Shown here: positions 1 through 64,000 of the stretch, one piece after another
How the letters are laid out: each line of letters begins with the position of its first letter
Position numbering within the stretch: the stretch's first letter is position 1
Source of the DNA: Candidatus Thalassospirochaeta sargassi
GTDB taxonomy: Bacteria > Spirochaetota > Spirochaetia > UBA9216
Assembly (NCBI GenBank): GCA_028532855.1
Contig: JAQQAL010000006.1
Location: forward strand, 1 to 64,000
DNA: 64,000 bases
Direction: 5' to 3'
Translations under genes and position numbers: made by a program
The notes under the pieces: generated by a model
What the model was told of the DNA's origin: nothing
Databases searched by the model: none
The model's input: the letters and a program-made list of their open reading frames with translations, nothing else

Positions 1-182
1 TAGAATATGATTCAGGTATAATGATTTTGAAACCTATACGAATTGACACTATGTATAAAAAATACAAAGATGTATTTAAGACCCTTGCTGCCTGATTTCA
101 TCTTTGCAACAGGGGGGAACAATCACTTTTCAGATCCCACAAATAAATATTCATAGTTCTCTAAAAAATATAGTAGGTAGAT
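1..182. other. Upstream region of the chemoreceptor gene
   Basis: No convincing gene is seen. The stretch holds a perfect 7-bp hairpin (60-66 with 71-77), directly followed by the conserved motif at 81-120. An A+T-rich stretch with a -10-like TATAGT at 169-174 precedes the likely TTG start at 246. Any gene to the left lies outside the window. Confidence 0.5.
81..120 (+). promoter_or_regulatory. Conserved intergenic motif, copy 1
   Basis: This block reads ACCCTT-g-CTGCC-t-GATTTCAT, then a short variable part, then AACAGG-g-GGGAAC. A second copy with the same ordered blocks lies at 7972-8017. Each copy ends about 125-127 bases before the start codon of a rightward signalling gene (chemoreceptor here, EAL protein there). 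It could be a regulator site, a structured leader element or a dispersed repeat. It does not match the c-di-GMP-I or c-di-GMP-II riboswitch consensus as I know them. Confidence 0.55.
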
Positions 183-245
183 TTGATTTTTTATAAAAGA
201 TGTGTAATCATTACCATAAAACTATGCTTTAGAAAGGATATTGAA

Positions 246-1883
246 TTGAAAATAATAAGACATATAACAGCTGGAGTTTCAGCTATAGCAGCCGCTACCG
301 CTCCATTCTTTTTGACCAATTCAGTTGCTTCTTTAATCGTAACTGCAGCCGGAATAATTGTACTTTTAATAATGATAATAGTTTCCGAGAAAAGAGCCTA
401 TTTAGTTAAAGCAAATTACGACAGTATCATTACCGGACGCCTTTGCAGCGGATGTACAGAGAAAACAGTCGCGAAATCTGGTCATATCATACTGAAAGAG
501 CATATGAAGTCATGCCAGGATTCCAGAGAACAGGTCAGCAGTATCATAAGTGGAAGTCAAACCTCATCTCTTAAATTTGCTCAGGAGATGAAAAATTCGG
601 TATATCTGGTTACATCAATCAACGGCAGCGTAAAAATAATAAATGAAAGAATGGAAGAGCTCAGTTCAAATCTTGTGAGCTCATCTTCCGCAATTGAGGA
701 TATTTCACATACAATCGTAGACTTCAGCAATCAGATAGATACACATTCAAGTTCGGTAATGCAGACTTCAGCAGCCGTTGAACAGATGGATGCATCAATA
801 AACAACGTTAAAGAAATTACCGATAGAAAAAGAAAAACCTCCATGGCTCTACAAACTCAAACTGTGAACAACCAGAGTCAAATGGAGGAAATGAACAGGC
901 TTATTGAAAAAGTCCACAGCAGCGTTGATTCTATTCAGGACATTATTACAGTTATTAACAATATTGCAAGTCAGACGAATCTATTGTCAATGAATGCAGC
1001 AATCGAAGCCGCTCATGCCGGGGAAGCAGGAAAAGGATTTGCGGTAGTTGCTGAAGAAATAAGAAAGCTGGCCGAGTCGAGCTCAACCAATTCAACCCTC
1101 ATATCCAATACATTAAAGACCGTTATTGAGGATGTAGGGCGGGTGAAAGATGCCGGGCATGAAGCACTTAAGTCTTACGGGATAATAAGTAATGAAACCA
1201 TAGAGATTGTTAATGCCTTTGATGAAATATTAAACGCAACCTCTGAACTAAACACAGGCAGCCATGAGATCGTAAGCGCAACACATATGCTTAATGAAGT
1301 TACTGAGCAGATCAAGGAAGGCTCAAAAGAAATTTCCCAGAGTACAGGAGCAATCAGAGACTCTGTGAACACAATTGTTGGAGCTAGTAATGAAAGTCAT
1401 CAGCAAATAATAAGTATTTCAGAAATTGCCCAGGACATTAACATAATGTTAATGACAATATCAGATACAATAATTAACTATGAAGAATACATGGAAAAGA
1501 TTCAGGAATTTCAGAATTGGGAATTCGGCACAGAGACCTCCTCTGTCCCCATTGTCAAAATTATTATACAGCATTTGCTCTGGGTGATCAAAGCCCGCGC
1601 AGTTATGGATGGAAAACTTAAGATAGATTCGAATAGCCTTACCGATCATCATTCATGTGCACTTGGAAAATGGATAGACAACATAGAAGATGATGAAATT
1701 AAGGTTAGAGCTTCCTTTAATGATTTGAGCAGCATACATGAAAAACTTCATGTTAATGTAAATAAAATTATCACAGAGTCAAGCAACCTTTCTACAGAAG
1801 AACGTGAAGCAAAATATTCTGAAGTTCTGGGTTTATCGACAAGAATCATAGATAGTCTGGTTGAAATTCACAATCAATCATAA
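246..1883 (+). CDS. Methyl-accepting chemotaxis protein with C-terminal CZB domain
   Basis: Transmembrane chemoreceptor that would signal to CheA/CheW. Residues about 6-46 are hydrophobic and hold one or two membrane helices. A long coiled coil follows, with the conserved MCP hairpin tip around residues 235-275 ([20 protein letters not shown], then [19 protein letters not shown]). The last 120 residues fit a chemoreceptor zinc-binding (CZB) domain: an upstream His in HLLW, the core C-A-L-G-K-W with Cys near residue 471, and a late HEKLH. There is no large periplasmic sensor domain. The start is taken as TTG at 246, preceded by AGAAAGGA at good spacing and directly before the membrane helices. 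The frame is also open from a TTG at 183. CZB domains in other bacteria bind zinc and respond to zinc or oxidants; that role is inferred here. Confidence 0.85.
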
Positions 1884-1886
1884 TCG

Positions 1887-3845
1887 CTAAAGATTTAGAA
1901 TATCAATACCGCTGTCATCAATAATGACTCTACTTGAAGACGTGTCTTTTGAAATATTAATACTGGTTTTCATAAAGGTTACAGTAGTATCAGGTATTAG
2001 CCTGTCTTTAACCAATATTTCCAGAGATTCGGGATGTTGGGAATATAACATCCCGACCAAATTTGCCTTTTTCCCCTTCAATTCGTTTAACTGGGTTGTT
2101 AATTCCTTTAGTTTAAGAAGTTTAACCTTGAGAAGTTTCTTTTTTTCCGGCGATAGCCGTTCTATAATCCTACGGGCAGCAGGATTTGTTATATTCACTC
2201 CTATACTGTTAAGAAGCCTGGACATTTGTAATTCAATAGATTTGAGTGTTTCTTCTGAAGCTTTTATTAAACCTTTTATTCTTGGATTATAGCCGCACCA
2301 TAAAATTGTTTTTTTATAAGGTGAGCCCACCGAAGGAAGCTCCATCCTGACAAAAGAACAGTATTCACCACCGAACACCTGGGATCGACTACTGCCTTTT
2401 TTACCTTGGACAATAAGGCTACCGCCTGCAAATACTTTACCGCCAATTAAAGAGGTTTTTATTCTAAGATCCCCGGATACATAAACATCTGCATCCTGAA
2501 TGAATTTTACTGTAGCATTTCCCTTGATAAAGACTTTCGTATTCTGCCCGACAATACCGCCATCAACTAAAAGATCTCCTTGCACAAAAATATTAGCACC
2601 ATCTTCTATACTGCCTTTAACGATAAGATCCCCGCCTGTTTTTACCTCAAACTGAGGCTTTATATCTTTACCTACATAAACATCTTTTCCATATTCAATA
2701 TTTCCTGTTGAATAGTCAACATAATCAGGAAGAATCATAGCCTCTGAAATCTTTATCGAGTTCTCTGCCATCTTTAAAATGCCATCACAAGAGGCGCGGT
2801 AGAGGGTTTTCCCCGGGGATGACTCTTGACGAATCAGCTCATTTGTCCTCAAGATCTTGTCTTTAGCTTCTCTTACTTCAATATTCTTACCAAAAAGGTC
2901 AAGGCCGCGTACACCATTTACTCTATGCTTTTTCTCTGCAATTACATCATTTTCCTTTACAATCAAATAATGCTTAAACTCTTTTGTATTTTTATTTATA
3001 TCTTCAGTATCTCGATTTATTAAGAATCTAATTTCTGCGTCCTGACCATCAATCGGCCTAACACCTTTACAGAATTCTATTATGTATACATCTGAACCAT
3101 CAACAGACTCCGATTCTGTCAATCCACCGGGAAGCGCAACCGGCGCATTAGGGTATTTCTCTCTATAAAGACCGAGAGTTTTCTCATATTCCTGTTCCAT
3201 CGGTTTTGTATCTTCAAACACCGGATAAAAAATATAGTATCTTTCATATTCATTTTTATCATAGAACGGACTTTCTATTGAGATGGTCCCGTTACGGTAA
3301 CTTATATAACCTGTCTTTTCGGCATAATATAAAATCTCATCACCAATAATATCCTGTCTGATATTATCACTGTTATATTTTATCGGACGCAGAGCTTCTG
3401 GTTTCACTTTTTCGCCAAAGAGATTCTCACCATATTCAGAAACTTTAATCCTTAAAAAAATACTTCCCGCACTTACAAACAATGTTGGCGGATTAATCAT
3501 TGTAGTAATCTGCTTTGTTCTTTTCAGCTTATTCAGGACAGCCCCCGCTGAATGAAAAACTGAATACAAACACTCCCAGTCCGCGAGAGTTTTAATAAAC
3601 TTAACCTGTTCACATTGAGCCCGGAGGCTTGCAGGAGCCTCAGCTATTATTACTTGATTCTGAAATTTGGCAACTACACTTTTATCATTAAGGGAAGCGA
3701 GAAGCTCATAATTTATTTCACCTTCTATTTTTTCATCTTTTAATATTTTCAACACAGAATTTTCAGAGAAATCAGAATTATCTTTCGTTAAATAAACCTT
3801 TAGTTTATTATCAGTTACCGTTATATTATTAGTCAGTTTCTTCAT
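1887..3845 (-). CDS. FapA-family (DUF342) protein
   Basis: A 652-residue protein of the FapA/DUF342 type. The middle part (about residues 330-510) is a run of short beta-helix-like turns with repeated V-x-G-D-L, G-x-I and D-x-Y-V-x-G-D-L motifs, for example GGDLIVKGSIEDGANIFVQG. A leucine- and lysine-rich coiled coil follows towards the C-terminus. The family is linked to flagellar assembly and to cell-surface or signalling roles in several bacteria; the molecular function is not settled. It is the last gene of a leftward five-gene two-component operon and overlaps the upstream response-regulator gene by 17 bases, so translation is probably coupled. The start is the ATG at 3845; a TTG codon directly precedes it. 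Confidence 0.75.
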   Translation of the reverse strand: MKKLTNNITVTDNKLKVYLTKDNSDFSENSVLKILKDEKIEGEINYELLASLNDKSVVAKFQNQVIIAEAPASLRAQCEQVKFIKTLADWECLYSVFHSAGAVLNKLKRTKQITTMINPPTLFVSAGSIFLRIKVSEYGENLFGEKVKPEALRPIKYNSDNIRQDIIGDEILYYAEKTGYISYRNGTISIESPFYDKNEYERYYIFYPVFEDTKPMEQEYEKTLGLYREKYPNAPVALPGGLTESESVDGSDVYIIEFCKGVRPIDGQDAEIRFLINRDTEDINKNTKEFKHYLIVKENDVIAEKKHRVNGVRGLDLFGKNIEVREAKDKILRTNELIRQESSPGKTLYRASCDGILKMAENSIKISEAMILPDYVDYSTGNIEYGKDVYVGKDIKPQFEVKTGGDLIVKGSIEDGANIFVQGDLLVDGGIVGQNTKVFIKGNATVKFIQDADVYVSGDLRIKTSLIGGKVFAGGSLIVQGKKGSSRSQVFGGEYCSFVRMELPSVGSPYKKTILWCGYNPRIKGLIKASEETLKSIELQMSRLLNSIGVNITNPAARRIIERLSPEKKKLLKVKLLKLKELTTQLNELKGKKANLVGMLYSQHPESLEILVKDRLIPDTTVTFMKTSINISKDTSSSRVIIDDSGIDILNL

Positions 3846-4743
3846 CAATATTTCCGAGGATCATATCAATTGACCCAATTATTTCAGATGGGTCTGCAAG
3901 CAGCGAGTTGTGAAGAATATACATACTTAATACTGTTTTAAGATTCTTCAGTCTCTTTGTAAACTGCAGCTCATTTTTATTTACATCTCTAATATATATA
4001 GTTCCAAGCTTTTCTTCACTTTTCAGTAAAGGGATTACAACAATCTTATTTATGAGACAAGATTTTGTTTTTAAATTGCAAGTTCTCATAAACTCATCAT
4101 CATTTTTTACAAAGTCTGCTCCGAACAGTTCCTGACTTTTATTATCCCAGATCGATACTTCTTTATTTCCGGATAGCTTTGAAAGTAAATCTAGAATTCT
4201 CATCATTACTTTCTGTTTATCTTCTCCCTCAATAATGGAGTTAAGAATGGCATTATTGGCTTGTAACTCCCAGGTTCTTTCTTTTACACGCTTTTCGAGA
4301 ATTACATTAAGGTTTTTTAGTTCCTCATTCTTTATATTCAACTCTTTCAGTAATTTTTTTTCATTATTACGTCTTTCATAAAGTTCTGTAGCATTCATTA
4401 AACTGATAAACAGTTCAGAATCATTCCAGGGTTTTGTTATATAATTATGAACATGACCGCTGTTCACAGCAGTCATGATATCATTAATGTCAGAATAGCC
4501 TGAAAGTATAGTTTTAATAGTTAAAGGACTTATTTTATTGGCTTCAATTATTAACTCGATACCATTCATTTTGGGCATTCTCATATCTGTAACAAGTACA
4601 GCAACTTCATTAGCAGTTAAAAAATCCAGAGCATCTTTACCGGACGTCCGGTAGTGAATATCATACGGACTTTTCCTGAGAAGCCTCTTTAAACTATTGA
4701 GTATATTTTCTTCATCATCCACAAATAGTATTTTATGCTTCAC
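3829..4743 (-). CDS. Response regulator with coiled coil and GAF-like C-terminal region
   Basis: The N-terminal receiver domain (about residues 1-120) has the acidic pair DD at 9-10, phospho-acceptor Asp53 in VLVTDMRMPKMNG, and Lys in YITKPW. A coiled coil follows (about 120-165, rich in E, K, L and N). The last 130 residues resemble a small GAF-like sensor domain but have no clear signature. No HD-GYP, GGDEF or DNA-binding motif is seen, so the output is unknown. The start is a GTG with GAGGAG about 7 bases upstream, and it overlaps the end of the kinase gene by 11 bases. The kinase encoded directly upstream is the natural partner. Confidence 0.8.
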   Translation of the reverse strand: MKHKILFVDDEENILNSLKRLLRKSPYDIHYRTSGKDALDFLTANEVAVLVTDMRMPKMNGIELIIEANKISPLTIKTILSGYSDINDIMTAVNSGHVHNYITKPWNDSELFISLMNATELYERRNNEKKLLKELNIKNEELKNLNVILEKRVKERTWELQANNAILNSIIEGEDKQKVMMRILDLLSKLSGNKEVSIWDNKSQELFGADFVKNDDEFMRTCNLKTKSCLINKIVVIPLLKSEEKLGTIYIRDVNKNELQFTKRLKNLKTVLSMYILHNSLLADPSEIIGSIDMILGNIDEETD

Positions 4744-6322
4744 TTTCTAACTCCTCTACAATTGGAAGACTTATATGAAACTGTACACCCTTTTCAAGGT
4801 TATCAATTCTGATATCTCCATTGTGTTTATTCACTATAATATCATGTGAAATACTTAACCCAAGGCCGGTACCTTTTCCAATCGACTTTGTCGTGAAAAA
4901 AGGTTCAAAAACTCTATTTATAATAGAATCTGGGATATTAGGTCCACTATTATAAATATAAATATGTACACTGTCAGTTTCAGCGTGGGTTTTTATATTT
5001 ATTACACCTGTTTCTGAATGTTCATCTTCATTAATTGCATCAATACTGTTTTTAATTATATTAAGAAAAGCCTGATTCAAGTCATAACTGCTGCACAAGA
5101 TATCCGGCATTGCTTCTAATTCTGTTGTGACTTCAATATTATATTTATATTCATTTTTTAAAACAACCAAGGTGTCATTTATGGAGTCATTCACATTATG
5201 AAATGCGAATTCCATCAGCGAATCTTTTTGAGAAAAACTTTTCAGGCTGTCAATAATCGATTTTATTCTCGACACACCCTCTTCCGTTTCTTCTTTTAGA
5301 TCCTCCAGATCGTTAAAAATAAAATCCAAATCAATATTCTTATCAAGCGCCTTAATTTGCTCGAGTATGGGCGAAATACAATCTTCCGAGCTGTATAAAT
5401 CCCGAACATGATTTACAAAATTCTGAATATCGGTCATGTGATTAAAAAGTACATTAACATTATTAAAAACATAACCAAGCGGATTATTAAGTTCATGTGC
5501 AATACCTGCGGACAATTCACCAATGGAAGCCATTTTCTCCTGGTTAAGAAGTTGTGACTGAGATCTTTTAAGTTCATCATTAAGATTCATTAGTACAATC
5601 GAATTCTGAATGTGACCACTAAAGTTTTTTACCCTTTCAGTGATATCCGCTACATGAAAACAAATAAGTTCTTTGCCTTCATGAAATAATGTAAAGATCG
5701 ACGTCATTCCGATTAAATCACCCTGATCTTTGTTATGAAAACTGAATTCAATCTCTTGAATTACTTTCTGTTTTTTTAAACGCGCTGTTATTTGTTCAAA
5801 GCTGTCAATATTAGAGATTAAACTACAGATATTACTTTGTGTTTCAAGAATTCTTCCTTCAATATTAAGCATCCTGAATCCACTCGTATTCATATAAATA
5901 ATTTCCCCGGAATAATCCGTTAAAACTACCAGGTTGGGACAGCTTTCAATAATTTCAAATACAGTATCACTGTTTCTTATTAAATTTACAATCGCGCTAT
6001 CATCAACAGCAATCGCACGGAACAGGTACTGCATTGTTTCTTTGTTATAGCGATATTCCAGAAAAAATCTTCGGGGAGATGGAACATTTAGTCTAAAAAA
6101 TCCCCTACCGGACGATTCACCAGCTGTTAAGCGATTCAAGAAATCAGAAACCTCTTCCTTTGATAATAATTCATGCAAACTCGTTGCGGTAATATTTATA
6201 TTGGCGTTTTCTGATTTAGAGGAATAAAGGATTTTCCCACTCTTATCGAATGTCCCTGTAATATAAACACTGGAAAACGGATTTTTTAGAATATGCTTTT
6301 TTTGAGTAAAATCACTAATCAT
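4733..6322 (-). CDS. PAS-domain sensor histidine kinase
   Basis: Soluble-looking 529-residue kinase. A PAS-like sensor part lies around residues 110-230 (EIIESCPNLVVLTDYSGEII, then GFRMLNIEGRILE). The dimerisation/phospho-acceptor helix carries the H-box GELSAGIAHELNNPLGYV. The C-terminal ATPase domain has an N-box (NIIKNSIDAI) and G-boxes (NIPDSIINRVFEPFFTTK and GKGTGLGLSIS). No membrane helix is evident, so it probably reads an intracellular cue or a partner protein. It lies between two receiver-domain genes with 1-11 base spacing or overlap, which points to a multi-step phosphorelay from a single transcript. Confidence 0.88.
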   Translation of the reverse strand: MISDFTQKKHILKNPFSSVYITGTFDKSGKILYSSKSENANINITATSLHELLSKEEVSDFLNRLTAGESSGRGFFRLNVPSPRRFFLEYRYNKETMQYLFRAIAVDDSAIVNLIRNSDTVFEIIESCPNLVVLTDYSGEIIYMNTSGFRMLNIEGRILETQSNICSLISNIDSFEQITARLKKQKVIQEIEFSFHNKDQGDLIGMTSIFTLFHEGKELICFHVADITERVKNFSGHIQNSIVLMNLNDELKRSQSQLLNQEKMASIGELSAGIAHELNNPLGYVFNNVNVLFNHMTDIQNFVNHVRDLYSSEDCISPILEQIKALDKNIDLDFIFNDLEDLKEETEEGVSRIKSIIDSLKSFSQKDSLMEFAFHNVNDSINDTLVVLKNEYKYNIEVTTELEAMPDILCSSYDLNQAFLNIIKNSIDAINEDEHSETGVINIKTHAETDSVHIYIYNSGPNIPDSIINRVFEPFFTTKSIGKGTGLGLSISHDIIVNKHNGDIRIDNLEKGVQFHISLPIVEELESEA

Positions 6323-6323
6323 A

Positions 6324-6671
6324 TTATAGATCTTTAATAGTCCTTAACAGTTCTTCAATATCACAAGGTTTAGATAAAACAGCATCAATATTAGAATTAT
6401 CAGGTACGTTCGGCAGTGAATCTCCGGAAAGTATAATAACTTTTATTTCCGGTTTAGACTTCTTCGCTGAGGCTGCTAGCTCTAAACCGCTCACACCTGG
6501 CATATTCAAATCAGTCACTAGACAAGTATAATCACTACTTTCAAGTATTTTTAAAGCTTCTGAACCACCCAGGGCGAAATTAAATTCAATTTCACTCCTC
6601 TTCAGTCTTAACAACCTTCTCATACTGTTGAGTATATTTTGTTCATCATCAACTATTAGTATCTTATTCAT
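6324..6671 (-). CDS. Stand-alone receiver domain (CheY-like)
   Basis: A 115-residue single receiver domain. It has acidic residues at 8-10 (DDE), phospho-acceptor Asp54 in CLVTDLNMPGVSG, Ser/Thr in ILSGDS and Lys in VLSKPCDIEEL. There is no output domain, so it should act by protein contact or as a phosphate shuttle between the kinases encoded on either side. It starts one base after the stop of the upstream kinase gene. It resembles the receiver part of the 3829-4743 product (both start with a VDDExNILNS-type segment), so the two may be related by duplication. Confidence 0.85.
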   Translation of the reverse strand: MNKILIVDDEQNILNSMRRLLRLKRSEIEFNFALGGSEALKILESSDYTCLVTDLNMPGVSGLELAASAKKSKPEIKVIILSGDSLPNVPDNSNIDAVLSKPCDIEELLRTIKDL

Positions 6672-7763
6672 TTAATTTCCTTTATTAGGGATCATTAACT
6701 CGAAAATACAACCAGAAGGAGTGTTTTCGATAAACCGGAGAGTCCCCCCACATTTTCCAACAATGATGGCCTGTACAATAGCCAGACCCTGACCAGTGCC
6801 TATCCCCTTTGGTTTTGTTGTAAAGAATGGTTCAAATATTCGCTTTCGCAACTCAAGGGGTACGCCGGGACCATTATCTGACACTTGAAGCAAGATAGAT
6901 TGCTTAACGGTCAATGCCTTAATTGTAATTTGCCCTGATTTTGTCCCTGTAGATTTTATAGCTTGAGCCGAGTTAACTATTAAGTTAATTAATGCTCTGG
7001 TAATTTCTGAAGGATAACTTTTAATATTTATTACATCCTCAGAAATACTGACGTTTATTTCTGCAGATTTTTTCCATTCACTCTTTGACATTGAAAGTGC
7101 ATCCTGGATTATCTGCCTGATATCACAATCCTCTACAAAAGTATTTGACGGATGAATAAAATTCTTAAGAGATGCTGTTAAAGACTTTATCTGCTCAATA
7201 CCTTTCATTGATTCAGAAACTGCTTCTTTTAATTCATCTTTATCAATTCCGCTCTCTAAAGAAAGTGCTTCTTTTAAAAACCTGAGATTATTATCAACAA
7301 ATTGAACAGGTGAATTGAGATCATGCGCTATTCCACTTGCAAGTTCACCAATGGCTTTAAGACTTTCACCAGTTTGGTTTGCCGCTTCTTCCAGTCGCTT
7401 TCTTGTTATATCCTGACCAGTAGCAATATACAGCAGCTTCTCTTCTGAAATTACAAGCTTTCTGATAGTAATCCCAACAATTATCTCAGAATTATCTTTT
7501 TTCTTTACATGCAAATCCGGTAAAGAGTAGATAGAATTTTCTTTAATTTTCTCTTTCAATCCAAGAGCATTCAGGTCAATGCTCCAGTCATGAGAGAGAT
7601 TTAGCATATTCAGCCCTAAATCCTGTTCCGCTTCTAAATCTAAAAGATGTTGAGCCCTCAGATTAAAATATTTGATACCTAAATCTTCATCCAGAACAAT
7701 AGTAAGCGTATTTGATTCACTTATAATCCGGCTAAAGATATAATCATCCAGGTTTTCCAGCAT
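6672..7763 (-). CDS. PAS-domain sensor histidine kinase
   Basis: A 363-residue kinase, apparently first gene of the leftward signalling operon. The N-terminal half is a PAS-like region (about residues 15-125). The H-box is IGELASGIAHDLNSPVQF near residues 140-160. The ATPase domain shows an N-box (INLIVNSAQAI), a G1 box (VSDNGPGVP) and a G2 box (GIGTGQGLAIVQ). No membrane helix is visible. The catalytic layout resembles the second kinase of the operon (4733-6322), which supports duplication within the locus. The next gene encodes a lone receiver, probably its direct partner. Confidence 0.87.
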   Translation of the reverse strand: MLENLDDYIFSRIISESNTLTIVLDEDLGIKYFNLRAQHLLDLEAEQDLGLNMLNLSHDWSIDLNALGLKEKIKENSIYSLPDLHVKKKDNSEIIVGITIRKLVISEEKLLYIATGQDITRKRLEEAANQTGESLKAIGELASGIAHDLNSPVQFVDNNLRFLKEALSLESGIDKDELKEAVSESMKGIEQIKSLTASLKNFIHPSNTFVEDCDIRQIIQDALSMSKSEWKKSAEINVSISEDVINIKSYPSEITRALINLIVNSAQAIKSTGTKSGQITIKALTVKQSILLQVSDNGPGVPLELRKRIFEPFFTTKPKGIGTGQGLAIVQAIIVGKCGGTLRFIENTPSGCIFELMIPNKGN

Positions 7764-8144
7764 AATAATTAAACAAACCTCAACTTCAATGAAATTTTTA
7801 TTTAATTATAGATAAACCTATATGAAAAAGCAAATAAACTAATTTTTTTTTATGAAATTCTAAAACATTATCCTTCTTTGTGTAATAAATCAATTTCAAA
7901 CCAGGAGCAGTAGAAGCATCCTCAGTTTTACAATTCTCATTACCCTCATTGTTTCTTCTTTCTCAATTCAAACCCTTTACTGCCCGATTTCATTGACTTT
8001 AGGTAACAGGCGGGAACCATGTTTCTTCTTAGTTCAAAAAAAAATAATTATTCTCTTTCCATTTCTTGATAGAATATCTTATAATTAAAACTACACATTC
8101 AGAATCATACTTCTGGATTATTTCTTATTCAATCAGAGGAATTC
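7764..8144. other. Divergent promoter region between two signalling genes
   Basis: No gene is seen. The region is very A+T-rich next to the leftward operon, then holds copy 2 of the conserved motif (7972-8017). A TATAAT box lies at 8080-8085, about 60 bases before the EAL gene start at 8145. That box would place transcription start near 8092, downstream of the motif. The motif may therefore be an upstream binding site rather than part of the leader, unless another promoter is used. Confidence 0.5.
7972..8017 (+). promoter_or_regulatory. Conserved intergenic motif, copy 2
   Basis: The blocks are ACCCTT-ta-CTGCC-c-GATTTCAT, an 18-base variable part, then AACAGG-c-GGGAAC. They match copy 1 at 81-120 in order and nearly in spacing. 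The copy ends 127 bases before the ATG of the EAL gene. Within it CTGCCCG and CAGGCGGG contain complementary triplets and quadruplets, but in an order that would form a pseudoknot rather than a simple hairpin. Confidence 0.55.
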
Positions 8145-10844
8145 ATGTTATATAATGCGAGTATTAAAACAAATTTTAATCGTATTTTAATTTACTTTGT
8201 AATCTTTACGATACCTGCCTTACTGCTATTCAATATTTTACTGAATGAATTTACCAGGCTACAGGAAAATTCAGTCAATGAAAGAATAAAATTCAGACAA
8301 AAAGAAGTAGTAGAGACTACAGAATTTCACATAAGGGCTTTGTTTAATAATATATATGACGATTTGAATTTGATAGTTAACGCAAATGAGTTTGAAGAAT
8401 ATTTAGCAAACCCCTCTGATTATACATATAATCAAGCTCAGAACATGTTTATCAGGGTATTAAACAGCAAAAATCAATACATTCAACTGAGGTATATCAG
8501 CCAGGAAGGAGTTGAAGTCATAAGGATTGATCGCAAAAAGGACTTAATCGTCCCGGTTGAAAAAGATGAATTGCAGGATAAAACCCAAAGATACTATTAT
8601 AAAAGCCTGATTAAGCTTGGGGAATACGATCTTTATATTTCTGATTTTGATTTAAACATAGAGCATGGTAGGTTAGAAATTCCATATCAACCAGTAATTA
8701 GATTTGCAATTCCAGTATTTTACAAAAACACCAAGAATGGCTTCCTTATAGTCAATTTTAACGGGTTTGATATTTTAAATTTACTCGAAAGATATGAAAT
8801 AAATAAGAGTCAGACAATAAATTTGAGCTTAATGAGCAAGAATAATTTAATAACATTAAATTTGCTTAAGAAGCATAACGATCTGATAAATTCATTATTG
8901 GAACCAATCAGTCTTGAAAATACAGCCTTTTCTAAAATATACGAACAATCCTTAGATAATGAGAGAGGAGAATTCGCCTTAGATGAAAAGCAATTTTATT
9001 TTATCAGGATAATGAATACTGAGACTCCTGAATGGGTCTTTGATGAGGAAAGCGATAATTGGATCTTAATCAGCGATTTCGATTCGAATCAAATACAAAT
9101 TGAAAACGATAATTTTTTAGTCGTTCATAGAAACATAATCAGAATAATTTCATCAATTATTATCGCAATCATAATTCTTGTTGTAGTGACTTTAATTGTA
9201 TTAAAAAATGATGATGAACAATTATTGTTAGTTTCATCATACATTTCTGAAGTCACCCAGGAAGGCGTATTAATAACTGACGGACGTAAAAAAGTTATCT
9301 ATTGCAACACAGTTTTTGAGAATATTTTTGGATATAGCCTGCAAGAAATGAAAGGTAAATCACCCGACAATTTTCTAAAAGGTCAATCTGAAGTAACTTT
9401 TAATAAAATTAAAAATGAAACCCTGGTATGGGAAGGCAATATATGGGATATCACATCAGATAATACATATATACTTAAATACTTAAGAATCAGAATGGTA
9501 TATACCCGCAATGGCAGGATAGCCTATTATATTGGAATTTATTCTGAACCAAAAATTGATTATAAAGATATTAACGATGAATTTATAGTTGATCATCACA
9601 TGTTAGGGTCTTCAATGAACTTTATTAATCCAATTTTTAAAAATAAATTCAGAGAAATCGAAAAAAAGGCAGTTATAGCAATTCGCTTCAACCAGTTTGA
9701 AACAATTAGAAGCCATATTTCTTATGATGAAGATAATGCACTTGTAACAACGATCTCAAATACTTTCCAACATATTTCTAATGCCGGGGGAATTATCTTA
9801 GTACCTGCATCCGGGATTATTTTAATCGTTACCCCGATTGAGAAAAATAATTCTCTAAATAGTTTAATGGAGAATATTGATCACTCCATAACTTCAATCA
9901 GATTTCGAACAGCTAGAAATATCAGTATTAGTTATGTCTCGGGAGTTGCTGTTTCACCAGACCATGGAGTTAACGGATCCGAATTAATTAATAATGCTTT
10001 TATTGCATTAGAAGCTCTGACTAAAATGAGAAAATCAAAATATCTGGTCTATGATCAGGATATCTATGACCTGGTTAAAAGAGATAAAATTATTAAAGAT
10101 GAAATCGAGTCTGCCTTCCTCAACAAAGAATTCAGTGTAGTGTATCAACTGCAGCAAAATACACAATCATTGGAAAATACAGGCGTAGAGGCTCTGGTAA
10201 GATGGACAAATCCTAAACTCGGATTTGTTAGTCCGAACTCTTTCATTCCCATTATGGAAGAAAGCAATCAGATTGTTCGCCTTGGGAAATATGTTCTATC
10301 GCTTATTATAGATGATTTTAGAAAGATCCATTCAAAACTTCCCGAAGGTTTTAGAGTGTCAATTAATTTATCAAGTCAGGAATTTAATAATAGCGAGATA
10401 ATATCAGATATGATAAAGATGATAGATAAAAGCGGAATTCCAAAGAGCTTGTTTTGTTTTGAAATTACTGAAACCTCGATTGTTGAGAGTATAGATAATA
10501 CAAATATGATTATTCAGGAATTGCACGAACATAATATAATAACTGCCATAGATGATTTTGGAACAGGGTATTCTTCATTGAGCTATTTAAAAAATATAAA
10601 GGCAGACAAAATCAAGGTGGATAGGATGTTTATTAAAGAATATCCTTTGACGGATGACGGCAATATTCTTCTATCAATAACTAACATGATAAAGAAAATT
10701 CCAAATAAGATAATAGTAGAGGGGGTAGAAACTCAGGATCAACTCCAGCTCATAAGAGACTATGATTGCGAAGAATTTCAAGGTTATTTTTCTTCTAAGC
10801 CGATAAGCTTTAGTGAGATTTTAAGCAAAATGGAAATTTCTTGA
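8145..10844 (+). CDS. Membrane-bound EAL-domain protein, probable c-di-GMP phosphodiesterase
   Basis: 899 residues. There is a membrane helix near residues 12-32, an extracytoplasmic sensor region (about 40-325, Cache-like by position), and a second helix near 328-352. A PAS domain follows (about 365-460), then a degenerate GGDEF-like domain (about 490-640) without the GGDEF signature, and a C-terminal EAL domain (about 655-895). The EAL domain keeps its metal and catalytic motifs: EALVRW near residue 681, INLSSQEF, CFEITET, DDFGTGYSS, DKIKVD and a late EGVET. It should therefore hydrolyse c-di-GMP, with the GGDEF-like part regulatory. GAGG precedes the ATG at good spacing. Confidence 0.87.
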   Translation: MLYNASIKTNFNRILIYFVIFTIPALLLFNILLNEFTRLQENSVNERIKFRQKEVVETTEFHIRALFNNIYDDLNLIVNANEFEEYLANPSDYTYNQAQNMFIRVLNSKNQYIQLRYISQEGVEVIRIDRKKDLIVPVEKDELQDKTQRYYYKSLIKLGEYDLYISDFDLNIEHGRLEIPYQPVIRFAIPVFYKNTKNGFLIVNFNGFDILNLLERYEINKSQTINLSLMSKNNLITLNLLKKHNDLINSLLEPISLENTAFSKIYEQSLDNERGEFALDEKQFYFIRIMNTETPEWVFDEESDNWILISDFDSNQIQIENDNFLVVHRNIIRIISSIIIAIIILVVVTLIVLKNDDEQLLLVSSYISEVTQEGVLITDGRKKVIYCNTVFENIFGYSLQEMKGKSPDNFLKGQSEVTFNKIKNETLVWEGNIWDITSDNTYILKYLRIRMVYTRNGRIAYYIGIYSEPKIDYKDINDEFIVDHHMLGSSMNFINPIFKNKFREIEKKAVIAIRFNQFETIRSHISYDEDNALVTTISNTFQHISNAGGIILVPASGIILIVTPIEKNNSLNSLMENIDHSITSIRFRTARNISISYVSGVAVSPDHGVNGSELINNAFIALEALTKMRKSKYLVYDQDIYDLVKRDKIIKDEIESAFLNKEFSVVYQLQQNTQSLENTGVEALVRWTNPKLGFVSPNSFIPIMEESNQIVRLGKYVLSLIIDDFRKIHSKLPEGFRVSINLSSQEFNNSEIISDMIKMIDKSGIPKSLFCFEITETSIVESIDNTNMIIQELHEHNIITAIDDFGTGYSSLSYLKNIKADKIKVDRMFIKEYPLTDDGNILLSITNMIKKIPNKIIVEGVETQDQLQLIRDYDCEEFQGYFSSKPISFSEILSKMEIS

Positions 10845-10982
10845 AGCCTGGTTTATATATGCCCGATAAACTGTGGGAGACATTAAGAAAGACATCAAGA
10901 TCTTTCGGTCAGGCTCTATTCACGCCCTCTGATTACTGAAAATAAGATTAGCAATATTTCCGCGCCCCTGCACCTGTTAAAC

Positions 10983-11033
10983 TTAAACCGCCGCCGCTAA
11001 AAACATAACAATTGAGATGATTATTTTTTTCAT
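10983..11033 (-). pseudogene. Signal-peptide-like remnant of a secreted or lipoprotein gene
   Basis: A purine-rich AAAGGA ribosome site precedes an ATG that reads MKKIIISIVMFLAAAV and then stops. The peptide looks like the first half of a signal sequence (Lys-Lys, then a hydrophobic run). No frame continues into a plausible mature protein, so this is probably the surviving 5' end of a broken gene. A genuine tiny membrane peptide cannot be excluded. Confidence 0.3.
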
Positions 11034-11094
11034 CCTCTTTCCTTTTAACTTTTCGTCCCAAAGTACTTTACAAAAAATCATAGTAAAATTGCTG

Positions 11095-11129
11095 TAAAAA
11101 ATGCTGTCCGACAGAAAATCGAACAGCAT
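11095..11129 (-). terminator. Rho-independent terminator, leftward
   Basis: On the minus strand ATGCTGT-t-CGA pairs with TCG-g-ACAGCAT around an 8-base loop, followed by a run of T. It would end transcripts of the leftward gene remnant at 11192. Confidence 0.65.
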
Positions 11130-11191
11130 GATCTTACTCAGGATAATGTAGGTGGGATATGTGATAATCTAATGAGGCAGCTTCTCTGAGC

Positions 11192-11560
11192 CTAAAAAAC
11201 CTGCTGCTCACCTTGATAAACTTCATCAATATATACTACAGCAGCACCGTGACCGGGGTGTTTGTAACTGATCCATGTTTTCATGAATTGGTAATTCCCT
11301 CCGCCGTATTCGAAATGAACCTCGCCCTTTACAAGATAAGATCTTTTATCTTTCATGATAAATACCAAAGAACTCTCGTTGTCCGGTAGTCTGGTCTTCA
11401 TGCTTCTAACAACAAATTTATTCGCGATGACATTTTTGTCGTCGCCCTCATATCTACCTCGGTAACATATATATTATTCGAATTTCCATCAGTACCTATT
11501 GAAGTCAGATCTATCGGTCCCTCACGGTCGTTCCATGCATCTTTTAAAACGCGACTGAAT
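11192..11560 (-). pseudogene. Frameshifted hypothetical gene
   Basis: An open frame of 69 residues (ATG at 11401) ends at 11192. Protein-like sequence continues upstream: RYEGDDKNVIANKFVV in the same frame back to a stop near 11474, then DREGPIDLTSIGTDG and NNIYVTEV in another frame. Joined by one frameshift near 11460-11470 these give one continuous, plausible polypeptide, which suggests a decayed gene. I do not recognise the family. The visible part is rich in beta-type residues (HFEYGGGNYQ, WISYKHPGHGAAVVYIDEV). A terminator lies just downstream. Confidence 0.4.
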
Positions 11561-11635
11561 TACTCACTCTTCTTTAATCATTCAATTGAACCTAAAAGCA
11601 GACGCTCAATATAGCTATTTATATATATATATTTC

Positions 11636-11664
11636 TTGACATTGTTGCGCAAAGCAACTATATT
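11636..11664 (+). promoter_or_regulatory. Promoter with embedded inverted repeat for the glutaredoxin gene
   Basis: TTGACA at 11636-11641 and TATATT at 11659-11664 are 17 bases apart, close to sigma-70 consensus. The spacer holds GTTGC-GCAAA-GCAAC, a perfect 5-bp-arm inverted repeat at 11644-11658. A repressor bound there would block RNA polymerase. The gene starts 34 bases downstream of the -10 box. Confidence 0.7.
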
Positions 11665-11697
11665 GATTACAGATACTAAACAATAAGGAGAAACATC

Positions 11698-11928
11698 ATG
11701 TCTGTAATTATGTATTCAACCCCAACCTGCACCTACTGCCGCCTGGCAAAGGATTATTTCAGGCAGCATAATATTCCTTTTACCGAATATAACGTTGCAT
11801 CAGACAAAAGAAGGGCTGATGAAATGACAAGAAAATCAGGACAGATGGGAGTTCCGGTTCTTGATATTAACGGAAGAGTTCTCGTCGGGTTCAACAAAGA
11901 TCAGATTGAGAGGGCAATACATCGCTGA
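11698..11928 (+). CDS. Glutaredoxin-family protein (NrdH/YruB-like)
   Basis: A 76-residue thioredoxin-fold redox protein. The active site is CTYC at residues 11-14 (TPTCTYC). The cis-proline motif MGVPVLDI lies near residue 50, and the C-terminal part has a GFN motif like that of small bacterial glutaredoxins. It should reduce disulfides of protein partners; the partner is not indicated by the neighbours. TAAGGAGAAACATC gives a strong ribosome site. It is a single-gene unit with its own near-consensus promoter and a possible operator in the spacer. Confidence 0.88.
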   Translation: MSVIMYSTPTCTYCRLAKDYFRQHNIPFTEYNVASDKRRADEMTRKSGQMGVPVLDINGRVLVGFNKDQIERAIHR

Positions 11929-11939
11929 AATCCTTCGGC

Positions 11940-12365
11940 TCAATCCTTAATAAAAATTTTTTCATATCTCCCGGATGATGCAGGCGGAGCCTTTTTCGGG
12001 AGGAGTTGCTTTGAGTAGGCGTTAAGAACATCAAAGGCATCCAGTTTTGAATCAATCATGGTATAGCTGTAATAACAGCTGTGCTTCATAAGAACAGCCC
12101 TTCTCAGCCTGTCGCTTACTTCCATCGGGTCGGAGGCTCGTCGTATTTCCGAACGAAGGCCTCCGTACCATACCCTTTCCATATAAAAGAGACGAACCTT
12201 TCCCACAGAATCCTTATAATACAGTTTAAAGATTCCGGGCCTTGCCGGAACTGATTTTGTGATGATATAACGATTCACAGGGTATTTCGGCGACCAGTCC
12301 ACATAAAAATAGACGAAGTCGTCTTCAACCCTCTTCCTTGTAACGAAATCGTTTTTATAATCCAT
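11940..12365 (-). CDS. Hypothetical protein
   Basis: I do not recognise this 141-residue protein. It looks cytoplasmic, with no signal peptide or membrane helix. It is rich in Tyr and Arg (for example YVDWSPKYPVNRYIITKSVPA and YYKDSVGKVRLFYMERVW), has a predicted mixed alpha/beta composition, and ends in a basic, proline-containing tail. Its start codon shares one base with the stop of the MoaE-like gene, so the two are probably co-translated. It is the last gene of a three-gene leftward group (patatin, MoaE-like, this). Confidence 0.6.
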   Translation of the reverse strand: MDYKNDFVTRKRVEDDFVYFYVDWSPKYPVNRYIITKSVPARPGIFKLYYKDSVGKVRLFYMERVWYGGLRSEIRRASDPMEVSDRLRRAVLMKHSCYYSYTMIDSKLDAFDVLNAYSKQLLPKKAPPASSGRYEKIFIKD

Positions 12366-12727
12366 TAATCCTGTAGCACTTCTTCCTTGGAAGTGAATTC
12401 AGTCTTTATCGCCTCAAGTGTATCGGACAGCACAAGCTTCACGTTGGGTCTGATGTCGCCTGCCACAGCCAGAACCATTACATCTTCACCCGGAGTCAGG
12501 ATCTTTTCATCATAAATCTCGAGAACAATATCTACAATTCCTTCTCGCTGCTTCTGCATTTCAATCAGATTTTCAACCCCCGGCCAGTCTACATGAACCT
12601 TCAGGGATTTCACAGAATCACCAGCCCTCGAGGTTTCCCTTACTATTCCGTTATGATAGAGTACCATTCCACATTTTGTATACTCAGGATTTGATTTAAT
12701 CTTTTTAATTACGTCTTCAAGCGCCAT
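12365..12727 (-). CDS. MoaE-like protein
   Basis: A 120-residue protein resembling the large subunit of molybdopterin synthase. Recognisable parts are GMVLYHNGIVRETSRAG near residues 20-36, a central VHVDW segment, and GEDVMVLAVAGDIRPNV near 78-95, the region corresponding to the MoaE core. The typical lysine-rich active-site segment (KK.P.WKKE) is not obvious, so catalysis is uncertain. No moaD or other molybdopterin gene is nearby. It may be a MoaE-domain protein with another role. It is 3 bases from the end of the patatin gene. Confidence 0.5.
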   Translation of the reverse strand: MALEDVIKKIKSNPEYTKCGMVLYHNGIVRETSRAGDSVKSLKVHVDWPGVENLIEMQKQREGIVDIVLEIYDEKILTPGEDVMVLAVAGDIRPNVKLVLSDTLEAIKTEFTSKEEVLQD

Positions 12728-12730
12728 ATT

Positions 12731-14017
12731 TTACTCCAAAAAATCATTATAGCTTCTAAGATATCTGTGGTGAAAAACCTCGTCTGAATATTCTATTCTA
12801 TCGCTTCTAAGAGCCAGATAACTTATGAAATCAAGATGTTTGTCATAGTATATACCATAATCGTTCCTGTGGATGTAATTATCAGTAATTTCATAAAGAA
12901 GTTCAGCCTCAGAATATAAACGGTCACGGGGAATATCACGGCTTGCTGCAAAAAACTCAAGAAAAGCCGAATATTTTCTTGGATGACTACTGAATTCAGG
13001 TTGTATAAACCTCTGAAAACTGGATTCCCCGTCGGAAAAATCAAAATCGTTGTCTATCTCAACCTCAAGAAGCCCGGCCGCCTCCGCCCTTTCGTCAGGA
13101 GAAAGCTTTAAATAAATAGCTTGAAGACTGTCTTCTCCGTAAATATAATAGCGACGGCCCGATACAAGACCGAATGCCTTCAAGCCGTCGAGATAACCCA
13201 ACCGCATCAGTCTCAGGGAGTTATCGGGGCTGAAATCCAGCATGGTGCCCAGATCATCACCGGGTGAAATAAGCTGAACTTGAAGACAGTAATCCGAGTA
13301 ACCGGAAACCCTGTCGGCAAAATCGTATATGGTGTTGGCGTCGAGTGCAATCAAAACAGCCTTTCCGAATGCTTCAGGATCTACCATCTCAATCACGAGA
13401 TTTTTATGCACTCCGCCGTCTATAAACTCCTCACCACTGATTACTTTACGCTGAAAAAGTGGAAAATTGGAACTTGCAAGGATGTAGTCAACCAGCCCGC
13501 CGGGGGGAATATCTTCTATATAATAGAATTTCTGTTTATGATCAGTAAGAGAGTAGGCAGCAAGCCCGAACTTTATATCTGAATCTCTCACACCATCTTC
13601 ATCAATATGTTTGCGTAGTAATGACTCAAGCGGTGAGACATCGATCCCGCCGCTTTTATATATTCCCGATGCGGCTTTAAAAAGATCGGCAAATGAAAAA
13701 TCCCCTGTGATTACATTCTTTGCGGAATCATTCACATTCATCACACTGTCTTTATCAAGCGCCAGCCACAACTCTCTTGCAGTCTCATAGTCACCGAATG
13801 TCATTATTGCTCCGTTAATTGCTCCGACGGAAACTCCATATACTGCCTGGATATCAACTCCTATATCAATCATAGCCTTCCAGACGCCTATCTGGTATGC
13901 TCCCCTTGCCCCGCCGCCTGAAAGAACAACTGCAACAGGTTCATCATTAGAGGCATGAATATTTATAACGGCAGAGTTTAACAGCAGCAGAAAAAGTATA
14001 ATTTTCTTAATCAACAT
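12731..14017 (-). CDS. Patatin-like phospholipase, exported
   Basis: A 428-residue lipid acyl hydrolase. There is a signal peptide at residues 1-22 (Lys-Lys, then a leucine-rich core). The oxyanion motif is GGGARG at about 34-39, the nucleophile elbow GVSVG at about 59-63 with catalytic Ser61, and the catalytic Asp sits in FIDGGVHKN near residue 200. These are the standard Ser-Asp dyad features of the family. The C-terminal 200 residues are less conserved and have no transmembrane barrel signature. The probable location is the periplasm or outer membrane. It is first gene of a leftward unit with the MoaE-like and hypothetical genes. Confidence 0.85.
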   Translation of the reverse strand: MLIKKIILFLLLLNSAVINIHASNDEPVAVVLSGGGARGAYQIGVWKAMIDIGVDIQAVYGVSVGAINGAIMTFGDYETARELWLALDKDSVMNVNDSAKNVITGDFSFADLFKAASGIYKSGGIDVSPLESLLRKHIDEDGVRDSDIKFGLAAYSLTDHKQKFYYIEDIPPGGLVDYILASSNFPLFQRKVISGEEFIDGGVHKNLVIEMVDPEAFGKAVLIALDANTIYDFADRVSGYSDYCLQVQLISPGDDLGTMLDFSPDNSLRLMRLGYLDGLKAFGLVSGRRYYIYGEDSLQAIYLKLSPDERAEAAGLLEVEIDNDFDFSDGESSFQRFIQPEFSSHPRKYSAFLEFFAASRDIPRDRLYSEAELLYEITDNYIHRNDYGIYYDKHLDFISYLALRSDRIEYSDEVFHHRYLRSYNDFLE

Positions 14018-14096
14018 TCTTTCTCAACAAAGGGTTACCAAAAAAAGTACCGCAGAATCAGGTTCATATCAAGTTAAATTAATGATATATTTATGT

Positions 14097-15317
14097 ATGG
14101 TAAAAATACTCTACTACGAACAGCCCGATCTTCTTGAATTTGAAGCAGAAGTTGTCTCCTCCGCAGAAAAAAACGGCAAATTCGAAATAATTCTCAATCA
14201 AACCGCATTCTATCCCGAAGGCGGTGGTCAGCCCGCTGACAGGGGAATGATAAATAATCTGCAAGTAAATGATGTTCGAAAGCGCAATGGTGAAATTTAT
14301 CATATTATTTCAGGTCCCCTGGATAAAGCATGGATGCCGGCAGCAGGCGAACATGTCCGTTGCAGCATTGATTTCGACCACCGCTTCGACTATATGCAGC
14401 AGCATACGGGACAGCACATAATTTCCGCGGCGCTGATGAAGACGGCCGGAATTGAGACGGTGTCGGTTCACCAGGGCGAAGAGTACACCGCTGTGGAAAC
14501 GTCAGCTGAAAATATTGATGCTGAAACTATACGGGCGATTGAAAATGAAGCCAATGCTGCTGTGCGGGCAAATGCGGCTGTTGTGCCTGAGTGGACCGAT
14601 GCGGAAGGGCTCAAGAACTATAACCTGCGCCGCCCTTCAAAACACAGCACCGACATAAGAATAGTCAATATCGCCGGAATAGACTGCGTGGCGTGCGGGG
14701 GAATGCATCTGAAAAATACAGCTGAGGCCGGACTGATAAAATATACCCACCAGGAAAAAATCAGAGGCCGGGTAAGAACATTCTGGAAAATAGGTCGCAG
14801 GGCATATGATGACTATGACCTGAAAACGAAGATAATAAATGACCTGAATGAAATGTACTCAGCACGAACATTCGAGGTTCCCGAAAAGGCGAAGGCCGCC
14901 TTGCAGAATTATAATGACCTGAAATACAGCTACGGCAAACTCGAAGAAGATTACGCCGGGCTTTTCGCCTCGGTCCTTGTTTCCGAAGCCTCTAATAAAA
15001 GCGCGGCTAAAAATCCCGCCACCGTAATTCATGTTTTCGAAGATAAAAGCCGCGGTTTTATCGCCAGCCTGCTTAAGACTCTAACCAAGCGTAACGACTG
15101 CGGGTGCTCATTCATCTTAAACAAACAGGGCGGCAGCCTCACATGGGCTGTAGCAGCCACAGATTGCACATCTTTTGATTTTAACGTGTTCAAAACGGAT
15201 TTCCTGCCGCTTATAGACGGCAAAGGCGGCGGAAGAGAACCGCTGTGGCAGGGCGTTGCAAAAAATCCCGGTGGTCTGGAAGCCTTTATCGCTAAGCTGT
15301 ACGCTACCTGGATTTAG
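14097..15317 (+). CDS. Alanyl-tRNA editing protein (AlaX-L type)
   Basis: Stand-alone editing enzyme that hydrolyses mischarged Ser-tRNA(Ala) or Gly-tRNA(Ala). The N-terminal half matches the second additional domain of AlaRS: TAFYPEGGGQPADRG near residue 36, the zinc ligands in QQHTGQH near 100, and CVACGGMH near 200. The C-terminal half is DHHA1-like (KGGGREPLWQG), giving the long form of about 405 residues. The start MVKILYYEQ at 14097 fits the family better than the ATG 15 bases upstream. It is divergent from the patatin gene. Confidence 0.85.
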   Translation: MVKILYYEQPDLLEFEAEVVSSAEKNGKFEIILNQTAFYPEGGGQPADRGMINNLQVNDVRKRNGEIYHIISGPLDKAWMPAAGEHVRCSIDFDHRFDYMQQHTGQHIISAALMKTAGIETVSVHQGEEYTAVETSAENIDAETIRAIENEANAAVRANAAVVPEWTDAEGLKNYNLRRPSKHSTDIRIVNIAGIDCVACGGMHLKNTAEAGLIKYTHQEKIRGRVRTFWKIGRRAYDDYDLKTKIINDLNEMYSARTFEVPEKAKAALQNYNDLKYSYGKLEEDYAGLFASVLVSEASNKSAAKNPATVIHVFEDKSRGFIASLLKTLTKRNDCGCSFILNKQGGSLTWAVAATDCTSFDFNVFKTDFLPLIDGKGGGREPLWQGVAKNPGGLEAFIAKLYATWI

Positions 15318-15341
15318 CTGCTGGCGGCTGCCAGGCTGCGG

Positions 15342-16532
15342 TTATCTGGCCATTAGATGCGCAACGGCCTTCTCTATACCGTTCAGGGATATCTCGAACA
15401 TCGGGAATATATTGTGGATAATTCCGATTGATCTTGTATATTCCCAGAGGTATTCGGGAACCGGATTAAGCCAAGCTGTATGAGGGAAGTTTTTTTCAAG
15501 CTGTTTAAGATAATCAAGCCCGGGTGCATCTGCACGATCCTCTACATGGATTATCCCGTTACGATACAGCAGTTCATACGGCGACATACTGGCGTCTCCA
15601 ACAATTATCAGCCTTGTTTCAGGGTCACGCTTCATCAGTTGTTCAATCCTGACAGGATGCCTGAATCGGGACGGATCCGTCCAGACCTTGTCGTAGATCG
15701 TATTATGAAAGTAGACGACGCTAAGGTCTTTAAAAAAAGAGTTTGCATGATCAAACAGCTTTTTTACAATATTTACGTAGGGATCCATAGAAATACCGCC
15801 GTTATCAATTGCCAGGACAATTTTCAGCCTGTCCTTCAGGCTCTGCTTAAAGATTATTTCAATCTCACCGGCATTTTTCATTGTATTCCTGATTGTCTCA
15901 TCAATATCAACCCTGTCACGCGGCCCGTGAGGGACCATATTACGAAGGCGTTTCATGGCTTCCATCATCGTCGCTTCAGTCAGCGGACCTTCGGTAGTAT
16001 AATTTCTGTACCGGCGATCTCCCGCAACCTTCAACGCAGTCATTTTTGATGAAGTCCCCCCGACCCTCATTCCACTAGGATGATATCCCGAATGGCCGGT
16101 TGGTGATGTTCCGGAGGTTCCTATCCATTTTGTGCCGAAATCATGGCGCTCTTTCTGATCAAGCAGCCTGTTCTGAAAATAATCAAGCAGTTCGTCGGGG
16201 CTCATATTTTTCAGCATCATTTCGTCAATATCAAACTCGCGCGCTGCATCAGCCGGATTCTCAAGCCATTTCGCAATTAATGCGGCTAAATCCTCATCCG
16301 GGTTTATTCCATCAAAAAGTGGGGCATCAGCGCCCTCAAAATAGGCAGCAAACAGCTGATCATATAGATCAAAATAGCGCTCACTTTTTATAAGGATACT
16401 GCGAGCGGTCACATAGAGTTCATAAACGTTAGTTATCAGACCAAGATAAAGGGCCCGCTGGAGAGTCATGAAGGATTTGAGACTGACAGGGATTCCTGAG
16501 TCTCTAAGCTTTCTAAAGAATTCCCTGAACAT
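15342..16532 (-). CDS. VWA-domain protein, CoxE-like
   Basis: A 396-residue partner of the MoxR ATPase encoded just upstream. The N-terminal half is helical and CoxE-like. The C-terminal half (about residues 215-395) is a von Willebrand A fold. The usual DxSxS metal site reads D-N-G-G-I-S-M (IVLAIDNGGISM), so the first Asp and a Ser are kept with altered spacing. IVGDASMSPYELL contributes a later conserved acidic loop. MoxR-VWA pairs act as chaperone-like or metal-insertion machines in other bacteria; the client here is unknown. Its start overlaps the MoxR stop by one base. Confidence 0.8.
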   Translation of the reverse strand: MFREFFRKLRDSGIPVSLKSFMTLQRALYLGLITNVYELYVTARSILIKSERYFDLYDQLFAAYFEGADAPLFDGINPDEDLAALIAKWLENPADAAREFDIDEMMLKNMSPDELLDYFQNRLLDQKERHDFGTKWIGTSGTSPTGHSGYHPSGMRVGGTSSKMTALKVAGDRRYRNYTTEGPLTEATMMEAMKRLRNMVPHGPRDRVDIDETIRNTMKNAGEIEIIFKQSLKDRLKIVLAIDNGGISMDPYVNIVKKLFDHANSFFKDLSVVYFHNTIYDKVWTDPSRFRHPVRIEQLMKRDPETRLIIVGDASMSPYELLYRNGIIHVEDRADAPGLDYLKQLEKNFPHTAWLNPVPEYLWEYTRSIGIIHNIFPMFEISLNGIEKAVAHLMAR

Positions 16533-17359
16533 CAGCCGCTGATTTTACGCGCCCTGGCTAAATCTTCGCTGCGTTTAAACAGGATACCCGGAAAAGGTAT
16601 TCTTCCGGCCAGCAGTTCTTGCGCGTTAAAATCAGGTTCAAGCTCCAGTGCCCTAATCCAGTTAATCAACTCTCGTGTTGCCGGTTTCTTTTCGATATCG
16701 TCAAGCTTCCGCAGTGAATAGAAGGCTTCAACAGCCTGTTCAGCGAGCTTCTTATCAATTTCTGGAAAATGAACATCCACTATCTGTCGCATCAAACCTT
16801 CATCGGGAAAAGCGATGTGGTGAAAGTTGCAACGGCCCAGAAATGGGTCAGACAGGTCTTTCTTGCTGTTTGAGGTTATTATTATCACGGGACGGTGTTT
16901 CGCTGTAATCCTCTTATCAATTTCAGTTATATCAAATTCCATCTGATCAAGAACATCAAGCATATCATCCTGAAAATCGGTATCAGCCTTGTCTATTTCA
17001 TCAATCAACAGAACCTTCCGTTTATCTGAGGTAAACGCACGGCCTATCTTGCCCATTTTTATATAATCTTCTATGCGGCTGACATCACGTTTCGAATCTC
17101 CGAAGCGCGAATCATTCAGCCTTGTGAGAGTATCGTACTGATACAGGGCGTCAATCAGCTTCATGCTGGATTTAACATTAAGGACAATCAATTCCATATC
17201 AAGTCCGGATGCTACAGCATGCGCAAGCTGAGTCTTTCCGGTGCCGGGTTCTCCTTTTAGCAGAAGCGGCATCTCAAGGGCGATAGAAACGTTTACAATG
17301 TGTGAGAGTTCCTGATCAAGCACATAGTTGTCTGTGCCTTTAAAAATATTATCAGTCAT
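16532..17359 (-). CDS. MoxR-type AAA+ ATPase
   Basis: A 275-residue ATPase with Walker A GEPGTGKTQLA near residues 36-46, Walker B KVLLIDEIDKAD near 116-127, and sensor I in IIITSNSKKDLSDPFLGR, with an arginine finger candidate in LGRCNFH. It belongs to the MoxR/CoxD branch, which works with VWA proteins to remodel or activate metalloenzymes. The VWA gene follows with a one-base overlap. The SorC-type regulator gene is 13 bases upstream on the same strand, so all three are probably one operon. Confidence 0.88.
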   Translation of the reverse strand: MTDNIFKGTDNYVLDQELSHIVNVSIALEMPLLLKGEPGTGKTQLAHAVASGLDMELIVLNVKSSMKLIDALYQYDTLTRLNDSRFGDSKRDVSRIEDYIKMGKIGRAFTSDKRKVLLIDEIDKADTDFQDDMLDVLDQMEFDITEIDKRITAKHRPVIIITSNSKKDLSDPFLGRCNFHHIAFPDEGLMRQIVDVHFPEIDKKLAEQAVEAFYSLRKLDDIEKKPATRELINWIRALELEPDFNAQELLAGRIPFPGILFKRSEDLARARKISG

Positions 17360-17372
17360 AGTTTTTCCCGAA

Positions 17373-18335
17373 TTATCTGTGATTTCTCAGTTTAAGCAAT
17401 TCATTGGCAGTTTCTTCATCAGTAATCAATGAGTTAATATAGCCGCCGTTGATAGCTCCGAGAATGGGCTGCGCCTTTTCTTTTCCTGATGTCACCCCGA
17501 TACGAACCGGTATCCCGGATAATTCTTCCAGCGAAATAGCCATAACCCTGTCCGCGATACTGCTTTTTACGACCTTACCGTCTATGTCGTAATGGCGGCA
17601 GAGAATATCGCCTACAGCACCGGCTTCTTTCAGCTCAAGGTTTTCCTCGCGCGTAATCGAGCCGGTCACAACTAACGAGGCGGCATCAGTAAAGTCCCCT
17701 ATTCCAACAAGAGCCTTACTGCAGCCCTTACCGAGGGTAAGCGCTTCATTAATACTGAAATCACGGATAAGCGCCTTCTTGATATCCAAATGCGCTACGA
17801 CCGCCGGGGTATTCAGCCATATACCGTTGGCACTGAGTTTGGAAACCATCAGCTCCATTACTTTCTGCGGCAGCAGTTCGCCGCCTGTATTCATACCTCC
17901 TGAAAGCTGAACAACCGAAAGATCCCTGTCACGTATGACACGAAGAGCCCGGCCTACATGGAATAAATTTCGGCCCCAGCTGCAACCGATTATATCGCCG
18001 TCGACAAGATTCTGCTCAAGAAAACCGGCGCATGCAACACCGACGCCTTCACGGGTATCTTCCGGAGTATCCCCCTGGGGGACTATCCGTACAGTTTCAA
18101 GAGAGAAGGTCTCTCTAAGCATTTCTTCTATTTCAAAACAGGTTCTGAATTTCCTGCTGATATTTATTTCTACTATACCTTCTTCACGCGCCTGCGCCAG
18201 CAGCCTCGTAACCTTTGTACGGGAGAAATCAAGCTTTCTGGCTATTTCTTCCTGGGTAAGACCCTGAATGTAATACATCCAGGCAATACGCGCGAGTAAT
18301 GATATTTTTCTGTGAGAACTGGTTTTTTCACTCAT
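17373..18335 (-). CDS. SorC/DeoR-family sugar-binding transcriptional regulator
   Basis: 320 residues. The N-terminal helix-turn-helix (about 12-55) includes IAWMYYIQGLTQEEIARKLD and FSRTKVTRLLAQA. The C-terminal sugar-phosphate binding domain (about 60-310) is phosphosugar-isomerase-like, with GCSWG near residue 118 and GVTSGKEKAQPI near 284. Family members respond to phosphorylated sugars and often regulate nearby sugar genes. Here the downstream neighbours are MoxR and VWA genes, which is unusual. A 26-bp inverted repeat lies 52 bases upstream of the start and is a good candidate autoregulatory operator. Confidence 0.88.
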   Translation of the reverse strand: MSEKTSSHRKISLLARIAWMYYIQGLTQEEIARKLDFSRTKVTRLLAQAREEGIVEINISRKFRTCFEIEEMLRETFSLETVRIVPQGDTPEDTREGVGVACAGFLEQNLVDGDIIGCSWGRNLFHVGRALRVIRDRDLSVVQLSGGMNTGGELLPQKVMELMVSKLSANGIWLNTPAVVAHLDIKKALIRDFSINEALTLGKGCSKALVGIGDFTDAASLVVTGSITREENLELKEAGAVGDILCRHYDIDGKVVKSSIADRVMAISLEELSGIPVRIGVTSGKEKAQPILGAINGGYINSLITDEETANELLKLRNHR

Positions 18336-18386
18336 TTGTCAACTTTAACCGTAATATCTGATTAAATCAACACAATTTATTGACAA

Positions 18387-18412
18387 TTGTGCGCATTTTA
18401 ATAAACGCACAA
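18387..18412. promoter_or_regulatory. Inverted repeat, candidate SorC-type operator
   Basis: TTGTGCG and CGCACAA are perfect 7-bp arms around a 12-base A+T-rich spacer. The repeat lies between the protease gene and the SorC-type regulator gene, 52 bases upstream of the regulator start, a usual place for autoregulation. Confidence 0.55.
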
Positions 18413-18431
18413 AGATTCAATAAAAAATTGT

Positions 18432-19919
18432 CTATCTATTGTTTGCTTCCTCAATCATATCAATCCAATCATCAGGAAAACAGCTTACGGGGTATATGTA
18501 ACCCATTTTGTCGCTGTTGATATCCATTATGTAGCCGGGAATTCCAAGCAGCTCATAGTAGGCGTTTATAACCGCGCCGCCGGAGTTTCCACTGCCTATA
18601 AGTGCATCGGTTTTTATAAGACTGCAGCCCGGAGCTGCCTCGAAACCACTGACAATTCCCGAGGTAAAGGTTATCGATGTCCTCGAACCTGTCCCCCCGA
18701 CTTCAGGATAGCCTAGAATTCCAAGAGGCTGGCTGATGCGCAGACTATCCGGATCGCCTAGATGAAAATAGGGGAATTCATAATTATATGACAGTTCCTG
18801 GCCGTAGCGTCCTGCGTTAATACGCAGCAGAGCCAGATCAAGCTCTTCATCATAATCAATCAGCTCGGCCTGAAAGAGTTCAACCGGCGGCTTGAAGGTA
18901 GATAGGGACACAGCAGCAAATATCTCTTCCGAGGGCTTACCATCTGAACCTTCAACTACGTGCCAGTTAGTAACTGTATATCCGTCACGGCTTAAAATAC
19001 AACCTGATCCCTTTCCGTTTTCGGCTATGATCTCAACGGTGGAAAGCATGGCTGCTTCAAAGCTGTCAATCGGTTCAGGTAGAATGGGAACATCAGTTAT
19101 CAGCTCAGGAGCCTCGGTATCAAGGGTAACAAGAACCGACAACTCGCGCGGGAGCTCTTTTGCAAGCTGATCAAGAAGGGTAATATAATATCGGCCAGTT
19201 ATAAACTTATGCTGGGGGTAGCCGCCTATGATTAGGCTTTCAGTACCGAGCATACTCTCAGAAACATACATTGCCTCGTCTCTGGATTTTGCTGGAGTCT
19301 TCGTTGCGGCAAATATATCTATATCAGCATCAGTATTAAAAACATCTATCCTGAAATTATCCGCGGTACGGGGTATATCAACAGAAACAACCGCAAACAT
19401 ACCGTTTTCCGGCTTCAGCATAATAGTTTCAGGAATCCCGGGGGTAAGAGCTGTCTCCGGATCAGAAGTAATTATCTCGTATTTTATAGTGAAGTCTATC
19501 TCATCGACTCTTTTTCCGTCTATCATCGGCAGGTAATCATACTGATAGACAACCGAAACATAGTACAATCCTGTTTCAAGAGCGGTATCCGACTGCCTTG
19601 TAATAAATAGAGTCTCGTTATATTCATCATCCTCTGAAACAAAGTCGGACGCAGTCAGGTTCTCACTCTTGGAACTGCGGTTAAGGAAGAGATCCAGGTC
19701 AGCCTGCGCACCATCAAGACTCAGCCTGATACCGTAGGCGCTCTTGGGAACACGTACTGAAAAAGTACGGGTCGGTATTCCGAAATCTGCAGAAAGATCT
19801 ATGGAAGAACTCTTCTCTGCACCTGCAGCCAATTCCTCTGTCTTGCCGGTCTTAGCGGCGAAAAGGGGGGATACAAGTATAAATAAACAGATTACTGCGG
19901 GGATTATTTTAAGTTTCAC
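18432..19919 (-). CDS. Exported trypsin-like serine protease with PPC-like N-terminal domains
   Basis: 495 residues with a signal peptide (1-21). Two beta-rich pre-peptidase C-like regions (about 40-150 and 160-265) show the typical DLDLFL and DIDIFA segments. A trypsin-like domain (about 285-490) has catalytic His in TVTNWHVVEG, Asp in DEELDLALLRI, and Ser in LIGSGNSGGAVIN. No PDZ domain is seen, unlike DegP. It should act in the periplasm or outside the cell, perhaps in protein quality control. It is transcribed alone or together with the SorC regulator 97 bases downstream. Confidence 0.87.
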   Translation of the reverse strand: MKLKIIPAVICLFILVSPLFAAKTGKTEELAAGAEKSSSIDLSADFGIPTRTFSVRVPKSAYGIRLSLDGAQADLDLFLNRSSKSENLTASDFVSEDDEYNETLFITRQSDTALETGLYYVSVVYQYDYLPMIDGKRVDEIDFTIKYEIITSDPETALTPGIPETIMLKPENGMFAVVSVDIPRTADNFRIDVFNTDADIDIFAATKTPAKSRDEAMYVSESMLGTESLIIGGYPQHKFITGRYYITLLDQLAKELPRELSVLVTLDTEAPELITDVPILPEPIDSFEAAMLSTVEIIAENGKGSGCILSRDGYTVTNWHVVEGSDGKPSEEIFAAVSLSTFKPPVELFQAELIDYDEELDLALLRINAGRYGQELSYNYEFPYFHLGDPDSLRISQPLGILGYPEVGGTGSRTSITFTSGIVSGFEAAPGCSLIKTDALIGSGNSGGAVINAYYELLGIPGYIMDINSDKMGYIYPVSCFPDDWIDMIEEANNR

Positions 19920-19998
19920 TCAGCTTCACCTCGTGATTGAATATAGCACAAAAGTTCTCTATTGCCTATTATGATGATGATAATTATACTCCTTAAAT

Positions 19999-21792
19999 AT
20001 GAATACAAACACAATACCAACCTGGAATCTTGATGATATTTTCACCGATTTCAGTTCAGAAAAATACATAAGCATGTACGAAAAATTCAGCGGAAATATT
20101 CGAGAATTAGAAAAAATGCTTGAACATAAACCGCCTCAAGACAAAGACGGTCTTGAGAACAGTCTGACAGGGATAATCAAACTGTATAATGAAACAGGCT
20201 CCATATACGAGGAACTTTTTTCATATTCATACTGCAGATATTCAACCGACACTTCTGAGCCCCAGGCTCTATCCGAAATAAACCGGATCGAGGCAATTGC
20301 GGTAGGCTTCAGCACAGCCGTGGTAAAGCTTAGAAACTATCTTTTTAAAGCCGGACAGCTGCTTGATGAGGTAATAGCCGGCAGTGATTACCTCGGTCAG
20401 TTCAGATTCTTTTTCGACGAGCAGCTGATGCTCAGAGAGAAGCAGATGACACCTGAAATGGAAAATCTTGCTGCCGATCTTGCCCGTTCAGGGGCCGATT
20501 CGTGGGAGCGGCTCCAGCAGACCCTGTCATCAGCCACCCAGATAGTCTGGGATGAGGAGACCGGTGAGAAAAAAACCTCCGTCGAACTTCGGGCCCTTGC
20601 CGACAACCCGGATGAATCTGTTCGTCGAAAAGCATTCGAAAAAGAGATTGAACTATGGAAAAGCATAGAGGTGCCTATGGCCTTCGCTCTTAACGGGGTA
20701 AAGGGTGCAAGCAACAGCGTAAACAGCAGACGCAACTTTAAAACAACCCTCGAACGCTCGACACTGCAGGCAAGGATTACCAGTGACACCCTTGATGCGA
20801 TAATTTCAGCAATGACCACATCGCTGCCGGTATTCAGGAAATACCTGAAACTGAAGGCTGGTCTGCTCGGTAAAGAAAAAATAGCATTCTATGACCTCTT
20901 TGCACCAGTGGGTGAAAGCAGCATGTCATTCAGTTATAAGGAAGCAACGGATTTCATCGTAGATAAATTTACAAATTTCAGTACTGATCTCGGAAATTTC
21001 GCCCGTAAGGCGGTCGATAAAGGCTGGATAGACGCAAAACCCCGACAGAATAAGGTGGGCGGGGCATACTGCACCGGCTTTCATGTGTCCGGCGCTTCGA
21101 GAATCCTGTGCAACTTTAACGGATCATTCAACGCCCTCTCGACAATAGCCCATGAGCTGGGGCATGCATATCATAATGATGTACTCAAAGAGGCGCCCGA
21201 AATATACAGGGATTTTCCGATGACCCTGGCTGAGACTGCTTCAATTTTCTGTGAAACAATTGTGCTGGAGAGTGCACTTGAAACAGCCTCCGGCGATGAC
21301 AAACTTAACCTCATTGAACACGAACTGATGGAATCAACACAGATAATTGTCGATATACTGTCCCGTTTCATCTTTGAAAAAAATGTCTTCAATAAACGAA
21401 TTGAAAAGGAACTCTCCGCGGCCGAGTTCTGCGAGCTGATGATTGACGCTCAGAAACAGACCTACGGCGATGCGATGAACGAGAAACTGATGCATCCCTA
21501 CATGTGGGCGGCAAAGGGGCATTACTACAGTCAGGAACTGGCCTTTTATAACTTCCCCTACTCCTTCGGAAAACTTTTCGGCCTGGGGCTCTATTCTCGT
21601 TTCAGGGACGAAGGCGAATCTTTTCCGGAAAAATACAGAAGCATCCTCTATATGACAGGCAATGCGTCGGCAGAGGATGTAACTGCAATTGCGGGTTATG
21701 ATATAACAAAAAAGGATTTCTGGCAGTCGAGCCTGAGTATCATGGAAAAAAGAGTAGAACAGTTTGAAGATCTTTGTAAAAACAGGAAGTAA
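19999..21792 (+). CDS. M3-family oligoendopeptidase F
   Basis: A 597-residue zinc metallopeptidase that cleaves short peptides in the cytoplasm. The zinc site is HELGH in STIAHELGHAYH near residue 385, with the downstream Glu ligand in TLAETASIFCET near 410. The length and the helical N-terminal half match the PepF/M3B group (about 600 residues). It has no signal peptide. The gpsA gene starts two bases after its stop, so the two genes are co-transcribed, although no functional link is evident. Confidence 0.92.
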   Translation: MNTNTIPTWNLDDIFTDFSSEKYISMYEKFSGNIRELEKMLEHKPPQDKDGLENSLTGIIKLYNETGSIYEELFSYSYCRYSTDTSEPQALSEINRIEAIAVGFSTAVVKLRNYLFKAGQLLDEVIAGSDYLGQFRFFFDEQLMLREKQMTPEMENLAADLARSGADSWERLQQTLSSATQIVWDEETGEKKTSVELRALADNPDESVRRKAFEKEIELWKSIEVPMAFALNGVKGASNSVNSRRNFKTTLERSTLQARITSDTLDAIISAMTTSLPVFRKYLKLKAGLLGKEKIAFYDLFAPVGESSMSFSYKEATDFIVDKFTNFSTDLGNFARKAVDKGWIDAKPRQNKVGGAYCTGFHVSGASRILCNFNGSFNALSTIAHELGHAYHNDVLKEAPEIYRDFPMTLAETASIFCETIVLESALETASGDDKLNLIEHELMESTQIIVDILSRFIFEKNVFNKRIEKELSAAEFCELMIDAQKQTYGDAMNEKLMHPYMWAAKGHYYSQELAFYNFPYSFGKLFGLGLYSRFRDEGESFPEKYRSILYMTGNASAEDVTAIAGYDITKKDFWQSSLSIMEKRVEQFEDLCKNRK

Positions 21793-21794
21793 TA

Positions 21795-22868
21795 ATGGAA
21801 CAGAACATAAAAAACATAGGAATAATTAACGCTGGCGCCTGGGGCACAGCAATCGCGAAGGTATTGGGCGCCAGCGGACATAATGTGGAAATATGGGAGT
21901 ATATGGAGGATGTTGTAGCCGAGATTAACACCGAACATTCTAACTCCAGGTACCTTCTTGGTGTAAATCTTTCCGAAAACGTAACGGCCACAGGCAATTT
22001 GACTAAGGCCGCAACCGGCAAGGATTTCATAATCATAGCAACACCTTCACTGTATATTCTTGATATAGTAAAAAAACTTGTTCCCGTTCAGGACATAATG
22101 GAGGGGAAACCTGTCATCGGCATACTGACGAAGGGCTTTATAAAGGGCCCGGCCGGACCTGTTCTGATAACAAGAGCATTGGAAGATTATCTGCCTGGAT
22201 TCTACAAGGACGGACTTGTATACATTTCCGGTCCCAGCCATGCCGAAGAAGTTGCCAGAGGAAAGCTTACCGGACTGATTTCGGCCAGTAAGAACGGTTT
22301 AAACTCAATACGGTTCAGGGAACTGCTAAGCGGCTCAAATCTGATGGTATATTCTTCATTAGACACCATAGGAGTCCAGACCTGCGGCGCGGTGAAGAAC
22401 GTAATAGCCATTGCCTACGGAATGCTTGACGCCCTCAGCGAAATAACCGATTCATTCGGGGACAATACCGAATCACTGCTGCTGGCTGCCGGGCTGAACG
22501 AGATTCAGCAGATAGGAAAGGCTCTCGGCTCTGAATATCCTGAAACCTTTACCAGCATTGCAGGCGTAGGCGACCTCGATGTAACCTGCCGCTCGAAATA
22601 CGGACGAAACAGAAAATTCGGTCGTGAGATTGTAAATAACAGAAAGATAGCAGGTTTCAAAGACGCAGAAGATCTTATTGCAAACATAGACAGAATAGGT
22701 TACCTGCCCGAGGGCGCGATAGCAGCAAGCTATGTAAAACAGCTGATGGAGCAGTATAAGCTCAAACTGCCCGTTTCAGAAGTGGTTTACAAGATACTGA
22801 ATAAGGAAGATAAGCCGCTGAAAGCAATACACGCGCTGGTGCAGAAGCTGAATATTCCGCAATCATAA
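21795..22868 (+). CDS. Glycerol-3-phosphate dehydrogenase (NAD(P)+)
   Basis: Makes sn-glycerol 3-phosphate from dihydroxyacetone phosphate for phospholipid synthesis. The N-terminal Rossmann motif reads N-A-G-A-W-G-T-A, where most family members have G-x-G-x-W-G, so the first glycine is replaced by Asn. The catalytic lysine lies in GAVKNVIAIAYG near residue 200, and the substrate loop in SIAGVGDLDVTCRSKYGRNR near 255-275. The length of 357 is slightly longer than usual. It is directly downstream of pepF. The changed glycine is a mild oddity; the rest of the enzyme is intact. Confidence 0.9.
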   Translation: MEQNIKNIGIINAGAWGTAIAKVLGASGHNVEIWEYMEDVVAEINTEHSNSRYLLGVNLSENVTATGNLTKAATGKDFIIIATPSLYILDIVKKLVPVQDIMEGKPVIGILTKGFIKGPAGPVLITRALEDYLPGFYKDGLVYISGPSHAEEVARGKLTGLISASKNGLNSIRFRELLSGSNLMVYSSLDTIGVQTCGAVKNVIAIAYGMLDALSEITDSFGDNTESLLLAAGLNEIQQIGKALGSEYPETFTSIAGVGDLDVTCRSKYGRNRKFGREIVNNRKIAGFKDAEDLIANIDRIGYLPEGAIAASYVKQLMEQYKLKLPVSEVVYKILNKEDKPLKAIHALVQKLNIPQS

Positions 22869-22876
22869 TTCGGCAG

Positions 22877-24244
22877 TTACAGCCGCTGCTTTGACAGGGC
22901 TTTCAGCCTCTGCATATCCGCACGCGTAAACCCCTCCCATTCCATGGGGAAGAAACTGTTGTTATGGTACAGCGGTTCATCCTCAAGGGGAAGGGAGCAG
23001 CGTGCAACGCAGTCGGGCCACATTGGCGAGCCCGGCACCGGTGAGAATTCCGAAACCGACAGTGTAAAACCGCGATCGGCCGCAAATCTTATCGTATCTT
23101 CAACCTCGCTGGCCCGTTGCCCAGGCAGGCCCGCGAGGATATAGACAACTATCTGACTTCTGTCGAAACCCGCGTCGGTAAGCATACGTACTGTATTATG
23201 AAATCCTCGCTCGGAGTATTTATTATCATACTCACTGTGAAACTCATCCGACGCACTTTCAAACCCGAGCCGGACTTCCTGAAATCCCGCGCTCTTCATA
23301 AGGTCGGCAATTTCAGCCGTCATATAACGGATGTGCATTGCATTCGGGGTGTAAAAGTTAAAGCGAGTTCCGGTGCGGCTGCTGTAATCCACGACCTGCT
23401 TCAGAAATGGAATGAACACGCTGCTTGAATCAAACAGAACTGCGTCATCATAGAAGGCGAAGTTCCGCGTTCCACGTGTTTCGGCAAGCAGCCTCAGCCG
23501 CTTAAAAACCTTTTCAGGCCGCCCCGGGCTGAATCCGCCGCAGAGACTCCGTGAGGCACAGTAACCGCAGTTCATCGGGCAGCCGTCGTTTAACCGTAGA
23601 ACTGCCGCATCATTCCAGCAGTCATGATCAAGTGGTGCGTCAGATGAGGGGACAGCACCGGGCAGAGCCCCGGCCTCAAGAAAGGCGTTCAACGCGCGCC
23701 CCGACTCACTCAACACCGTACTGCCTGACAGCGTCATATTTCCCGCTGCTATATAATCAGGCTTACAGACCCTCACACAGTGTTCCGGCATAAGAGAGGC
23801 ATAAACACCGCCGATAATAAGCGGAACATCGGGCCACAGCTCTCTGCAAAGCTCAGCTGCTTCTACCACCCCCCTGTACCAGTATGTCATGCCGGAGGAG
23901 ATAAAGATTGCATCCGGCTTTTCCTCTGCTATCTTCTGCTTCAGAACATCTTTCAGGATACCGTAGCGGGCAAACTTCCGCCGTATCCCCTGAAGCTCCG
24001 GTGGCAGCTTCAATGTCTGCCGGTGAAATTTACCGGTTCCGTCAGCCTTTCGTCTGACACTTCCTTCTACTTCGACAGTAGATTCATCGGTATAATCCAA
24101 TGCATTTATGAGACGGGTGTTCCATCCGCCGGCTTCAAGCATTGCAGCAATATTCAGAAGACCGTATGGTTTCAAATAAAGATCATAGAGAGCGAAATCA
24201 TGAACCGGGGGATAAATCAGAAGAGCTTCGGGTCTGTCAGTCAT
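22877..24244 (-). CDS. B12-binding-domain radical SAM protein
   Basis: 455 residues. The N-terminal part (about 1-190) resembles a cobalamin-binding fold but lacks the DxHxxG motif. The iron-sulfur site is C-x3-C-x2-C in CPMNCGYCAS near residue 215, followed by radical SAM core motifs (FYDDAVLFDS, LGFESASDEF, VYILAGLPGQ). The substrate is unknown; relatives modify lipids, tRNAs or natural products. The start at MTDRPEALLIYPP (24244) is preferred; the frame is open seven codons further upstream. It converges with gpsA, 8 bases away. Confidence 0.82.
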   Translation of the reverse strand: MTDRPEALLIYPPVHDFALYDLYLKPYGLLNIAAMLEAGGWNTRLINALDYTDESTVEVEGSVRRKADGTGKFHRQTLKLPPELQGIRRKFARYGILKDVLKQKIAEEKPDAIFISSGMTYWYRGVVEAAELCRELWPDVPLIIGGVYASLMPEHCVRVCKPDYIAAGNMTLSGSTVLSESGRALNAFLEAGALPGAVPSSDAPLDHDCWNDAAVLRLNDGCPMNCGYCASRSLCGGFSPGRPEKVFKRLRLLAETRGTRNFAFYDDAVLFDSSSVFIPFLKQVVDYSSRTGTRFNFYTPNAMHIRYMTAEIADLMKSAGFQEVRLGFESASDEFHSEYDNKYSERGFHNTVRMLTDAGFDRSQIVVYILAGLPGQRASEVEDTIRFAADRGFTLSVSEFSPVPGSPMWPDCVARCSLPLEDEPLYHNNSFFPMEWEGFTRADMQRLKALSKQRL

Positions 24245-24335
24245 TAGAAAAATACAATAAATCATTAGTCGTTCAAGTACAAGTTGAATTTCGTCACTGA
24301 AGATTATTTTTTTTTACATTTTTGTAAACTTTCTC

Positions 24336-24363
24336 TTGCAATTTCATGATTCTGGTTTAAAAT
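24336..24363 (+). promoter_or_regulatory. Sigma-70-type promoter for the GGA-rich RNA
   Basis: TTGCAA (24336-24341) and TAAAAT (24358-24363) are separated by 16 bases. Transcription would start near 24370, just before the GGA-rich stretch and more than 350 bases upstream of the next large gene. Confidence 0.55.
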
Positions 24364-24369
24364 AATACA

Positions 24370-24655
24370 TCATCAGAAATGAGGAAACAATTCTTTGAGA
24401 TTTTTATCCATTATCACATAAATCCCAGGTTGATTGAGAGAGGAGATGTTTATCTGTGTCCGGAGGTTGATTAAAAAAGGATGCGTTTAAACAATGAAAG
24501 CTGAGCTTGAGGAGGTCCGGCTTTCAGGAAGTTTGACTTTGGAGGAAGTTAACCTTCCACGGGAGGTGGCAACACTTTCAATACTTATTTAAAAAAAGCC
24601 CCTCAGGGGAAAGGAGGTAGTAAAACCCTGAGGGGAACATCTAAAAAAGGAGGTT
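24370..24655 (+). ncRNA. Candidate CsrA-binding RNA with repeated GGA hairpin loops
   Basis: This stretch codes for no plausible protein but carries about twelve GGA motifs, seven in GGAG or GGAGG context. At least four hairpins expose the motif in the loop. Arms 24496-24501/24520-24525 enclose GGAGG. Arms 24535-24539/24546-24550 give the hexaloop TGGAGG. Arms 24557-24560/24566-24569 give the loop GGGAG. Arms 24599-24608/24626-24635 (10 bp) enclose AAAGGAGGTAG. Less regular arms at 24415-24422 with 24449-24458 enclose a further AGGAG. GGA in hairpin loops is the hallmark of CsrA/RsmA sites and of the CsrB/RsmZ sponge RNAs. A good promoter precedes it. No rightward terminator is seen, so it may be the leader of the 24728 gene rather than a separate RNA. 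Confidence 0.5.
24592..24635 (-). terminator. Hairpin with leftward T-run
   Basis: Ten perfect pairs (24599-24608 with 24626-24635) are followed on the minus strand by GC and seven T. This is a textbook terminator pointing left, yet no leftward gene lies to its right. On the plus strand the same hairpin is preceded by A7, is not followed by T, and shows GGAGG in its loop. Confidence 0.45.
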
Positions 24656-24656
24656 A

Positions 24657-24704
24657 ATGAAAAAAACTCCACGCTTCATAAATACCAACAACACATCCAT
24701 ATAA
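24657..24704 (+). CDS. Possible leader peptide
   Basis: AAAGGAGG-tta-ATG is a very strong translation start for a 15-codon frame, MKKTPRFINTNNTSI, ending 23 bases before the exonuclease-family gene. The peptide is not enriched in one amino acid and matches nothing I know. It may be a real short peptide that couples translation to the next gene. Alternatively the GGAGG may be part of the CsrA-type motif series and the frame accidental. Confidence 0.3.
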   Translation: MKKTPRFINTNNTSI

Positions 24705-24727
24705 AGGTTACAAAAATATTAAGAAAA

Positions 24728-25807
24728 ATGAAAATTTTTAAATTTATAATAATTGTTATATCTGCAGCGGCGGCAATTCTGTTTTCAGCCCTGCTTTTTT
24801 TTGTCTTTACAGAATACAAACCCGCAGAATCCGAGGTTCTCACACCCGTTTATGATTCAGCCTTATCACAAACGGCAGATGAAAGCCCTACCCCGGGCGG
24901 TTTACGGATCCTCACATGGAATACTGGCTACTGCGGGCTTAATACTGAAACTGACTTCTTTCTGGAAGGCGGAAGCAACACAGATCGTCTCCCGCTAGAG
25001 AGACAAAGAACAGCTCTGAACGAAATAATCGGTTTTATTGATGCTCAGGAAGCTGACATCTGCCTATTGCAGGAAGTTGACACCGATTCAAAACGCTCAT
25101 GGTCGAAAGACCAGCTTTACACAGCTGTATCAGTCCTTAAAAACTACGAAGCCTACTATGCAATTAATTATAAAAGCCCATTTGTTCCGGTACCGCTGGA
25201 ATCACCCATAGGCAGGGTGAAATCAGGTATAGCAATGTTCTCCCGTTACGCTGTGAGCAGAGCAGAGAGACTTAAACTGCCGGGTCAGTTTTCATGGCCG
25301 GTTCGCCTGTTCCATCTTAAACGCTGCGCTCTTATCAGCAGCATCCCGTCTCCGGTTGCAGGTAAGAACTGGTACATCATCAATGTACACCTGTCAGCCT
25401 ATGATGAGGGCGGCATGCGGGAAATGCAGCTGGAATATGTGAAAAATCTTATTACCGAACTCTACGCGGACGGCCATTATGTAGTTGTTGGGGGTGACTG
25501 GAACCTGCTTCTCCCCGGCACTGACAAAACGCAGTTCGGCAGCTATAACACCAGTGAAGAAAACCTGGGTTGGGTTAAAACCATGCCGGCAACATGGACG
25601 CCCGGTAACTGGCAGTGGTGTTATGATGAAGAAACCCCAACGGCAAGAAGCCTCGAACAGCCCTACAGCGCGGGCGAAAATTTCACATGTATCATAGACG
25701 GCTTTCTTGTGTCGCCGAACCTTCGTGTCGATGAGGTTGAAGCTTTCAATCTGAGATTCGAACACAGTGATCATAATCCGGCTGCAATAACAGTAAGTAT
25801 CAGGTAG
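24728..25807 (+). CDS. Membrane-anchored endonuclease/exonuclease/phosphatase-family hydrolase
   Basis: 359 residues. A hydrophobic N-terminal segment (about 5-28) is a signal anchor. The EEP fold follows: RILTWNTGYCG near residue 60, LLQEVDTDSKRS near 117, NVHLSAYDEGG near 220, GGDWN near 257 and the closing SDHNP near 348, which holds the catalytic Asp-His pair. Metal-dependent phosphodiester hydrolysis is expected outside the cytoplasmic membrane; the substrate could be nucleic acid, phospholipid or inositol phosphate. Its own ribosome site is weak, and its leader is the GGA-rich region, so control by CsrA is possible. It ends 8 bases inside the opposing phosphoesterase gene. Confidence 0.82.
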   Translation: MKIFKFIIIVISAAAAILFSALLFFVFTEYKPAESEVLTPVYDSALSQTADESPTPGGLRILTWNTGYCGLNTETDFFLEGGSNTDRLPLERQRTALNEIIGFIDAQEADICLLQEVDTDSKRSWSKDQLYTAVSVLKNYEAYYAINYKSPFVPVPLESPIGRVKSGIAMFSRYAVSRAERLKLPGQFSWPVRLFHLKRCALISSIPSPVAGKNWYIINVHLSAYDEGGMREMQLEYVKNLITELYADGHYVVVGGDWNLLLPGTDKTQFGSYNTSEENLGWVKTMPATWTPGNWQWCYDEETPTARSLEQPYSAGENFTCIIDGFLVSPNLRVDEVEAFNLRFEHSDHNPAAITVSIR

Positions 25808-26612
25808 ACCGGATACTGCCGCTTCCGTCGAGATAAACAGCTTCAGCATTATCATGCTCCCAGGTCAGAACTGATGTATTAGAGAGTCCCAGCATCATTG
25901 CAGTATCAACACAAATGTACCTATCGTTAAACAGTCGTCGAAAGAGTCCGTCCATCGACGGGGTATGACCGCAGATCCAGCATTGCGCACCGTTGAGTTC
26001 AAGAAAAGACTCCAGAGCTGCTCTGTATCCTGGAGACGGCAACATGGCTTCCCGGGACCAGATTAGCGGATCAGGATCTGAGTACTTCAAACGGCGGCGG
26101 CTCAGATAGCGCCTGCTGAGCAGTTCTATTTCTTCGAGCGTAAGCCCGCTGTAGGAAGCCGGAAAATCAGCATGAGCCACAATAAAAGGACCCCGGCGGA
26201 CTATAAAAGGCTGCTGAACTAGCCATTCATGCAACCAGCCCCCTCTTGAAAAGGCCGTTTGCTTTGCAGCCGCACCGTCTACACTGCCGTCTCCGTAAGA
26301 GGCTGTTTCGGCAGGAGTGTTATAATAAAGCTCCCCCCGGATGTTCATAATCTCATGGTTGCCGAGTACAAAAACGACCTCTGAGTCCAGCTGGACAGCC
26401 TGTGACTGCCATTTTATGAGGTTTCTGTATATTGATGCTGAATCATGCCCACGGTCGCAGGCATCTCCGGTGACAACAAGACAGCAATTCTCCGCCGTCC
26501 AGTTATCGTCGGCATCTGTAAACCCGAGGAAGGATGTTATAAGTTTGAGTGATTCGGGGCATCCGTGCAGATCCCCGACAATCGCAATCAAGCCTTCCTC
26601 CTGAGGGATCAA
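25800..26612 (-). CDS. Calcineurin-like metallophosphoesterase
   Basis: A 270-residue two-metal phosphoesterase. Motifs in order: GDLHG near residue 13, GDACDRG near 49 (usual form GDxxDRG), GNHE near 86, and late histidines in VAHADFP and CGHTPSMDG. The pattern is that of Shewanella-like/PPP-type protein phosphatases and ApaH relatives, so protein or dinucleotide substrates are both possible. The start overlaps the phosphofructokinase stop by 4 bases (ATGA), so the two are translationally coupled. The 3' end overlaps the opposing gene. Confidence 0.87.
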
Positions 26613-27931
26613 TTCTTCATTGTCAGCGGCATTCTCGTCGCCTGCAGAACATCCCGCCAGAGGCTGCCTTCCGGATCAACAAAATTCCGCTTTGAAACAG
26701 CCATTTTCATGGGGACCAGCACAAAACGATCGTTCATCATAGAAATCAAAGCCCGGGTTTTTCCCGCCATGGCAGCATGTACAGCTTGTGCGCCCAGTCT
26801 CAGACAGTAGATAGAATCATTCGGATCTGCAGATGTTGAACGAATCAGATATGAAGGATCGATATATTTAATATTTACCTCAATACCCTCTTCCTGAAAA
26901 TAATCACCTATCTTATCTTTGAGGAAGAGTCCTATATTGGCAAGTTTTTTGTTCCCCGAGAGATCAGTTTCATTAATTTCATCGAGAAGTTCCTGACCGG
27001 CTCCTTCAGCCACAATTATTACAGCCCGGTGTTTTTCAGCCAGCCTTTTTTTTAGCTGGTTCATGAGTCCTTTCTCACCCTCAAGGTCAAATGGGATTTC
27101 AGGGATAAGCACAAAATTCACCACGCTCATGGCAAGGGCTGTATGCGCTGCGATAAAACCGCTTTCACGCCCCATCAGCTTAACAATGCCTATGCCGTTT
27201 ATTGCATCTTTAGCCTCAATATGGGCTCCGTAAACTGACTCAACCGCTTTTGAAACGGCGGTCTCGAATCCGAACGAGCGCTGTATAAAGCTTAGATCAT
27301 TATCTATAGTCTTGGGAATGCCAATGATTGAAACCTTCAGGTTGCGCCTCTCAACCTCGTCTGCTATAGCCAGCGCGCCCTTAGTGGTACCGTCGCCTCC
27401 GATAGTAAACAGCATATTCAGATTGAGCCGCTCAATTGCATCTACGATCTCTGAGATATCACCGCCGCCGCGCGAAGATCCGAGCATGGAACCTCCCATA
27501 TAATGAATATCATCTACTACTTCAGGGTTTAGCTCCATAATTGGAAGGTCGTACTGGGGAAGAAAGCCCCGATATCCGTTTCGAATACCGGTTATGCGCC
27601 GCACACCGTATTGGTACCAGAGTGTCCGGACAATTGATCTTATAACATTATTCAACCCCGGACAAAGCCCTCCGCAGGTTACGATGCCGGCATGCACATG
27701 CCCCGGATGAAAATAAATCTTTTCCCTGGGTCCTGCTTTCTCTAAACAGAACGAGGAATCTGCTTCTGGAAGCTCCTCCCCCTTATCGACCTCTACATCA
27801 TATAGTATATATTCGTCTTCTCTGACGTAATTAACAATCTTGTCGCCGTATGTTTTTGACATCTGAATCGGCGATTTCACCCGTGCTTCTCCGAGCACCG
27901 GTACTTCGAAATCATATTTCCTTCTTGGCAT
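26609..27931 (-). CDS. 6-phosphofructokinase (spirochaete/group III type)
   Basis: A 440-residue glycolytic enzyme phosphorylating fructose 6-phosphate. It has an N-terminal extension of about 80 residues before [13 protein letters not shown]. It then shows [11 protein letters not shown] (nucleotide site), [10 protein letters not shown] (catalytic Asp in TIDND) and MGRESGFIA (substrate). GGDGT rather than GGDDS suggests ATP as donor, although some relatives use pyrophosphate. The length and extension match the long clade found in spirochaetes and plants. A promoter with TTGAAT and TAGAAT 17 bases apart lies 31 bases upstream. The phosphoesterase gene follows in the same operon. Confidence 0.9.
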
Positions 27932-27961
27932 TACTTGCTCCCGAATAATCTGAATATTCTA

Positions 27962-27990
27962 ATTCTAAAGAAGCAGAACAACGAATTCAA
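27962..27990 (-). promoter_or_regulatory. Promoter of the phosphofructokinase operon
   Basis: On the minus strand TTGAAT (27985-27990) and TAGAAT (27962-27967) are 17 bases apart. The gene begins 30 bases after the -10 box. Confidence 0.55.
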
Positions 27991-28017
27991 GAAGAAAATA
28001 TAATAATCAGTACAGAA

Positions 28018-29319
28018 CTAATCACTCCCTAGAAATTCTTTGACACGGGCCGCTATAGCCCTATAGATCTGAGATCGTTTTTCCGCATCAATCTCCAACA
28101 GCGTAAACCGAAATCCCTTAAGTTCAGAACAGAAACCGGTAAGAGGAACAACACAGATACCCTCCGCACCCAGCAGATAATATACAAATCGCTTATCAAG
28201 CGGCATGCCGCTGGTTATTTTCTCTATATATTCTCTGATATCGTCTTCCGCAATCTTAAGATGCTGATTCTCGTTCAGCACACCTTCTTCAAAGAGAACA
28301 GTAAAATATAGAGCACCCTGAGGCATTATAACACTCACACCGTCGACATCCTTCATATACGAGAATGCCTCAGCTGCCCTTGATGCAAGCTCAGCCGACT
28401 GCTTTGCAATATGTTCCGGGTATCGGGCATCACCCATGATGGGTGGAATTGAAAGCTGAGGGAGGGTCGTGGAACAGACTTCAAGGCGTTTTGCATTAAT
28501 TAGACTGAGGATGTATGTATCAAACTCCTCATCCCTGTCACGGTTATATACCTCAATCCAGCCGCAGCGTGCACCGGGCCATGGATATTCTTTACTTACC
28601 GACTTCATCGAGATTGCGGGAACCTTGCCGATAACCTCATTGATATATGTAAACTCAACACCGGGAAAAACAACATTACAGTAGGTTTCATCAGCTATAA
28701 TAAACAAATCATGCCTGGCTGCTATATCGACTATTTCCTGAAGAAGCTCACGCGAATAGACAATGCCCGTAGGATTATCCGGATTAATCAGAAGAATACC
28801 AGCTATGGAATCGTTATATTTCACCTTGTTCCTGAGGTCCTCAAGATCAGGCAGCCAGTTATTATTCGGATCAAGGGTATAGGTCAGGTGTTCATACCCC
28901 GAATGCGCTGCCTCTGCGGAGGAATGAGTTGAATAAGCAGGGGACGGTCCAATGATACGTGCTTCGCGTTTAAGAAAACCGAATATTTTAGCAACAGCAT
29001 CACCGAGACCGTTAAAAAAAATTATGTCATCAGCATTAACTCCTGCCCCCTTCCTGGAATTAGCGAGGTCGGCAAGGAACTGCCTTGTTTCAGGCACACC
29101 CTGACTGTCTGCATACCGGTAACTTAGATCATCGGATGTTAATTCGGTAATAATCTCTTTCATCCAGGGCTCGATAGCGACACCCTTTTCTACCGGATCG
29201 CCGATATTTTCCCATTTAATATCACGGCCGAAGCCTTCAATCTGCCGGGCGACACCCACAATCTGCCTGATTTCATAGGTAAGCTGGCCTGCTCCGACAT
29301 GCACAATTTTTCGTCTCAT
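28018..29319 (-). CDS. Class I/II PLP-dependent aminotransferase
   Basis: A 433-residue enzyme of the aspartate-aminotransferase fold. Seen are the substrate/cofactor segment NPDNPTG near residue 181, ADETYC with the PLP-contacting Asp near 215, and SVSKEYPWPGARCGW near 248-262, holding the Schiff-base Lys and the phosphate-binding Arg. A conserved Arg near the end (KGFRFTLLE) should bind the substrate carboxylate. It resembles alanine or aromatic aminotransferases; the exact substrate is not readable. GGAGG lies 5 bases before the ATG. The gene is preceded by a 180-base structured leader with a terminator, so its expression is probably attenuated by a metabolite or a regulatory factor. Confidence 0.87.
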   Translation of the reverse strand: MRRKIVHVGAGQLTYEIRQIVGVARQIEGFGRDIKWENIGDPVEKGVAIEPWMKEIITELTSDDLSYRYADSQGVPETRQFLADLANSRKGAGVNADDIIFFNGLGDAVAKIFGFLKREARIIGPSPAYSTHSSAEAAHSGYEHLTYTLDPNNNWLPDLEDLRNKVKYNDSIAGILLINPDNPTGIVYSRELLQEIVDIAARHDLFIIADETYCNVVFPGVEFTYINEVIGKVPAISMKSVSKEYPWPGARCGWIEVYNRDRDEEFDTYILSLINAKRLEVCSTTLPQLSIPPIMGDARYPEHIAKQSAELASRAAEAFSYMKDVDGVSVIMPQGALYFTVLFEEGVLNENQHLKIAEDDIREYIEKITSGMPLDKRFVYYLLGAEGICVVPLTGFCSELKGFRFTLLEIDAEKRSQIYRAIAARVKEFLGSD

Positions 29320-29498
29320 TTAATCCTCCATAATAAAAAACCGGCTGAGCCATAAGACCCGCCGGTTCAATATCATGTTCAATACCGCGAGTCTTTCAAG
29401 ACTTTCGTCTTCGACTGCGGTTAAATCAGGACTTATCGCACCGCAGTCAGTATAGCTGCGGCCGCCGCGATATTATGTATTTCGTTCCTGATATTCAT
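29320..29498 (-). ncRNA. Structured leader RNA (candidate riboswitch or attenuator)
   Basis: Read on the minus strand, a closing stem AATATCGCG/CGCGGTATT (29466-29474 with 29381-29389, one G-U) encloses two perfect hairpins. These are the 9-bp GACTGCGGT/ACCGCAGTC (29440-29448 with 29413-29421) and AAGAC-GAAA-GTCTT with its GAAA tetraloop (29398-29411). A terminator hairpin follows, 7 bases before the gene's GGAGG. AATATC of the closing stem can also pair with GATATT (29370-29375), which gives a possible switch. I could not match it to a known riboswitch consensus. Confidence 0.55.
29333..29367 (-). terminator. Terminator in the aminotransferase leader
   Basis: On the minus strand AACCGGC pairs with GCCGGTT (7 bp, 15-base loop), followed by TTTTATTA. 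It sits between the leader RNA and the ribosome site of the gene, the position expected for conditional termination. Confidence 0.75.
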
Positions 29499-29504
29499 AC
29501 ATTA

Positions 29505-29533
29505 AAATTATCGGCCTTTCCCTTTTTTGTCAA
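29505..29533 (-). promoter_or_regulatory. Promoter of the aminotransferase leader
   Basis: On the minus strand TTGACA (29528-29533) and TAATTT (29505-29510) are exactly 17 bases apart. Transcription would begin near 29498 and give a leader of about 180 bases. Confidence 0.65.
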
Positions 29534-29611
29534 GGCAGCTTTTTCTTAATAACCCCCTGATTTACCTCAATGTTCTTGAAAAAAAATCATCATATGATAC
29601 TATTGTTCATT

Positions 29612-30709
29612 ATGCAGCAGTATTTGAAATTGAAGTTTTTTGCGGTTCTATGCATCCTGCTCCTCATTGCGGGCTCTGCCGCAGCCGAGGATACGGGCTT
29701 GCTGTTTATTAATTCTGATCCGCTGAATGCGGAAATCCTTATTGACGGCGTTCCGCTGCTGCAGAAAACTCCTGCACTTATTACCGATATAGAAACAGGC
29801 AGCCGGATTATATCAGTCAGGAAAGACGGCTTTGATCCTGCGGATATAAAAGTCGATATTGAAGCCGGTACATCTTCCGCAGTTTCGCAGAAGCTTTTTA
29901 ACGGAAACTTCATAGCATCTTTTCCTGGTAGCAATGAGATTATTCTTGAAAACCTAGGTCAGACCCTTCTGCCTGAATCGTTCAGAATGCCTGCGGGCAA
30001 TTACAGTATTGATAAAGAAGACGACACTATAGTAATAACCCCGCTTTATCCCAAAGAAAAGCTTCTTTCTGCAGCAGGTATAGTATTTACAACAGCCCTC
30101 ATAGCGGACATCATCGCAGTGGGTGTCGAGATGAAGAATGAGGGCGAACTGCTCTTTCCTCACTCAGAAATGCTCATAGCAGCCGAAACCTTTACCGCCC
30201 TGACAGGGCTTACCGGTATTGGCCTGATACTGGACAGGAGTAGATTCAGAAAGGAATTCAGGATTTACAAAACAGATGCCGCCGCCTCCATTGAGGAAGC
30301 AGACAGGATATTCGAGAACGCACAGAAAGCCCTTACTGCCGGTAAGCTGGAAAATGCATTGACAGGTTTCAGCAATATAATCGGAAATTTCCCCGATTAC
30401 AGCGGCTTCCCGGAATCACTGTATAAAATCGCAAGGATACATATTATATCCGGAGACACGAACCTTGCGGTCTTTGAACTGAAGATCATCATTGATAATT
30501 ACCCTGATCCTGCCGTCTACGACAGGGCCTGCCAGACACTGGCTCTCCTTTATTTCAATTCAGGAGAAATGCAGAACAGTATTGATGCCGCAAACAGGAT
30601 GGTATTCTACGATCCGCTGTTCAGCGAGACCCCCTCAGAAATAAACAGTATAGGAATGGAACAGGTTATAGAAAACTGGGCACGAAACCCGGAAAGGCAG
30701 GCTCAGTAA
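29612..30709 (+). CDS. PEGA-domain protein with TPR-like C-terminal half
   Basis: About 365 residues. A signal peptide (KLKFFAVLCILLLIAGSAAA) is followed by a PEGA domain (about 28-90), recognisable by LFINSDPLNAEILIDGVPL and SVRKDGF. Two membrane helices or hydrophobic segments lie near 145-200, and the C-terminal 130 residues look like TPR/YbgF-type repeats (AQKALTAGKLENALTGFSNI, then YKIARIHIISGDTNLAV). PEGA proteins bind cell-surface partners or carbohydrates in other bacteria. The start at 29612 gives the most natural signal peptide; the frame is open back to an ATG at 29570. The next gene begins within the stop codon (TAATG). Confidence 0.7.
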   Translation: MQQYLKLKFFAVLCILLLIAGSAAAEDTGLLFINSDPLNAEILIDGVPLLQKTPALITDIETGSRIISVRKDGFDPADIKVDIEAGTSSAVSQKLFNGNFIASFPGSNEIILENLGQTLLPESFRMPAGNYSIDKEDDTIVITPLYPKEKLLSAAGIVFTTALIADIIAVGVEMKNEGELLFPHSEMLIAAETFTALTGLTGIGLILDRSRFRKEFRIYKTDAAASIEEADRIFENAQKALTAGKLENALTGFSNIIGNFPDYSGFPESLYKIARIHIISGDTNLAVFELKIIIDNYPDPAVYDRACQTLALLYFNSGEMQNSIDAANRMVFYDPLFSETPSEINSIGMEQVIENWARNPERQAQ

Positions 30710-31320
30710 TGAAGAGGTTTGGTATTTTCTGCATAATTATTGCTTCAGCCTCAATACTACCGATTTTTGCGCAGGAAACTGGTCCTGATTATGAAAACGT
30801 ATACTATGATGAACTTTTCAATGAATACCTGGAACTGGAAACAACACTGCTTCAGAAAATAGATGAGAGAAACCTGCAAAGCTACAACCTTGGAGAAATT
30901 GAAAGCCTTAAATTCAAAGCGGAGACTGAAAACCGCTACGATGTCATTAGCAGACTTGAGATGCTCAGCTACGTTGTCAAAACCGCGTTGGAAGAAGAAT
31001 ATACAGAGGTAAACGCTGAGGCATTAATGGCCGGAATGACTGATGCTGAAAAGAGATACCAGGAAGAAAAGACAGCCGCAGGCATACTCCCGACAGCTTC
31101 AACCATTTCAATCGCAACTGCATTCACGGCCGGAGCAGTATATGCGGCGAGTGCAATCCTCACATCAAGCTTCTATAGTAAATATACAGCTACCGAGTCA
31201 GCAGATGATGCAGCCTTTTACATGTTCTGGTGGCAGTTCTTTGAAGATGTATCGATAGCCGGAGCAGTTACAACCATTCTTTCGGGTACAGCAGCAGGGA
31301 TTACAGCCGCTTTATACTGA
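30709..31320 (+). CDS. Hypothetical exported membrane protein
   Basis: 203 residues with a signal peptide (1-20), an acidic coiled-coil-like middle (about 25-120), and two hydrophobic segments (about 130-150 and 178-200) separated by a short linker containing MFWWQFFED. I do not recognise the family. Its start overlaps the stop of the PEGA gene by one base, so the two proteins probably work together at the cell envelope. Confidence 0.6.
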   Translation: MKRFGIFCIIIASASILPIFAQETGPDYENVYYDELFNEYLELETTLLQKIDERNLQSYNLGEIESLKFKAETENRYDVISRLEMLSYVVKTALEEEYTEVNAEALMAGMTDAEKRYQEEKTAAGILPTASTISIATAFTAGAVYAASAILTSSFYSKYTATESADDAAFYMFWWQFFEDVSIAGAVTTILSGTAAGITAALY

Positions 31321-31343
31321 TCAGGAGTTTATTGATTAGACAA

Positions 31344-33002
31344 TTATTTCGAAGTCATAACCTCTACACCGTTCCAGTCTTCCGGCGGCGGTGCTGAAGA
31401 ATACCTTAAACTGCGCTCAATAAAGATACCTGTAAGAAAATCGTCCGGAAGAAGCTTTGCAGCAGCATCAAAATACCTGGCAGCTTTCACGAAGTCACGA
31501 CTGTAAAACAGCTTAGCGCCGGCATTATGATAAGACCAGCCCCGCTTCTGTCTGTCGTCAAGGGTGATACTTGTTGTATAGATACTTTCGCCCTGGGTCT
31601 TGCCCTTAACCTGCACCTTATCTACCATTCGACAGGGTATTTTAGCCCTTACCTTGCGATAAACGCTCTCAGAGATTATAACTTCCTGCTTGTACTGCTT
31701 TGTCAGCCCCTCAAGCCTTGAACCGAGGTTTACCATATCTCCGATAACAGTATAGTCCATCTTTTTTTCAGAACCGATATTACCGACAGTAACAACTCCG
31801 TAATTAAGGCCTATACCGGTCTTAAACTCAGGCTTCCCTTCATCAGTTCGCTCTTTATTAAGCATCCTGAGAGCTTCCTGCATCTCAAGTGCTGCCATAA
31901 CTGACTGGTAAGCATCATCTGCATGTTTTACCGGTGCTCCGAAAAAAGCCATAATAGCGTCACCTATATACTTATCAATTACACCGCCGCGATGGATTAT
32001 TATATCAACCATCTGCTCAAAATACTTATTCAAATCAACAACAAGCTGATCAGGAGAATACCCTTCAGAAATAGTTGTAAAGCTTCTAATATCCGAAAAA
32101 AGTATTGAAAGGACCCTGTTTTGTCCTACGAGCATCTCTTCCGGGTTCTGAAAAACGCTGTCTATAACATCCTTGGGTACATACTTCTGGAAAATATTTC
32201 TTATCTTTCTTTCATTTCGTTCGGCAAGTACGGCCTTGAAAGCAAATTCTTTAATCTGCTGATATGCCCTATCAAGCTCAGCTATCATTATATTGAAGGT
32301 ATTCGCAAGATGCCCTATCTCATCACGGTATTCAACAACTACCTGTCTTGAAAGATCATTATCTTTAATAATTCCCTGCATTGCATTTGAAACACGGGTA
32401 AGGGGCGAGGTTATATAAGACGCAAGAATAAGCAGAAGGATGAAAGATGCAATGATGGAGATACCTAGAATAATAAAATTCTGCCTGAGCATCTCTGTTA
32501 CCTCACGGTAGAAGCTGGCACTGTCTTCCGTAAGAAAGACATACCAGTCGAAAGCCGCAAAATAGAACAGATGGCCTACCCTGTCCTCACCATTAATTTC
32601 AAGAGAAACCCAGCCCAGCTTTTCCTCATCCAGCATATTAAAAAATGCGCTTTTTTCATCTTCAAAAATCTCAAGTTCAGCAGTCTGCATCATCAGCCGG
32701 CCTTCCGAATCAACCGCAAATACTAATTCAGTTTCTGATCTTATCAGGGTGAATGCATAGGAAAGAACAGCGGATTTCGCTACTTCAACATATTCCGGTT
32801 TGTCAGATAAGCCGTTGTCTACAAGCAGAGTCCACTGGTTAGTCATATACTTTTCCATCTCTTCTGCTTTGAAACCGAGCGAAGACATGGCAAGCCTCGT
32901 CATTCCGCTTCGTGCTGAATATGAGGCGAATATTCCCGTTATCAGCAGTGCCGCAACAATGAGGGGTAGTACAATAAATATTAAACGTGCGCGTATTTTC
33001 AT
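31344..33002 (-). CDS. Membrane adenylate/guanylate cyclase with HAMP domain
   Basis: 552 residues. There is a membrane helix near 7-28, an extracytoplasmic sensor region (about 30-175), and a second helix near 176-200. A HAMP domain (about 200-255) includes ITSPLTRVSNAMQGI. The class III catalytic domain (about 285-475) shows ILFSDIRSFTTISEG with the first metal Asp, AFFGAPVKHADDA with the second region, and YTVIGDMVNLGSRLEGL near the transition-state residues. The last 70 residues are TPR-like. It should make cAMP in response to an extracellular cue. It is divergent from the coiled-coil gene at 33076. Confidence 0.9.
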   Translation of the reverse strand: MKIRARLIFIVLPLIVAALLITGIFASYSARSGMTRLAMSSLGFKAEEMEKYMTNQWTLLVDNGLSDKPEYVEVAKSAVLSYAFTLIRSETELVFAVDSEGRLMMQTAELEIFEDEKSAFFNMLDEEKLGWVSLEINGEDRVGHLFYFAAFDWYVFLTEDSASFYREVTEMLRQNFIILGISIIASFILLLILASYITSPLTRVSNAMQGIIKDNDLSRQVVVEYRDEIGHLANTFNIMIAELDRAYQQIKEFAFKAVLAERNERKIRNIFQKYVPKDVIDSVFQNPEEMLVGQNRVLSILFSDIRSFTTISEGYSPDQLVVDLNKYFEQMVDIIIHRGGVIDKYIGDAIMAFFGAPVKHADDAYQSVMAALEMQEALRMLNKERTDEGKPEFKTGIGLNYGVVTVGNIGSEKKMDYTVIGDMVNLGSRLEGLTKQYKQEVIISESVYRKVRAKIPCRMVDKVQVKGKTQGESIYTTSITLDDRQKRGWSYHNAGAKLFYSRDFVKAARYFDAAAKLLPDDFLTGIFIERSLRYSSAPPPEDWNGVEVMTSK

Positions 33003-33075
33003 CTTTCTATTTAAAGAATCGGTAAGAGTGGGTTAAAAATTAACAATCACATGCCGATAATCCTAATAAGTCAAA

Positions 33076-35619
33076 ATGCGCTTTGCACGGGAGAATGAAT
33101 TGAGCGACGATCAACATCTTGAGATTGAAGAAAAGGAACGAGACGAAATCCTCGAAGAAATAGATGAACTTGTTGCAACAAACAGGCTTCCCATTTCAGA
33201 GGATATGGAAACGCTCAAGCCTCAAAAAAGCGGCACAGCCTTCCCCCTGCTGATAAATATTTTTGCAATAGCCGCGGTTATCAGCACCTTTTATTTCTCC
33301 GGAAAGCTCTTTGAACAGAAGCAGGAGGACTTAAGTATTAAAAACGCCAGCTATCTTTCAGCCGAGGGTAAACTTCTTGAAGAACTGAAGAAGGAATCGG
33401 CTGTTCAGCTTGAACAGAAGGATCAGGAAATAGGGGCTATTCAGGACGAACTTGCCGAATTAGACCGCCAAAGCCGTGAGCTTGCCGAATCGATGGATCA
33501 GCAGATAGCAGACCGTGAAGCGGAACTAAGACTTGCCCTTGAAGCCGAACTTGAAGGAGAAAGGGCAAAACTGCGTGCACAGGGAAAATCTGAAACTGAT
33601 ATAGAAAGCGAATTAAACCAGATTGAACAGCAGCGAAGCGCCGAGTACGAAGCTGAACTCTCAGCCTTTCGTGCCAGCACCGAAGAGGCTATTGCAGATA
33701 AAGAAAGAGAACTCGCAATGGCCAAGGCCCTGAATGAAGAGCTCCTTGCCGAGGTAAACGCCGAAAAGGAACGAATAGAGAACGAAACCAGACAGCGTGA
33801 AACTGAACTCACAGCCCAGTTCGAGGCCGAAAAAGCTGTGCTTGCCGAAGAGGCCGCCGCAGCCGAGGCACAGCTTGAACAGCTTAATAAAAACAGGAAA
33901 CGTGAAGAGCTTATAATAGATCAGATAAACGGATCATATGAATCAATCTTTTCACTGCTTGAATCAGGAAACTCTGAAGAGGCATTGAAGCAGGTTGAAG
34001 CGCTTAAGATACTGATAAATGAACCCGGTCTGGCGTCACTTGAGGCTGTAAATGCCCGAAGCGGTAATGATCGCGATATGATTGAGATTATCACTGAAAA
34101 GATAGAAGAACAGGCATATAAGAATGATGTTGACACCACAAGCCTCACGGCTGCAGCCGATATGCTGTTATCAGCACAGGAGATTGCAGGTCTTGGAACT
34201 GAAGCCTGGGAGGCAGGACGCACAGCTGAAGCCGGAGAATATTACAGCCGCTCACTTGAGAAAATACCTGCCCTGAAGCAGGCCTGGCAGAACCTTGACA
34301 TCATTCAGAAAAACATTGAGAGCGAGCGTATGACTGCCCTTCTTGATGAAGGACGCAGCCTTGAAGAACAGGGTTTACAGTCAGAAGCCGCGCAGCAGTT
34401 TGCTCAGGCGGCCCGTTCAGCCTTTACCTTCAATCCCGCCCTGCTCAATCGTGCTGTAGATGGAATACTGAGCACGATGGATGCTGATAAGAAAATCCAG
34501 CTTGCTGCAAAAGATGCTGAAATATCCGGGATTTCACAGCTGACAGGGGCAAGAGCAGAGGAAATTAACCGCCTGCAGACAGAGCTTGCAGAAGTTGAGG
34601 CCGGCTACAAACAGCAGCTTGCAGCGATAACGACCGATCATGAAGCACAACTTGCCGCGGCAAGGGCGGACTTCGAGGCGAAGCTCGTTGAAGCCGGCGC
34701 CGACCTTACAAATATTGAGGCTGAAAAAAATACCGAGATTGAACAGCTCCGGGGCGACAAAGAAGCTGCCGAGGCTGCATTAGCCGACGCCGAGCAGACC
34801 ATTGAAGAAGGCCGGGCTTATATTGCCGAGCTTGAGGCATCTACTGAGGCTGAAATAGGAAGACTTAAGGCTGCATCGGAGGCCGAGATAGAAAAGCTTA
34901 AAGCAGAAATTACTGATGCCGCGGCCGCAGCGCAGGAGGCTGTGAACATGAATGAAGCCGCTGCCGAGATAGAAGAACTGCGGGCAGAAACCGAGGCTGC
35001 AGTGGCAGAAACCCGGGCGGCAGCTGATGAAGAGATTCAGCAGATAAAGAACGAACTTGCTGAAGCTGAGAGTAAATATTCTGCCCTTATGGAAGAATAC
35101 AGTCTCTCCGAAGAAAATCTGGCTTCCAGACTCAGGGCATCACAGGTGACGGGATATAACAGCGGTCTGAAACAGGGACGCAGCACCGCATTTGAAGACA
35201 TTCTGTCATTCACTGCCTACCTCGACGGCTCAGCGGAGCTTGACGATGCAGCCGAAAATGAAATAACAGAAAAGTCGAAGAGCGAATCACTCTACGGCGA
35301 AGCAATACAGAGAATTCAGGATTTGGCGGCAGCAGGAACAGCTGAGACCGGAACGGAAATAATAGCAGTTGCGCAGAACATCCTCATAGGCACGGTTTCT
35401 TACGCATCCGGCAATTCTATTACAATTGAACCGCTTACCCAGCTTGAGATTGAAACAGGGACAAGGATTACAATAAAACGGATAGAACGCGGCAGAGATG
35501 AGCAGTATGTTACCTTTGGCGTAATCACTTCAGCAAGCGAAGGCAGGATATCTGCCCGTACCGACCCCGCATCCGAAGCAAGTGCTCAGAGTATGGACCT
35601 TGTTTATATAGTCAGGTAA
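33076..35619 (+). CDS. Large membrane-anchored coiled-coil protein
   Basis: 847 residues, family not recognised. An acidic cytoplasmic N-terminus (1-50) is followed by one membrane helix (about 54-76, PLLINIFAIAAVISTFYFSG). Very long coiled coils follow (about 85-280 and 470-690), with repeated A-E-L, E-A-E and I-E-x-L heptads, and around a TPR-like section (about 285-455). The C-terminal 90 residues look like a small beta domain (GTVSYASGNSITIEPLT). The bias to Glu and Ala gives almost no tertiary detail. A structural role bridging membrane and periplasm, or membrane and filament, would fit. No partner gene is evident beyond the divergent cyclase. Confidence 0.65.
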   Translation: MRFARENELSDDQHLEIEEKERDEILEEIDELVATNRLPISEDMETLKPQKSGTAFPLLINIFAIAAVISTFYFSGKLFEQKQEDLSIKNASYLSAEGKLLEELKKESAVQLEQKDQEIGAIQDELAELDRQSRELAESMDQQIADREAELRLALEAELEGERAKLRAQGKSETDIESELNQIEQQRSAEYEAELSAFRASTEEAIADKERELAMAKALNEELLAEVNAEKERIENETRQRETELTAQFEAEKAVLAEEAAAAEAQLEQLNKNRKREELIIDQINGSYESIFSLLESGNSEEALKQVEALKILINEPGLASLEAVNARSGNDRDMIEIITEKIEEQAYKNDVDTTSLTAAADMLLSAQEIAGLGTEAWEAGRTAEAGEYYSRSLEKIPALKQAWQNLDIIQKNIESERMTALLDEGRSLEEQGLQSEAAQQFAQAARSAFTFNPALLNRAVDGILSTMDADKKIQLAAKDAEISGISQLTGARAEEINRLQTELAEVEAGYKQQLAAITTDHEAQLAAARADFEAKLVEAGADLTNIEAEKNTEIEQLRGDKEAAEAALADAEQTIEEGRAYIAELEASTEAEIGRLKAASEAEIEKLKAEITDAAAAAQEAVNMNEAAAEIEELRAETEAAVAETRAAADEEIQQIKNELAEAESKYSALMEEYSLSEENLASRLRASQVTGYNSGLKQGRSTAFEDILSFTAYLDGSAELDDAAENEITEKSKSESLYGEAIQRIQDLAAAGTAETGTEIIAVAQNILIGTVSYASGNSITIEPLTQLEIETGTRITIKRIERGRDEQYVTFGVITSASEGRISARTDPASEASAQSMDLVYIVR

Positions 35620-35628
35620 GACAGGGGC

Positions 35629-36954
35629 TTAGGGTCCTTCTGCATCAAATTGAAGAAACCTGCAAATTATATAACCCGCATTTTCATCATAGCCTGTCTC
35701 GTCACAGTAAATTGAATTGATAGTTTCAACCACATAACTTGGACTTAAATCAAGATAGACGTCAGAAAAAGGATCAGCCTCATAGATTAATTCCGAGGCC
35801 CCCGCGTCAGAATACGGCGTAGTTGTAGAATACTCAACCGCAACGAGCACAAGCTGATAAGTAACACCATCGGTAAGCTGATTGCTGGCTATTGTAAAAG
35901 TTCCGCTTTCCCCGTCAGCCAGCAGCGATGCATCGTCCGGCGGAAAGGTATTATCATCTCCGTAGACTTCAGAACTGTCGGATGCATTAATCAGATAGAC
36001 CAGCTTTGTTGAACCGGATGACTCTGAACCGAAGCTGTAATCAAAATCATGTCCGGAAGTAACATCTACAACATCTGTTTCAGTGCCGTTCGCAATTTCC
36101 GGCATGTATTTGCCGATATCAAAATCAAAGGTAGAGCTTTCCGATTTAACTCCGCTGTTATAGTCAACCAGCCTCAGACTGTAATCATCATCTTCACCAT
36201 CGTATCCCACAACGGCATTTTCATTAACGGCGTAGGCACGTTCAATCTCAATTAAACTATCATCAAGCGAATGCTGATAAGGCACGTAACGGCTGTCGGA
36301 ACCGCCGAACTCATATGTAAATCCGTCGGGAAAGCTCAGCTTCAGATATTTTAGATTATCACTGAACCCGGAACCGCTAATCCTGACATAAGACCAGTAA
36401 TAGGCCTCCGTCTCATCATTGTTCACAACAACACCAGGGCTTATCTCCATTGATGAAAAGGTAAAATCAGGGGCTGGCGTTTCATCGTCTGAATCATCCA
36501 CATTATCACCAATTTCATATGACAAGTATTCAGGGGTGATATCGTAATCACCGTCAGCCGAGTTCCAGACGGCAGAAAGCGTGTATTTAACGGTATACTG
36601 ATCTTCAACCGGGATTTCTATAGACTCATCACTGCTCTGAACTTCTTCCCCATCCGCGTAAAGAACCCACTCAAGACTCCAGCTGCCGATATCCGCATTG
36701 CTGAATTTGGTCCAGGCCGTGTCGTTTTCAAGATCAATGGTCTCCGAGACTGATAAACCTTCCGGCGGTGTAAGTTTAAATTTTATACTGTCTACATCAT
36801 TAACATTTGTTCCCGAAATCAAAAATGACAGCTCTATTTCACCGGTTTCAGAGGCGAAGTTCAGGAAACCGTAGCTGCAGGAGGATAACACAGCGAAAAG
36901 ACAGAGGAATGCCAGCATCTTAATAAATTTTAAAGCTCGTTCCAGTTCTTTCAT
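35629..36954 (-). CDS. Lipoprotein, hypothetical
   Basis: 441 residues with a long N-region, a hydrophobic stretch and a lipobox LSSC (lipid-modified Cys near residue 26). The mature protein is acidic, rich in Asp, Ser and Tyr, and looks like several immunoglobulin-type beta domains. Just after the Cys it reads GFLNFASETGEIELSF, nearly the same as LFNFSDETGNVSINF in the next gene upstream, and both have a later W-x3-SGSGF or GSGF segment. The two are therefore probably tandem paralogues. It is last of three lipoprotein genes on the minus strand, 3 bases from its neighbour. Confidence 0.7.
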   Translation of the reverse strand: MKELERALKFIKMLAFLCLFAVLSSCSYGFLNFASETGEIELSFLISGTNVNDVDSIKFKLTPPEGLSVSETIDLENDTAWTKFSNADIGSWSLEWVLYADGEEVQSSDESIEIPVEDQYTVKYTLSAVWNSADGDYDITPEYLSYEIGDNVDDSDDETPAPDFTFSSMEISPGVVVNNDETEAYYWSYVRISGSGFSDNLKYLKLSFPDGFTYEFGGSDSRYVPYQHSLDDSLIEIERAYAVNENAVVGYDGEDDDYSLRLVDYNSGVKSESSTFDFDIGKYMPEIANGTETDVVDVTSGHDFDYSFGSESSGSTKLVYLINASDSSEVYGDDNTFPPDDASLLADGESGTFTIASNQLTDGVTYQLVLVAVEYSTTTPYSDAGASELIYEADPFSDVYLDLSPSYVVETINSIYCDETGYDENAGYIICRFLQFDAEGP

Positions 36955-36957
36955 CGC

Positions 36958-38184
36958 TTATGAATCATACTCCCAGACTGATACCCCGATATAATTAAGA
37001 CTGTCGCCGAAGACCCCATAAAGCCATATAGGAAGATTATCTACCGACAGATTGGTCGAATATTGAACATAAGCCGGCTCCGATGGATTATTAAATGCAT
37101 CATCAGCTGTTTCCCAATCGATATCAATCGTAACAAGAACAATATAACTTATATCGAGAGTTGGCGCATTGTCAAAACCAAAGGATGAGAATTCAGTATC
37201 AAGCGACCCGATATCATATACATCTAGAGAGAGATTCCCCTCCGAAGTATCTTTACCATCATCACGATTAACAGTATACGCAAATACGCTGCCGTCAGAG
37301 GGCGCATCATTTAACTCCCACATATTAAAAAGTACCTGTCCGCCCATATAGTCATCACCGGAAAAAGAAATATAGCCGGTATCAGCAGGAAAATCAAAAA
37401 AGCAGTTATCCGTTTCGGTTGTTTGAATCCCGTTAAGATCAGTAACTGTAATCGAATAATCACCTACTGCAGTGTAATCGACTCTATTCGCGTAGATATA
37501 ATCAGATTGAATGTCCGTTTCGATATTGCTGATTGACCTGCTCAACGCGCTGCTTAACTCAAAATAGCTGGAATCGGGATAATCAAGTCGCAACCCATCC
37601 ATAGAGCTGTCAAAACCAGAGCCGAAAGCTATCATAATTGCTCCGTCCCAGGTTGTGCTGTCGATTGAATTTACATAATTATTTACAATCACGAGCGAGT
37701 CAAGGCTGTCCAGAGTCACCATCGATATAAGGTCTGACCCCGATGAGGCTCCGCTCTCAAGTTCAAAATCCAGGCTGCCGTCGCTGAAATACTCATAATC
37801 AAGAATGGCTGTTTGACCAACCCCCAATTCGAAATAATCAGCACCGCGCTCAGCGTCTGATACAAGAGTGCCGTCATTGTCGTAGACAGCAAGCTTCAAC
37901 TCCCACGAACCTGTATTTACACGGGATATATAGCATGATGCAATCTGGTCATCACCGTCATATGTAATATCGGCTTCCTTGTCCAGTTCGTCGCCTGTAT
38001 CACTGTTGTAAAGTGAGAATTCTACCGTTCCAAGATCATTGGAGACTGAGTCGGCTATAAAATTAATTGAAACATTGCCTGTCTCATCGCTGAAATTAAA
38101 GAGACCTTCATCACATGAGAAAATAAGCATTACAGAGATGATAACCGCCGCCGTAATATGAAAAAAACCCGTATTCAGTTTCAC
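36958..38184 (-). CDS. Lipoprotein, hypothetical (paralogue of neighbour)
   Basis: 408 residues. The frame is open further upstream, but that part overlaps the third lipoprotein gene. A GTG at 38184 with GGGGAG upstream starts a proper signal peptide ending in lipobox IFSC. The mature part is acidic and beta-rich, with GLFNFSDETGNVSINF at its start and ITVTDLNGIQTTETD in the middle, the latter resembling an IPT/TIG-like beta domain. It shares the N-terminal motif and domain plan with the 35629-36954 product. The function is unknown; outer-membrane or periplasmic anchoring is expected. Confidence 0.7.
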   Translation of the reverse strand: MKLNTGFFHITAAVIISVMLIFSCDEGLFNFSDETGNVSINFIADSVSNDLGTVEFSLYNSDTGDELDKEADITYDGDDQIASCYISRVNTGSWELKLAVYDNDGTLVSDAERGADYFELGVGQTAILDYEYFSDGSLDFELESGASSGSDLISMVTLDSLDSLVIVNNYVNSIDSTTWDGAIMIAFGSGFDSSMDGLRLDYPDSSYFELSSALSRSISNIETDIQSDYIYANRVDYTAVGDYSITVTDLNGIQTTETDNCFFDFPADTGYISFSGDDYMGGQVLFNMWELNDAPSDGSVFAYTVNRDDGKDTSEGNLSLDVYDIGSLDTEFSSFGFDNAPTLDISYIVLVTIDIDWETADDAFNNPSEPAYVQYSTNLSVDNLPIWLYGVFGDSLNYIGVSVWEYDS

Positions 38185-38194
38185 AAACACTCCC

Positions 38195-38581
38195 CTATGG
38201 TATATCAACAGTAAACTCAAATCGATCTTCCAGAAAATTAAGCTTAAAGAAATCACCGCCGTTTTCAGAGTAGATATCGAACTCCAGCACATAATCTCCG
38301 TCACCCAGTCCCAGATCACTGAAATCCAGTGTGCCGGTTGAATCCATATAACCCTCATCAGCCATGAGAATACTGGAAGGATCCGAGGAATTATACAGCC
38401 TGTATGAGCAGTATTGCTTCCTGTCTTCACAGTTATAGGTGTAACTAACAATTATATTCGATGTTGTATATACTGTTTCTGTTTTCAGATCAAGGCTCAG
38501 CCACACCGTCTGATAAGCAGAGCAGGAGAAAATAAGCAGCAGGACGCCGATTATAGCCGAAGATATCAGTCCGTTTCTCAT
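38195..38581 (-). CDS. Small lipoprotein, hypothetical
   Basis: 128 residues with a signal peptide and lipobox IFSC (Cys near residue 20). The mature 108 residues form a probable single beta-sandwich domain with an internal pair of Cys (NCEDRKQYC) that could form a disulfide. It is first gene of the three-lipoprotein leftward group, 10 bases ahead of the GTG of the next. I do not recognise the family; its beta-rich, D/S/Y-rich character matches the two larger neighbours. Confidence 0.65.
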   Translation of the reverse strand: MRNGLISSAIIGVLLLIFSCSAYQTVWLSLDLKTETVYTTSNIIVSYTYNCEDRKQYCSYRLYNSSDPSSILMADEGYMDSTGTLDFSDLGLGDGDYVLEFDIYSENGGDFFKLNFLEDRFEFTVDIP

Positions 38582-38645
38582 ATATAGAGCATATCAAGAA
38601 TTATATGAAATTTCCACCAAAAAAGCCCTGCCCAGAATAATCTTG

Positions 38646-38674
38646 TTGAAAAAGCCCCCTATATTCCGTAGAAT
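38646..38674 (+). promoter_or_regulatory. Promoter of the peptidase/glycosyltransferase operon
   Basis: TTGAAA (38646-38651) and TAGAAT (38669-38674) are 17 bases apart, with the first gene 17 bases downstream. Confidence 0.55.
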
Positions 38675-38691
38675 AAGATCAGAGGTATGCT

Positions 38692-39858
38692 ATGCCGAAA
38701 ATAAACGATATTTTAAACAAGCTTGACGGTTATGAAACAAAGCTTAAGGAACTCAGCGAACTGATACTCGCCAACATAGTAATGATTGGTGAAATTCCCG
38801 CTCCCACCTTCGGAGAGAAGGAACGTGTACGCTTCCTTATTGAACGTTTTTCTGAGAACCGAATGCTGAACTGCTCAACAGATGAGAAGGGGAATGCCCT
38901 TGGAATAATCCCCGGAATCCGCGGCGACAGGAATATCATGATAGTTGCCCATACAGACAGTTATTTCGACAATAAAATTGATCATACCATAGGAGTTCAG
39001 CCGCAGTATATGAGCGGCCCCGGGATAGGCGACAATGCCCTGGGTGTTGCAGCACTTGCCAGCCTGCCGGCAATTATTGAACACCTTGGGATAGAACTGC
39101 AATCAAATATTATTATCATGGGCTCATCACGAAGCCTCGGTCGCGGCGATATTGAAGGTCTCAGGTTCTTCCTTGAAAACTCTAAACTGCCTATTTCCGC
39201 CGGACTATGCCTGGAAGGTGTAAGACTCGGTCGCCTGAGTTATTCATCAATCGGAATGATACGCTGTGAACTAACCTGTGAGGTTCCGGAACAGTACGAC
39301 TGGACCCGCTTCGGCGCAGTTGGCTCAATTATTACGATAAATGAAGTTATTAACAGAATCCTTGAAATACCCATGCCCAAAAGACCCCGCTGTAATATCG
39401 CATTCGGTTCAATCGAAGGCGGGAAATCATTCAACGCTCTGGCATCCAAGGCTGTTCTGCGCTTTGAAATACGGAGTGAATCAGGCGAGATGGTATCAAA
39501 TGTATTCAAACAGATTTCGAATATTGCCTCAGAGGTATCAAGTCATACAGGCGAAGAGATTAACCTGAATGTACTTGCGCGCAGGCAGCCGGGCGGCATA
39601 GACTTCTCACATCCTCTTGCTTCAGCGGCAAGGCAGATAATGTCGCATATGAAAGTTAAACCGCGAATCTCACCAAGCACGTCCGAACTAGCTGCATTTA
39701 TTGCAAAGGACATACCGGCGCTTACAATAGGACTTACCACCGGCGACAACATGAACCAGCTGGACGAAAGTATCGAAGTAGCACCAATCTACACTGGTCT
39801 CGCACAGCTGATTGCACTGATAGAAACAATAGACAGGGGATACTCAAATGAAACTTGA
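38692..39858 (+). CDS. M20/M42-family metallohydrolase
   Basis: A 388-residue zinc peptidase-like protein. Metal-site motifs are partly visible: MIVAHTDSYFDN near residue 84 (His-x-Asp) and SGPGIGDNALGVAAL near 104 (Gly-x-Gly-Asp-Asn, the bridging Asp). The general-base region following LCLEGVRLGR near 178 retains a Glu. The family includes aminopeptidases and deacylases, and the substrate cannot be read. It overlaps the glycosyltransferase gene by 11 bases, so both are translated from one message. A good promoter lies directly upstream. Confidence 0.75.
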   Translation: MPKINDILNKLDGYETKLKELSELILANIVMIGEIPAPTFGEKERVRFLIERFSENRMLNCSTDEKGNALGIIPGIRGDRNIMIVAHTDSYFDNKIDHTIGVQPQYMSGPGIGDNALGVAALASLPAIIEHLGIELQSNIIIMGSSRSLGRGDIEGLRFFLENSKLPISAGLCLEGVRLGRLSYSSIGMIRCELTCEVPEQYDWTRFGAVGSIITINEVINRILEIPMPKRPRCNIAFGSIEGGKSFNALASKAVLRFEIRSESGEMVSNVFKQISNIASEVSSHTGEEINLNVLARRQPGGIDFSHPLASAARQIMSHMKVKPRISPSTSELAAFIAKDIPALTIGLTTGDNMNQLDESIEVAPIYTGLAQLIALIETIDRGYSNET

Positions 39859-40834
39859 AAACTGGATAAAACAGAATACCTTCCACCATTCCGATTTTGA
39901 GGATCTCGACGCCCTTGTAAAGATGAAGAAAGAGAAGAACCTGAAAATATCGCTGTGTATTCCTACATTGAATGAAGAGAAAACAATCGGTAAAGAGGTT
40001 GTCCTTTTTCGCTCGGAACTAATGTCCAGACATTCTCTGCTCGATGAAATTGCAATAATAGACTCCGGCTCGGAAGATAGAACCAGGGAAATAGCCCGCT
40101 CGTTCGGAGCAGATGTTTACCTGGCTGCGGATATACTGCCCGGCCTCGAACCCAAACGCGGTAAGGGTGAAAACCTATGGAAGGCAATCTATCAGCTATC
40201 AGGCGACATTATCGTATACATCGACGCAGATATCAAAAATATCCACCCGCGCTTCGTATACGGGCTTGTAGCGCCTCTGGTATTCAACGATGAAATAAAA
40301 TACGTAAAGGCCTTTTACGACCGCCCACTGGCCTTCTCAGAGGGCATTAGACCGTCCGGAGGCGGACGGGTGACCGAAATACTCGTACGCCCGCTTTTCT
40401 CGCTGTTCTTCCCTGATCTTTCAGGTGTCATACAGCCCCTTTCGGGTGAATATGCTGTACGACGTGAGGTCCTTGAGGCAATCCCGTTCCCCATCGGCTA
40501 TGGTGTAGAAACCTCGCACCTGATTGATGTTTACTCCAAATGGGGATTAAGCGCCTTTGCGCAAACGGACCTTGACCAGCGTGTTCACCGCAACCAGGAC
40601 ACCCGTGATCTGGGTAAAATGGCTTTCGGAATACTTCAGGCCTTCCTGAAAAGGCTGAAAAAACTGGAGCTTATAACAGATATGGTGGATATTAACAACG
40701 TACTCCTGCAGTTTGTAGCCCACGACAGCGATTTTGAGGCGGTGGAGCATAAAATTGTGGAATTTGAACGTCCCCCGATGCTCGAGATACCGGAATACAT
40801 CGAACGGCTGAAGGAACTACAGGAGGAAAAATAG
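39848..40834 (+). CDS. GpgS-like glucosyl-3-phosphoglycerate synthase (GT81)
   Basis: A 328-residue GT-A glycosyltransferase. Family features are the N-terminal KISLCIPTLNEEKTIG near residue 33, IDSGSEDRTREIAR near 72, the metal-binding DAD in VYIDADIKN near 124, the loop GGGRVTEILVRPLFSLFFP near 175, and YGVETSHLIDVY near 218. GpgS enzymes join NDP-glucose to 3-phosphoglycerate, the first step to glucosylglycerate, a compatible solute. No phosphatase partner (GpgP) is adjacent. A solute role fits a saline habitat but is inference. Confidence 0.82.
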   Translation: MKLENWIKQNTFHHSDFEDLDALVKMKKEKNLKISLCIPTLNEEKTIGKEVVLFRSELMSRHSLLDEIAIIDSGSEDRTREIARSFGADVYLAADILPGLEPKRGKGENLWKAIYQLSGDIIVYIDADIKNIHPRFVYGLVAPLVFNDEIKYVKAFYDRPLAFSEGIRPSGGGRVTEILVRPLFSLFFPDLSGVIQPLSGEYAVRREVLEAIPFPIGYGVETSHLIDVYSKWGLSAFAQTDLDQRVHRNQDTRDLGKMAFGILQAFLKRLKKLELITDMVDINNVLLQFVAHDSDFEAVEHKIVEFERPPMLEIPEYIERLKELQEEK

Positions 40835-40840
40835 CCCGGG

Positions 40841-41839
40841 CTATCCCTTTATCTCGCTAAGCAGCATTCTGCCTATATCACGAAGACTTGCTTCCCACAC
40901 GGCATTCTGACTTGCGAGGTTATCAATCATCCGCTCTACAGCATCATGATGATAGGGCATATCCTTCAGACCCTTCCCAAGTTTTTCTATCATCTCAGGG
41001 TACAGTGAATCGGTAAAAATCTCAGCCTGTGCAACTATACCCTGCACAACGTCGATATTAATCTCAATCCCGCCCCACTCGAACCTGTCGGTCAGTTTGT
41101 GAGTAAAATCAGGGCTTTTTTTATAAAGCCACTCCTCACTTCGCAGGATATCATAGTAATCTGTAAGCTTGGGAGTTTTCTCCAATGAGTCAAGATTCAT
41201 AATCTCTTCGGTTCCGGCTCCGAGCCTGTTGAAAAATGATGAGGTAATTTCGTCCGCGAGCTCTTCTATACCGATATCGGGATTAAATTCTTTCAGGTTT
41301 GCAACTCTTGATTTAACTGAATTTATCCCCTTGGATTTTAGCTTCAGCATATCCGGATTGAGATAGTTTTGAAGTCGTCCCAAATCTACATCGACAAGAA
41401 GGGTTCCATGGTGAAAAGCCCTGTCTCTGGTAAGTTTGAATGCGCTGCCGGAAATCTTTTTTCCCTCGCAGAGCATATCATTGCGCCCGGATGTTTCGGC
41501 TTTTATGCCAAATTTGGAAAGGGCATCTATTATAATTTCAAAATTACGTTCTTTATCATATACCCCGGCACCGGACATAAAGGTGAAATTCAGGTTCTGA
41601 TGATCTTGGTATACTGCCCCCCCGCCGCTCTGGCGCCTGGCAAGCTTTACACCGTCTGCTGCCATCTGCTCAAGCCGGCATTCAAGCCATGGGTTCTGAT
41701 ACCGACCGATTACAACGGTCTCACAGTTTCGCCACAAAAATAAAACATGGCCATCGGGATCCATCTCTCGGAAAATCCAGTCTTCGGTAGCAAGATTAAA
41801 CCAGGGATTGAATGTTTCGGAATGCAGTACACGCGTCAT
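40841..41839 (-). CDS. Lipoate-protein ligase A
   Basis: 332 residues. It attaches lipoate to 2-oxoacid dehydrogenase or glycine cleavage proteins. Motifs: the lipoate-binding segment RRQSGGGAVYQDHQNLNFTF near residue 75, the conserved Lys/Gly region SGSAFKLTRDRAFHHGTLLVD near 135-155, and a C-terminal accessory domain of about 90 residues, as in E. coli-type LplA. The start MTRVLHSE at 41839 fits the family better than the upstream MRTDI. It is divergent from the acyl-CoA ligase gene. No lipoylated-protein gene is nearby. Confidence 0.87.
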   Translation of the reverse strand: MTRVLHSETFNPWFNLATEDWIFREMDPDGHVLFLWRNCETVVIGRYQNPWLECRLEQMAADGVKLARRQSGGGAVYQDHQNLNFTFMSGAGVYDKERNFEIIIDALSKFGIKAETSGRNDMLCEGKKISGSAFKLTRDRAFHHGTLLVDVDLGRLQNYLNPDMLKLKSKGINSVKSRVANLKEFNPDIGIEELADEITSSFFNRLGAGTEEIMNLDSLEKTPKLTDYYDILRSEEWLYKKSPDFTHKLTDRFEWGGIEINIDVVQGIVAQAEIFTDSLYPEMIEKLGKGLKDMPYHHDAVERMIDNLASQNAVWEASLRDIGRMLLSEIKG

Positions 41840-41960
41840 GATATCTGTTCTCATAGGCGAATTATAATACTTTTAAATGAAGTTGTGGAAGAGCGTAGCA
41901 TGTGCGAAGTTTTTATTCGCAATTGTTGCTTTTTTAACCTTTTTTAGATATATTTGTACA

Positions 41961-43586
41961 ATGAAATTATATAACAGGATGACTATCGGTTACGCCTGGA
42001 AGAACAGCAGAGAAGCCTATGCCGACCTGCCCTTCACCGCATCGATTGACGGAAAATGCTTCAGCTACAAGGAAGCCGGAACCGTAATTTCAAAAATATC
42101 AGATAAATTAAACGAAAATAACTTTAAAAAGAACGATAAAGCCGCAATCCTTTGTGAGAACCGCTCAGAATGGGGTCTCTGCTGGCTTGCTATCACGACA
42201 ATGGGCGGTACAGCCGTTCCTATTATGATCGATTTCGCCTCTGAGCAGATAATGAATATTCTTGAACATTCAGAGGCCAAGTTCATCTTCGTATCCGATA
42301 AGCTTAAATCAAAGATTTCCGAATCCAGGCTGCTCAAAAACGGGAATTTCGTCAATATCGATGATACTGGTCTCTTTGACGCCGACGGAAGTATCGCCGA
42401 CAAAATTGACATTGCGGAAGTAAGTGATCCGGAAGATACTGCAGCGCTTATTTATACCTCAGGGACAACAGGAGCATCGAAGGGTGTGTTATTATCTCAT
42501 AAGAATATTATGACTAATGCCTGCGATTCAGTGCCGGTAGGAAAATTCGAATCCGGTAATTCTATGCTTTCAGTTCTGCCTCTTGCTCATATGTATGAGT
42601 TTACACAGGGGTTCATGCTGCCGATGATACAGGGAGCAAATATCACCTACCTGGGACTTAAACCCTCACCGACAGTAATGCTGAAGGCTATTGCAAAAAT
42701 ACGCCCTCATTATATTCTCAGTGTACCGCTGCTGATAGAGAAAATTTACAAGAGCTCTGTTCTGGGTCCGATATCTAAAAGCCCCGTACTAAGCAGGGTT
42801 TATCCTTTTGCTCCCATAAGAATAATCCTGAACCGGCTTGTAATCGGTAAAAAGCTGCTAAAAACCTTCGGAGGCAGGCTGAAGTTCTTCGGGATAGGCG
42901 GTGCTCCCCTTTCTGATAAAGTAGAGCGATTTCTACGTGAAGCCAGGTTTCCCTACGCTGTTGGTTACGGCCTGACTGAGACATCCCCCGTTCTTGCGGG
43001 TTCAGGCTCATTTGAAACTGTATTTCGCGGCATTGGACCAGTTTTTGACAGTGTTGAGCTGCGCATATCGGATGAAGGGGAAGTACAGGCCCGCGGCGAC
43101 AGCATAATGCAGGGATATTACAAGGATGAAGAACGCACCAATGAAGTCTTTACCGAGGACGGCTGGTTTAAAACCGGCGATCTCGGAAGCATAGATCGAA
43201 AAGGAAACCTCTTCATTAACGGTAGATTGAAAAACCTTATTCTAGGCCCGGCTGGTGAAAATATTTATCCGGAAGAGATTGAAAATGAACTTAAAACTTT
43301 CCCGCTTGTATCTGAATGCCTTGTAATGAAAAATAAGAAAGGCAGTCTTGTTGCAAAGGTTTTTCTTGATGAAGAAAGGCTCAAACAACAGATGGCAGAA
43401 CTGAAAGTCAGCTTTGAACACAATATTGAAGCTTTTCAGGCAGCAAAAGAAGAAATACTTGAGACATTGAGGAAAAGCATCAATAAAAACCTCAGCAGTT
43501 TTTCAAGATTGAACGCTATTGTTGAACAGAGCATCCCCTTTGAGCTGACACCCTCACTTAAGGTTAAGAGGTTTCTGTACATCTGA
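41961..43586 (+). CDS. AMP-forming acyl-CoA synthetase (long-chain type)
   Basis: A 541-residue ligase activating a carboxylate through acyl-AMP. Motifs: the P-loop YTSGTTGASKGVLLSHKNI near residue 165, a gate/adenine region GYGLTETSPV near 335, and the hinge GWFKTGDLG near 405. The C-terminal lysine segment LKNLILGPAGENIYPEEIE is near 430-450. The start is placed at the ATG at 41961. The frame is open to 41877, but that ATG sits immediately behind a TATAAT box (41867-41872 region), so it is likely in the untranslated leader. A rho-independent terminator follows. Confidence 0.87.
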   Translation: MKLYNRMTIGYAWKNSREAYADLPFTASIDGKCFSYKEAGTVISKISDKLNENNFKKNDKAAILCENRSEWGLCWLAITTMGGTAVPIMIDFASEQIMNILEHSEAKFIFVSDKLKSKISESRLLKNGNFVNIDDTGLFDADGSIADKIDIAEVSDPEDTAALIYTSGTTGASKGVLLSHKNIMTNACDSVPVGKFESGNSMLSVLPLAHMYEFTQGFMLPMIQGANITYLGLKPSPTVMLKAIAKIRPHYILSVPLLIEKIYKSSVLGPISKSPVLSRVYPFAPIRIILNRLVIGKKLLKTFGGRLKFFGIGGAPLSDKVERFLREARFPYAVGYGLTETSPVLAGSGSFETVFRGIGPVFDSVELRISDEGEVQARGDSIMQGYYKDEERTNEVFTEDGWFKTGDLGSIDRKGNLFINGRLKNLILGPAGENIYPEEIENELKTFPLVSECLVMKNKKGSLVAKVFLDEERLKQQMAELKVSFEHNIEAFQAAKEEILETLRKSINKNLSSFSRLNAIVEQSIPFELTPSLKVKRFLYI

Positions 43587-43623
43587 TCTCCGAATCAGCA
43601 ATAACCAGATTTATGACTTTTTC

Positions 43624-43650
43624 AAGCCGTCCTTTTCGGGCGGCTTTTTT
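43624..43650 (+). terminator. Terminator of the acyl-CoA ligase gene
   Basis: AGCCGTCC and GGGCGGCT form a stem with one G-U around a 4-base loop, followed by TTTTTT on the plus strand. Confidence 0.8.
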
Positions 43651-43658
43651 ATTTTCAA

Positions 43659-43697
43659 TAAAAAACCCCCGATCAGAGAAAACTGATCAGGGGTTTT
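43659..43697 (-). terminator. Terminator of the liv operon
   Basis: On the minus strand AAAACCCCTGATCAG pairs with CTGATCGGGGG plus TTTT around a 6-base A/T loop, followed by more T. The same hairpin has T on the plus side as well, so it can stop both strands. It ends the livKHMGF genes. Confidence 0.8.
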
Positions 43698-43715
43698 ATC
43701 ATTTTTTGAAAAAGA

Positions 43716-44423
43716 CTACATGCCCAGATATGCCTTCTGAACCTCGTCGTTCTTCAGAAGGTTTTCACAGGTATCGGCCATAGTGATGCGGCCGGTTTCC
43801 ATTACGTAACCCTTATGAGCCGTTTTAAGCGCGAGGTTTGCGTTCTGTTCAACGAGAAAGACTGTTGTTTTCTGCTCCTCATTAATCTTTTTAACGATAT
43901 CGAATATCTGTTGAACGATAATTGGAGCAAGCCCGAGAGATGGCTCATCAAGGAGCAGGATTCGCGGCTTTGCCATCAGAGCCCGGCTTATTGCCAGCAT
44001 CTGCTGTTCTCCACCGGAAAGTGTTCCGCCCCGCTGATTCCGCCTTTCCGACAGAATAGGGAACAGCTCAAAAACATATTCTACATCACGTTTAATCTGT
44101 GCATCATCTTTACGAAGAAAGGCGCCCATATCCAGGTTTTCTGAAACCGTCAGATCAGGAAAGATCCGTCTGCCTTCAGGAACCTGAATAAGCCCCATAG
44201 GTACAATTTCATCCGGCGCCTTGCCGGTGATATCCTCTCCGTTGAGAAGTATCTTTCCGCTTCGCGGAGGTACTACACCGCTGATAGACATCAGGGTTGT
44301 TGTTTTTCCGGCGCCGTTAGCACCGATAAGGGTAACTATTTCACCCTCCGAAACCTCAATATCAATACCCTTCAGGGCCTGAATATTTCCGTAATAGGTT
44401 TCAAGCTTTTCAATCTTAAGCAT
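43716..44423 (-). CDS. Branched-chain amino-acid ABC transporter ATPase LivF
   Basis: A 235-residue nucleotide-binding subunit. It has Walker A GANGAGKTTTL near residue 34, signature LSGGEQQML near 137, Walker B ILLLDEPSLGLAP near 157, and the switch His in TVFLVEQNA (Glu-Gln form typical for LivF). It pairs with LivG on the inner face of the LivHM channel. It is last gene of the liv operon, overlaps livG by 8 bases and is followed by a strong terminator. Confidence 0.92.
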   Translation of the reverse strand: MLKIEKLETYYGNIQALKGIDIEVSEGEIVTLIGANGAGKTTTLMSISGVVPPRSGKILLNGEDITGKAPDEIVPMGLIQVPEGRRIFPDLTVSENLDMGAFLRKDDAQIKRDVEYVFELFPILSERRNQRGGTLSGGEQQMLAISRALMAKPRILLLDEPSLGLAPIIVQQIFDIVKKINEEQKTTVFLVEQNANLALKTAHKGYVMETGRITMADTCENLLKNDEVQKAYLGM

Positions 44424-45207
44424 TGATTTCCTCCCCGAGATAGGCTTTGATAACTTCAGGATTGCTCTTTATATCTTCAGGAACACCTGTTGCAATCAGT
44501 TTTCCATAGTCAACAACATAGATTCTTTCGGAGAGACTCATAACAAGACTCATATCATGCTCGATTAGCAGGATGGTAATTCCTTCGGTATCGCGGATTC
44601 TAACGATTGTATCGTCGAGTTCGCGCGTTTCCTGGGGATTCATACCGGCGGCCGGCTCATCAAGCAGCAGCAGAAACGGTTCAGTTGCCATAGCCCGCGC
44701 AATCTCAAGACGGCGCTGAGCACCGTAGGGAAGGTTCTTAGCAAGCTCATTAACAAACATCTCAAGGTTTAGTTTCTTCAGAATCTCATAACTGTCCTCA
44801 ATAACCTGTTTCTCTTCAGCCTTTGTTCGCGGATCACGCAGAATCGCACCTAGTACGCCTGCCTTCATTCGCGGGTGTCTGCCTATCATAACATTTTCGA
44901 GAACTGTCATGTTCTGGAACAGCCTGATATTCTGAAAAGTACGTGCAAGTCCGCGTTCAGTAATTGTATTCGGCTTGAGGCCGTTTATCCGTTCCGTTTT
45001 ACCGGAGGAAGGCGGAGTTATCATTACATCGCCGGCAGTTGGTTTGGTTACGCCGGTGATACAGTTGAAAAATGTAGTTTTTCCAGCTCCGTTAGGACCA
45101 ATGAGAGCGACAATCTCACCCTCATTGATATAAAGGTCTACATCATTGACAGCACGAAGTCCGCCGAAGTCCATTCGGAGCTTTTTAACATCAAGTATGG
45201 GAGCCAT
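44416..45207 (-). CDS. Branched-chain amino-acid ABC transporter ATPase LivG
   Basis: A 263-residue nucleotide-binding subunit with Walker A GPNGAGKTTFF near residue 36, a Q-loop region ARTFQNIRLF, a signature-position segment NLPYGAQRRLEIARA (the LivG form in place of LSGGQ), Walker B LLLLDEPAAGMNP, and switch His in LLIEHDMSL. It forms a heterodimer with LivF. It shares one base with the livM stop, so translation is coupled. Confidence 0.92.
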   Translation of the reverse strand: MAPILDVKKLRMDFGGLRAVNDVDLYINEGEIVALIGPNGAGKTTFFNCITGVTKPTAGDVMITPPSSGKTERINGLKPNTITERGLARTFQNIRLFQNMTVLENVMIGRHPRMKAGVLGAILRDPRTKAEEKQVIEDSYEILKKLNLEMFVNELAKNLPYGAQRRLEIARAMATEPFLLLLDEPAAGMNPQETRELDDTIVRIRDTEGITILLIEHDMSLVMSLSERIYVVDYGKLIATGVPEDIKSNPEVIKAYLGEEINA

Positions 45208-46478
45208 TATTTATCCCCCTTATTCTTATTTCCAGTTATTCCCTTAAACTCATACTTCTGTCTGATTGCAGGTATCATTCCCTCCGGTTTAAATACCATC
45301 ACAAGAACAAGCACCGCACCAAAAATAAGCATTCGCAGCTCGGAAAACGCTCTCAGATACTCAGGAAGTAGAGTGATTATCAGAGCTCCGCTGATTACAC
45401 CCGGTATGGAACCCATACCGCCTAAAACGACCATACATAAAACAAGGATTGATTCCCACATGGTAAAACTTGCGGGATTTATAAATGTAGTCTTTCCGGC
45501 AAAGATAACACCTGCAACACCGGCCCAGAAGGTCGAAAGAGCGAAGGCTGCAAGCTTGGTTTTCCACATATCAATCCCCATAGCTTCACCGGCAATTTCA
45601 TCCTCTCGCATAGCAACCCAGGCACGGCCAAGGCGGCTGTCTTCAAGGCGCCGGACAATAAAAATCGTAATAATGACAAATATTACGATTACATAATATG
45701 TCAATGTCGTCGATTGCTGAATTGAGAAGTCCAGACCAAAAAGAGTCGGCCTGGGGATGTTTGCAATACCACTCGGTCCAAAACTCAGTCCGTTCCAGTT
45801 CTCCATTACAATCCTGAATATCTCTCCGAAGGCAAGAGTTACTATGGCAAGATAATCCCCCCTGAGCCTCAGGACCGGAATTGCAATCAGAATACCGATT
45901 ATCATAGCGAAAATACCGCCGAGCGGCAAAGCCAGCCAGAAGTTCAGACCGAAGTGATAATTCAGTAGAGCATAGGTATAAGCACCTACACCATAGAAAA
46001 CTATGTAACCCAGGACAAGAAGTCCGCCAAGCCCTACTATAATATTCAGCCCGAGTGCAAGCACGACATAGAGAAGTGCGGTAATCATAATGCTCGTCTG
46101 GTACATTCCCGTAACAATCGGGAATAAAACCGCAATAACAAGTATCACCAGGCTACCGACCTTCTTAATCATCGGTTTCTCTTCCATCCTGTCGCGGAGG
46201 GTCTTCTTTTCAACAATCACGCTGCTTGAAACTGCATCAGCCATTCGGCCTTCACGCCTGTCAATCATAAGCTTCCATACATGCGAGAGGATAAAGCTTG
46301 CTACACCTATGATTAGCATATTGAACCATCGCCACTCAACCGTATCGGTAACTGTATTAACCTTAATTACCATGATGGGAAAGGTAAGGAACATGAACCA
46401 GACAGCCATGATGGCAGAGCGTTTTACATCTTTTGCTGTAATATACCGGCTTAAACCGTTTTTTGCTGTATCCGACAT
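45207..46478 (-). CDS. Branched-chain amino-acid ABC transporter permease LivM
   Basis: A 423-residue inner-membrane channel subunit. The N-terminal 115 residues carry two hydrophobic segments and a basic linker, longer than the shortest LivM proteins. The core has about eight helices, including NIIVGLGGLLVLGYIVFYG and GILIAIPVLRLRGDYLAIVT near residues 200-225, and ends in a segment VMVFKPEGMIPA. It pairs with LivH. It lies 9 bases after livH. Confidence 0.9.
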   Translation of the reverse strand: MSDTAKNGLSRYITAKDVKRSAIMAVWFMFLTFPIMVIKVNTVTDTVEWRWFNMLIIGVASFILSHVWKLMIDRREGRMADAVSSSVIVEKKTLRDRMEEKPMIKKVGSLVILVIAVLFPIVTGMYQTSIMITALLYVVLALGLNIIVGLGGLLVLGYIVFYGVGAYTYALLNYHFGLNFWLALPLGGIFAMIIGILIAIPVLRLRGDYLAIVTLAFGEIFRIVMENWNGLSFGPSGIANIPRPTLFGLDFSIQQSTTLTYYVIVIFVIITIFIVRRLEDSRLGRAWVAMREDEIAGEAMGIDMWKTKLAAFALSTFWAGVAGVIFAGKTTFINPASFTMWESILVLCMVVLGGMGSIPGVISGALIITLLPEYLRAFSELRMLIFGAVLVLVMVFKPEGMIPAIRQKYEFKGITGNKNKGDK

Positions 46479-46487
46479 AACTACCTC

Positions 46488-47396
46488 CTACACCTTTTTC
46501 TTGGTCGGTTTGCCGAGCAACCCGGACGGTCTGAAAATAAGGATTATTATAAGAAACGCAAAGGCGAATACATCTTCATAATCACTGGAAATATAGCCGG
46601 TTCCGAAACTCTCAGTTAAGCCCAGAACAAAACTACCAAGCACCGCTCCGGGAATCGAACCGATTCCGCCAAGGACAGCTGCAACAAATGCTTTTATACC
46701 AGCGATGAACCCGATATAAAAATTAATCTGTCCTACATGGGAGCTTATAAGAACACCACCAATAGCCGCAGTAGACGAACCTATCAGAAATGTAAACATG
46801 ATGACCCGGTTTACATTAATTCCCACAAGCTGAGCCATAATCTTATCCTGAGCCGTGGCTCTCATAGCTTTGCCAATCCTCGTATATCTGATCAGCAGCG
46901 TAAACAGAATCATTACAACTGCCGTGGTAACCAGTATAATAAACTGGGTTGTGTTCATAATATTTGAAACCGGATCCAGAAAGGCAAGATCAGGAATCAG
47001 TTCCGGAAAAGGCTGAAAGTCGGAAGTCTGTGCAAGCAGAACGTAATTCTGAAGAAACATCGACATACCGATTGCACTAATCAGAGCCGATAATCTCGGC
47101 GCCTTTCGCAGCGGTTTGTATGCGATCTTTTCCATTGTAATTCCGTAACTTGCCGACCAGACGACGGCTACTACAGCCGCAATAAGAAAAATAAGAACCG
47201 GGTCGAGTCCGGTGAACGCAAGTGCTCCTGAAACTATCAGGGCTGTAAAAGCGCCTATCATATAAATCTCGCCATGAGCGAAGTTTATAAGCTGGATAAT
47301 ACCGTATACCATCGTATAACCCAGCGCTATAAGCGCGTAAATACTTCCTCTTGTCAATCCGCCAAGAAAAAGTTCAATAAAATAAGTACTATTCAT
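46488..47396 (-). CDS. Branched-chain amino-acid ABC transporter permease LivH
   Basis: A 302-residue channel subunit with about eight helices. The N-terminus GLTRGSIYALIALGYTMVYG and the following INFAHGEIYMIGA are LivH hallmarks. The C-terminal VLGGIGSIPGAVLGSFVLG and LIFRPSGLLG match the family. AGGAG precedes the ATG. A terminator-like hairpin separates it from livK, so the permease and ATPase genes are probably made at a lower level than the binding protein. Confidence 0.92.
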   Translation of the reverse strand: MNSTYFIELFLGGLTRGSIYALIALGYTMVYGIIQLINFAHGEIYMIGAFTALIVSGALAFTGLDPVLIFLIAAVVAVVWSASYGITMEKIAYKPLRKAPRLSALISAIGMSMFLQNYVLLAQTSDFQPFPELIPDLAFLDPVSNIMNTTQFIILVTTAVVMILFTLLIRYTRIGKAMRATAQDKIMAQLVGINVNRVIMFTFLIGSSTAAIGGVLISSHVGQINFYIGFIAGIKAFVAAVLGGIGSIPGAVLGSFVLGLTESFGTGYISSDYEDVFAFAFLIIILIFRPSGLLGKPTKKKV

Positions 47397-47452
47397 ATTT
47401 GAATAACTCCTCTACCTTGAGGCTTAATTTTGGTAGAATTTTTAGATAGATG

Positions 47453-47487
47453 GAAAAACAAACACACGGACCGGTAGGCCCGCGTGT
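47453..47487 (-). terminator. Internal attenuating terminator between livK and livH
   Basis: On the minus strand ACACGCGG and CCGTGTGT form an 8-bp stem with one G-U around a C/G-rich loop, followed by TTGTTTTT. Partial termination here would leave more livK message than livHMGF message, as is common for binding-protein transporters. Confidence 0.65.
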
Positions 47488-47519
47488 CTGCATCTTGAAT
47501 AATCAGAGTAATATAAAGA

Positions 47520-48644
47520 TTACTGGATTTCTACGTAAACGCCGTTCTGTACCTGAAATACGGAAAACCCTACACCGATTGCATCACCCTTATTATCGAA
47601 ACTTATACTTCCGAGGGTAGTATCAACATATTCGCTCTGAAGAGCCTTTGTCAGCGCATCATAATCGGTAGAACCGGCTTTCTCAATTGCATTGAGAATA
47701 GCAGTAGTTGCTGCGTATGCGTTCAGGAAGAATGCACCCGGATCTTCGCCGTACTTGTCCTGATGAGCCTTGTTCGCAGCCATTGTCAGGGTATTGGAAG
47801 AGGTATCCATAGGTCCTGTTGCATAAACTCCCTCAGCATATTCACCGGCAACCTTGATGAAGGTATCGTCTTTAACACCGTCATCAGAGATGAATACTGT
47901 GTCCATTCCCTTCTTTCTCATCTGACCTACAAGCTTAGATGCTTCAGGATGGTAACCGCCGTAGATAATTGCCTCTGCACCGGAATTTTTAACCTTATTA
48001 AGAACCGCAGAATAGTCTACAGCACCAACAGTTATTCCCTCGTAAAGAACGATTTCAGCTACACCATCGCTTTCAATCATAGCCTTTGCGAATTCAGCAA
48101 GTCCCTTACCATAGTCACCCTTATCATGAAGAACAGCTAGCTTTTTAAACCCGAGGGTCTGAGTTGCGAAATCAACTTCGAGACGTGCCTGAGCATCATC
48201 CGGAGCTATTGTTCTGTAGAAGTTCGGGTAATCTCCGCTCTGAGTAAGCGGCGGGTTAGTTGCCGACGGGGAAATACAAATTATATCAGAATCCTTGTAG
48301 ATACCGAGAGCAGCCTTTGTAGCGCCTGAACAGATGTGTCCGATAACCGCAACGACTTCCTCTCCTACAAGTTTTGCAGCAGTATTAGTTGCAACTTCGG
48401 GTTTACAAACATCATCTTCAACCACGAGTTCGATCTGTTTACCGAGAACGCCGCCATTGGCATTCCAATCTTCTACTACAAGTTCAGCAGCCTTTACTGA
48501 AGGAATTCCGTATGAAGCGAGGTCTCCGCTGTGTGCACCTGCAACACCGATTTTGATTGTTCCGCTGTCTTTTGAACATCCTGAAAGGAATGCAAATGAC
48601 ACCAGAACTGCAGCAACAAGAAAAATTACAGTAAATTTTTTCAC
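47520..48644 (-). CDS. Branched-chain amino-acid-type ABC transporter substrate-binding lipoprotein (LivK)
   Basis: 374 residues. A GTG start with CGGAGG 6 bases upstream opens a signal peptide (VKKFTVIFLVAAVLVSFAFL) ending in lipobox LSGC. The mature part is the periplasmic type I binding fold: IGVAGAHSGDLASYG near residue 30, EVVAVIGHICSGATKAA near 105, and SPSATNPPLTQSGDYPNFYR near 130. Ligands in the family include Leu, Ile, Val and other amino acids or amides; which one is bound here cannot be read. It is first gene of the liv operon, with a palindrome in its promoter region. Confidence 0.9.
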   Translation of the reverse strand: MKKFTVIFLVAAVLVSFAFLSGCSKDSGTIKIGVAGAHSGDLASYGIPSVKAAELVVEDWNANGGVLGKQIELVVEDDVCKPEVATNTAAKLVGEEVVAVIGHICSGATKAALGIYKDSDIICISPSATNPPLTQSGDYPNFYRTIAPDDAQARLEVDFATQTLGFKKLAVLHDKGDYGKGLAEFAKAMIESDGVAEIVLYEGITVGAVDYSAVLNKVKNSGAEAIIYGGYHPEASKLVGQMRKKGMDTVFISDDGVKDDTFIKVAGEYAEGVYATGPMDTSSNTLTMAANKAHQDKYGEDPGAFFLNAYAATTAILNAIEKAGSTDYDALTKALQSEYVDTTLGSISFDNKGDAIGVGFSVFQVQNGVYVEIQ

Positions 48645-48672
48645 GTTTTGCCTCCGTTTTGATTTGTTGACT

Positions 48673-48696
48673 ATGTTTGTAATATATAACAAACAT
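48673..48696. promoter_or_regulatory. Palindrome upstream of livK
   Basis: ATGTTTGT and ACAAACAT are perfect 8-bp arms around an 8-base A/T spacer. It lies 29 bases upstream of the livK start and overlaps the likely promoter (TATATT on the minus strand), so it is a good repressor site candidate. Confidence 0.5.
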
Positions 48697-48832
48697 TTGA
48701 TTGAATTTCCAGTGCATTACTACCTGCAACCGGTCAATCAAGTCATTATTTTAACAGCTTAAACCGAGATGATCCAGACATATATAAAAAAAACTATACT
48801 TATGCTTCAGTATAACTTAGGCAAAAGAAAAA

Positions 48833-50074
48833 TCAGCTGTTCTGAAGATGCGGTACAGTGACACTTGCATCAGGCATCACTGCTAAAAGGAATTTTGTAT
48901 TCCCTTGATTGACGCTGATCAGTTCGTCGACAGTCTGCTGAAGATTCTCAACCGGGTTAATAAATACTGATTTCAGAACATCCGAATCCAAGCCGGTAAA
49001 GGCTGCAACATTTGCCTTTGAACATATTTCTGCAATTTTGGCAGCCTTATGATAGCCGAGTCTATAGCCGGCCTCGATCTTGGAATAAACTGCTTCCGGA
49101 CTAGGGCATGAGGCCAGAAGATCTCTGAAGGTGTCCTCACCAATTCCATCGCGGCAGGCCGACACAAGAATCAGGGTGCCGCCAGACTTTAATGCCAGTT
49201 TCGCATTCTCAATAGCCTTCTGTGACTGATACAGATCTATATCCATAGGATATTTCGCACAGGCAATAACGGCGTCAGCCTGCTGCTTAAGCGGTACTAC
49301 AAAAACCTCATCAGCCTTCTGCACAGCAGCATCAAATGCATCCTCCAGTCCGCCGGCAGTAACCCCATAGAGGTTCTGATTCCGGTCAAGCACAGTCATT
49401 ATTGTAAGCACGTTTTTATCAATCAGGCGGCATGCTTCGAGCATATCTTCATGCACCGGGTTCCCGTGAAGGGCTAGGGTTTGAGCCCGGGGCGAGAGCG
49501 CCAGCTTGTGATTCTGTTCTATAGTACTGTATGCCGCTACACCGGGAAGCAACCCCTTGCGCCCTCCTGTGTAGCCTGCGAAATAATGGGGCTCAACCGA
49601 ACCGATTATAAGCACCCTTTCAGCTTGCCTGACCTTTGAATTAAGTTTTACCTCGGTTCCGCGCGAGGTTGTGCCTATGACAAATGTTTCATCAGTTCTG
49701 GCGTTATGGGCGGAGATGCAGGATCTGAAACGCTCGAGGGTGCTGCCGAAGATATACTCTAGTTCCGTTTCAGTCGGCGCACGATGAACGCCGGTGGCAA
49801 CGATAAACTCCGCACCCGCTGCGTCAAGTTCATCGGCGAGGATCTCGAGCACAGTCCGGGTCGGGGTCGGCCGAGTACCGTCGTTCACTATCACAAGGAG
49901 TTTTCCGGGCGCCTTTATAAATTCGTCCCAACCGCCAGAGAAAAGGGCTTCATAAACGGCACCGTTCGCGTCAGAGCAGACCGGGACCTCATTTGGTTCA
50001 AGAACAACGGTCCCGCAGTTATCCGGAAGGGCAATCTGTATTTCGGTCTGTTCCCAGGGAAGGTTTAGCGTCAT
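48833..50074 (-). CDS. LarA-family nickel-pincer racemase
   Basis: A 413-residue protein of the lactate racemase family. Features are IVNDGTRPTPTRTVLEILADE near residue 62, GVHRAPTETELEYIFG near 95, EPHYFAGYTGGRKGLLPGVAAY near 165-186 (the Lys-containing cofactor-attachment loop region), and a following HKLALSP and HGNPVHEDM. LarA enzymes use a nickel-pincer nucleotide cofactor built by LarB, LarC and LarE; none of these is in the window. Several paralogues racemise or epimerise other hydroxy acids, so the substrate is open. It appears to be a single gene. Confidence 0.85.
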   Translation of the reverse strand: MTLNLPWEQTEIQIALPDNCGTVVLEPNEVPVCSDANGAVYEALFSGGWDEFIKAPGKLLVIVNDGTRPTPTRTVLEILADELDAAGAEFIVATGVHRAPTETELEYIFGSTLERFRSCISAHNARTDETFVIGTTSRGTEVKLNSKVRQAERVLIIGSVEPHYFAGYTGGRKGLLPGVAAYSTIEQNHKLALSPRAQTLALHGNPVHEDMLEACRLIDKNVLTIMTVLDRNQNLYGVTAGGLEDAFDAAVQKADEVFVVPLKQQADAVIACAKYPMDIDLYQSQKAIENAKLALKSGGTLILVSACRDGIGEDTFRDLLASCPSPEAVYSKIEAGYRLGYHKAAKIAEICSKANVAAFTGLDSDVLKSVFINPVENLQQTVDELISVNQGNTKFLLAVMPDASVTVPHLQNS

Positions 50075-50167
50075 AAGTTATTCTAAGGTTTTAAGTATCA
50101 CTGCGCAAGCTCGTATTCCGTGCAAACTGAAATACATTATAAAATCGCTTCCTTGATAGGAGCGTAA

Positions 50168-51295
50168 TCACCGCCTCTGCTTATAATATTTTCTAATCTG
50201 CTTTGTAATATCCTTCCATCGCTGCTCCTGTTTACCTGCCCCCTTTTCGCTCTGCCTGCGCTCGAGATAATCTAGTTCGCGCTTAAGTCCCAGATAGTTA
50301 TCGAACCTCCGTTTCTCAAGCTCCCCAGATGCAAGAGCCTCCTGCACCGCGCAGCCGGGTTCCCCCTGATGTGTACAGTCACTGAAGCGGCAGCCTGCGG
50401 CGATTTCAGCTATCTCACTGAAAACATCGTCAGCACTTTCTGAATCGGCCCAAAGCTGCATCTCCCTCATACCCGGGCTGTCTATCATAAGCAGGCCGGA
50501 CTCAAGGCGGAACAGCTCACGATGGGTGGTTGTATGCCTGCCGCGCAGATCGGCCGCCCTCTGGGAACCTGTCTTCTGCAGTTCACTTCCCGCAAGGGCA
50601 TTAATCAGTGTAGACTTCCCTACCCCCGACGGTCCTGCAAGTGCAATTATCATCCCCGGCTCAAGCCCCGCCCCTCCCTCAGGCTGAGTTCCGATCCGAA
50701 GCTGCTCTAGCCCTTGGCCCGTAACTGCGCTGACCAGATGGACCCCGACTCCGGGGGCTGAGGCCTCGGCAACAAGCAGGGCCGCCTCGCGCTCCTCTTC
50801 ACTGCAGAGATCCGCCTTGTTCAGCACGACAACGGGCTGCGCGCCGGAATCCCATGCTACCGTCAGGTAACGTTCAAGGCCGGATGCTGTAAAATTGCGG
50901 CCGCCGTTGATTGCAAACACCAGAAATATTACATCGATATTTGCTGCAATAACCTGCTCTTCGGTTATATCCCCGGCGGCTTTTCTTGAGAAGCAGCTGC
51001 GACGGCGCGCAACCCATTCAATTACGGCAAGGCTGTCATCTGCTGAGCGATAAGCAACCCAATCGCCAACCGCCGGATAATCGGCTGCAGTCACTGCCCT
51101 GTACCTGAATGATCCGCTTACCTCGGCATTCATAGTACCGCCGCCGGTGAAGCCGCAGTCCCTGACCGCAATCTGGTAGATTCCGCGGTTTTCACGGACT
51201 ATTCTGCCGAAACTCAGCTCTTCATTCCGGCAACGTTCAATTTCATCATTGCCGGGGAGGATTCCCCAGCCGTTTTCATCATAGTTAACATTCAT
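50168..51295 (-). CDS. Ribosome small-subunit GTPase RsgA
   Basis: A 375-residue circularly permuted GTPase acting late in 30S subunit assembly. An N-terminal OB-fold region (about 35-105) is followed by G4 VVLNKADLC near residue 157, then G1 GPSGVGKSTLINA near 220, and G3 DSPGMRE near 273. The C-terminal zinc site reads C-x5-C-T-H-x-x-E-P-x-C near 297-310. The G4-G1-G3 order is diagnostic. Its start shares one base with the stop of the RNHCP gene. Confidence 0.92.
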   Translation of the reverse strand: MNVNYDENGWGILPGNDEIERCRNEELSFGRIVRENRGIYQIAVRDCGFTGGGTMNAEVSGSFRYRAVTAADYPAVGDWVAYRSADDSLAVIEWVARRRSCFSRKAAGDITEEQVIAANIDVIFLVFAINGGRNFTASGLERYLTVAWDSGAQPVVVLNKADLCSEEEREAALLVAEASAPGVGVHLVSAVTGQGLEQLRIGTQPEGGAGLEPGMIIALAGPSGVGKSTLINALAGSELQKTGSQRAADLRGRHTTTHRELFRLESGLLMIDSPGMREMQLWADSESADDVFSEIAEIAAGCRFSDCTHQGEPGCAVQEALASGELEKRRFDNYLGLKRELDYLERRQSEKGAGKQEQRWKDITKQIRKYYKQRR

Positions 51296-51669
51296 TATTC
51301 ACCTATCTTTTCCAGTGTTTTCTCCGCCGGAAACGGCAGCATCATAAGCGGTTTTGCCGCTAAAGTGAACAGCAGAACTTCGTTATCATCCGCTGCAATC
51401 CTGTTTGTACGGATAAATCCGCATTTGGCACATCTGCGTATCAGAGCCCATTCGCCGGAGGGCTTTACCCATACACCGATGGGTTCCATCTCGCCTCGAC
51501 ACCCGCAGCGCCTGCCGCCCTTTCCAAGATCAACATGCAGGCTGTATAGACAGGTCTGACAATGGTTGCGTTGCCTGCTTCCTGATTTAACAGGTACAAC
51601 AGCACCTCCGCAATGACTGCAGATAAAGGTTTCGGTATTAATATTATTTGTATGCCGGTTTCTGGACAT
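51295..51669 (-). CDS. RNHCP-domain zinc-ribbon protein
   Basis: A 124-residue basic protein with several Cys pairs: CSHCGG near residue 17, RNHCQTC near 36, CGCRG near 55 and CAKCGF near 80. The segment RQRNHCQTCLYSLHVD matches the RNHCP domain, a small zinc-binding domain of unknown function, perhaps RNA-related. Co-translation with rsgA (one-base overlap) suggests a link to ribosome assembly, which is inference. Confidence 0.8.
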   Translation of the reverse strand: MSRNRHTNNINTETFICSHCGGAVVPVKSGSRQRNHCQTCLYSLHVDLGKGGRRCGCRGEMEPIGVWVKPSGEWALIRRCAKCGFIRTNRIAADDNEVLLFTLAAKPLMMLPFPAEKTLEKIGE

Positions 51670-51992
51670 GGTTTTCCTTTATGCTTGTTACTGTATTGAG
51701 TTGCATGGAAAATAGATGTCCTGTTCGGGAAAAAATTCTACGAGATTTTCTGTGAGGATAGATCGGAAAAGAAATCGGAATTACTCCGTCATAATTCTAA
51801 AAAAATGTTCAATGGCGAGATTATCTAATTCCGAGCATCCTGAACAGGAACATCCCTAATTACAAAATCCAACATTAACGCCTCCTTGCTTGGCAGTGAT
51901 AATCTGACTATACGACACTTTTTTTAATTTGCCAAGTGTAGTGCCCTGCAGGTATTGATCCGGTTCCAAATTTTGTGCATTAGTAAAGGTAG
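51670..51992. other. Intergenic region with nested inverted repeats
   Basis: No established gene is seen. It holds the 140-bp inverted-repeat element (51715-51854), a 16-codon leftward frame with a strong ribosome site (51825-51875), and another pair of arms, CTTGGCA/TGCCAAG, near 51888-51937. The last 50 bases lead to the DMT-type transporter gene. Confidence 0.5.
51715..51854. repeat. 140-bp element with long terminal inverted repeats
   Basis: GATGT-CCTGTTCGGG at the left end pairs with CCTGAACAGGAACATC at the right end (one bulge, one G-U). Inside, TCGGAATTA (51775-51783) pairs perfectly with TAATTCCGA (51826-51834). On the minus strand it reads DNLAIEHFFRIMTE, which resembles the end motif of IS3-type transposases. 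A MITE or IS remnant is possible; a structured RNA is the alternative. No target-site duplication is clear. Confidence 0.4.
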
Positions 51993-52856
51993 ATGATGAG
52001 TCAAAAAGAGGAAAATAAATTAAAACCGATATTTTTAGTGCTTACAGCAACCCTCCTGTTCAGTATCGGTGCACCGATTAGTAAGATAACTCACAGTTCA
52101 CCAATGGTCCTGACGTTCTTCAGATGCGGCTCCGGACTTACCGTATTTATCATCTATGGTCTTTATACCGGCAGCTGCAGACCTTTTAAAATAAAACCCA
52201 GACTGATAATTGGGGGCGTCCTGTATGCCGCAACCTCGCTATCATTTTATACTGCCTTAAAATTCACAACTGCGGCCAATGCAACAATTTTAGGCAACAC
52301 TTCTCCATTCTTCATTGCAATTCTTGGATTCATTTTTCTTCAGGAAAAACCTCTGAAACAGGACTGGATTATACTCTCTATTATTATGGCAGGCATAGTT
52401 CTCTGCTTTTTCAGCGGAATTTCTTTTAACGGCTCGAAAGGCGACTTGCTTGCTCTGGCTGCGGGGTTTTTCTTTTCAATACTAGCGGTAATCATAAAAG
52501 ACGCAGGACCTGAAGATGCTATTCAACCGCTGATCTGGGGAAATCTCATAGCAATTATCGTTACCGTACCGAGTCTGTTCATTCCCGATTCTGTCATACC
52601 GGGCAATATACCTTTTTTTATAGTTCTAGGAATTTTTCAAATGGCGACGCCCTTTATATTATACGCAAAGGGTCAGGCAAAAATGGGAACTATGGAAGCA
52701 TCCCTGTTCAAACTCCTGGAACCGGTTGCAGCTACTGTCTGGGTAGCAATACTCGTCAGTGAAATACCTTCTGTCTTGTCAATAATAGGCGGTTCTCTCG
52801 TCATTGCGGCACTCTTTTTTAAGACATTTTTTGCATACATTAAAACACGTAAATAA
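51993..52856 (+). CDS. EamA/DMT-family transporter
   Basis: 287 residues with ten hydrophobic segments in two homologous halves. The first half starts TLLFSIGAPISKITHSSPMVLTFFRCG; the second includes GDLLALAAGFFFSILAVIIKDAG. GQAKMGTMEASLFKLLEPVAATVW near residue 225 is the usual second-half EamA motif. It would be a metabolite exporter or importer in the inner membrane; the substrate is unknown. It points towards the TRAP genes but ends 81 bases before the dctP start, where a separate strong promoter lies. Confidence 0.85.
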   Translation: MMSQKEENKLKPIFLVLTATLLFSIGAPISKITHSSPMVLTFFRCGSGLTVFIIYGLYTGSCRPFKIKPRLIIGGVLYAATSLSFYTALKFTTAANATILGNTSPFFIAILGFIFLQEKPLKQDWIILSIIMAGIVLCFFSGISFNGSKGDLLALAAGFFFSILAVIIKDAGPEDAIQPLIWGNLIAIIVTVPSLFIPDSVIPGNIPFFIVLGIFQMATPFILYAKGQAKMGTMEASLFKLLEPVAATVWVAILVSEIPSVLSIIGGSLVIAALFFKTFFAYIKTRK

Positions 52857-52859
52857 AAT

Positions 52860-52913
52860 TTGACAGCCAATTATAGTCATGTTATCATGTTCTCAATAAG
52901 AAACAGTGTTTCT
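52860..52913 (+). promoter_or_regulatory. Promoter and KdgR-box-like operator of the uronate operon
   Basis: TTGACA (52860-52865) and TATCAT (52883-52888) are 17 bases apart. Directly downstream, AGAAACA-G-TGTTTCT at 52899-52913 is a perfect 15-bp palindrome over the expected transcription start. Its core GAAAC-A-x-T-GTTTC matches the enterobacterial KdgR box (TGAAACA/TGTTTCA) as I know it, and an IclR-type gene lies in the same locus. Confidence 0.7.
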
Positions 52914-52937
52914 AATCAGAAACTCAGGAGGATAAGA

Positions 52938-53969
52938 ATGAAAAAGATTATAGTTTGTCTATTAGTAGCAGCTATGTTTGCAGGCTTCGCCTTTGCAGGA
53001 GGCCAGCAGGAAACACAGGGGGAAGAAACAGTTGCAGCTGAGGCTGAACCTCAGACCTATTTATTTAAGTATGCTCACACGCAGTCTCCAAACCATCCGC
53101 GGAGTCTGTCGATGGACTTCTTCAAAGAACAGCTTGAAAAAGCCAGTAACGGCAGAATAGAGGTTGAACTCTATTACAACGGGGTGCTCGGCACAGAGGC
53201 TGAAGTACTGGACATGGTAAAGCTCGGTTCTGTACAGGGATCCAGGGGCGGTTTATTTGAAAGAGCAAATAAAAAGTATCTGATCTACACCCTCCCGTTC
53301 ATGTTCAACAATACAGATCAGGTTCAGGAGATTATGTTCGGACCAATCGGTAAGGAAATCAATAAAGGCGCACTTGAAAACGGGCTTTATATTCCCGCAA
53401 CCGGTGTTGCAGGCGGTTTCAGAAACATAACAAACAGTGTACGTCCGATCAAAACCGTTGATGATCTCAAAGGACTCAAGATGAGAACTCCGCCGATCGA
53501 TATGACAATAAAAACTTTCAAGGCTATCGGTGCCAACCCGCAGCAGGTTGCCTACACAGAGACCTATATGGCCCTGAAAACCGGTGTTGTAGACGGCCAG
53601 GAAAACCCGTTCTCAAACATTGTTGATATGAAGTTCTACGAAGCACAGAAATACCTATCACTCGTCAACTGGCAGATTCATCCGGATCCCTTCTATGTTA
53701 ATCCTGACTGGTACAACGCTCTTCCTGACGACTTGAAAGCAATATTTGATTCAGTAGCAGAATCAACAATGAAATACTCCAATGAAAAATGGCTGGGCGG
53801 CGAAAAAGACTACTTTTACACACTTAAAGAAAATCTTGAAGTAAATGAAATTTCGCCTGCTGATCATGCCGGATTTGTAGAAGCTGCAAGACCTGTATGG
53901 CAGGGCTATGTAGATGATGGTTATTTCACATGGGATGAAATTAACGCAATACTTGACGCAGCAAAATAA
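52938..53969 (+). CDS. TRAP transporter substrate-binding protein DctP
   Basis: 343 residues. AGGAGG precedes an ATG that begins a signal peptide (MKKIIVCLLVAAMFAGFAFA); the frame is also open upstream, without a ribosome site. The mature protein has the DctP fold: KYAHTQSPNHPRS near residue 45, a central GLKMRTPPIDMTIKTFKAIG near 185 with the ligand-binding Arg, and YMALKTGVVDGQENPFSNI near 215. The linked kdu genes suggest a uronate such as 5-keto-4-deoxyuronate or an oligogalacturonide product as ligand, but this is context only. It is first gene of the operon under the palindrome-bearing promoter. Confidence 0.9.
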   Translation: MKKIIVCLLVAAMFAGFAFAGGQQETQGEETVAAEAEPQTYLFKYAHTQSPNHPRSLSMDFFKEQLEKASNGRIEVELYYNGVLGTEAEVLDMVKLGSVQGSRGGLFERANKKYLIYTLPFMFNNTDQVQEIMFGPIGKEINKGALENGLYIPATGVAGGFRNITNSVRPIKTVDDLKGLKMRTPPIDMTIKTFKAIGANPQQVAYTETYMALKTGVVDGQENPFSNIVDMKFYEAQKYLSLVNWQIHPDPFYVNPDWYNALPDDLKAIFDSVAESTMKYSNEKWLGGEKDYFYTLKENLEVNEISPADHAGFVEAARPVWQGYVDDGYFTWDEINAILDAAK

Positions 53970-53978
53970 ATCCTGAAT

Positions 53979-54004
53979 GCCGGGGTCACCCCCGGCATTT
54001 TCTT
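53979..54004 (+). terminator. Attenuating hairpin between dctP and dctQ
   Basis: GCCGGGG and CCCCGGC are perfect 7-bp arms with a 4-base loop, followed by ATTTTCTT. Partial stopping here would raise dctP above dctQM. Confidence 0.65.
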
Positions 54005-54021
54005 ATGGAGTAATTTATCTT

Positions 54022-54525
54022 ATGGAAAACAATAACCAAGCGGCAGTTTTTAAAATTGAAAACGGTCTTAATAAGCTTCTAAATTCACTCATCACAGTGA
54101 TCTTCTTTGTAATCGTTGTTTTAACCATTCTGCTTGTAGTACTGAGGTATGTATTCAACACTGGAATAACAGGAGGCAACGAGCTTATGGAATATCTTTT
54201 TGTTTATACAACGGCGATTGGCGCTGCAATTGCAATTGGCAAGAATGAACACATCCGAATCGGTTTTTTTGTAGAACATCGCGGACGAATAGTACAGATG
54301 ATCACAGATCTATTAAGCATTGTATGCATAGCCCTTATAAATATTGTTTTTATGTATTTGAGCTATACATGGATATCAAAAGTAGGTCATTCAGAATCAC
54401 CTGTCCTGAGAATTCCTATGCGGCTGGTTCAGATAAGCGTACCAATCGGCTGTATCCTGTCTGTAGTCTACTGCGGATTCAACATCTATAAAATTTTTAC
54501 AAAGAAAACAGGAGAGAACTGGTAA
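54022..54525 (+). CDS. TRAP transporter small permease DctQ
   Basis: A 167-residue membrane protein with four helices. RYVFNTGITGGNELMEYLFVYTTA near residue 45 and GAAIAIGKNEHIRI near 70 are DctQ signature segments. The start at MENNNQAAVF (54022) lies after the attenuator hairpin; upstream codons in the frame overlap that hairpin and are unlikely to be coding. It is followed without a gap by dctM. Confidence 0.88.
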   Translation: MENNNQAAVFKIENGLNKLLNSLITVIFFVIVVLTILLVVLRYVFNTGITGGNELMEYLFVYTTAIGAAIAIGKNEHIRIGFFVEHRGRIVQMITDLLSIVCIALINIVFMYLSYTWISKVGHSESPVLRIPMRLVQISVPIGCILSVVYCGFNIYKIFTKKTGENW

Positions 54526-55800
54526 ATGGCAATTTTATTAATCAGTCTTGTAATTCTTTTAGTTCTCGGTGTTCCAATTGCATATTCGCTCGGAGTATCC
54601 GGCTTCCTGTATTTTATTTTCGAACAGCCGGATCTTATATCTATTCTGCCTCAGCGTTTTTTTGCGGGGATGCAGTCGTATTCGATGATTGCCCTCCCAC
54701 TGTTCTGTCTCATGGGCGCGTTGATGAATAAAAGCGGAATAACCGGCCGTCTCATTGATTTCTGCATGATTATCATCGGACGTTTACGAGGCGGACTCGG
54801 TATGGTAAATGTTTTTGCAAGCATGATATTCGGCGGAATATCCGGCTCATCAGTTTCAGATACAGCATCTGTAGGTGCAATCATGATCCCTGAGATGAAT
54901 CGAAAGGGGTATTCACTTGAATATGCAAGCGGCATCACTGTTGCATCATCAACAATGGGGATGATAATTCCGCCGAGCGTTCCTATGATAATCTACGCAA
55001 TGGCAGCAGAAGAATCCGTTGGCAAACTGTTCTTAGGCAGTGCAATCCCGGGCATAATGATTGGGCTGATCATGCTTGCCATTACCTTTGCAATCAGTTA
55101 TTCAAAAAAACATCCTCGAGAGGAGCGGACACTCAACAGAAGAGAAAAACTGATTACTATCCAGCGCGCTGTACTAGCAGTAATAATGCCGCTCTTTGTC
55201 ATCGGTTCTGTTGTTCTGGGTATTGCCACAGCAACAGAATCTGCAGGCATTGGCGTTTTATACGCTTTTGTAATTGGAACCTTTGTATTTAAAACACTTA
55301 AACCAGGGGATCTCCCGATTCTTCTTAAAGAATCTGTAATTACCTCGGCAAAGGTGATGATTATCATAGCCCTTTCAAAACTGTATATCTGGATTCTTGC
55401 TATTGAGCGTGTCCCCGAAGCACTGGCAATGTTTGTATCCGGACTCGAGCTCCCGGCTTTTATGATTCTCATTATCATTGATTTAATCATCCTGCTTGCC
55501 GGAACATTTCTTGATGTAAGTCCTGCAATACTGCTGCTTACACCTATTTTTCTGCCGATAGCACAGCTGCTTGGAGTTCACCCGGTTCAATTTGGAGTAA
55601 TCCTCGTTTCCGGCCTTGCAGTAGGACTTGTAACTCCGCCGGTCGGGATGTGCCTGAACGTTGCATCATCACTGTCAGGGCTCGAAATTGGAACGATTTT
55701 TAAATCAGCCCTACCATTTTTAATGGCAAACCTGGTGACGTTGATCGCCATTACTTTTATACCGCAGCTGACACTATGGCTGCCAACTTTATTTATGTAG
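54526..55800 (+). CDS. TRAP transporter large permease DctM
   Basis: A 424-residue inner-membrane carrier with about 12 helices. Conserved parts are the N-terminal GVPIAYSLGVSG, MFAGMQSYSMIALPLFCLMG-like segment near residue 45, MIFGGISGSSVSDTASVGAIMIPEM near 104, SSTMGMIIPPSVPMIIYA near 143 and GLVTPPVGMCLNVASSLSG near 365. It couples sodium flow to uptake of the ligand carried by DctP. It starts one base after the dctQ stop. Confidence 0.92.
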   Translation: MAILLISLVILLVLGVPIAYSLGVSGFLYFIFEQPDLISILPQRFFAGMQSYSMIALPLFCLMGALMNKSGITGRLIDFCMIIIGRLRGGLGMVNVFASMIFGGISGSSVSDTASVGAIMIPEMNRKGYSLEYASGITVASSTMGMIIPPSVPMIIYAMAAEESVGKLFLGSAIPGIMIGLIMLAITFAISYSKKHPREERTLNRREKLITIQRAVLAVIMPLFVIGSVVLGIATATESAGIGVLYAFVIGTFVFKTLKPGDLPILLKESVITSAKVMIIIALSKLYIWILAIERVPEALAMFVSGLELPAFMILIIIDLIILLAGTFLDVSPAILLLTPIFLPIAQLLGVHPVQFGVILVSGLAVGLVTPPVGMCLNVASSLSGLEIGTIFKSALPFLMANLVTLIAITFIPQLTLWLPTLFM

Positions 55801-55816
55801 CTAAAGGAGCACTACT

Positions 55817-56647
55817 ATGGACATTAGATATCCAGTACACCCGGATCACGGGAAAAAAATGGACACATCAGAATTAAGGAAAGAATTCCTTATTCAGAAT
55901 CTATTTGTAAAGGATCAGGCAAAACTGACTTACAGTCATGTTGATCGTATCATCACCGCAGGAATCTGTCCTGCAGGAAAAAAACTATCTTTGGATGGAG
56001 CAAAAGAACTGGCCAGTGAGTATTTTTTTGAACGACGCGAAGGCGGAGTTGTAAATATCGGCGGGGCCGGTAAAATGACGCTCGATGGTAGAGAATACGA
56101 AATGAATCAGAACGACGGATTCTATATCGGAATGGGAACTAAAGAGATTTCATTCACAAGTAATTCAGCAGAAACTCCTGCGAAGTTCTACCTTCTGTCA
56201 GGACCTGCACATAAAGCCTATCCATCAAAATGGATTCCGCTTTCAGAAACAAAAGAGGTGCACCTGGGATCGCTTGCAGAATCAAATGAACGCACAATTC
56301 ACCAGTATGTCCACCCCGCCGTTGTCGAAAGCTGTCAGCTCTGCATGGGGATGACAATATTAGAACCAAATTGTATCTGGAATACCATGCCTGTTCACAC
56401 TCATGAGCGCAGAATGGAAGTGTATATGTATTTCAATATGGAACCAGACACCGTTGTGTTCCATCTAATGGGGACTCCTGATGAAACACGACATGTAGTG
56501 ATGAGAAACGAAGAAGCAATTATTTCACCAAGCTGGTCAATTCATTCTGGTGCCGGAACAAGGGATTATACTTTCATCTGGGGAATGGTGGGAGAAAACC
56601 AGACCTTCACTGATATGGATGGTGTCGATATGAAGGACCTAAAATAA
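55817..56647 (+). CDS. 5-dehydro-4-deoxy-D-glucuronate isomerase KduI
   Basis: A 276-residue cupin isomerase converting 5-keto-4-deoxyuronate to 2,5-diketo-3-deoxygluconate in pectin or glycosaminoglycan breakdown. The metal ligands are in the HTHERRMEVYMYF segment near residue 196 (two His and a Glu), with a later His in SWSIHSGAG near 241. ECxx-free N-terminus and RYPVHPDHGKKMDT are KduI-typical. AAAGGAG precedes the ATG. The dehydrogenase gene for the next step follows 11 bases on. Confidence 0.93.
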   Translation: MDIRYPVHPDHGKKMDTSELRKEFLIQNLFVKDQAKLTYSHVDRIITAGICPAGKKLSLDGAKELASEYFFERREGGVVNIGGAGKMTLDGREYEMNQNDGFYIGMGTKEISFTSNSAETPAKFYLLSGPAHKAYPSKWIPLSETKEVHLGSLAESNERTIHQYVHPAVVESCQLCMGMTILEPNCIWNTMPVHTHERRMEVYMYFNMEPDTVVFHLMGTPDETRHVVMRNEEAIISPSWSIHSGAGTRDYTFIWGMVGENQTFTDMDGVDMKDLK

Positions 56648-56658
56648 AGGGAAATATA

Positions 56659-57420
56659 ATGATACTTGACAAATTCAGTTTAGAAGGTAAGGTTGCAATT
56701 GTGACCGGCAGTAATACCGGATTGGGCCAGGGAATCAGCCTGGGATTGGCTGAAGCAGGGGCGGCAGTAGCCGGTGTCTACAGGAATGATGCTGGCGAAA
56801 CAGAAGCCATGATTACAAAATCCGGCGGCAGGTTCTTTGGAATCAAGGCAGATCTTAAATCAATAGCGCCGGTTAATGATATTATTGACAATACAGTTGA
56901 TAAATACGGGAGGATTGACATACTCGTCAATAACGCCGGAATTATTCGCCGTGAAGACTCAATAAATTTCACCGAAAAGGACTGGGACGAAGTTATGGAC
57001 ACAAACCTTAAGACAGTTTTTTTCCTATGTCAGGCGGCGGCAAGGCAGTTTATAAAACAAGGCGAAGGCGGAAAAATAATTAATATAGCCTCCATGCTGT
57101 CTTTTCAGGGTGGAATAAGGGTGCCATCCTATACTTCAAGTAAAAGTGGAATTATGGGTCTTACAAGACTGCTTGCCTGTGAGTGGGCAAAAGATAAAAT
57201 AAATGTAAATGCAATTGCTCCCGGATACATGGAGACCAACAACACTATAAACCTAAGAAATGATCCGGTTCGCTCAAAAGAACTGTTAGGAAGGATCCCG
57301 GCTGACAGGTGGGGACAGCCCTCTGATGTCGCGGGGCCTGCAGTATTTCTGGCATCTTCTGCGGCAGATTATGTTAATGGCTACACACTAGCAGTCGACG
57401 GCGGCTGGCTCGCAAGATAA
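56659..57420 (+). CDS. 2-dehydro-3-deoxy-D-gluconate 5-dehydrogenase KduD
   Basis: A 253-residue short-chain dehydrogenase reducing 2,5-diketo-3-deoxygluconate to 2-keto-3-deoxygluconate with NADH or NADPH. The cofactor motif is TGSNTGLGQGI near residue 17, with NNAG near 89. The catalytic triad is Ser near 143 (NIASMLSFQGG), then Tyr and Lys in YTSSKSG near 156. The motif AVDGGWLAR closes the protein, as in KduD. It is linked with kduI in one operon and followed by a terminator. Confidence 0.92.
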   Translation: MILDKFSLEGKVAIVTGSNTGLGQGISLGLAEAGAAVAGVYRNDAGETEAMITKSGGRFFGIKADLKSIAPVNDIIDNTVDKYGRIDILVNNAGIIRREDSINFTEKDWDEVMDTNLKTVFFLCQAAARQFIKQGEGGKIINIASMLSFQGGIRVPSYTSSKSGIMGLTRLLACEWAKDKINVNAIAPGYMETNNTINLRNDPVRSKELLGRIPADRWGQPSDVAGPAVFLASSAADYVNGYTLAVDGGWLAR

Positions 57421-57432
57421 TAAAAGATTCCC

Positions 57433-57457
57433 GCCCGGCTAATATGCCGGGCTTTAT
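57433..57457 (+). terminator. Terminator of the TRAP-kdu operon
   Basis: GCCCGGC and GCCGGGC are perfect 7-bp arms around a 6-base loop, followed by TTTATC. Confidence 0.75.
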
Positions 57458-57511
57458 CAAAAATGAAAAAGTGATATAATTCAACAGGATTAATATTACA
57501 TCGGAGTTTAT

Positions 57512-58273
57512 ATGGCATCATCGTATACAATACCAGTACTGGAAAAAACGTTTTCTGTCATTAAATGTATCTCCGAAAATGACGAGGGGCTGACCCTTAG
57601 TGACATCGTAAGAAGACTGCAGGCTCCGAAATCCACTGTTTTTAAAATACTGCACACACTCGAAAATGAACTCATTGTAGAAAAAAAGAACGATCGCTAC
57701 TTCCTTGGAAGCATGCTTCTGCATTACGGACTTCACACACTCTCACAGCGTGACTTGAAAGCTGTAGCTTATCCGCATCTTGAAACGTTAATGGAAAAAA
57801 CAGGAGAAACAGCCCATCTGGCTGTTCCAGTAGGAATGCAGTCAATGATTCTTGATGTAGTATTAACAACCCACCCTATCAGATTTTCTTCTCCTGTAGG
57901 TAGTTTGTTCCCCCTCTATTGCACTTCACACGGGAAAACTATTCTTGCATTTACAGATGATTTCACTCTTGATGAATACATTGAAACCAATCCACTTCAC
58001 CATCGGACTGATATGACAATTACCAGTGCTGATGCTCTCCGATCCGAAATTGAAATAATCAGAAACCAGGGATATTCCATGGATGAACTGGAGTTCGTTG
58101 ATGATATACGCTGCTGTGCTGCACCGGTTTGGGATAGCAGCGGCAAGCTAATCGGCGCGGTGGGTATAACATCAACTGTAATAACATTTGGAAAAGATAG
58201 AATTGAAGAAATTTCAGGTCTGGTAAAAGATTCAGCTCATAAAATTTCAAGTGAAATGGGTCATAGGGGATAG
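57512..58273 (+). CDS. IclR-family transcriptional regulator (KdgR-like)
   Basis: 253 residues. The N-terminal winged helix (about 5-65) includes EKTFSVIKCISENDEGLTLSDI and APKSTVFKILHTLE. The C-terminal ligand domain (about 75-250) has TAHLAVPVG near 100, CTSHGKTILAF near 140 and the conserved DELEFVDDIRCCAAPVWD near 190. It lies directly after kduD, so it most probably represses the TRAP-kdu operon through the palindrome at 52899-52913. TATAAT at 57474-57479 gives it its own promoter. The effector is probably a uronate intermediate, as for KdgR. Confidence 0.9.
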   Translation: MASSYTIPVLEKTFSVIKCISENDEGLTLSDIVRRLQAPKSTVFKILHTLENELIVEKKNDRYFLGSMLLHYGLHTLSQRDLKAVAYPHLETLMEKTGETAHLAVPVGMQSMILDVVLTTHPIRFSSPVGSLFPLYCTSHGKTILAFTDDFTLDEYIETNPLHHRTDMTITSADALRSEIEIIRNQGYSMDELEFVDDIRCCAAPVWDSSGKLIGAVGITSTVITFGKDRIEEISGLVKDSAHKISSEMGHRG

Positions 58274-58377
58274 AAAATCATCCCGCCTTAGATTGCAATT
58301 TTAATCAGCAACACTTTTTTTAATTACCATATGCATCCTTCCTGATCCCGTGATATGATTCGGAAAAGGAGATTTCC

Positions 58378-58893
58378 ATGCTTGATTTATTATATAAACG
58401 CCGCAGTATAAGAAAGTTTACCGATGAAATACTGTCAGACGAAATCACAGAGAAACTGAAACAATCCCTGCTGTTGTCCCCCACATCACAAAATAAGAAG
58501 GCCTCTCGCTTCATTTTTGTCAGCGACCCTGAACTTATACGTAAAACCGCTTCTGCAAAAGCCCACGGTATGAAGGCGGTTGAGACTGCCCCGCTGCTGA
58601 TTGCCGTGGTAGGTTTAAGCGATATTACTGATGTCTGGGTTGAAGATTGCTCTATAGCCTCAATTGTTGTTCAGCTTGAAGCTGAAAGTCTTGGGCTGGG
58701 CTCATGCTGGCTCCAGATGAGAAAACGGAAAACTGACGACGGCGGCAGTTCCGAAGAATACATGCACAAACTGCTGAAGCTTAAAGAAAATGAGAAAATT
58801 GAATCGCTTATTGCGGTTGGATACCCGGCTGAACAGCTTCGCGCCCACACAAAAGATGAGCTGGACTTCAGCCGGATTGAGAATATCAGCTGA
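58378..58893 (+). CDS. Nitroreductase-family flavoprotein
   Basis: A 171-residue FMN-binding protein. The N-terminal LLYKRRSIRKFTDEILSDE is the family's phosphate-binding segment, with LLLSPTSQNKKASRFIFV near residue 35 and ESLGLGSCWLQMR near 105 also conserved. It is short for the family. It should reduce nitro, quinone or related substrates using NAD(P)H. GGAGATTTCC precedes the ATG. A role in uronate metabolism is not obvious. The 3' end lies 3 bases from the convergent IolB-like gene. Confidence 0.87.
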   Translation: MLDLLYKRRSIRKFTDEILSDEITEKLKQSLLLSPTSQNKKASRFIFVSDPELIRKTASAKAHGMKAVETAPLLIAVVGLSDITDVWVEDCSIASIVVQLEAESLGLGSCWLQMRKRKTDDGGSSEEYMHKLLKLKENEKIESLIAVGYPAEQLRAHTKDELDFSRIENIS

Positions 58894-58896
58894 TAC

Positions 58897-59715
58897 CTAT
58901 TTCTTAAGCCTTCCCTCATATTTAAGCTCAGGCCATATTTTTGGATCACCTTCCTTGAGCCATTCATGGTCTTTCCTGAAGTATCTTGTAGTAGGAAGCC
59001 ATCTGTCGTTAGGCAGATGGGGAATCATCCAGATGTAGTACATAGCATAACCTGCGGAGGCCACCTGCGAATGTGTCTTTCCGGGTGTTATAAGACTGGA
59101 GTCACCATCTTTTACAACATGAGCATCCTCATCCAGCAATGATACACCAAAACCCTGCTGTGGAAAAAATCTGTAGTGATATATTTCCGGCTGGGGATGA
59201 TCATGAGGCGGAAAACTCGACCACTTACCGGGATGATTGATTACCTCGCCCATAACCATATTTGAGTCGGGATTTATCTCTCCGTCAAATACAGTGCGAA
59301 CAGTTCTCATTGAAGTATTGTCAAGAATTCCTCCGCCGAAAATATCGCTTCTGATATCATCCTGTCTGTAGAGCTTCGATGGAAACGATTTGGGGTTATC
59401 ACATGCTTCAACAGCCAACTCACATTCTGCAGCAGCTGTAATCTTAACCTCAACACCCTCAGGTACATGCAGAACAACAGGGCTTTCATCAAAACAGGAA
59501 ATACGCTTTCCGGAAGCCTTCTGCCCCTCCCATTCAAATTCAACATTCCCTTCAATTAAAAGCCAGGCGCGTTCCTTCTTCTTATCATCAGTCAGAACAT
59601 CACCCTTATCCATTTTCAGGATACCGAAATCAAGCAGCATTTCAGAATTTTTTCCGTGCTGCTCGGTGATTGATGTGTAACCCTTTTTAAAGTCACCTTC
59701 TTTCTTTGCTATCAT
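58897..59715 (-). CDS. IolB-like 5-deoxy-glucuronate isomerase
   Basis: A 272-residue bicupin of the KduI/IolB fold. The metal site is in the SSFPPHDHPQPEIYHYRFFP segment near residue 168 (two His and a Glu), and a late His (TPGKTHSQVASAGYAMYYIW) near 220. The sequence matches IolB rather than KduI. No other myo-inositol gene lies here, and it sits beside the kdu genes, so it may act on a uronate intermediate instead of 5-deoxyglucuronate. A half-site shared with the transaldolase operator lies 18 bases upstream of its ATG. Confidence 0.85.
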   Translation of the reverse strand: MIAKKEGDFKKGYTSITEQHGKNSEMLLDFGILKMDKGDVLTDDKKKERAWLLIEGNVEFEWEGQKASGKRISCFDESPVVLHVPEGVEVKITAAAECELAVEACDNPKSFPSKLYRQDDIRSDIFGGGILDNTSMRTVRTVFDGEINPDSNMVMGEVINHPGKWSSFPPHDHPQPEIYHYRFFPQQGFGVSLLDEDAHVVKDGDSSLITPGKTHSQVASAGYAMYYIWMIPHLPNDRWLPTTRYFRKDHEWLKEGDPKIWPELKYEGRLKK

Positions 59716-59814
59716 GATTCACCGCCTTCTTCATATTGTCTGATAATAGAACATAATATATTATATGCTTTTTGGCAAGTCCGGGATAGCTATAACAGAA
59801 CTGTCACAGCTTAA

Positions 59815-59853
59815 TAAAAACCGGAGGCGAAACACTGTGTGAATCGCCCCCGG
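59815..59853 (-). terminator. Terminator of the lipoprotein/outer-membrane operon
   Basis: On the minus strand CCGGGGGCGA pairs with TTCGCCTCCGG (one mismatch) around an A/C-rich loop, followed by TTTTTATT. Confidence 0.75.
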
Positions 59854-59876
59854 CAGTAAAGTTTTATACTTACAAA

Positions 59877-62006
59877 CTACATTGTAAATGAATAGTAGTC
59901 GTTTTCATAGTTGGAAGTATCATAGCTCTGAATCCATTCATTAAAAGGATTGATACCAAGAGCATCAAGATCCGTAGCAGTACCGGTTGAGTCGTTATCC
60001 TCAAATTGATCATCACTTATAAGCGGATCCGGCCAGTAAGCCTCGTTTACGGAAGTAACGTAACTGGGAACTATGCGCCATGTTATGGCAGCTGTTGCAT
60101 CCCGATTATACAAACGCACCCCATGGGTTCCTCCGCCAATCAGTGTTTCACTGATATAACTAGTACCGGTTTGAAGATTATAGTAATAACCTCCGCTGCT
60201 CGAAGACCAGGCAGTATCATATAGGTAAGCAATTACGTCCACATCCTCTGTGCCGCCTGAAAACATTATCATATTAACATCAATATCAGCCTGATCATCA
60301 TAATCCTGAACCAGAATATACAACGGGCTTGCGGCGGCAGTGTCTACCTGGTTATTGTCTTCATCGGTTTCTGCAACACCATCTGCTGAATCAACAACGG
60401 CATAGATCGTATAAAATCCGGTTGCATCTTCATTAAAGATAATATTAGCGCTTAATTCAACCTGTCCTACTCCACCGATTCCGACTGAGTCGGTGACAGT
60501 CTCCGTATTAAGCAGAGTATCTGAACCTGTATCAAGGATTGCATCATCACTGCTGTAGAAAGTAACATCAAAGTCAGTATCAATTGTTTCAGTCCCGCTA
60601 TTCTTTATAAGCAATGTTACCGGAATAGTCACATCGGTAGAAACATCTACATTACTCGCGAAGGTGGTGGAAATCAACCCCGGTTCAAGATCTATGTCTT
60701 TATCGGCAAACTGCAAACTAGCATAGTCAGTATCATTTCCTGCTCCCCATTCATCAAGGGTTCCGGTAATTCGTACACCTATATCTTGTGTACCTGCCGT
60801 AATAGTTGCCGGGTAATTTAAATTATCAATGGTGAGCGTCGTAAATAGAACGTCATTCTCACCGCTGCCGTCTTTATCCCAGGGCACTGCCGGGCAGTCT
60901 GCAGCAGCCCATTCATAAATGGCTGTGTCATTGATCGAGTCATAAGATCCATCTCCGGCAACATCATGAAAAAGCATTACGCCGTATGTACCGGAGGATG
61001 CGGATGCATAACCGTCGTTTTCAACAGTAAACGCAATCTCAACCGGGCCTCCGACTATGGCTGATTCGGCAACATCTAATGAGCCGATACTCAGGTCCGG
61101 CTTTTCGGTACCGGAATAAATGGTAACTGTATCTGTATCATCTTCATCAAGCTCCTCGATAGCACCGTTTACAGGCTCTGCTGTAGTTAATGGATCAACA
61201 GTACCTGTAAGTGTACCGCTCCAGTCTTCAAGATCATCGACTGTAGTTCCATTGTCAGTAGCCATCTGCTCAAGTGTAGGCAGGGTAATGGTTACATTTG
61301 AGGTAACAAATCCATCGGGATAGAGGGTCTCTGAAAGAGTTACGCTCACATCACCGACTTCGACATCTGTACCGTCAATATCTACTGTAAATTCCACTGG
61401 GACAGCAGTTCCTGACCCTACCGACTTATTACCTTCATTGGAGATCTTGAATGAAAGAGGAAACTCCGACTCTGCAGCCCTGAACATGGATTCCGGATCC
61501 ACAAAAGCAATCTTCAAATCAGGAAGATAATTCGCCGCAGTACTGATTGCGATTGGTGCCATTGCGACGTTCAGGATCTCATCATCAACCTCATAACCGG
61601 GATCATCGGCCGGCGCTGTAAAATAGGCGTATAATTCTGTATAGGTTGCAGCATTTGCATCAGTGACCTCAGCCGGAATAGCCAGGTCCAGCATTGTCTC
61701 AGTACCGACTGTAACTGTTTGAGTGCCTATATTCACTCCTGCGGTAGTCAGATCGGAATCATCTTCAAGCCTGAAGGTTACCTCAAAGCTTGTTGCAGTT
61801 GATGAGCCTGTGCTGCTTATGTATACGGGCACTGTGACAACACCTCCGACACCGGTCCTGAGTTCAGTTGATCCCTCAACAGCGTTGATGAGTCCCAGCG
61901 TTACCATAATGTCGGACGGTAAATCCGTCGTAAGTACCGCCGGACAGCTGGTCAGCACGATTGCCGTCAAAACGACGGCTGCTAATATTGATAGTTTTTT
62001 TATCAT
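59877..62006 (-). CDS. CARDB-domain lipoprotein
   Basis: 709 residues with a signal peptide and lipobox LTSC (Cys near 21). The mature protein is acidic and built of at least four repeated CARDB-type beta domains, visible as repeated phrases such as PDLKIAFVDPESMF, PDLSIGSLDVAESA and DLEPGLISTTFASNVD, each followed by V-x-V-x-F-T-V-x-N-x-G-type strands. The last 45 residues (DQFEDNDSTGTATDL to YYSFTM) look like the start of a PPC domain, but the chain stops there and a terminator follows. The protein is therefore either naturally short or truncated. It would be surface or periplasmic, with an adhesive or scaffolding role. The outer-membrane-type gene is 11 bases upstream. Confidence 0.75.
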   Translation of the reverse strand: MIKKLSILAAVVLTAIVLTSCPAVLTTDLPSDIMVTLGLINAVEGSTELRTGVGGVVTVPVYISSTGSSTATSFEVTFRLEDDSDLTTAGVNIGTQTVTVGTETMLDLAIPAEVTDANAATYTELYAYFTAPADDPGYEVDDEILNVAMAPIAISTAANYLPDLKIAFVDPESMFRAAESEFPLSFKISNEGNKSVGSGTAVPVEFTVDIDGTDVEVGDVSVTLSETLYPDGFVTSNVTITLPTLEQMATDNGTTVDDLEDWSGTLTGTVDPLTTAEPVNGAIEELDEDDTDTVTIYSGTEKPDLSIGSLDVAESAIVGGPVEIAFTVENDGYASASSGTYGVMLFHDVAGDGSYDSINDTAIYEWAAADCPAVPWDKDGSGENDVLFTTLTIDNLNYPATITAGTQDIGVRITGTLDEWGAGNDTDYASLQFADKDIDLEPGLISTTFASNVDVSTDVTIPVTLLIKNSGTETIDTDFDVTFYSSDDAILDTGSDTLLNTETVTDSVGIGGVGQVELSANIIFNEDATGFYTIYAVVDSADGVAETDEDNNQVDTAAASPLYILVQDYDDQADIDVNMIMFSGGTEDVDVIAYLYDTAWSSSSGGYYYNLQTGTSYISETLIGGGTHGVRLYNRDATAAITWRIVPSYVTSVNEAYWPDPLISDDQFEDNDSTGTATDLDALGINPFNEWIQSYDTSNYENDYYSFTM

Positions 62007-62016
62007 ACAGGGCTCC

Positions 62017-63759
62017 TTAATATTTCATTATGCCCATAACAGTAAATGCATCTATTTCAACGGTTGAACCTGTAGCCATCAGATCTACAGTAAAATTCTC
62101 TGAGATGTCAAGGCTTGCACCGAACATTCCAGTTGCGGAAAAGCCGAAATCAGTAGTGAAGGTTGTTGTAGCAATACTGTCGTCGTTTGATCCGTCAATT
62201 CTTCGCAGGTCATAGCTGTTTGCCGAATCGAGGTTGTCAGTATACTGCTCATATGTGTATGCGGAATTACCGGTCTGCAGTGTGGATAATCCGACCATTG
62301 AAACCGTTAAAGACATATCATAGCCGGCTCTGAAGCTCATAAGCTCATTTGCCTTCCATTCAAGGCCCACTGGCAGTTGAAAACTAATATTTGTTGTAAG
62401 TCTGCTGGTCTTATATTCATAACCGCTTTGGGTGTATTCAGTGTCAGTATCCGATGAGACAGTTGTATAGGCGCCGTCACCGTCTCCGTCTACCTGGGTA
62501 AGAGCAGTGGTGGTTCTTGTTCTAGTATCATTATAAACATCTACAGAAGCATAGAGCCCTGGAATAGCGGTTACTATTACGTTTTCTGCAGGAGTGAAAA
62601 TCTTTTTAATACCGGCACCGGTTCTTGCATACATATCAAGCCCCATATCAAGGGTGGTTGTGTCAGTATCAACACTTCTTGAGGTTTCGATATTATCCGC
62701 ATCAGCATCATCATAGGTTACGGTAGTTGTTGAAGCAACTGTCTGAAGTTTTCCCATAGGAAAATCGAAGCCTATATCTCCTGGAATTACCAGGGTAAAA
62801 CCATCCATTGGGATCTCAGTGTCAGAACCTATTCCTGCACCTATTGTAGAAAGATAGAGTGGAGTTGAAGAATTCATACCGAAACTGGCGTTTGCCGAGG
62901 TTCCATCGGTTGTATAATACTGACCTGTGTAGCTGGTAATAGTCTCATCATCGCGAATAGTATTATCAACACCCGCGCCGTCATTGAAATCGGTTACAGT
63001 TACGGTGTGCGCACTGCTGCTGAATCTGATGTTGTTGGCTTCCAACCCGAGAACAACCCTGGTCAGAAAATCATCAGAATCCATACCAAATTCAACATCA
63101 AGTGCGATAATATTTCTATCGTTATCGAGAAGACTGTCTATTGTCTCAGTCTGATCACCCCTTGTAGTTAAGGTAGCATCGGTTGGGGAAGCTGTGTTGG
63201 AATATGTATCAGTGTAAGCAAGATTCTTATAGTTATAAAAATCTACATCAGCCAGGGTCTGGACCGCAATTCCCATTCCGTCGCCAAGATTATAGATTGT
63301 ATGGAAGAACAGCGAATGTTCAATATTATTGTCTTCAAGCTCATCGTTCACTGTTTCAGTGATAGTTGTGTACTGCCCTGTTGCCTGATCATAACCGGTA
63401 TAGTCATAAGTGATATTCTCTGTCGAGTCAGTCCCATCGCCCAGATTCTTATCTATCATATAGCTGTCGGTTCGGTAGTTGATGATAAACCCAAGATTTT
63501 CATCAACAGCCCAGCCGGCTCTGAATCCGTTAAAATAATCGGTCCCGAACTGATCACCGCTGTTATCGAGTGCGAAGAAGAGGGTTTCCCCTTCCATCAT
63601 GTCTACATATGCCGGATCAAGCAAATAATCGTAAGCATTTCGAACTGTACCGTTTGATGACTGGAATGTGTTCGAACCTTCCGGAGTAATTGATTCCTGT
63701 GCAAATAATGCAGATGTACATAATAAAATGATTGAAATTAAAGATAGTGATTTTTTCAT
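62017..63759 (-). CDS. Probable outer-membrane beta-barrel protein
   Basis: 580 residues. TATAGGAGAAACT precedes an ATG that begins a signal peptide (MKKSLSLISIILLCTSALFA); upstream codons are unlikely to be used. The mature part alternates short beta strands (LGFIINYRTDSYMI, HSLFFHTIYNLGDGMGIAVQT) with Thr-, Asp- and Ser-rich turns, and ends in a Tyr. No Pfam-type motif is recognisable to me. The pattern fits a large surface barrel. It is first gene of a two-gene leftward unit with the CARDB lipoprotein, with which it may form an envelope complex. Confidence 0.65.
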   Translation of the reverse strand: MKKSLSLISIILLCTSALFAQESITPEGSNTFQSSNGTVRNAYDYLLDPAYVDMMEGETLFFALDNSGDQFGTDYFNGFRAGWAVDENLGFIINYRTDSYMIDKNLGDGTDSTENITYDYTGYDQATGQYTTITETVNDELEDNNIEHSLFFHTIYNLGDGMGIAVQTLADVDFYNYKNLAYTDTYSNTASPTDATLTTRGDQTETIDSLLDNDRNIIALDVEFGMDSDDFLTRVVLGLEANNIRFSSSAHTVTVTDFNDGAGVDNTIRDDETITSYTGQYYTTDGTSANASFGMNSSTPLYLSTIGAGIGSDTEIPMDGFTLVIPGDIGFDFPMGKLQTVASTTTVTYDDADADNIETSRSVDTDTTTLDMGLDMYARTGAGIKKIFTPAENVIVTAIPGLYASVDVYNDTRTRTTTALTQVDGDGDGAYTTVSSDTDTEYTQSGYEYKTSRLTTNISFQLPVGLEWKANELMSFRAGYDMSLTVSMVGLSTLQTGNSAYTYEQYTDNLDSANSYDLRRIDGSNDDSIATTTFTTDFGFSATGMFGASLDISENFTVDLMATGSTVEIDAFTVMGIMKY

Positions 63760-63857
63760 AGTTTCTCCTATAAAAACTAATGTACTACGAGGATTCAGCG
63801 CTCTCAATCTTTTTTTAAAAAAAAGGTCACAAAACCTTTACAATTATTTCTAATATC

Positions 63858-63880
63858 ATATTGTCTGACATTGACAATAT
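63858..63880. promoter_or_regulatory. Palindrome overlapping the promoter of the transaldolase-like gene
   Basis: ATATTGTC and GACAATAT are perfect 8-bp arms with a 7-base spacer. The right arm overlaps a TTGACA (63871-63876), which pairs with TAATGT 17 bases downstream as a promoter. This is a good repressor site. The left arm with its flanks recurs at 59731-59743. Confidence 0.6.
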
Positions 63881-63927
63881 CTGATAAATGTTTTAATGTT
63901 TATATATAAACACGAAAGGAGATATCT

Positions 63928-64000
63928 ATGGCATACAAGAGTCCTTTACATGAAACAGTGGAAACAACAGCTACGGATGTATGGAATGATTCCTGCTCTG
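63928..64000 (+). CDS. Transaldolase-like protein (partial, cut by window edge)
   Basis: AAAGGAGATATCT-ATG starts a frame that runs off the window: MAYKSPLHETVETTATDVWN, then DSCS. This opening resembles a subgroup of transaldolase-family proteins that begin with a PLHxxV and FWNDSC-type segment before the first strand. Only 24 codons are visible, so the call rests on a short match. The strong promoter and palindrome indicate regulated sugar metabolism. Confidence 0.45.
   Translation, partial: MAYKSPLHETVETTATDVWNDSCS

Follow-up and report, generated by a model that had tools for sequence, protein, structure and literature searches.

A putative anti-Shine-Dalgarno small RNA gene, conserved across the spirochaetes, shares its promoter motif with an ECF sigma factor gene

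We analysed a stretch of 64,000 nucleotides from Candidatus Thalassospirochaeta sargassi (contig JAQQAL010000006.1, positions 1 to 64,000; hereafter, the window), and in particular the gap between a radical SAM gene and the gene of a membrane-anchored hydrolase. For positions 24370-24655 of this gap, which are non-coding except for tiny ORFs, a first-pass annotation had proposed a CsrA-sequestering RNA or a CsrA-controlled leader on the plus strand. Comparison of the gap with relatives by BLAST revealed two blocks, one found in the genus only (24330-24490) and one class-wide (24590-24730), while a BLAST search of plasmids gave no match. For the deeply conserved part, 24591-24712, we predict a minus-strand small RNA gene, whose parts and flanking genes are as follows.

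22877-24265, minus strand: radical SAM protein with a B12-binding domain (PF04055, PF02310), left neighbour of the gap
24591-24681, minus strand: predicted small RNA of ~90 nt, with a predicted 5' end and its 3' end at the U-run
24599-24636, minus strand: intrinsic terminator, stem CCCCUCAGGG/CCCUGAGGGG, followed by the U-run 24591-24597
24613-24617, minus strand: putative anti-Shine-Dalgarno (anti-SD) motif 2, CCUCC in the terminator loop UUUUACUACCUCCUUU
24649-24653, minus strand: putative anti-SD motif 1, CCUCC inside CAUUAACCUCCUUUUUU, complement of a Shine-Dalgarno (SD) sequence plus AUG
24687-24689, minus strand: predicted -10 element GTT of the small RNA promoter (24687-24712), spaced as upstream of the ECF sigma gene
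24707-24712, minus strand: predicted -35 element TGTAAC, of ECF type, assigned by the conservation of GTAAC-N17/18-GTT
24728-25807, plus strand: membrane-anchored endonuclease/exonuclease/phosphatase (EEP) family protein (PF03372, E 7.6e-15)

The strand of the conserved element can be read from its hairpin. On the plus strand, the hairpin of the block 24590-24730 comes after an A-run; on the minus strand, it precedes a U-run, as in an intrinsic terminator. Among 87 homologues, the 885 stem pairs include, on the minus strand, 40 G-U and 0 A-C, and the T content is 7.4 of 9 nt after the stem and 1.2 on the other side. The presence of G-U without A-C, together with the T-run after the stem, thus places the conserved RNA on the minus strand. 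G-U pairing had previously been read in favour of the plus strand: this holds for the species-specific hairpins described below, whereas the conserved hairpin points to the minus strand.

In 89 aligned sequences, all ten pairs of the terminator stem have changed on both sides (164 cells; 0/500 shuffles), and 99.1% of the stem cells are paired, compared to 71% or less in the slid-structure controls, figures somewhat favoured by the fitting of this alignment to the covariance model. The small RNA of the window has a fold z-score of -2.3. The first covariance model was built from nine sequences. By covariance model, the small RNA was found in 142 of 395 Spirochaetia genomes, representing 66 of 133 genera, and the window itself was matched at 24591-24686 on the minus strand with 112 bits; a second model, built from 89 matches, retrieved it in 104 of the 393 genomes that represented the phylum, with few of these outside the class. 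Coherently, the 24 matches of an exact pattern scan over 84,980 species genomes all fell in spirochaete-titled records. Matches of 24662-24689 in contig C14 and in genome G012 were discarded, as they appear to be chance or coding sequence. At the gathering cut-off, Rfam matched neither the window nor any of ten homologous loci; in permissive mode, the best match was ar15, an alphaproteobacterial anti-SD small RNA, on the minus strand with 26 bits against a cut-off of 40.

The loop TTT..CCTCCTTT is constant across homologues while the stem sequence varies. Each of the 87 homologues that have a stem carries CTCCTTT in its terminator loop, a motif that the stem search itself required. In the motif 1 region, CATYRACCTCCTTTT is kept in close homologues; CAUUAACCUCCUUUU was read as an unpaired segment of the small RNA, and in the fold computed for the home sequence some of motif 1 is base-paired. 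CCUCC motifs in loops with variable stems are also a trait of the alpha-r14, alpha-r15 and cuckoo RNAs. Variants were also observed: in two loci of family f12 (L073 and L078), motif 1 is kept (CATAAACCTCCTTTT) and CCUCC is gone from the terminator loop, and in four loci of families f8 and f28 (L097, L104, L115 and L123) two tandem hairpins, with a CCTCC loop in each, replace the single one.

Then, we considered the promoter. GTAAC-N17/18-GTT precedes the small RNA in 12 of the 12 first relatives. Over the wider set, GTAAC..GTT was found upstream of 47 of 87 homologues, including 26/26 of the closest and three of the f24 g26 genomes, and the exact promoter is missing in the other 40, mostly distant. 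The form TGTAACYT-N15/16-GTT has four sites in the home genome: the first is that of the small RNA, the second immediately precedes an ECF sigma factor gene (domains PF04542 and PF08281), and the other two appear to be inside coding sequence, so that only the first two are at intergenic starts. The product of the gene after the sigma factor is 180 residues long and contains an HxxxCxxC motif and a single hydrophobic stretch; it has no Pfam match, and by eye we read it as a putative zinc-type membrane anti-sigma factor. The pair is located at 1530-2587 of locus L125 (contig C25 of the home genome), 3' of a cysteinyl-tRNA synthetase-like gene, and its promoter is of the autoregulatory type and conserved across the class.

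An orthologue of the sigma factor was found in 55 of 60 relatives. The promoter motif precedes 49 of the 50 sigma orthologues inspected (30/30, then 19/20 in other families), compared to a background rate of 0.0036 per 220 bp; the single exception carries GTAAC..TTGTC. The small RNA is present in 38 of the 55 genomes with the sigma gene and in none of the five without it (Fisher p 0.005, uncorrected for phylogeny). The promoter of the small RNA is thus identical to the autoregulated sigma promoter, the mark expected of an ECF sigma-dependent small RNA. Since the same promoter lies directly upstream of the ECF pair, and in front of 49/50 sigma orthologues, the small RNA very probably belongs to an autoregulated ECF stress regulon. 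As a side observation, five loci of family f9 (L062, L063, L065, L068 and L070) keep the small RNA with no exact GTAAC promoter; several f9 loci have in common an upstream motif, GAAAGAGAACGACA, and the f9 sigma gene retains GTAAC..GTT.

CCUCC is the core of the 16S rRNA anti-SD sequence, and an RNA with CCUCC loops is therefore expected to compete for the SD sequences of mRNAs. Overall, we consider it likely that the element encodes an ECF-sigma-controlled, stress-induced, trans-acting RNA of ~90 nt, which would block SD regions via CCUCC. The conserved sigma factor, apparently of an envelope-stress type, would be held by the zinc-type (HxxxCxxC) membrane anti-sigma factor and released under stress; it could then recognise the small RNA promoter, and minus-strand transcription would start at about 24681 and end at the terminator 24591-24636. 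The two CCUCC segments, one in the linker and one in the terminator loop, would pair with the SD regions of mRNAs, blocking ribosome binding.

The search for putative targets was conducted in the home genome. The exact SD-plus-AUG complement, AAAGGAGGTNNATG, is absent elsewhere in this genome, its sole site being the antisense strand of the small RNA itself. AAAGGAGG precedes ATG at 18 sites, 17 of them besides the antisense site of the small RNA, compared to 28 in the reversed control. Because there is neither a second exact complement nor an excess of AAAGGAGG over the control, no target set stands out. The genes with strong SD sequences, taken as candidate targets and named by eye (permeases, NuoE-like, RnfA/E-like, rpsD and UspA), have no clear theme, and an Hfq gene was not detected in the home genome.

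The plus strand of the gap has features of its own:

24336-24363, plus strand: promoter TTGCAA-16-TAAAAT, conserved in G001-G004
24370-24727, plus strand: long leader predicted for the mRNA of the EEP hydrolase, running antisense to the entire small RNA gene
24427-24452, plus strand: leader repeat 1, AGGTTGATTGAGAGAGGAGATGTTTA, complementary to the linker of a second small RNA (small RNA 2)
24464-24489, plus strand: leader repeat 2, AGGTTGATTAAAAAAGGATGCGTTTA, complementary to small RNA 2 with a 17-nt unbroken run
24490-24590, plus strand: insertion with GGAGG-loop hairpins, missing in G001-G003

The promoter, which the first-pass annotation had pointed out, is indeed present, and its -35/extended -10 region is kept in the four other genomes of the genus (G001-G004). 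Given this conservation, the EEP hydrolase mRNA of this genus probably has a plus-strand leader; the leader was taken to run to 24727 because, in addition, no clear plus-strand terminator precedes the gene. Its portion 24370-24590 is conserved in the genus only. Two ORFs were considered as coding candidates and rejected: MKKTPRFINTNNTSI, following AAGGAGG, as a leader peptide (its frame is broken in G002 by a shorter A-run, and it is the complement of the small RNA), and a 32-codon ORF at 24494-24592, which sits in the insertion missing from G001-G003. In G004, an independent, different insertion with similar elements takes the place of 24490-24590.

Small RNA 2 is genus-specific and was located in the home genome (G000) at 61189-61389 of contig C7, minus strand (loci L025 and L182; relatives L183-L185). 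It consists of a 5' hairpin, an unpaired linker with two CCUCC motifs and the terminator CCCGUCUGAUUCGUUGAAUCAGGCGGGUCUUUUUU. As its promoter is GTAAA/GTAAG with a spacing of 16-19, we do not claim sigma control for it. AGGTTGATTAAAAAAGGA..GTTTA, which is complementary to this linker, occurs once or twice in the plus-strand leader, and CAGGTTGATT in leader repeat 1 is invariant in five genomes. The leader, which is fully antisense to the adjacent small RNA and in part complementary to small RNA 2, could thus be a decoy or a target of anti-SD small RNAs, a possibility that is compatible with our main explanation and that we regard as somewhat unlikely. In its favour, the unbroken runs with the small RNA 2 linker reach 17-19 in G000, G003 and G004 and 11 in G001, the total pairs are 28-30 compared to shuffle maxima of 26-28, and GGAGG is enriched in the home leader, as it is over 24370-24655 (six against 0.98 expected, a count reached by 1/2000 dinucleotide shuffles). 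Conversely, one shuffle in G000 gave a run of 20, the total pairs of G004 were equalled by a shuffle, and duplex energies were matched by some shuffles in three of the four genomes; moreover, the small RNA 2 locus was not found in G002, and the likeness could stem from common descent of the repeat and small RNA sequences. The pairing beats most shuffles, not all of them, and the decoy idea is thus to be taken as a lead. A broader and more speculative extension, which we rate lower still, is a two-layer ECF-sigma stress circuit, in which an Hfq-free, class-wide anti-SD RNA would be accompanied by a genus-level leader antisense to it and bearing tandem decoys for small RNA 2; if this were true, transcription of the hydrolase would soak up both small RNAs.

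In a different role, the leader would offer CsrA a few GGA binding sites, with no part played by the small RNA of the minus strand. This reading is improbable, even though promoter and leader are conserved in the genus; csrA, which the earlier reading required, is present in the home genome. The CsrA consensus is ARGGAUGU, and AAGGAUGYG, found in repeat 2 of three genomes, resembles it. However, the strongest conservation in the leader falls on CAGGTTGATT rather than on GGA, and repeat 2 of G003 has GGT in place of GGA. About twelve GGA motifs had been reported in 24370-24655; we counted 13, and no 286-base stretch on either strand of the window has more. The cluster is real as a count, but it is not an enrichment once dinucleotides are considered (10.1 expected; 220/2000 shuffles reach 13). 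Indeed, ANGGA, the core of the CsrA site, is not enriched in the home leader either (one against 2.2 expected), and four of the 13 GGAs (24608, 24613, 24634 and 24649) are the complement of the minus-strand RNA gene.

The opposite simplification, that the minus-strand hairpin is just a transcription terminator with a conserved loop and no regulatory RNA, is very improbable in our view: the hairpin does have the shape of a perfect intrinsic terminator, but it has its own conserved promoter ~75-90 nt upstream and, ahead of the stem, a CCUCC segment that is also conserved, its loop is constant although the stem changes freely, and the gene neighbours differ among loci.

The weakest reading is that of a plus-strand CsrA-sequestering RNA analogous to CsrB or RsmZ, which we consider barely credible: csrA and the conserved plus-strand promoter are compatible with it, as are the species-specific GGAGG-loop hairpins and a modest plus-strand fold of the home leader (z -1.8, versus +0.85 on the minus strand), but GGA and ANGGA do not exceed shuffles in the home leader, and the TGGAGG and GGGAG loop hairpins, which the proposal named, lie within 24490-24590 and are not conserved within the genus, an outcome that the first-pass annotation had itself listed as refuting. 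Furthermore, csrA was found in 268 of 395 genomes of the class, and the small RNA occurs with no csrA in G008 (91% complete), G009 (93%), G023 (93%), G035 (97%) and G014 (99%). The RNA without csrA and the strand evidence argue strongly against a conserved CsrA titration. What stands of the original proposal is that the gap hosts a real promoter and a regulatory RNA; the conserved RNA, however, is on the minus strand, and its motif is the anti-SD CCUCC.

Returning to the ECF-controlled anti-SD RNA, no family reached the Rfam cut-off at the small RNA loci, and our literature search retrieved none of such form described for spirochaetes. The RNA is widespread (half of the sampled genera), it covaries strongly, and its promoter links it to a single sigma factor that most sampled relatives have, which makes a spirochaete stress regulon with a post-transcriptional arm directly testable. 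It would also indicate that the use of anti-SD small RNAs extends well beyond proteobacteria and streptococci, and the covariance model offers a search tool for annotating spirochaete genomes.

We infer a new class-wide family of spirochaete small RNAs, mechanistically similar to known anti-SD small RNAs and, judging from its promoter, belonging to an ECF sigma regulon. The sigma-E dependent small RNAs (MicA, RybB and VrrA) are the repressor arm of the ECF sigma/anti-sigma envelope stress response, and they use specific seeds and Hfq. The spirochaete RNA would share with them the role of repressor arm of an ECF sigma/anti-sigma response, whereas its anti-SD motif is generic and no Hfq was found in the home genome. 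With CsrB, CsrC, RsmY and RsmZ, the locus shares the repeated GGA on the plus strand, but the RNA that is conserved there lies on the opposite strand and also occurs in genomes that lack csrA.

The closest resemblance in layout is to RNAs with CCUCC motifs. Short RNAs of the alpha-r14/cuckoo type carry CCUCC-type anti-SD motifs in unpaired loops while their stems vary, and the alpha-r14 member NfeR1 represses through CCUCC loops, CCUCCUCCC (PMC10746234); the Rhodobacter CcsR operon (CcsR1-4) has an RpoHI/RpoHII stress-sigma promoter in front (PMC10253847). The CCUCC anti-SD loops and variable stems are common to the spirochaete RNA, to alpha-r14/cuckoo (NfeR1; CcsR1-4) and to alpha-r15 (AbcR), while phylum, motif (ACCUCCUUU), ECF promoter and the lack of an Rfam match at cut-off set the spirochaete RNA apart from alpha-r14 and alpha-r15. 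The tandem CCTCC-loop hairpins of the f8 and f28 loci resemble the multi-hairpin alpha-r14 layout. The streptococcal CiaR-dependent csRNAs have an unpaired anti-SD plus anti-AUG (CAU) segment beside the terminator (PMC3091779). Motif 1, CAUUAACCUCC, combines the two sequences in a similar order, but some of it is base-paired in the home fold, and its exact SD-plus-AUG complement has no further site in the genome. The csRNAs are under the CiaRH two-component system, whereas the spirochaete promoter is the GTAAC-N17-GTT common to the ECF gene, and the csRNA description that we consulted notes no conserved anti-SD in the terminator loop, unlike the spirochaete RNA. The likeness to both alpha-r14/cuckoo RNAs and csRNAs would be one of mechanism, not of homology.
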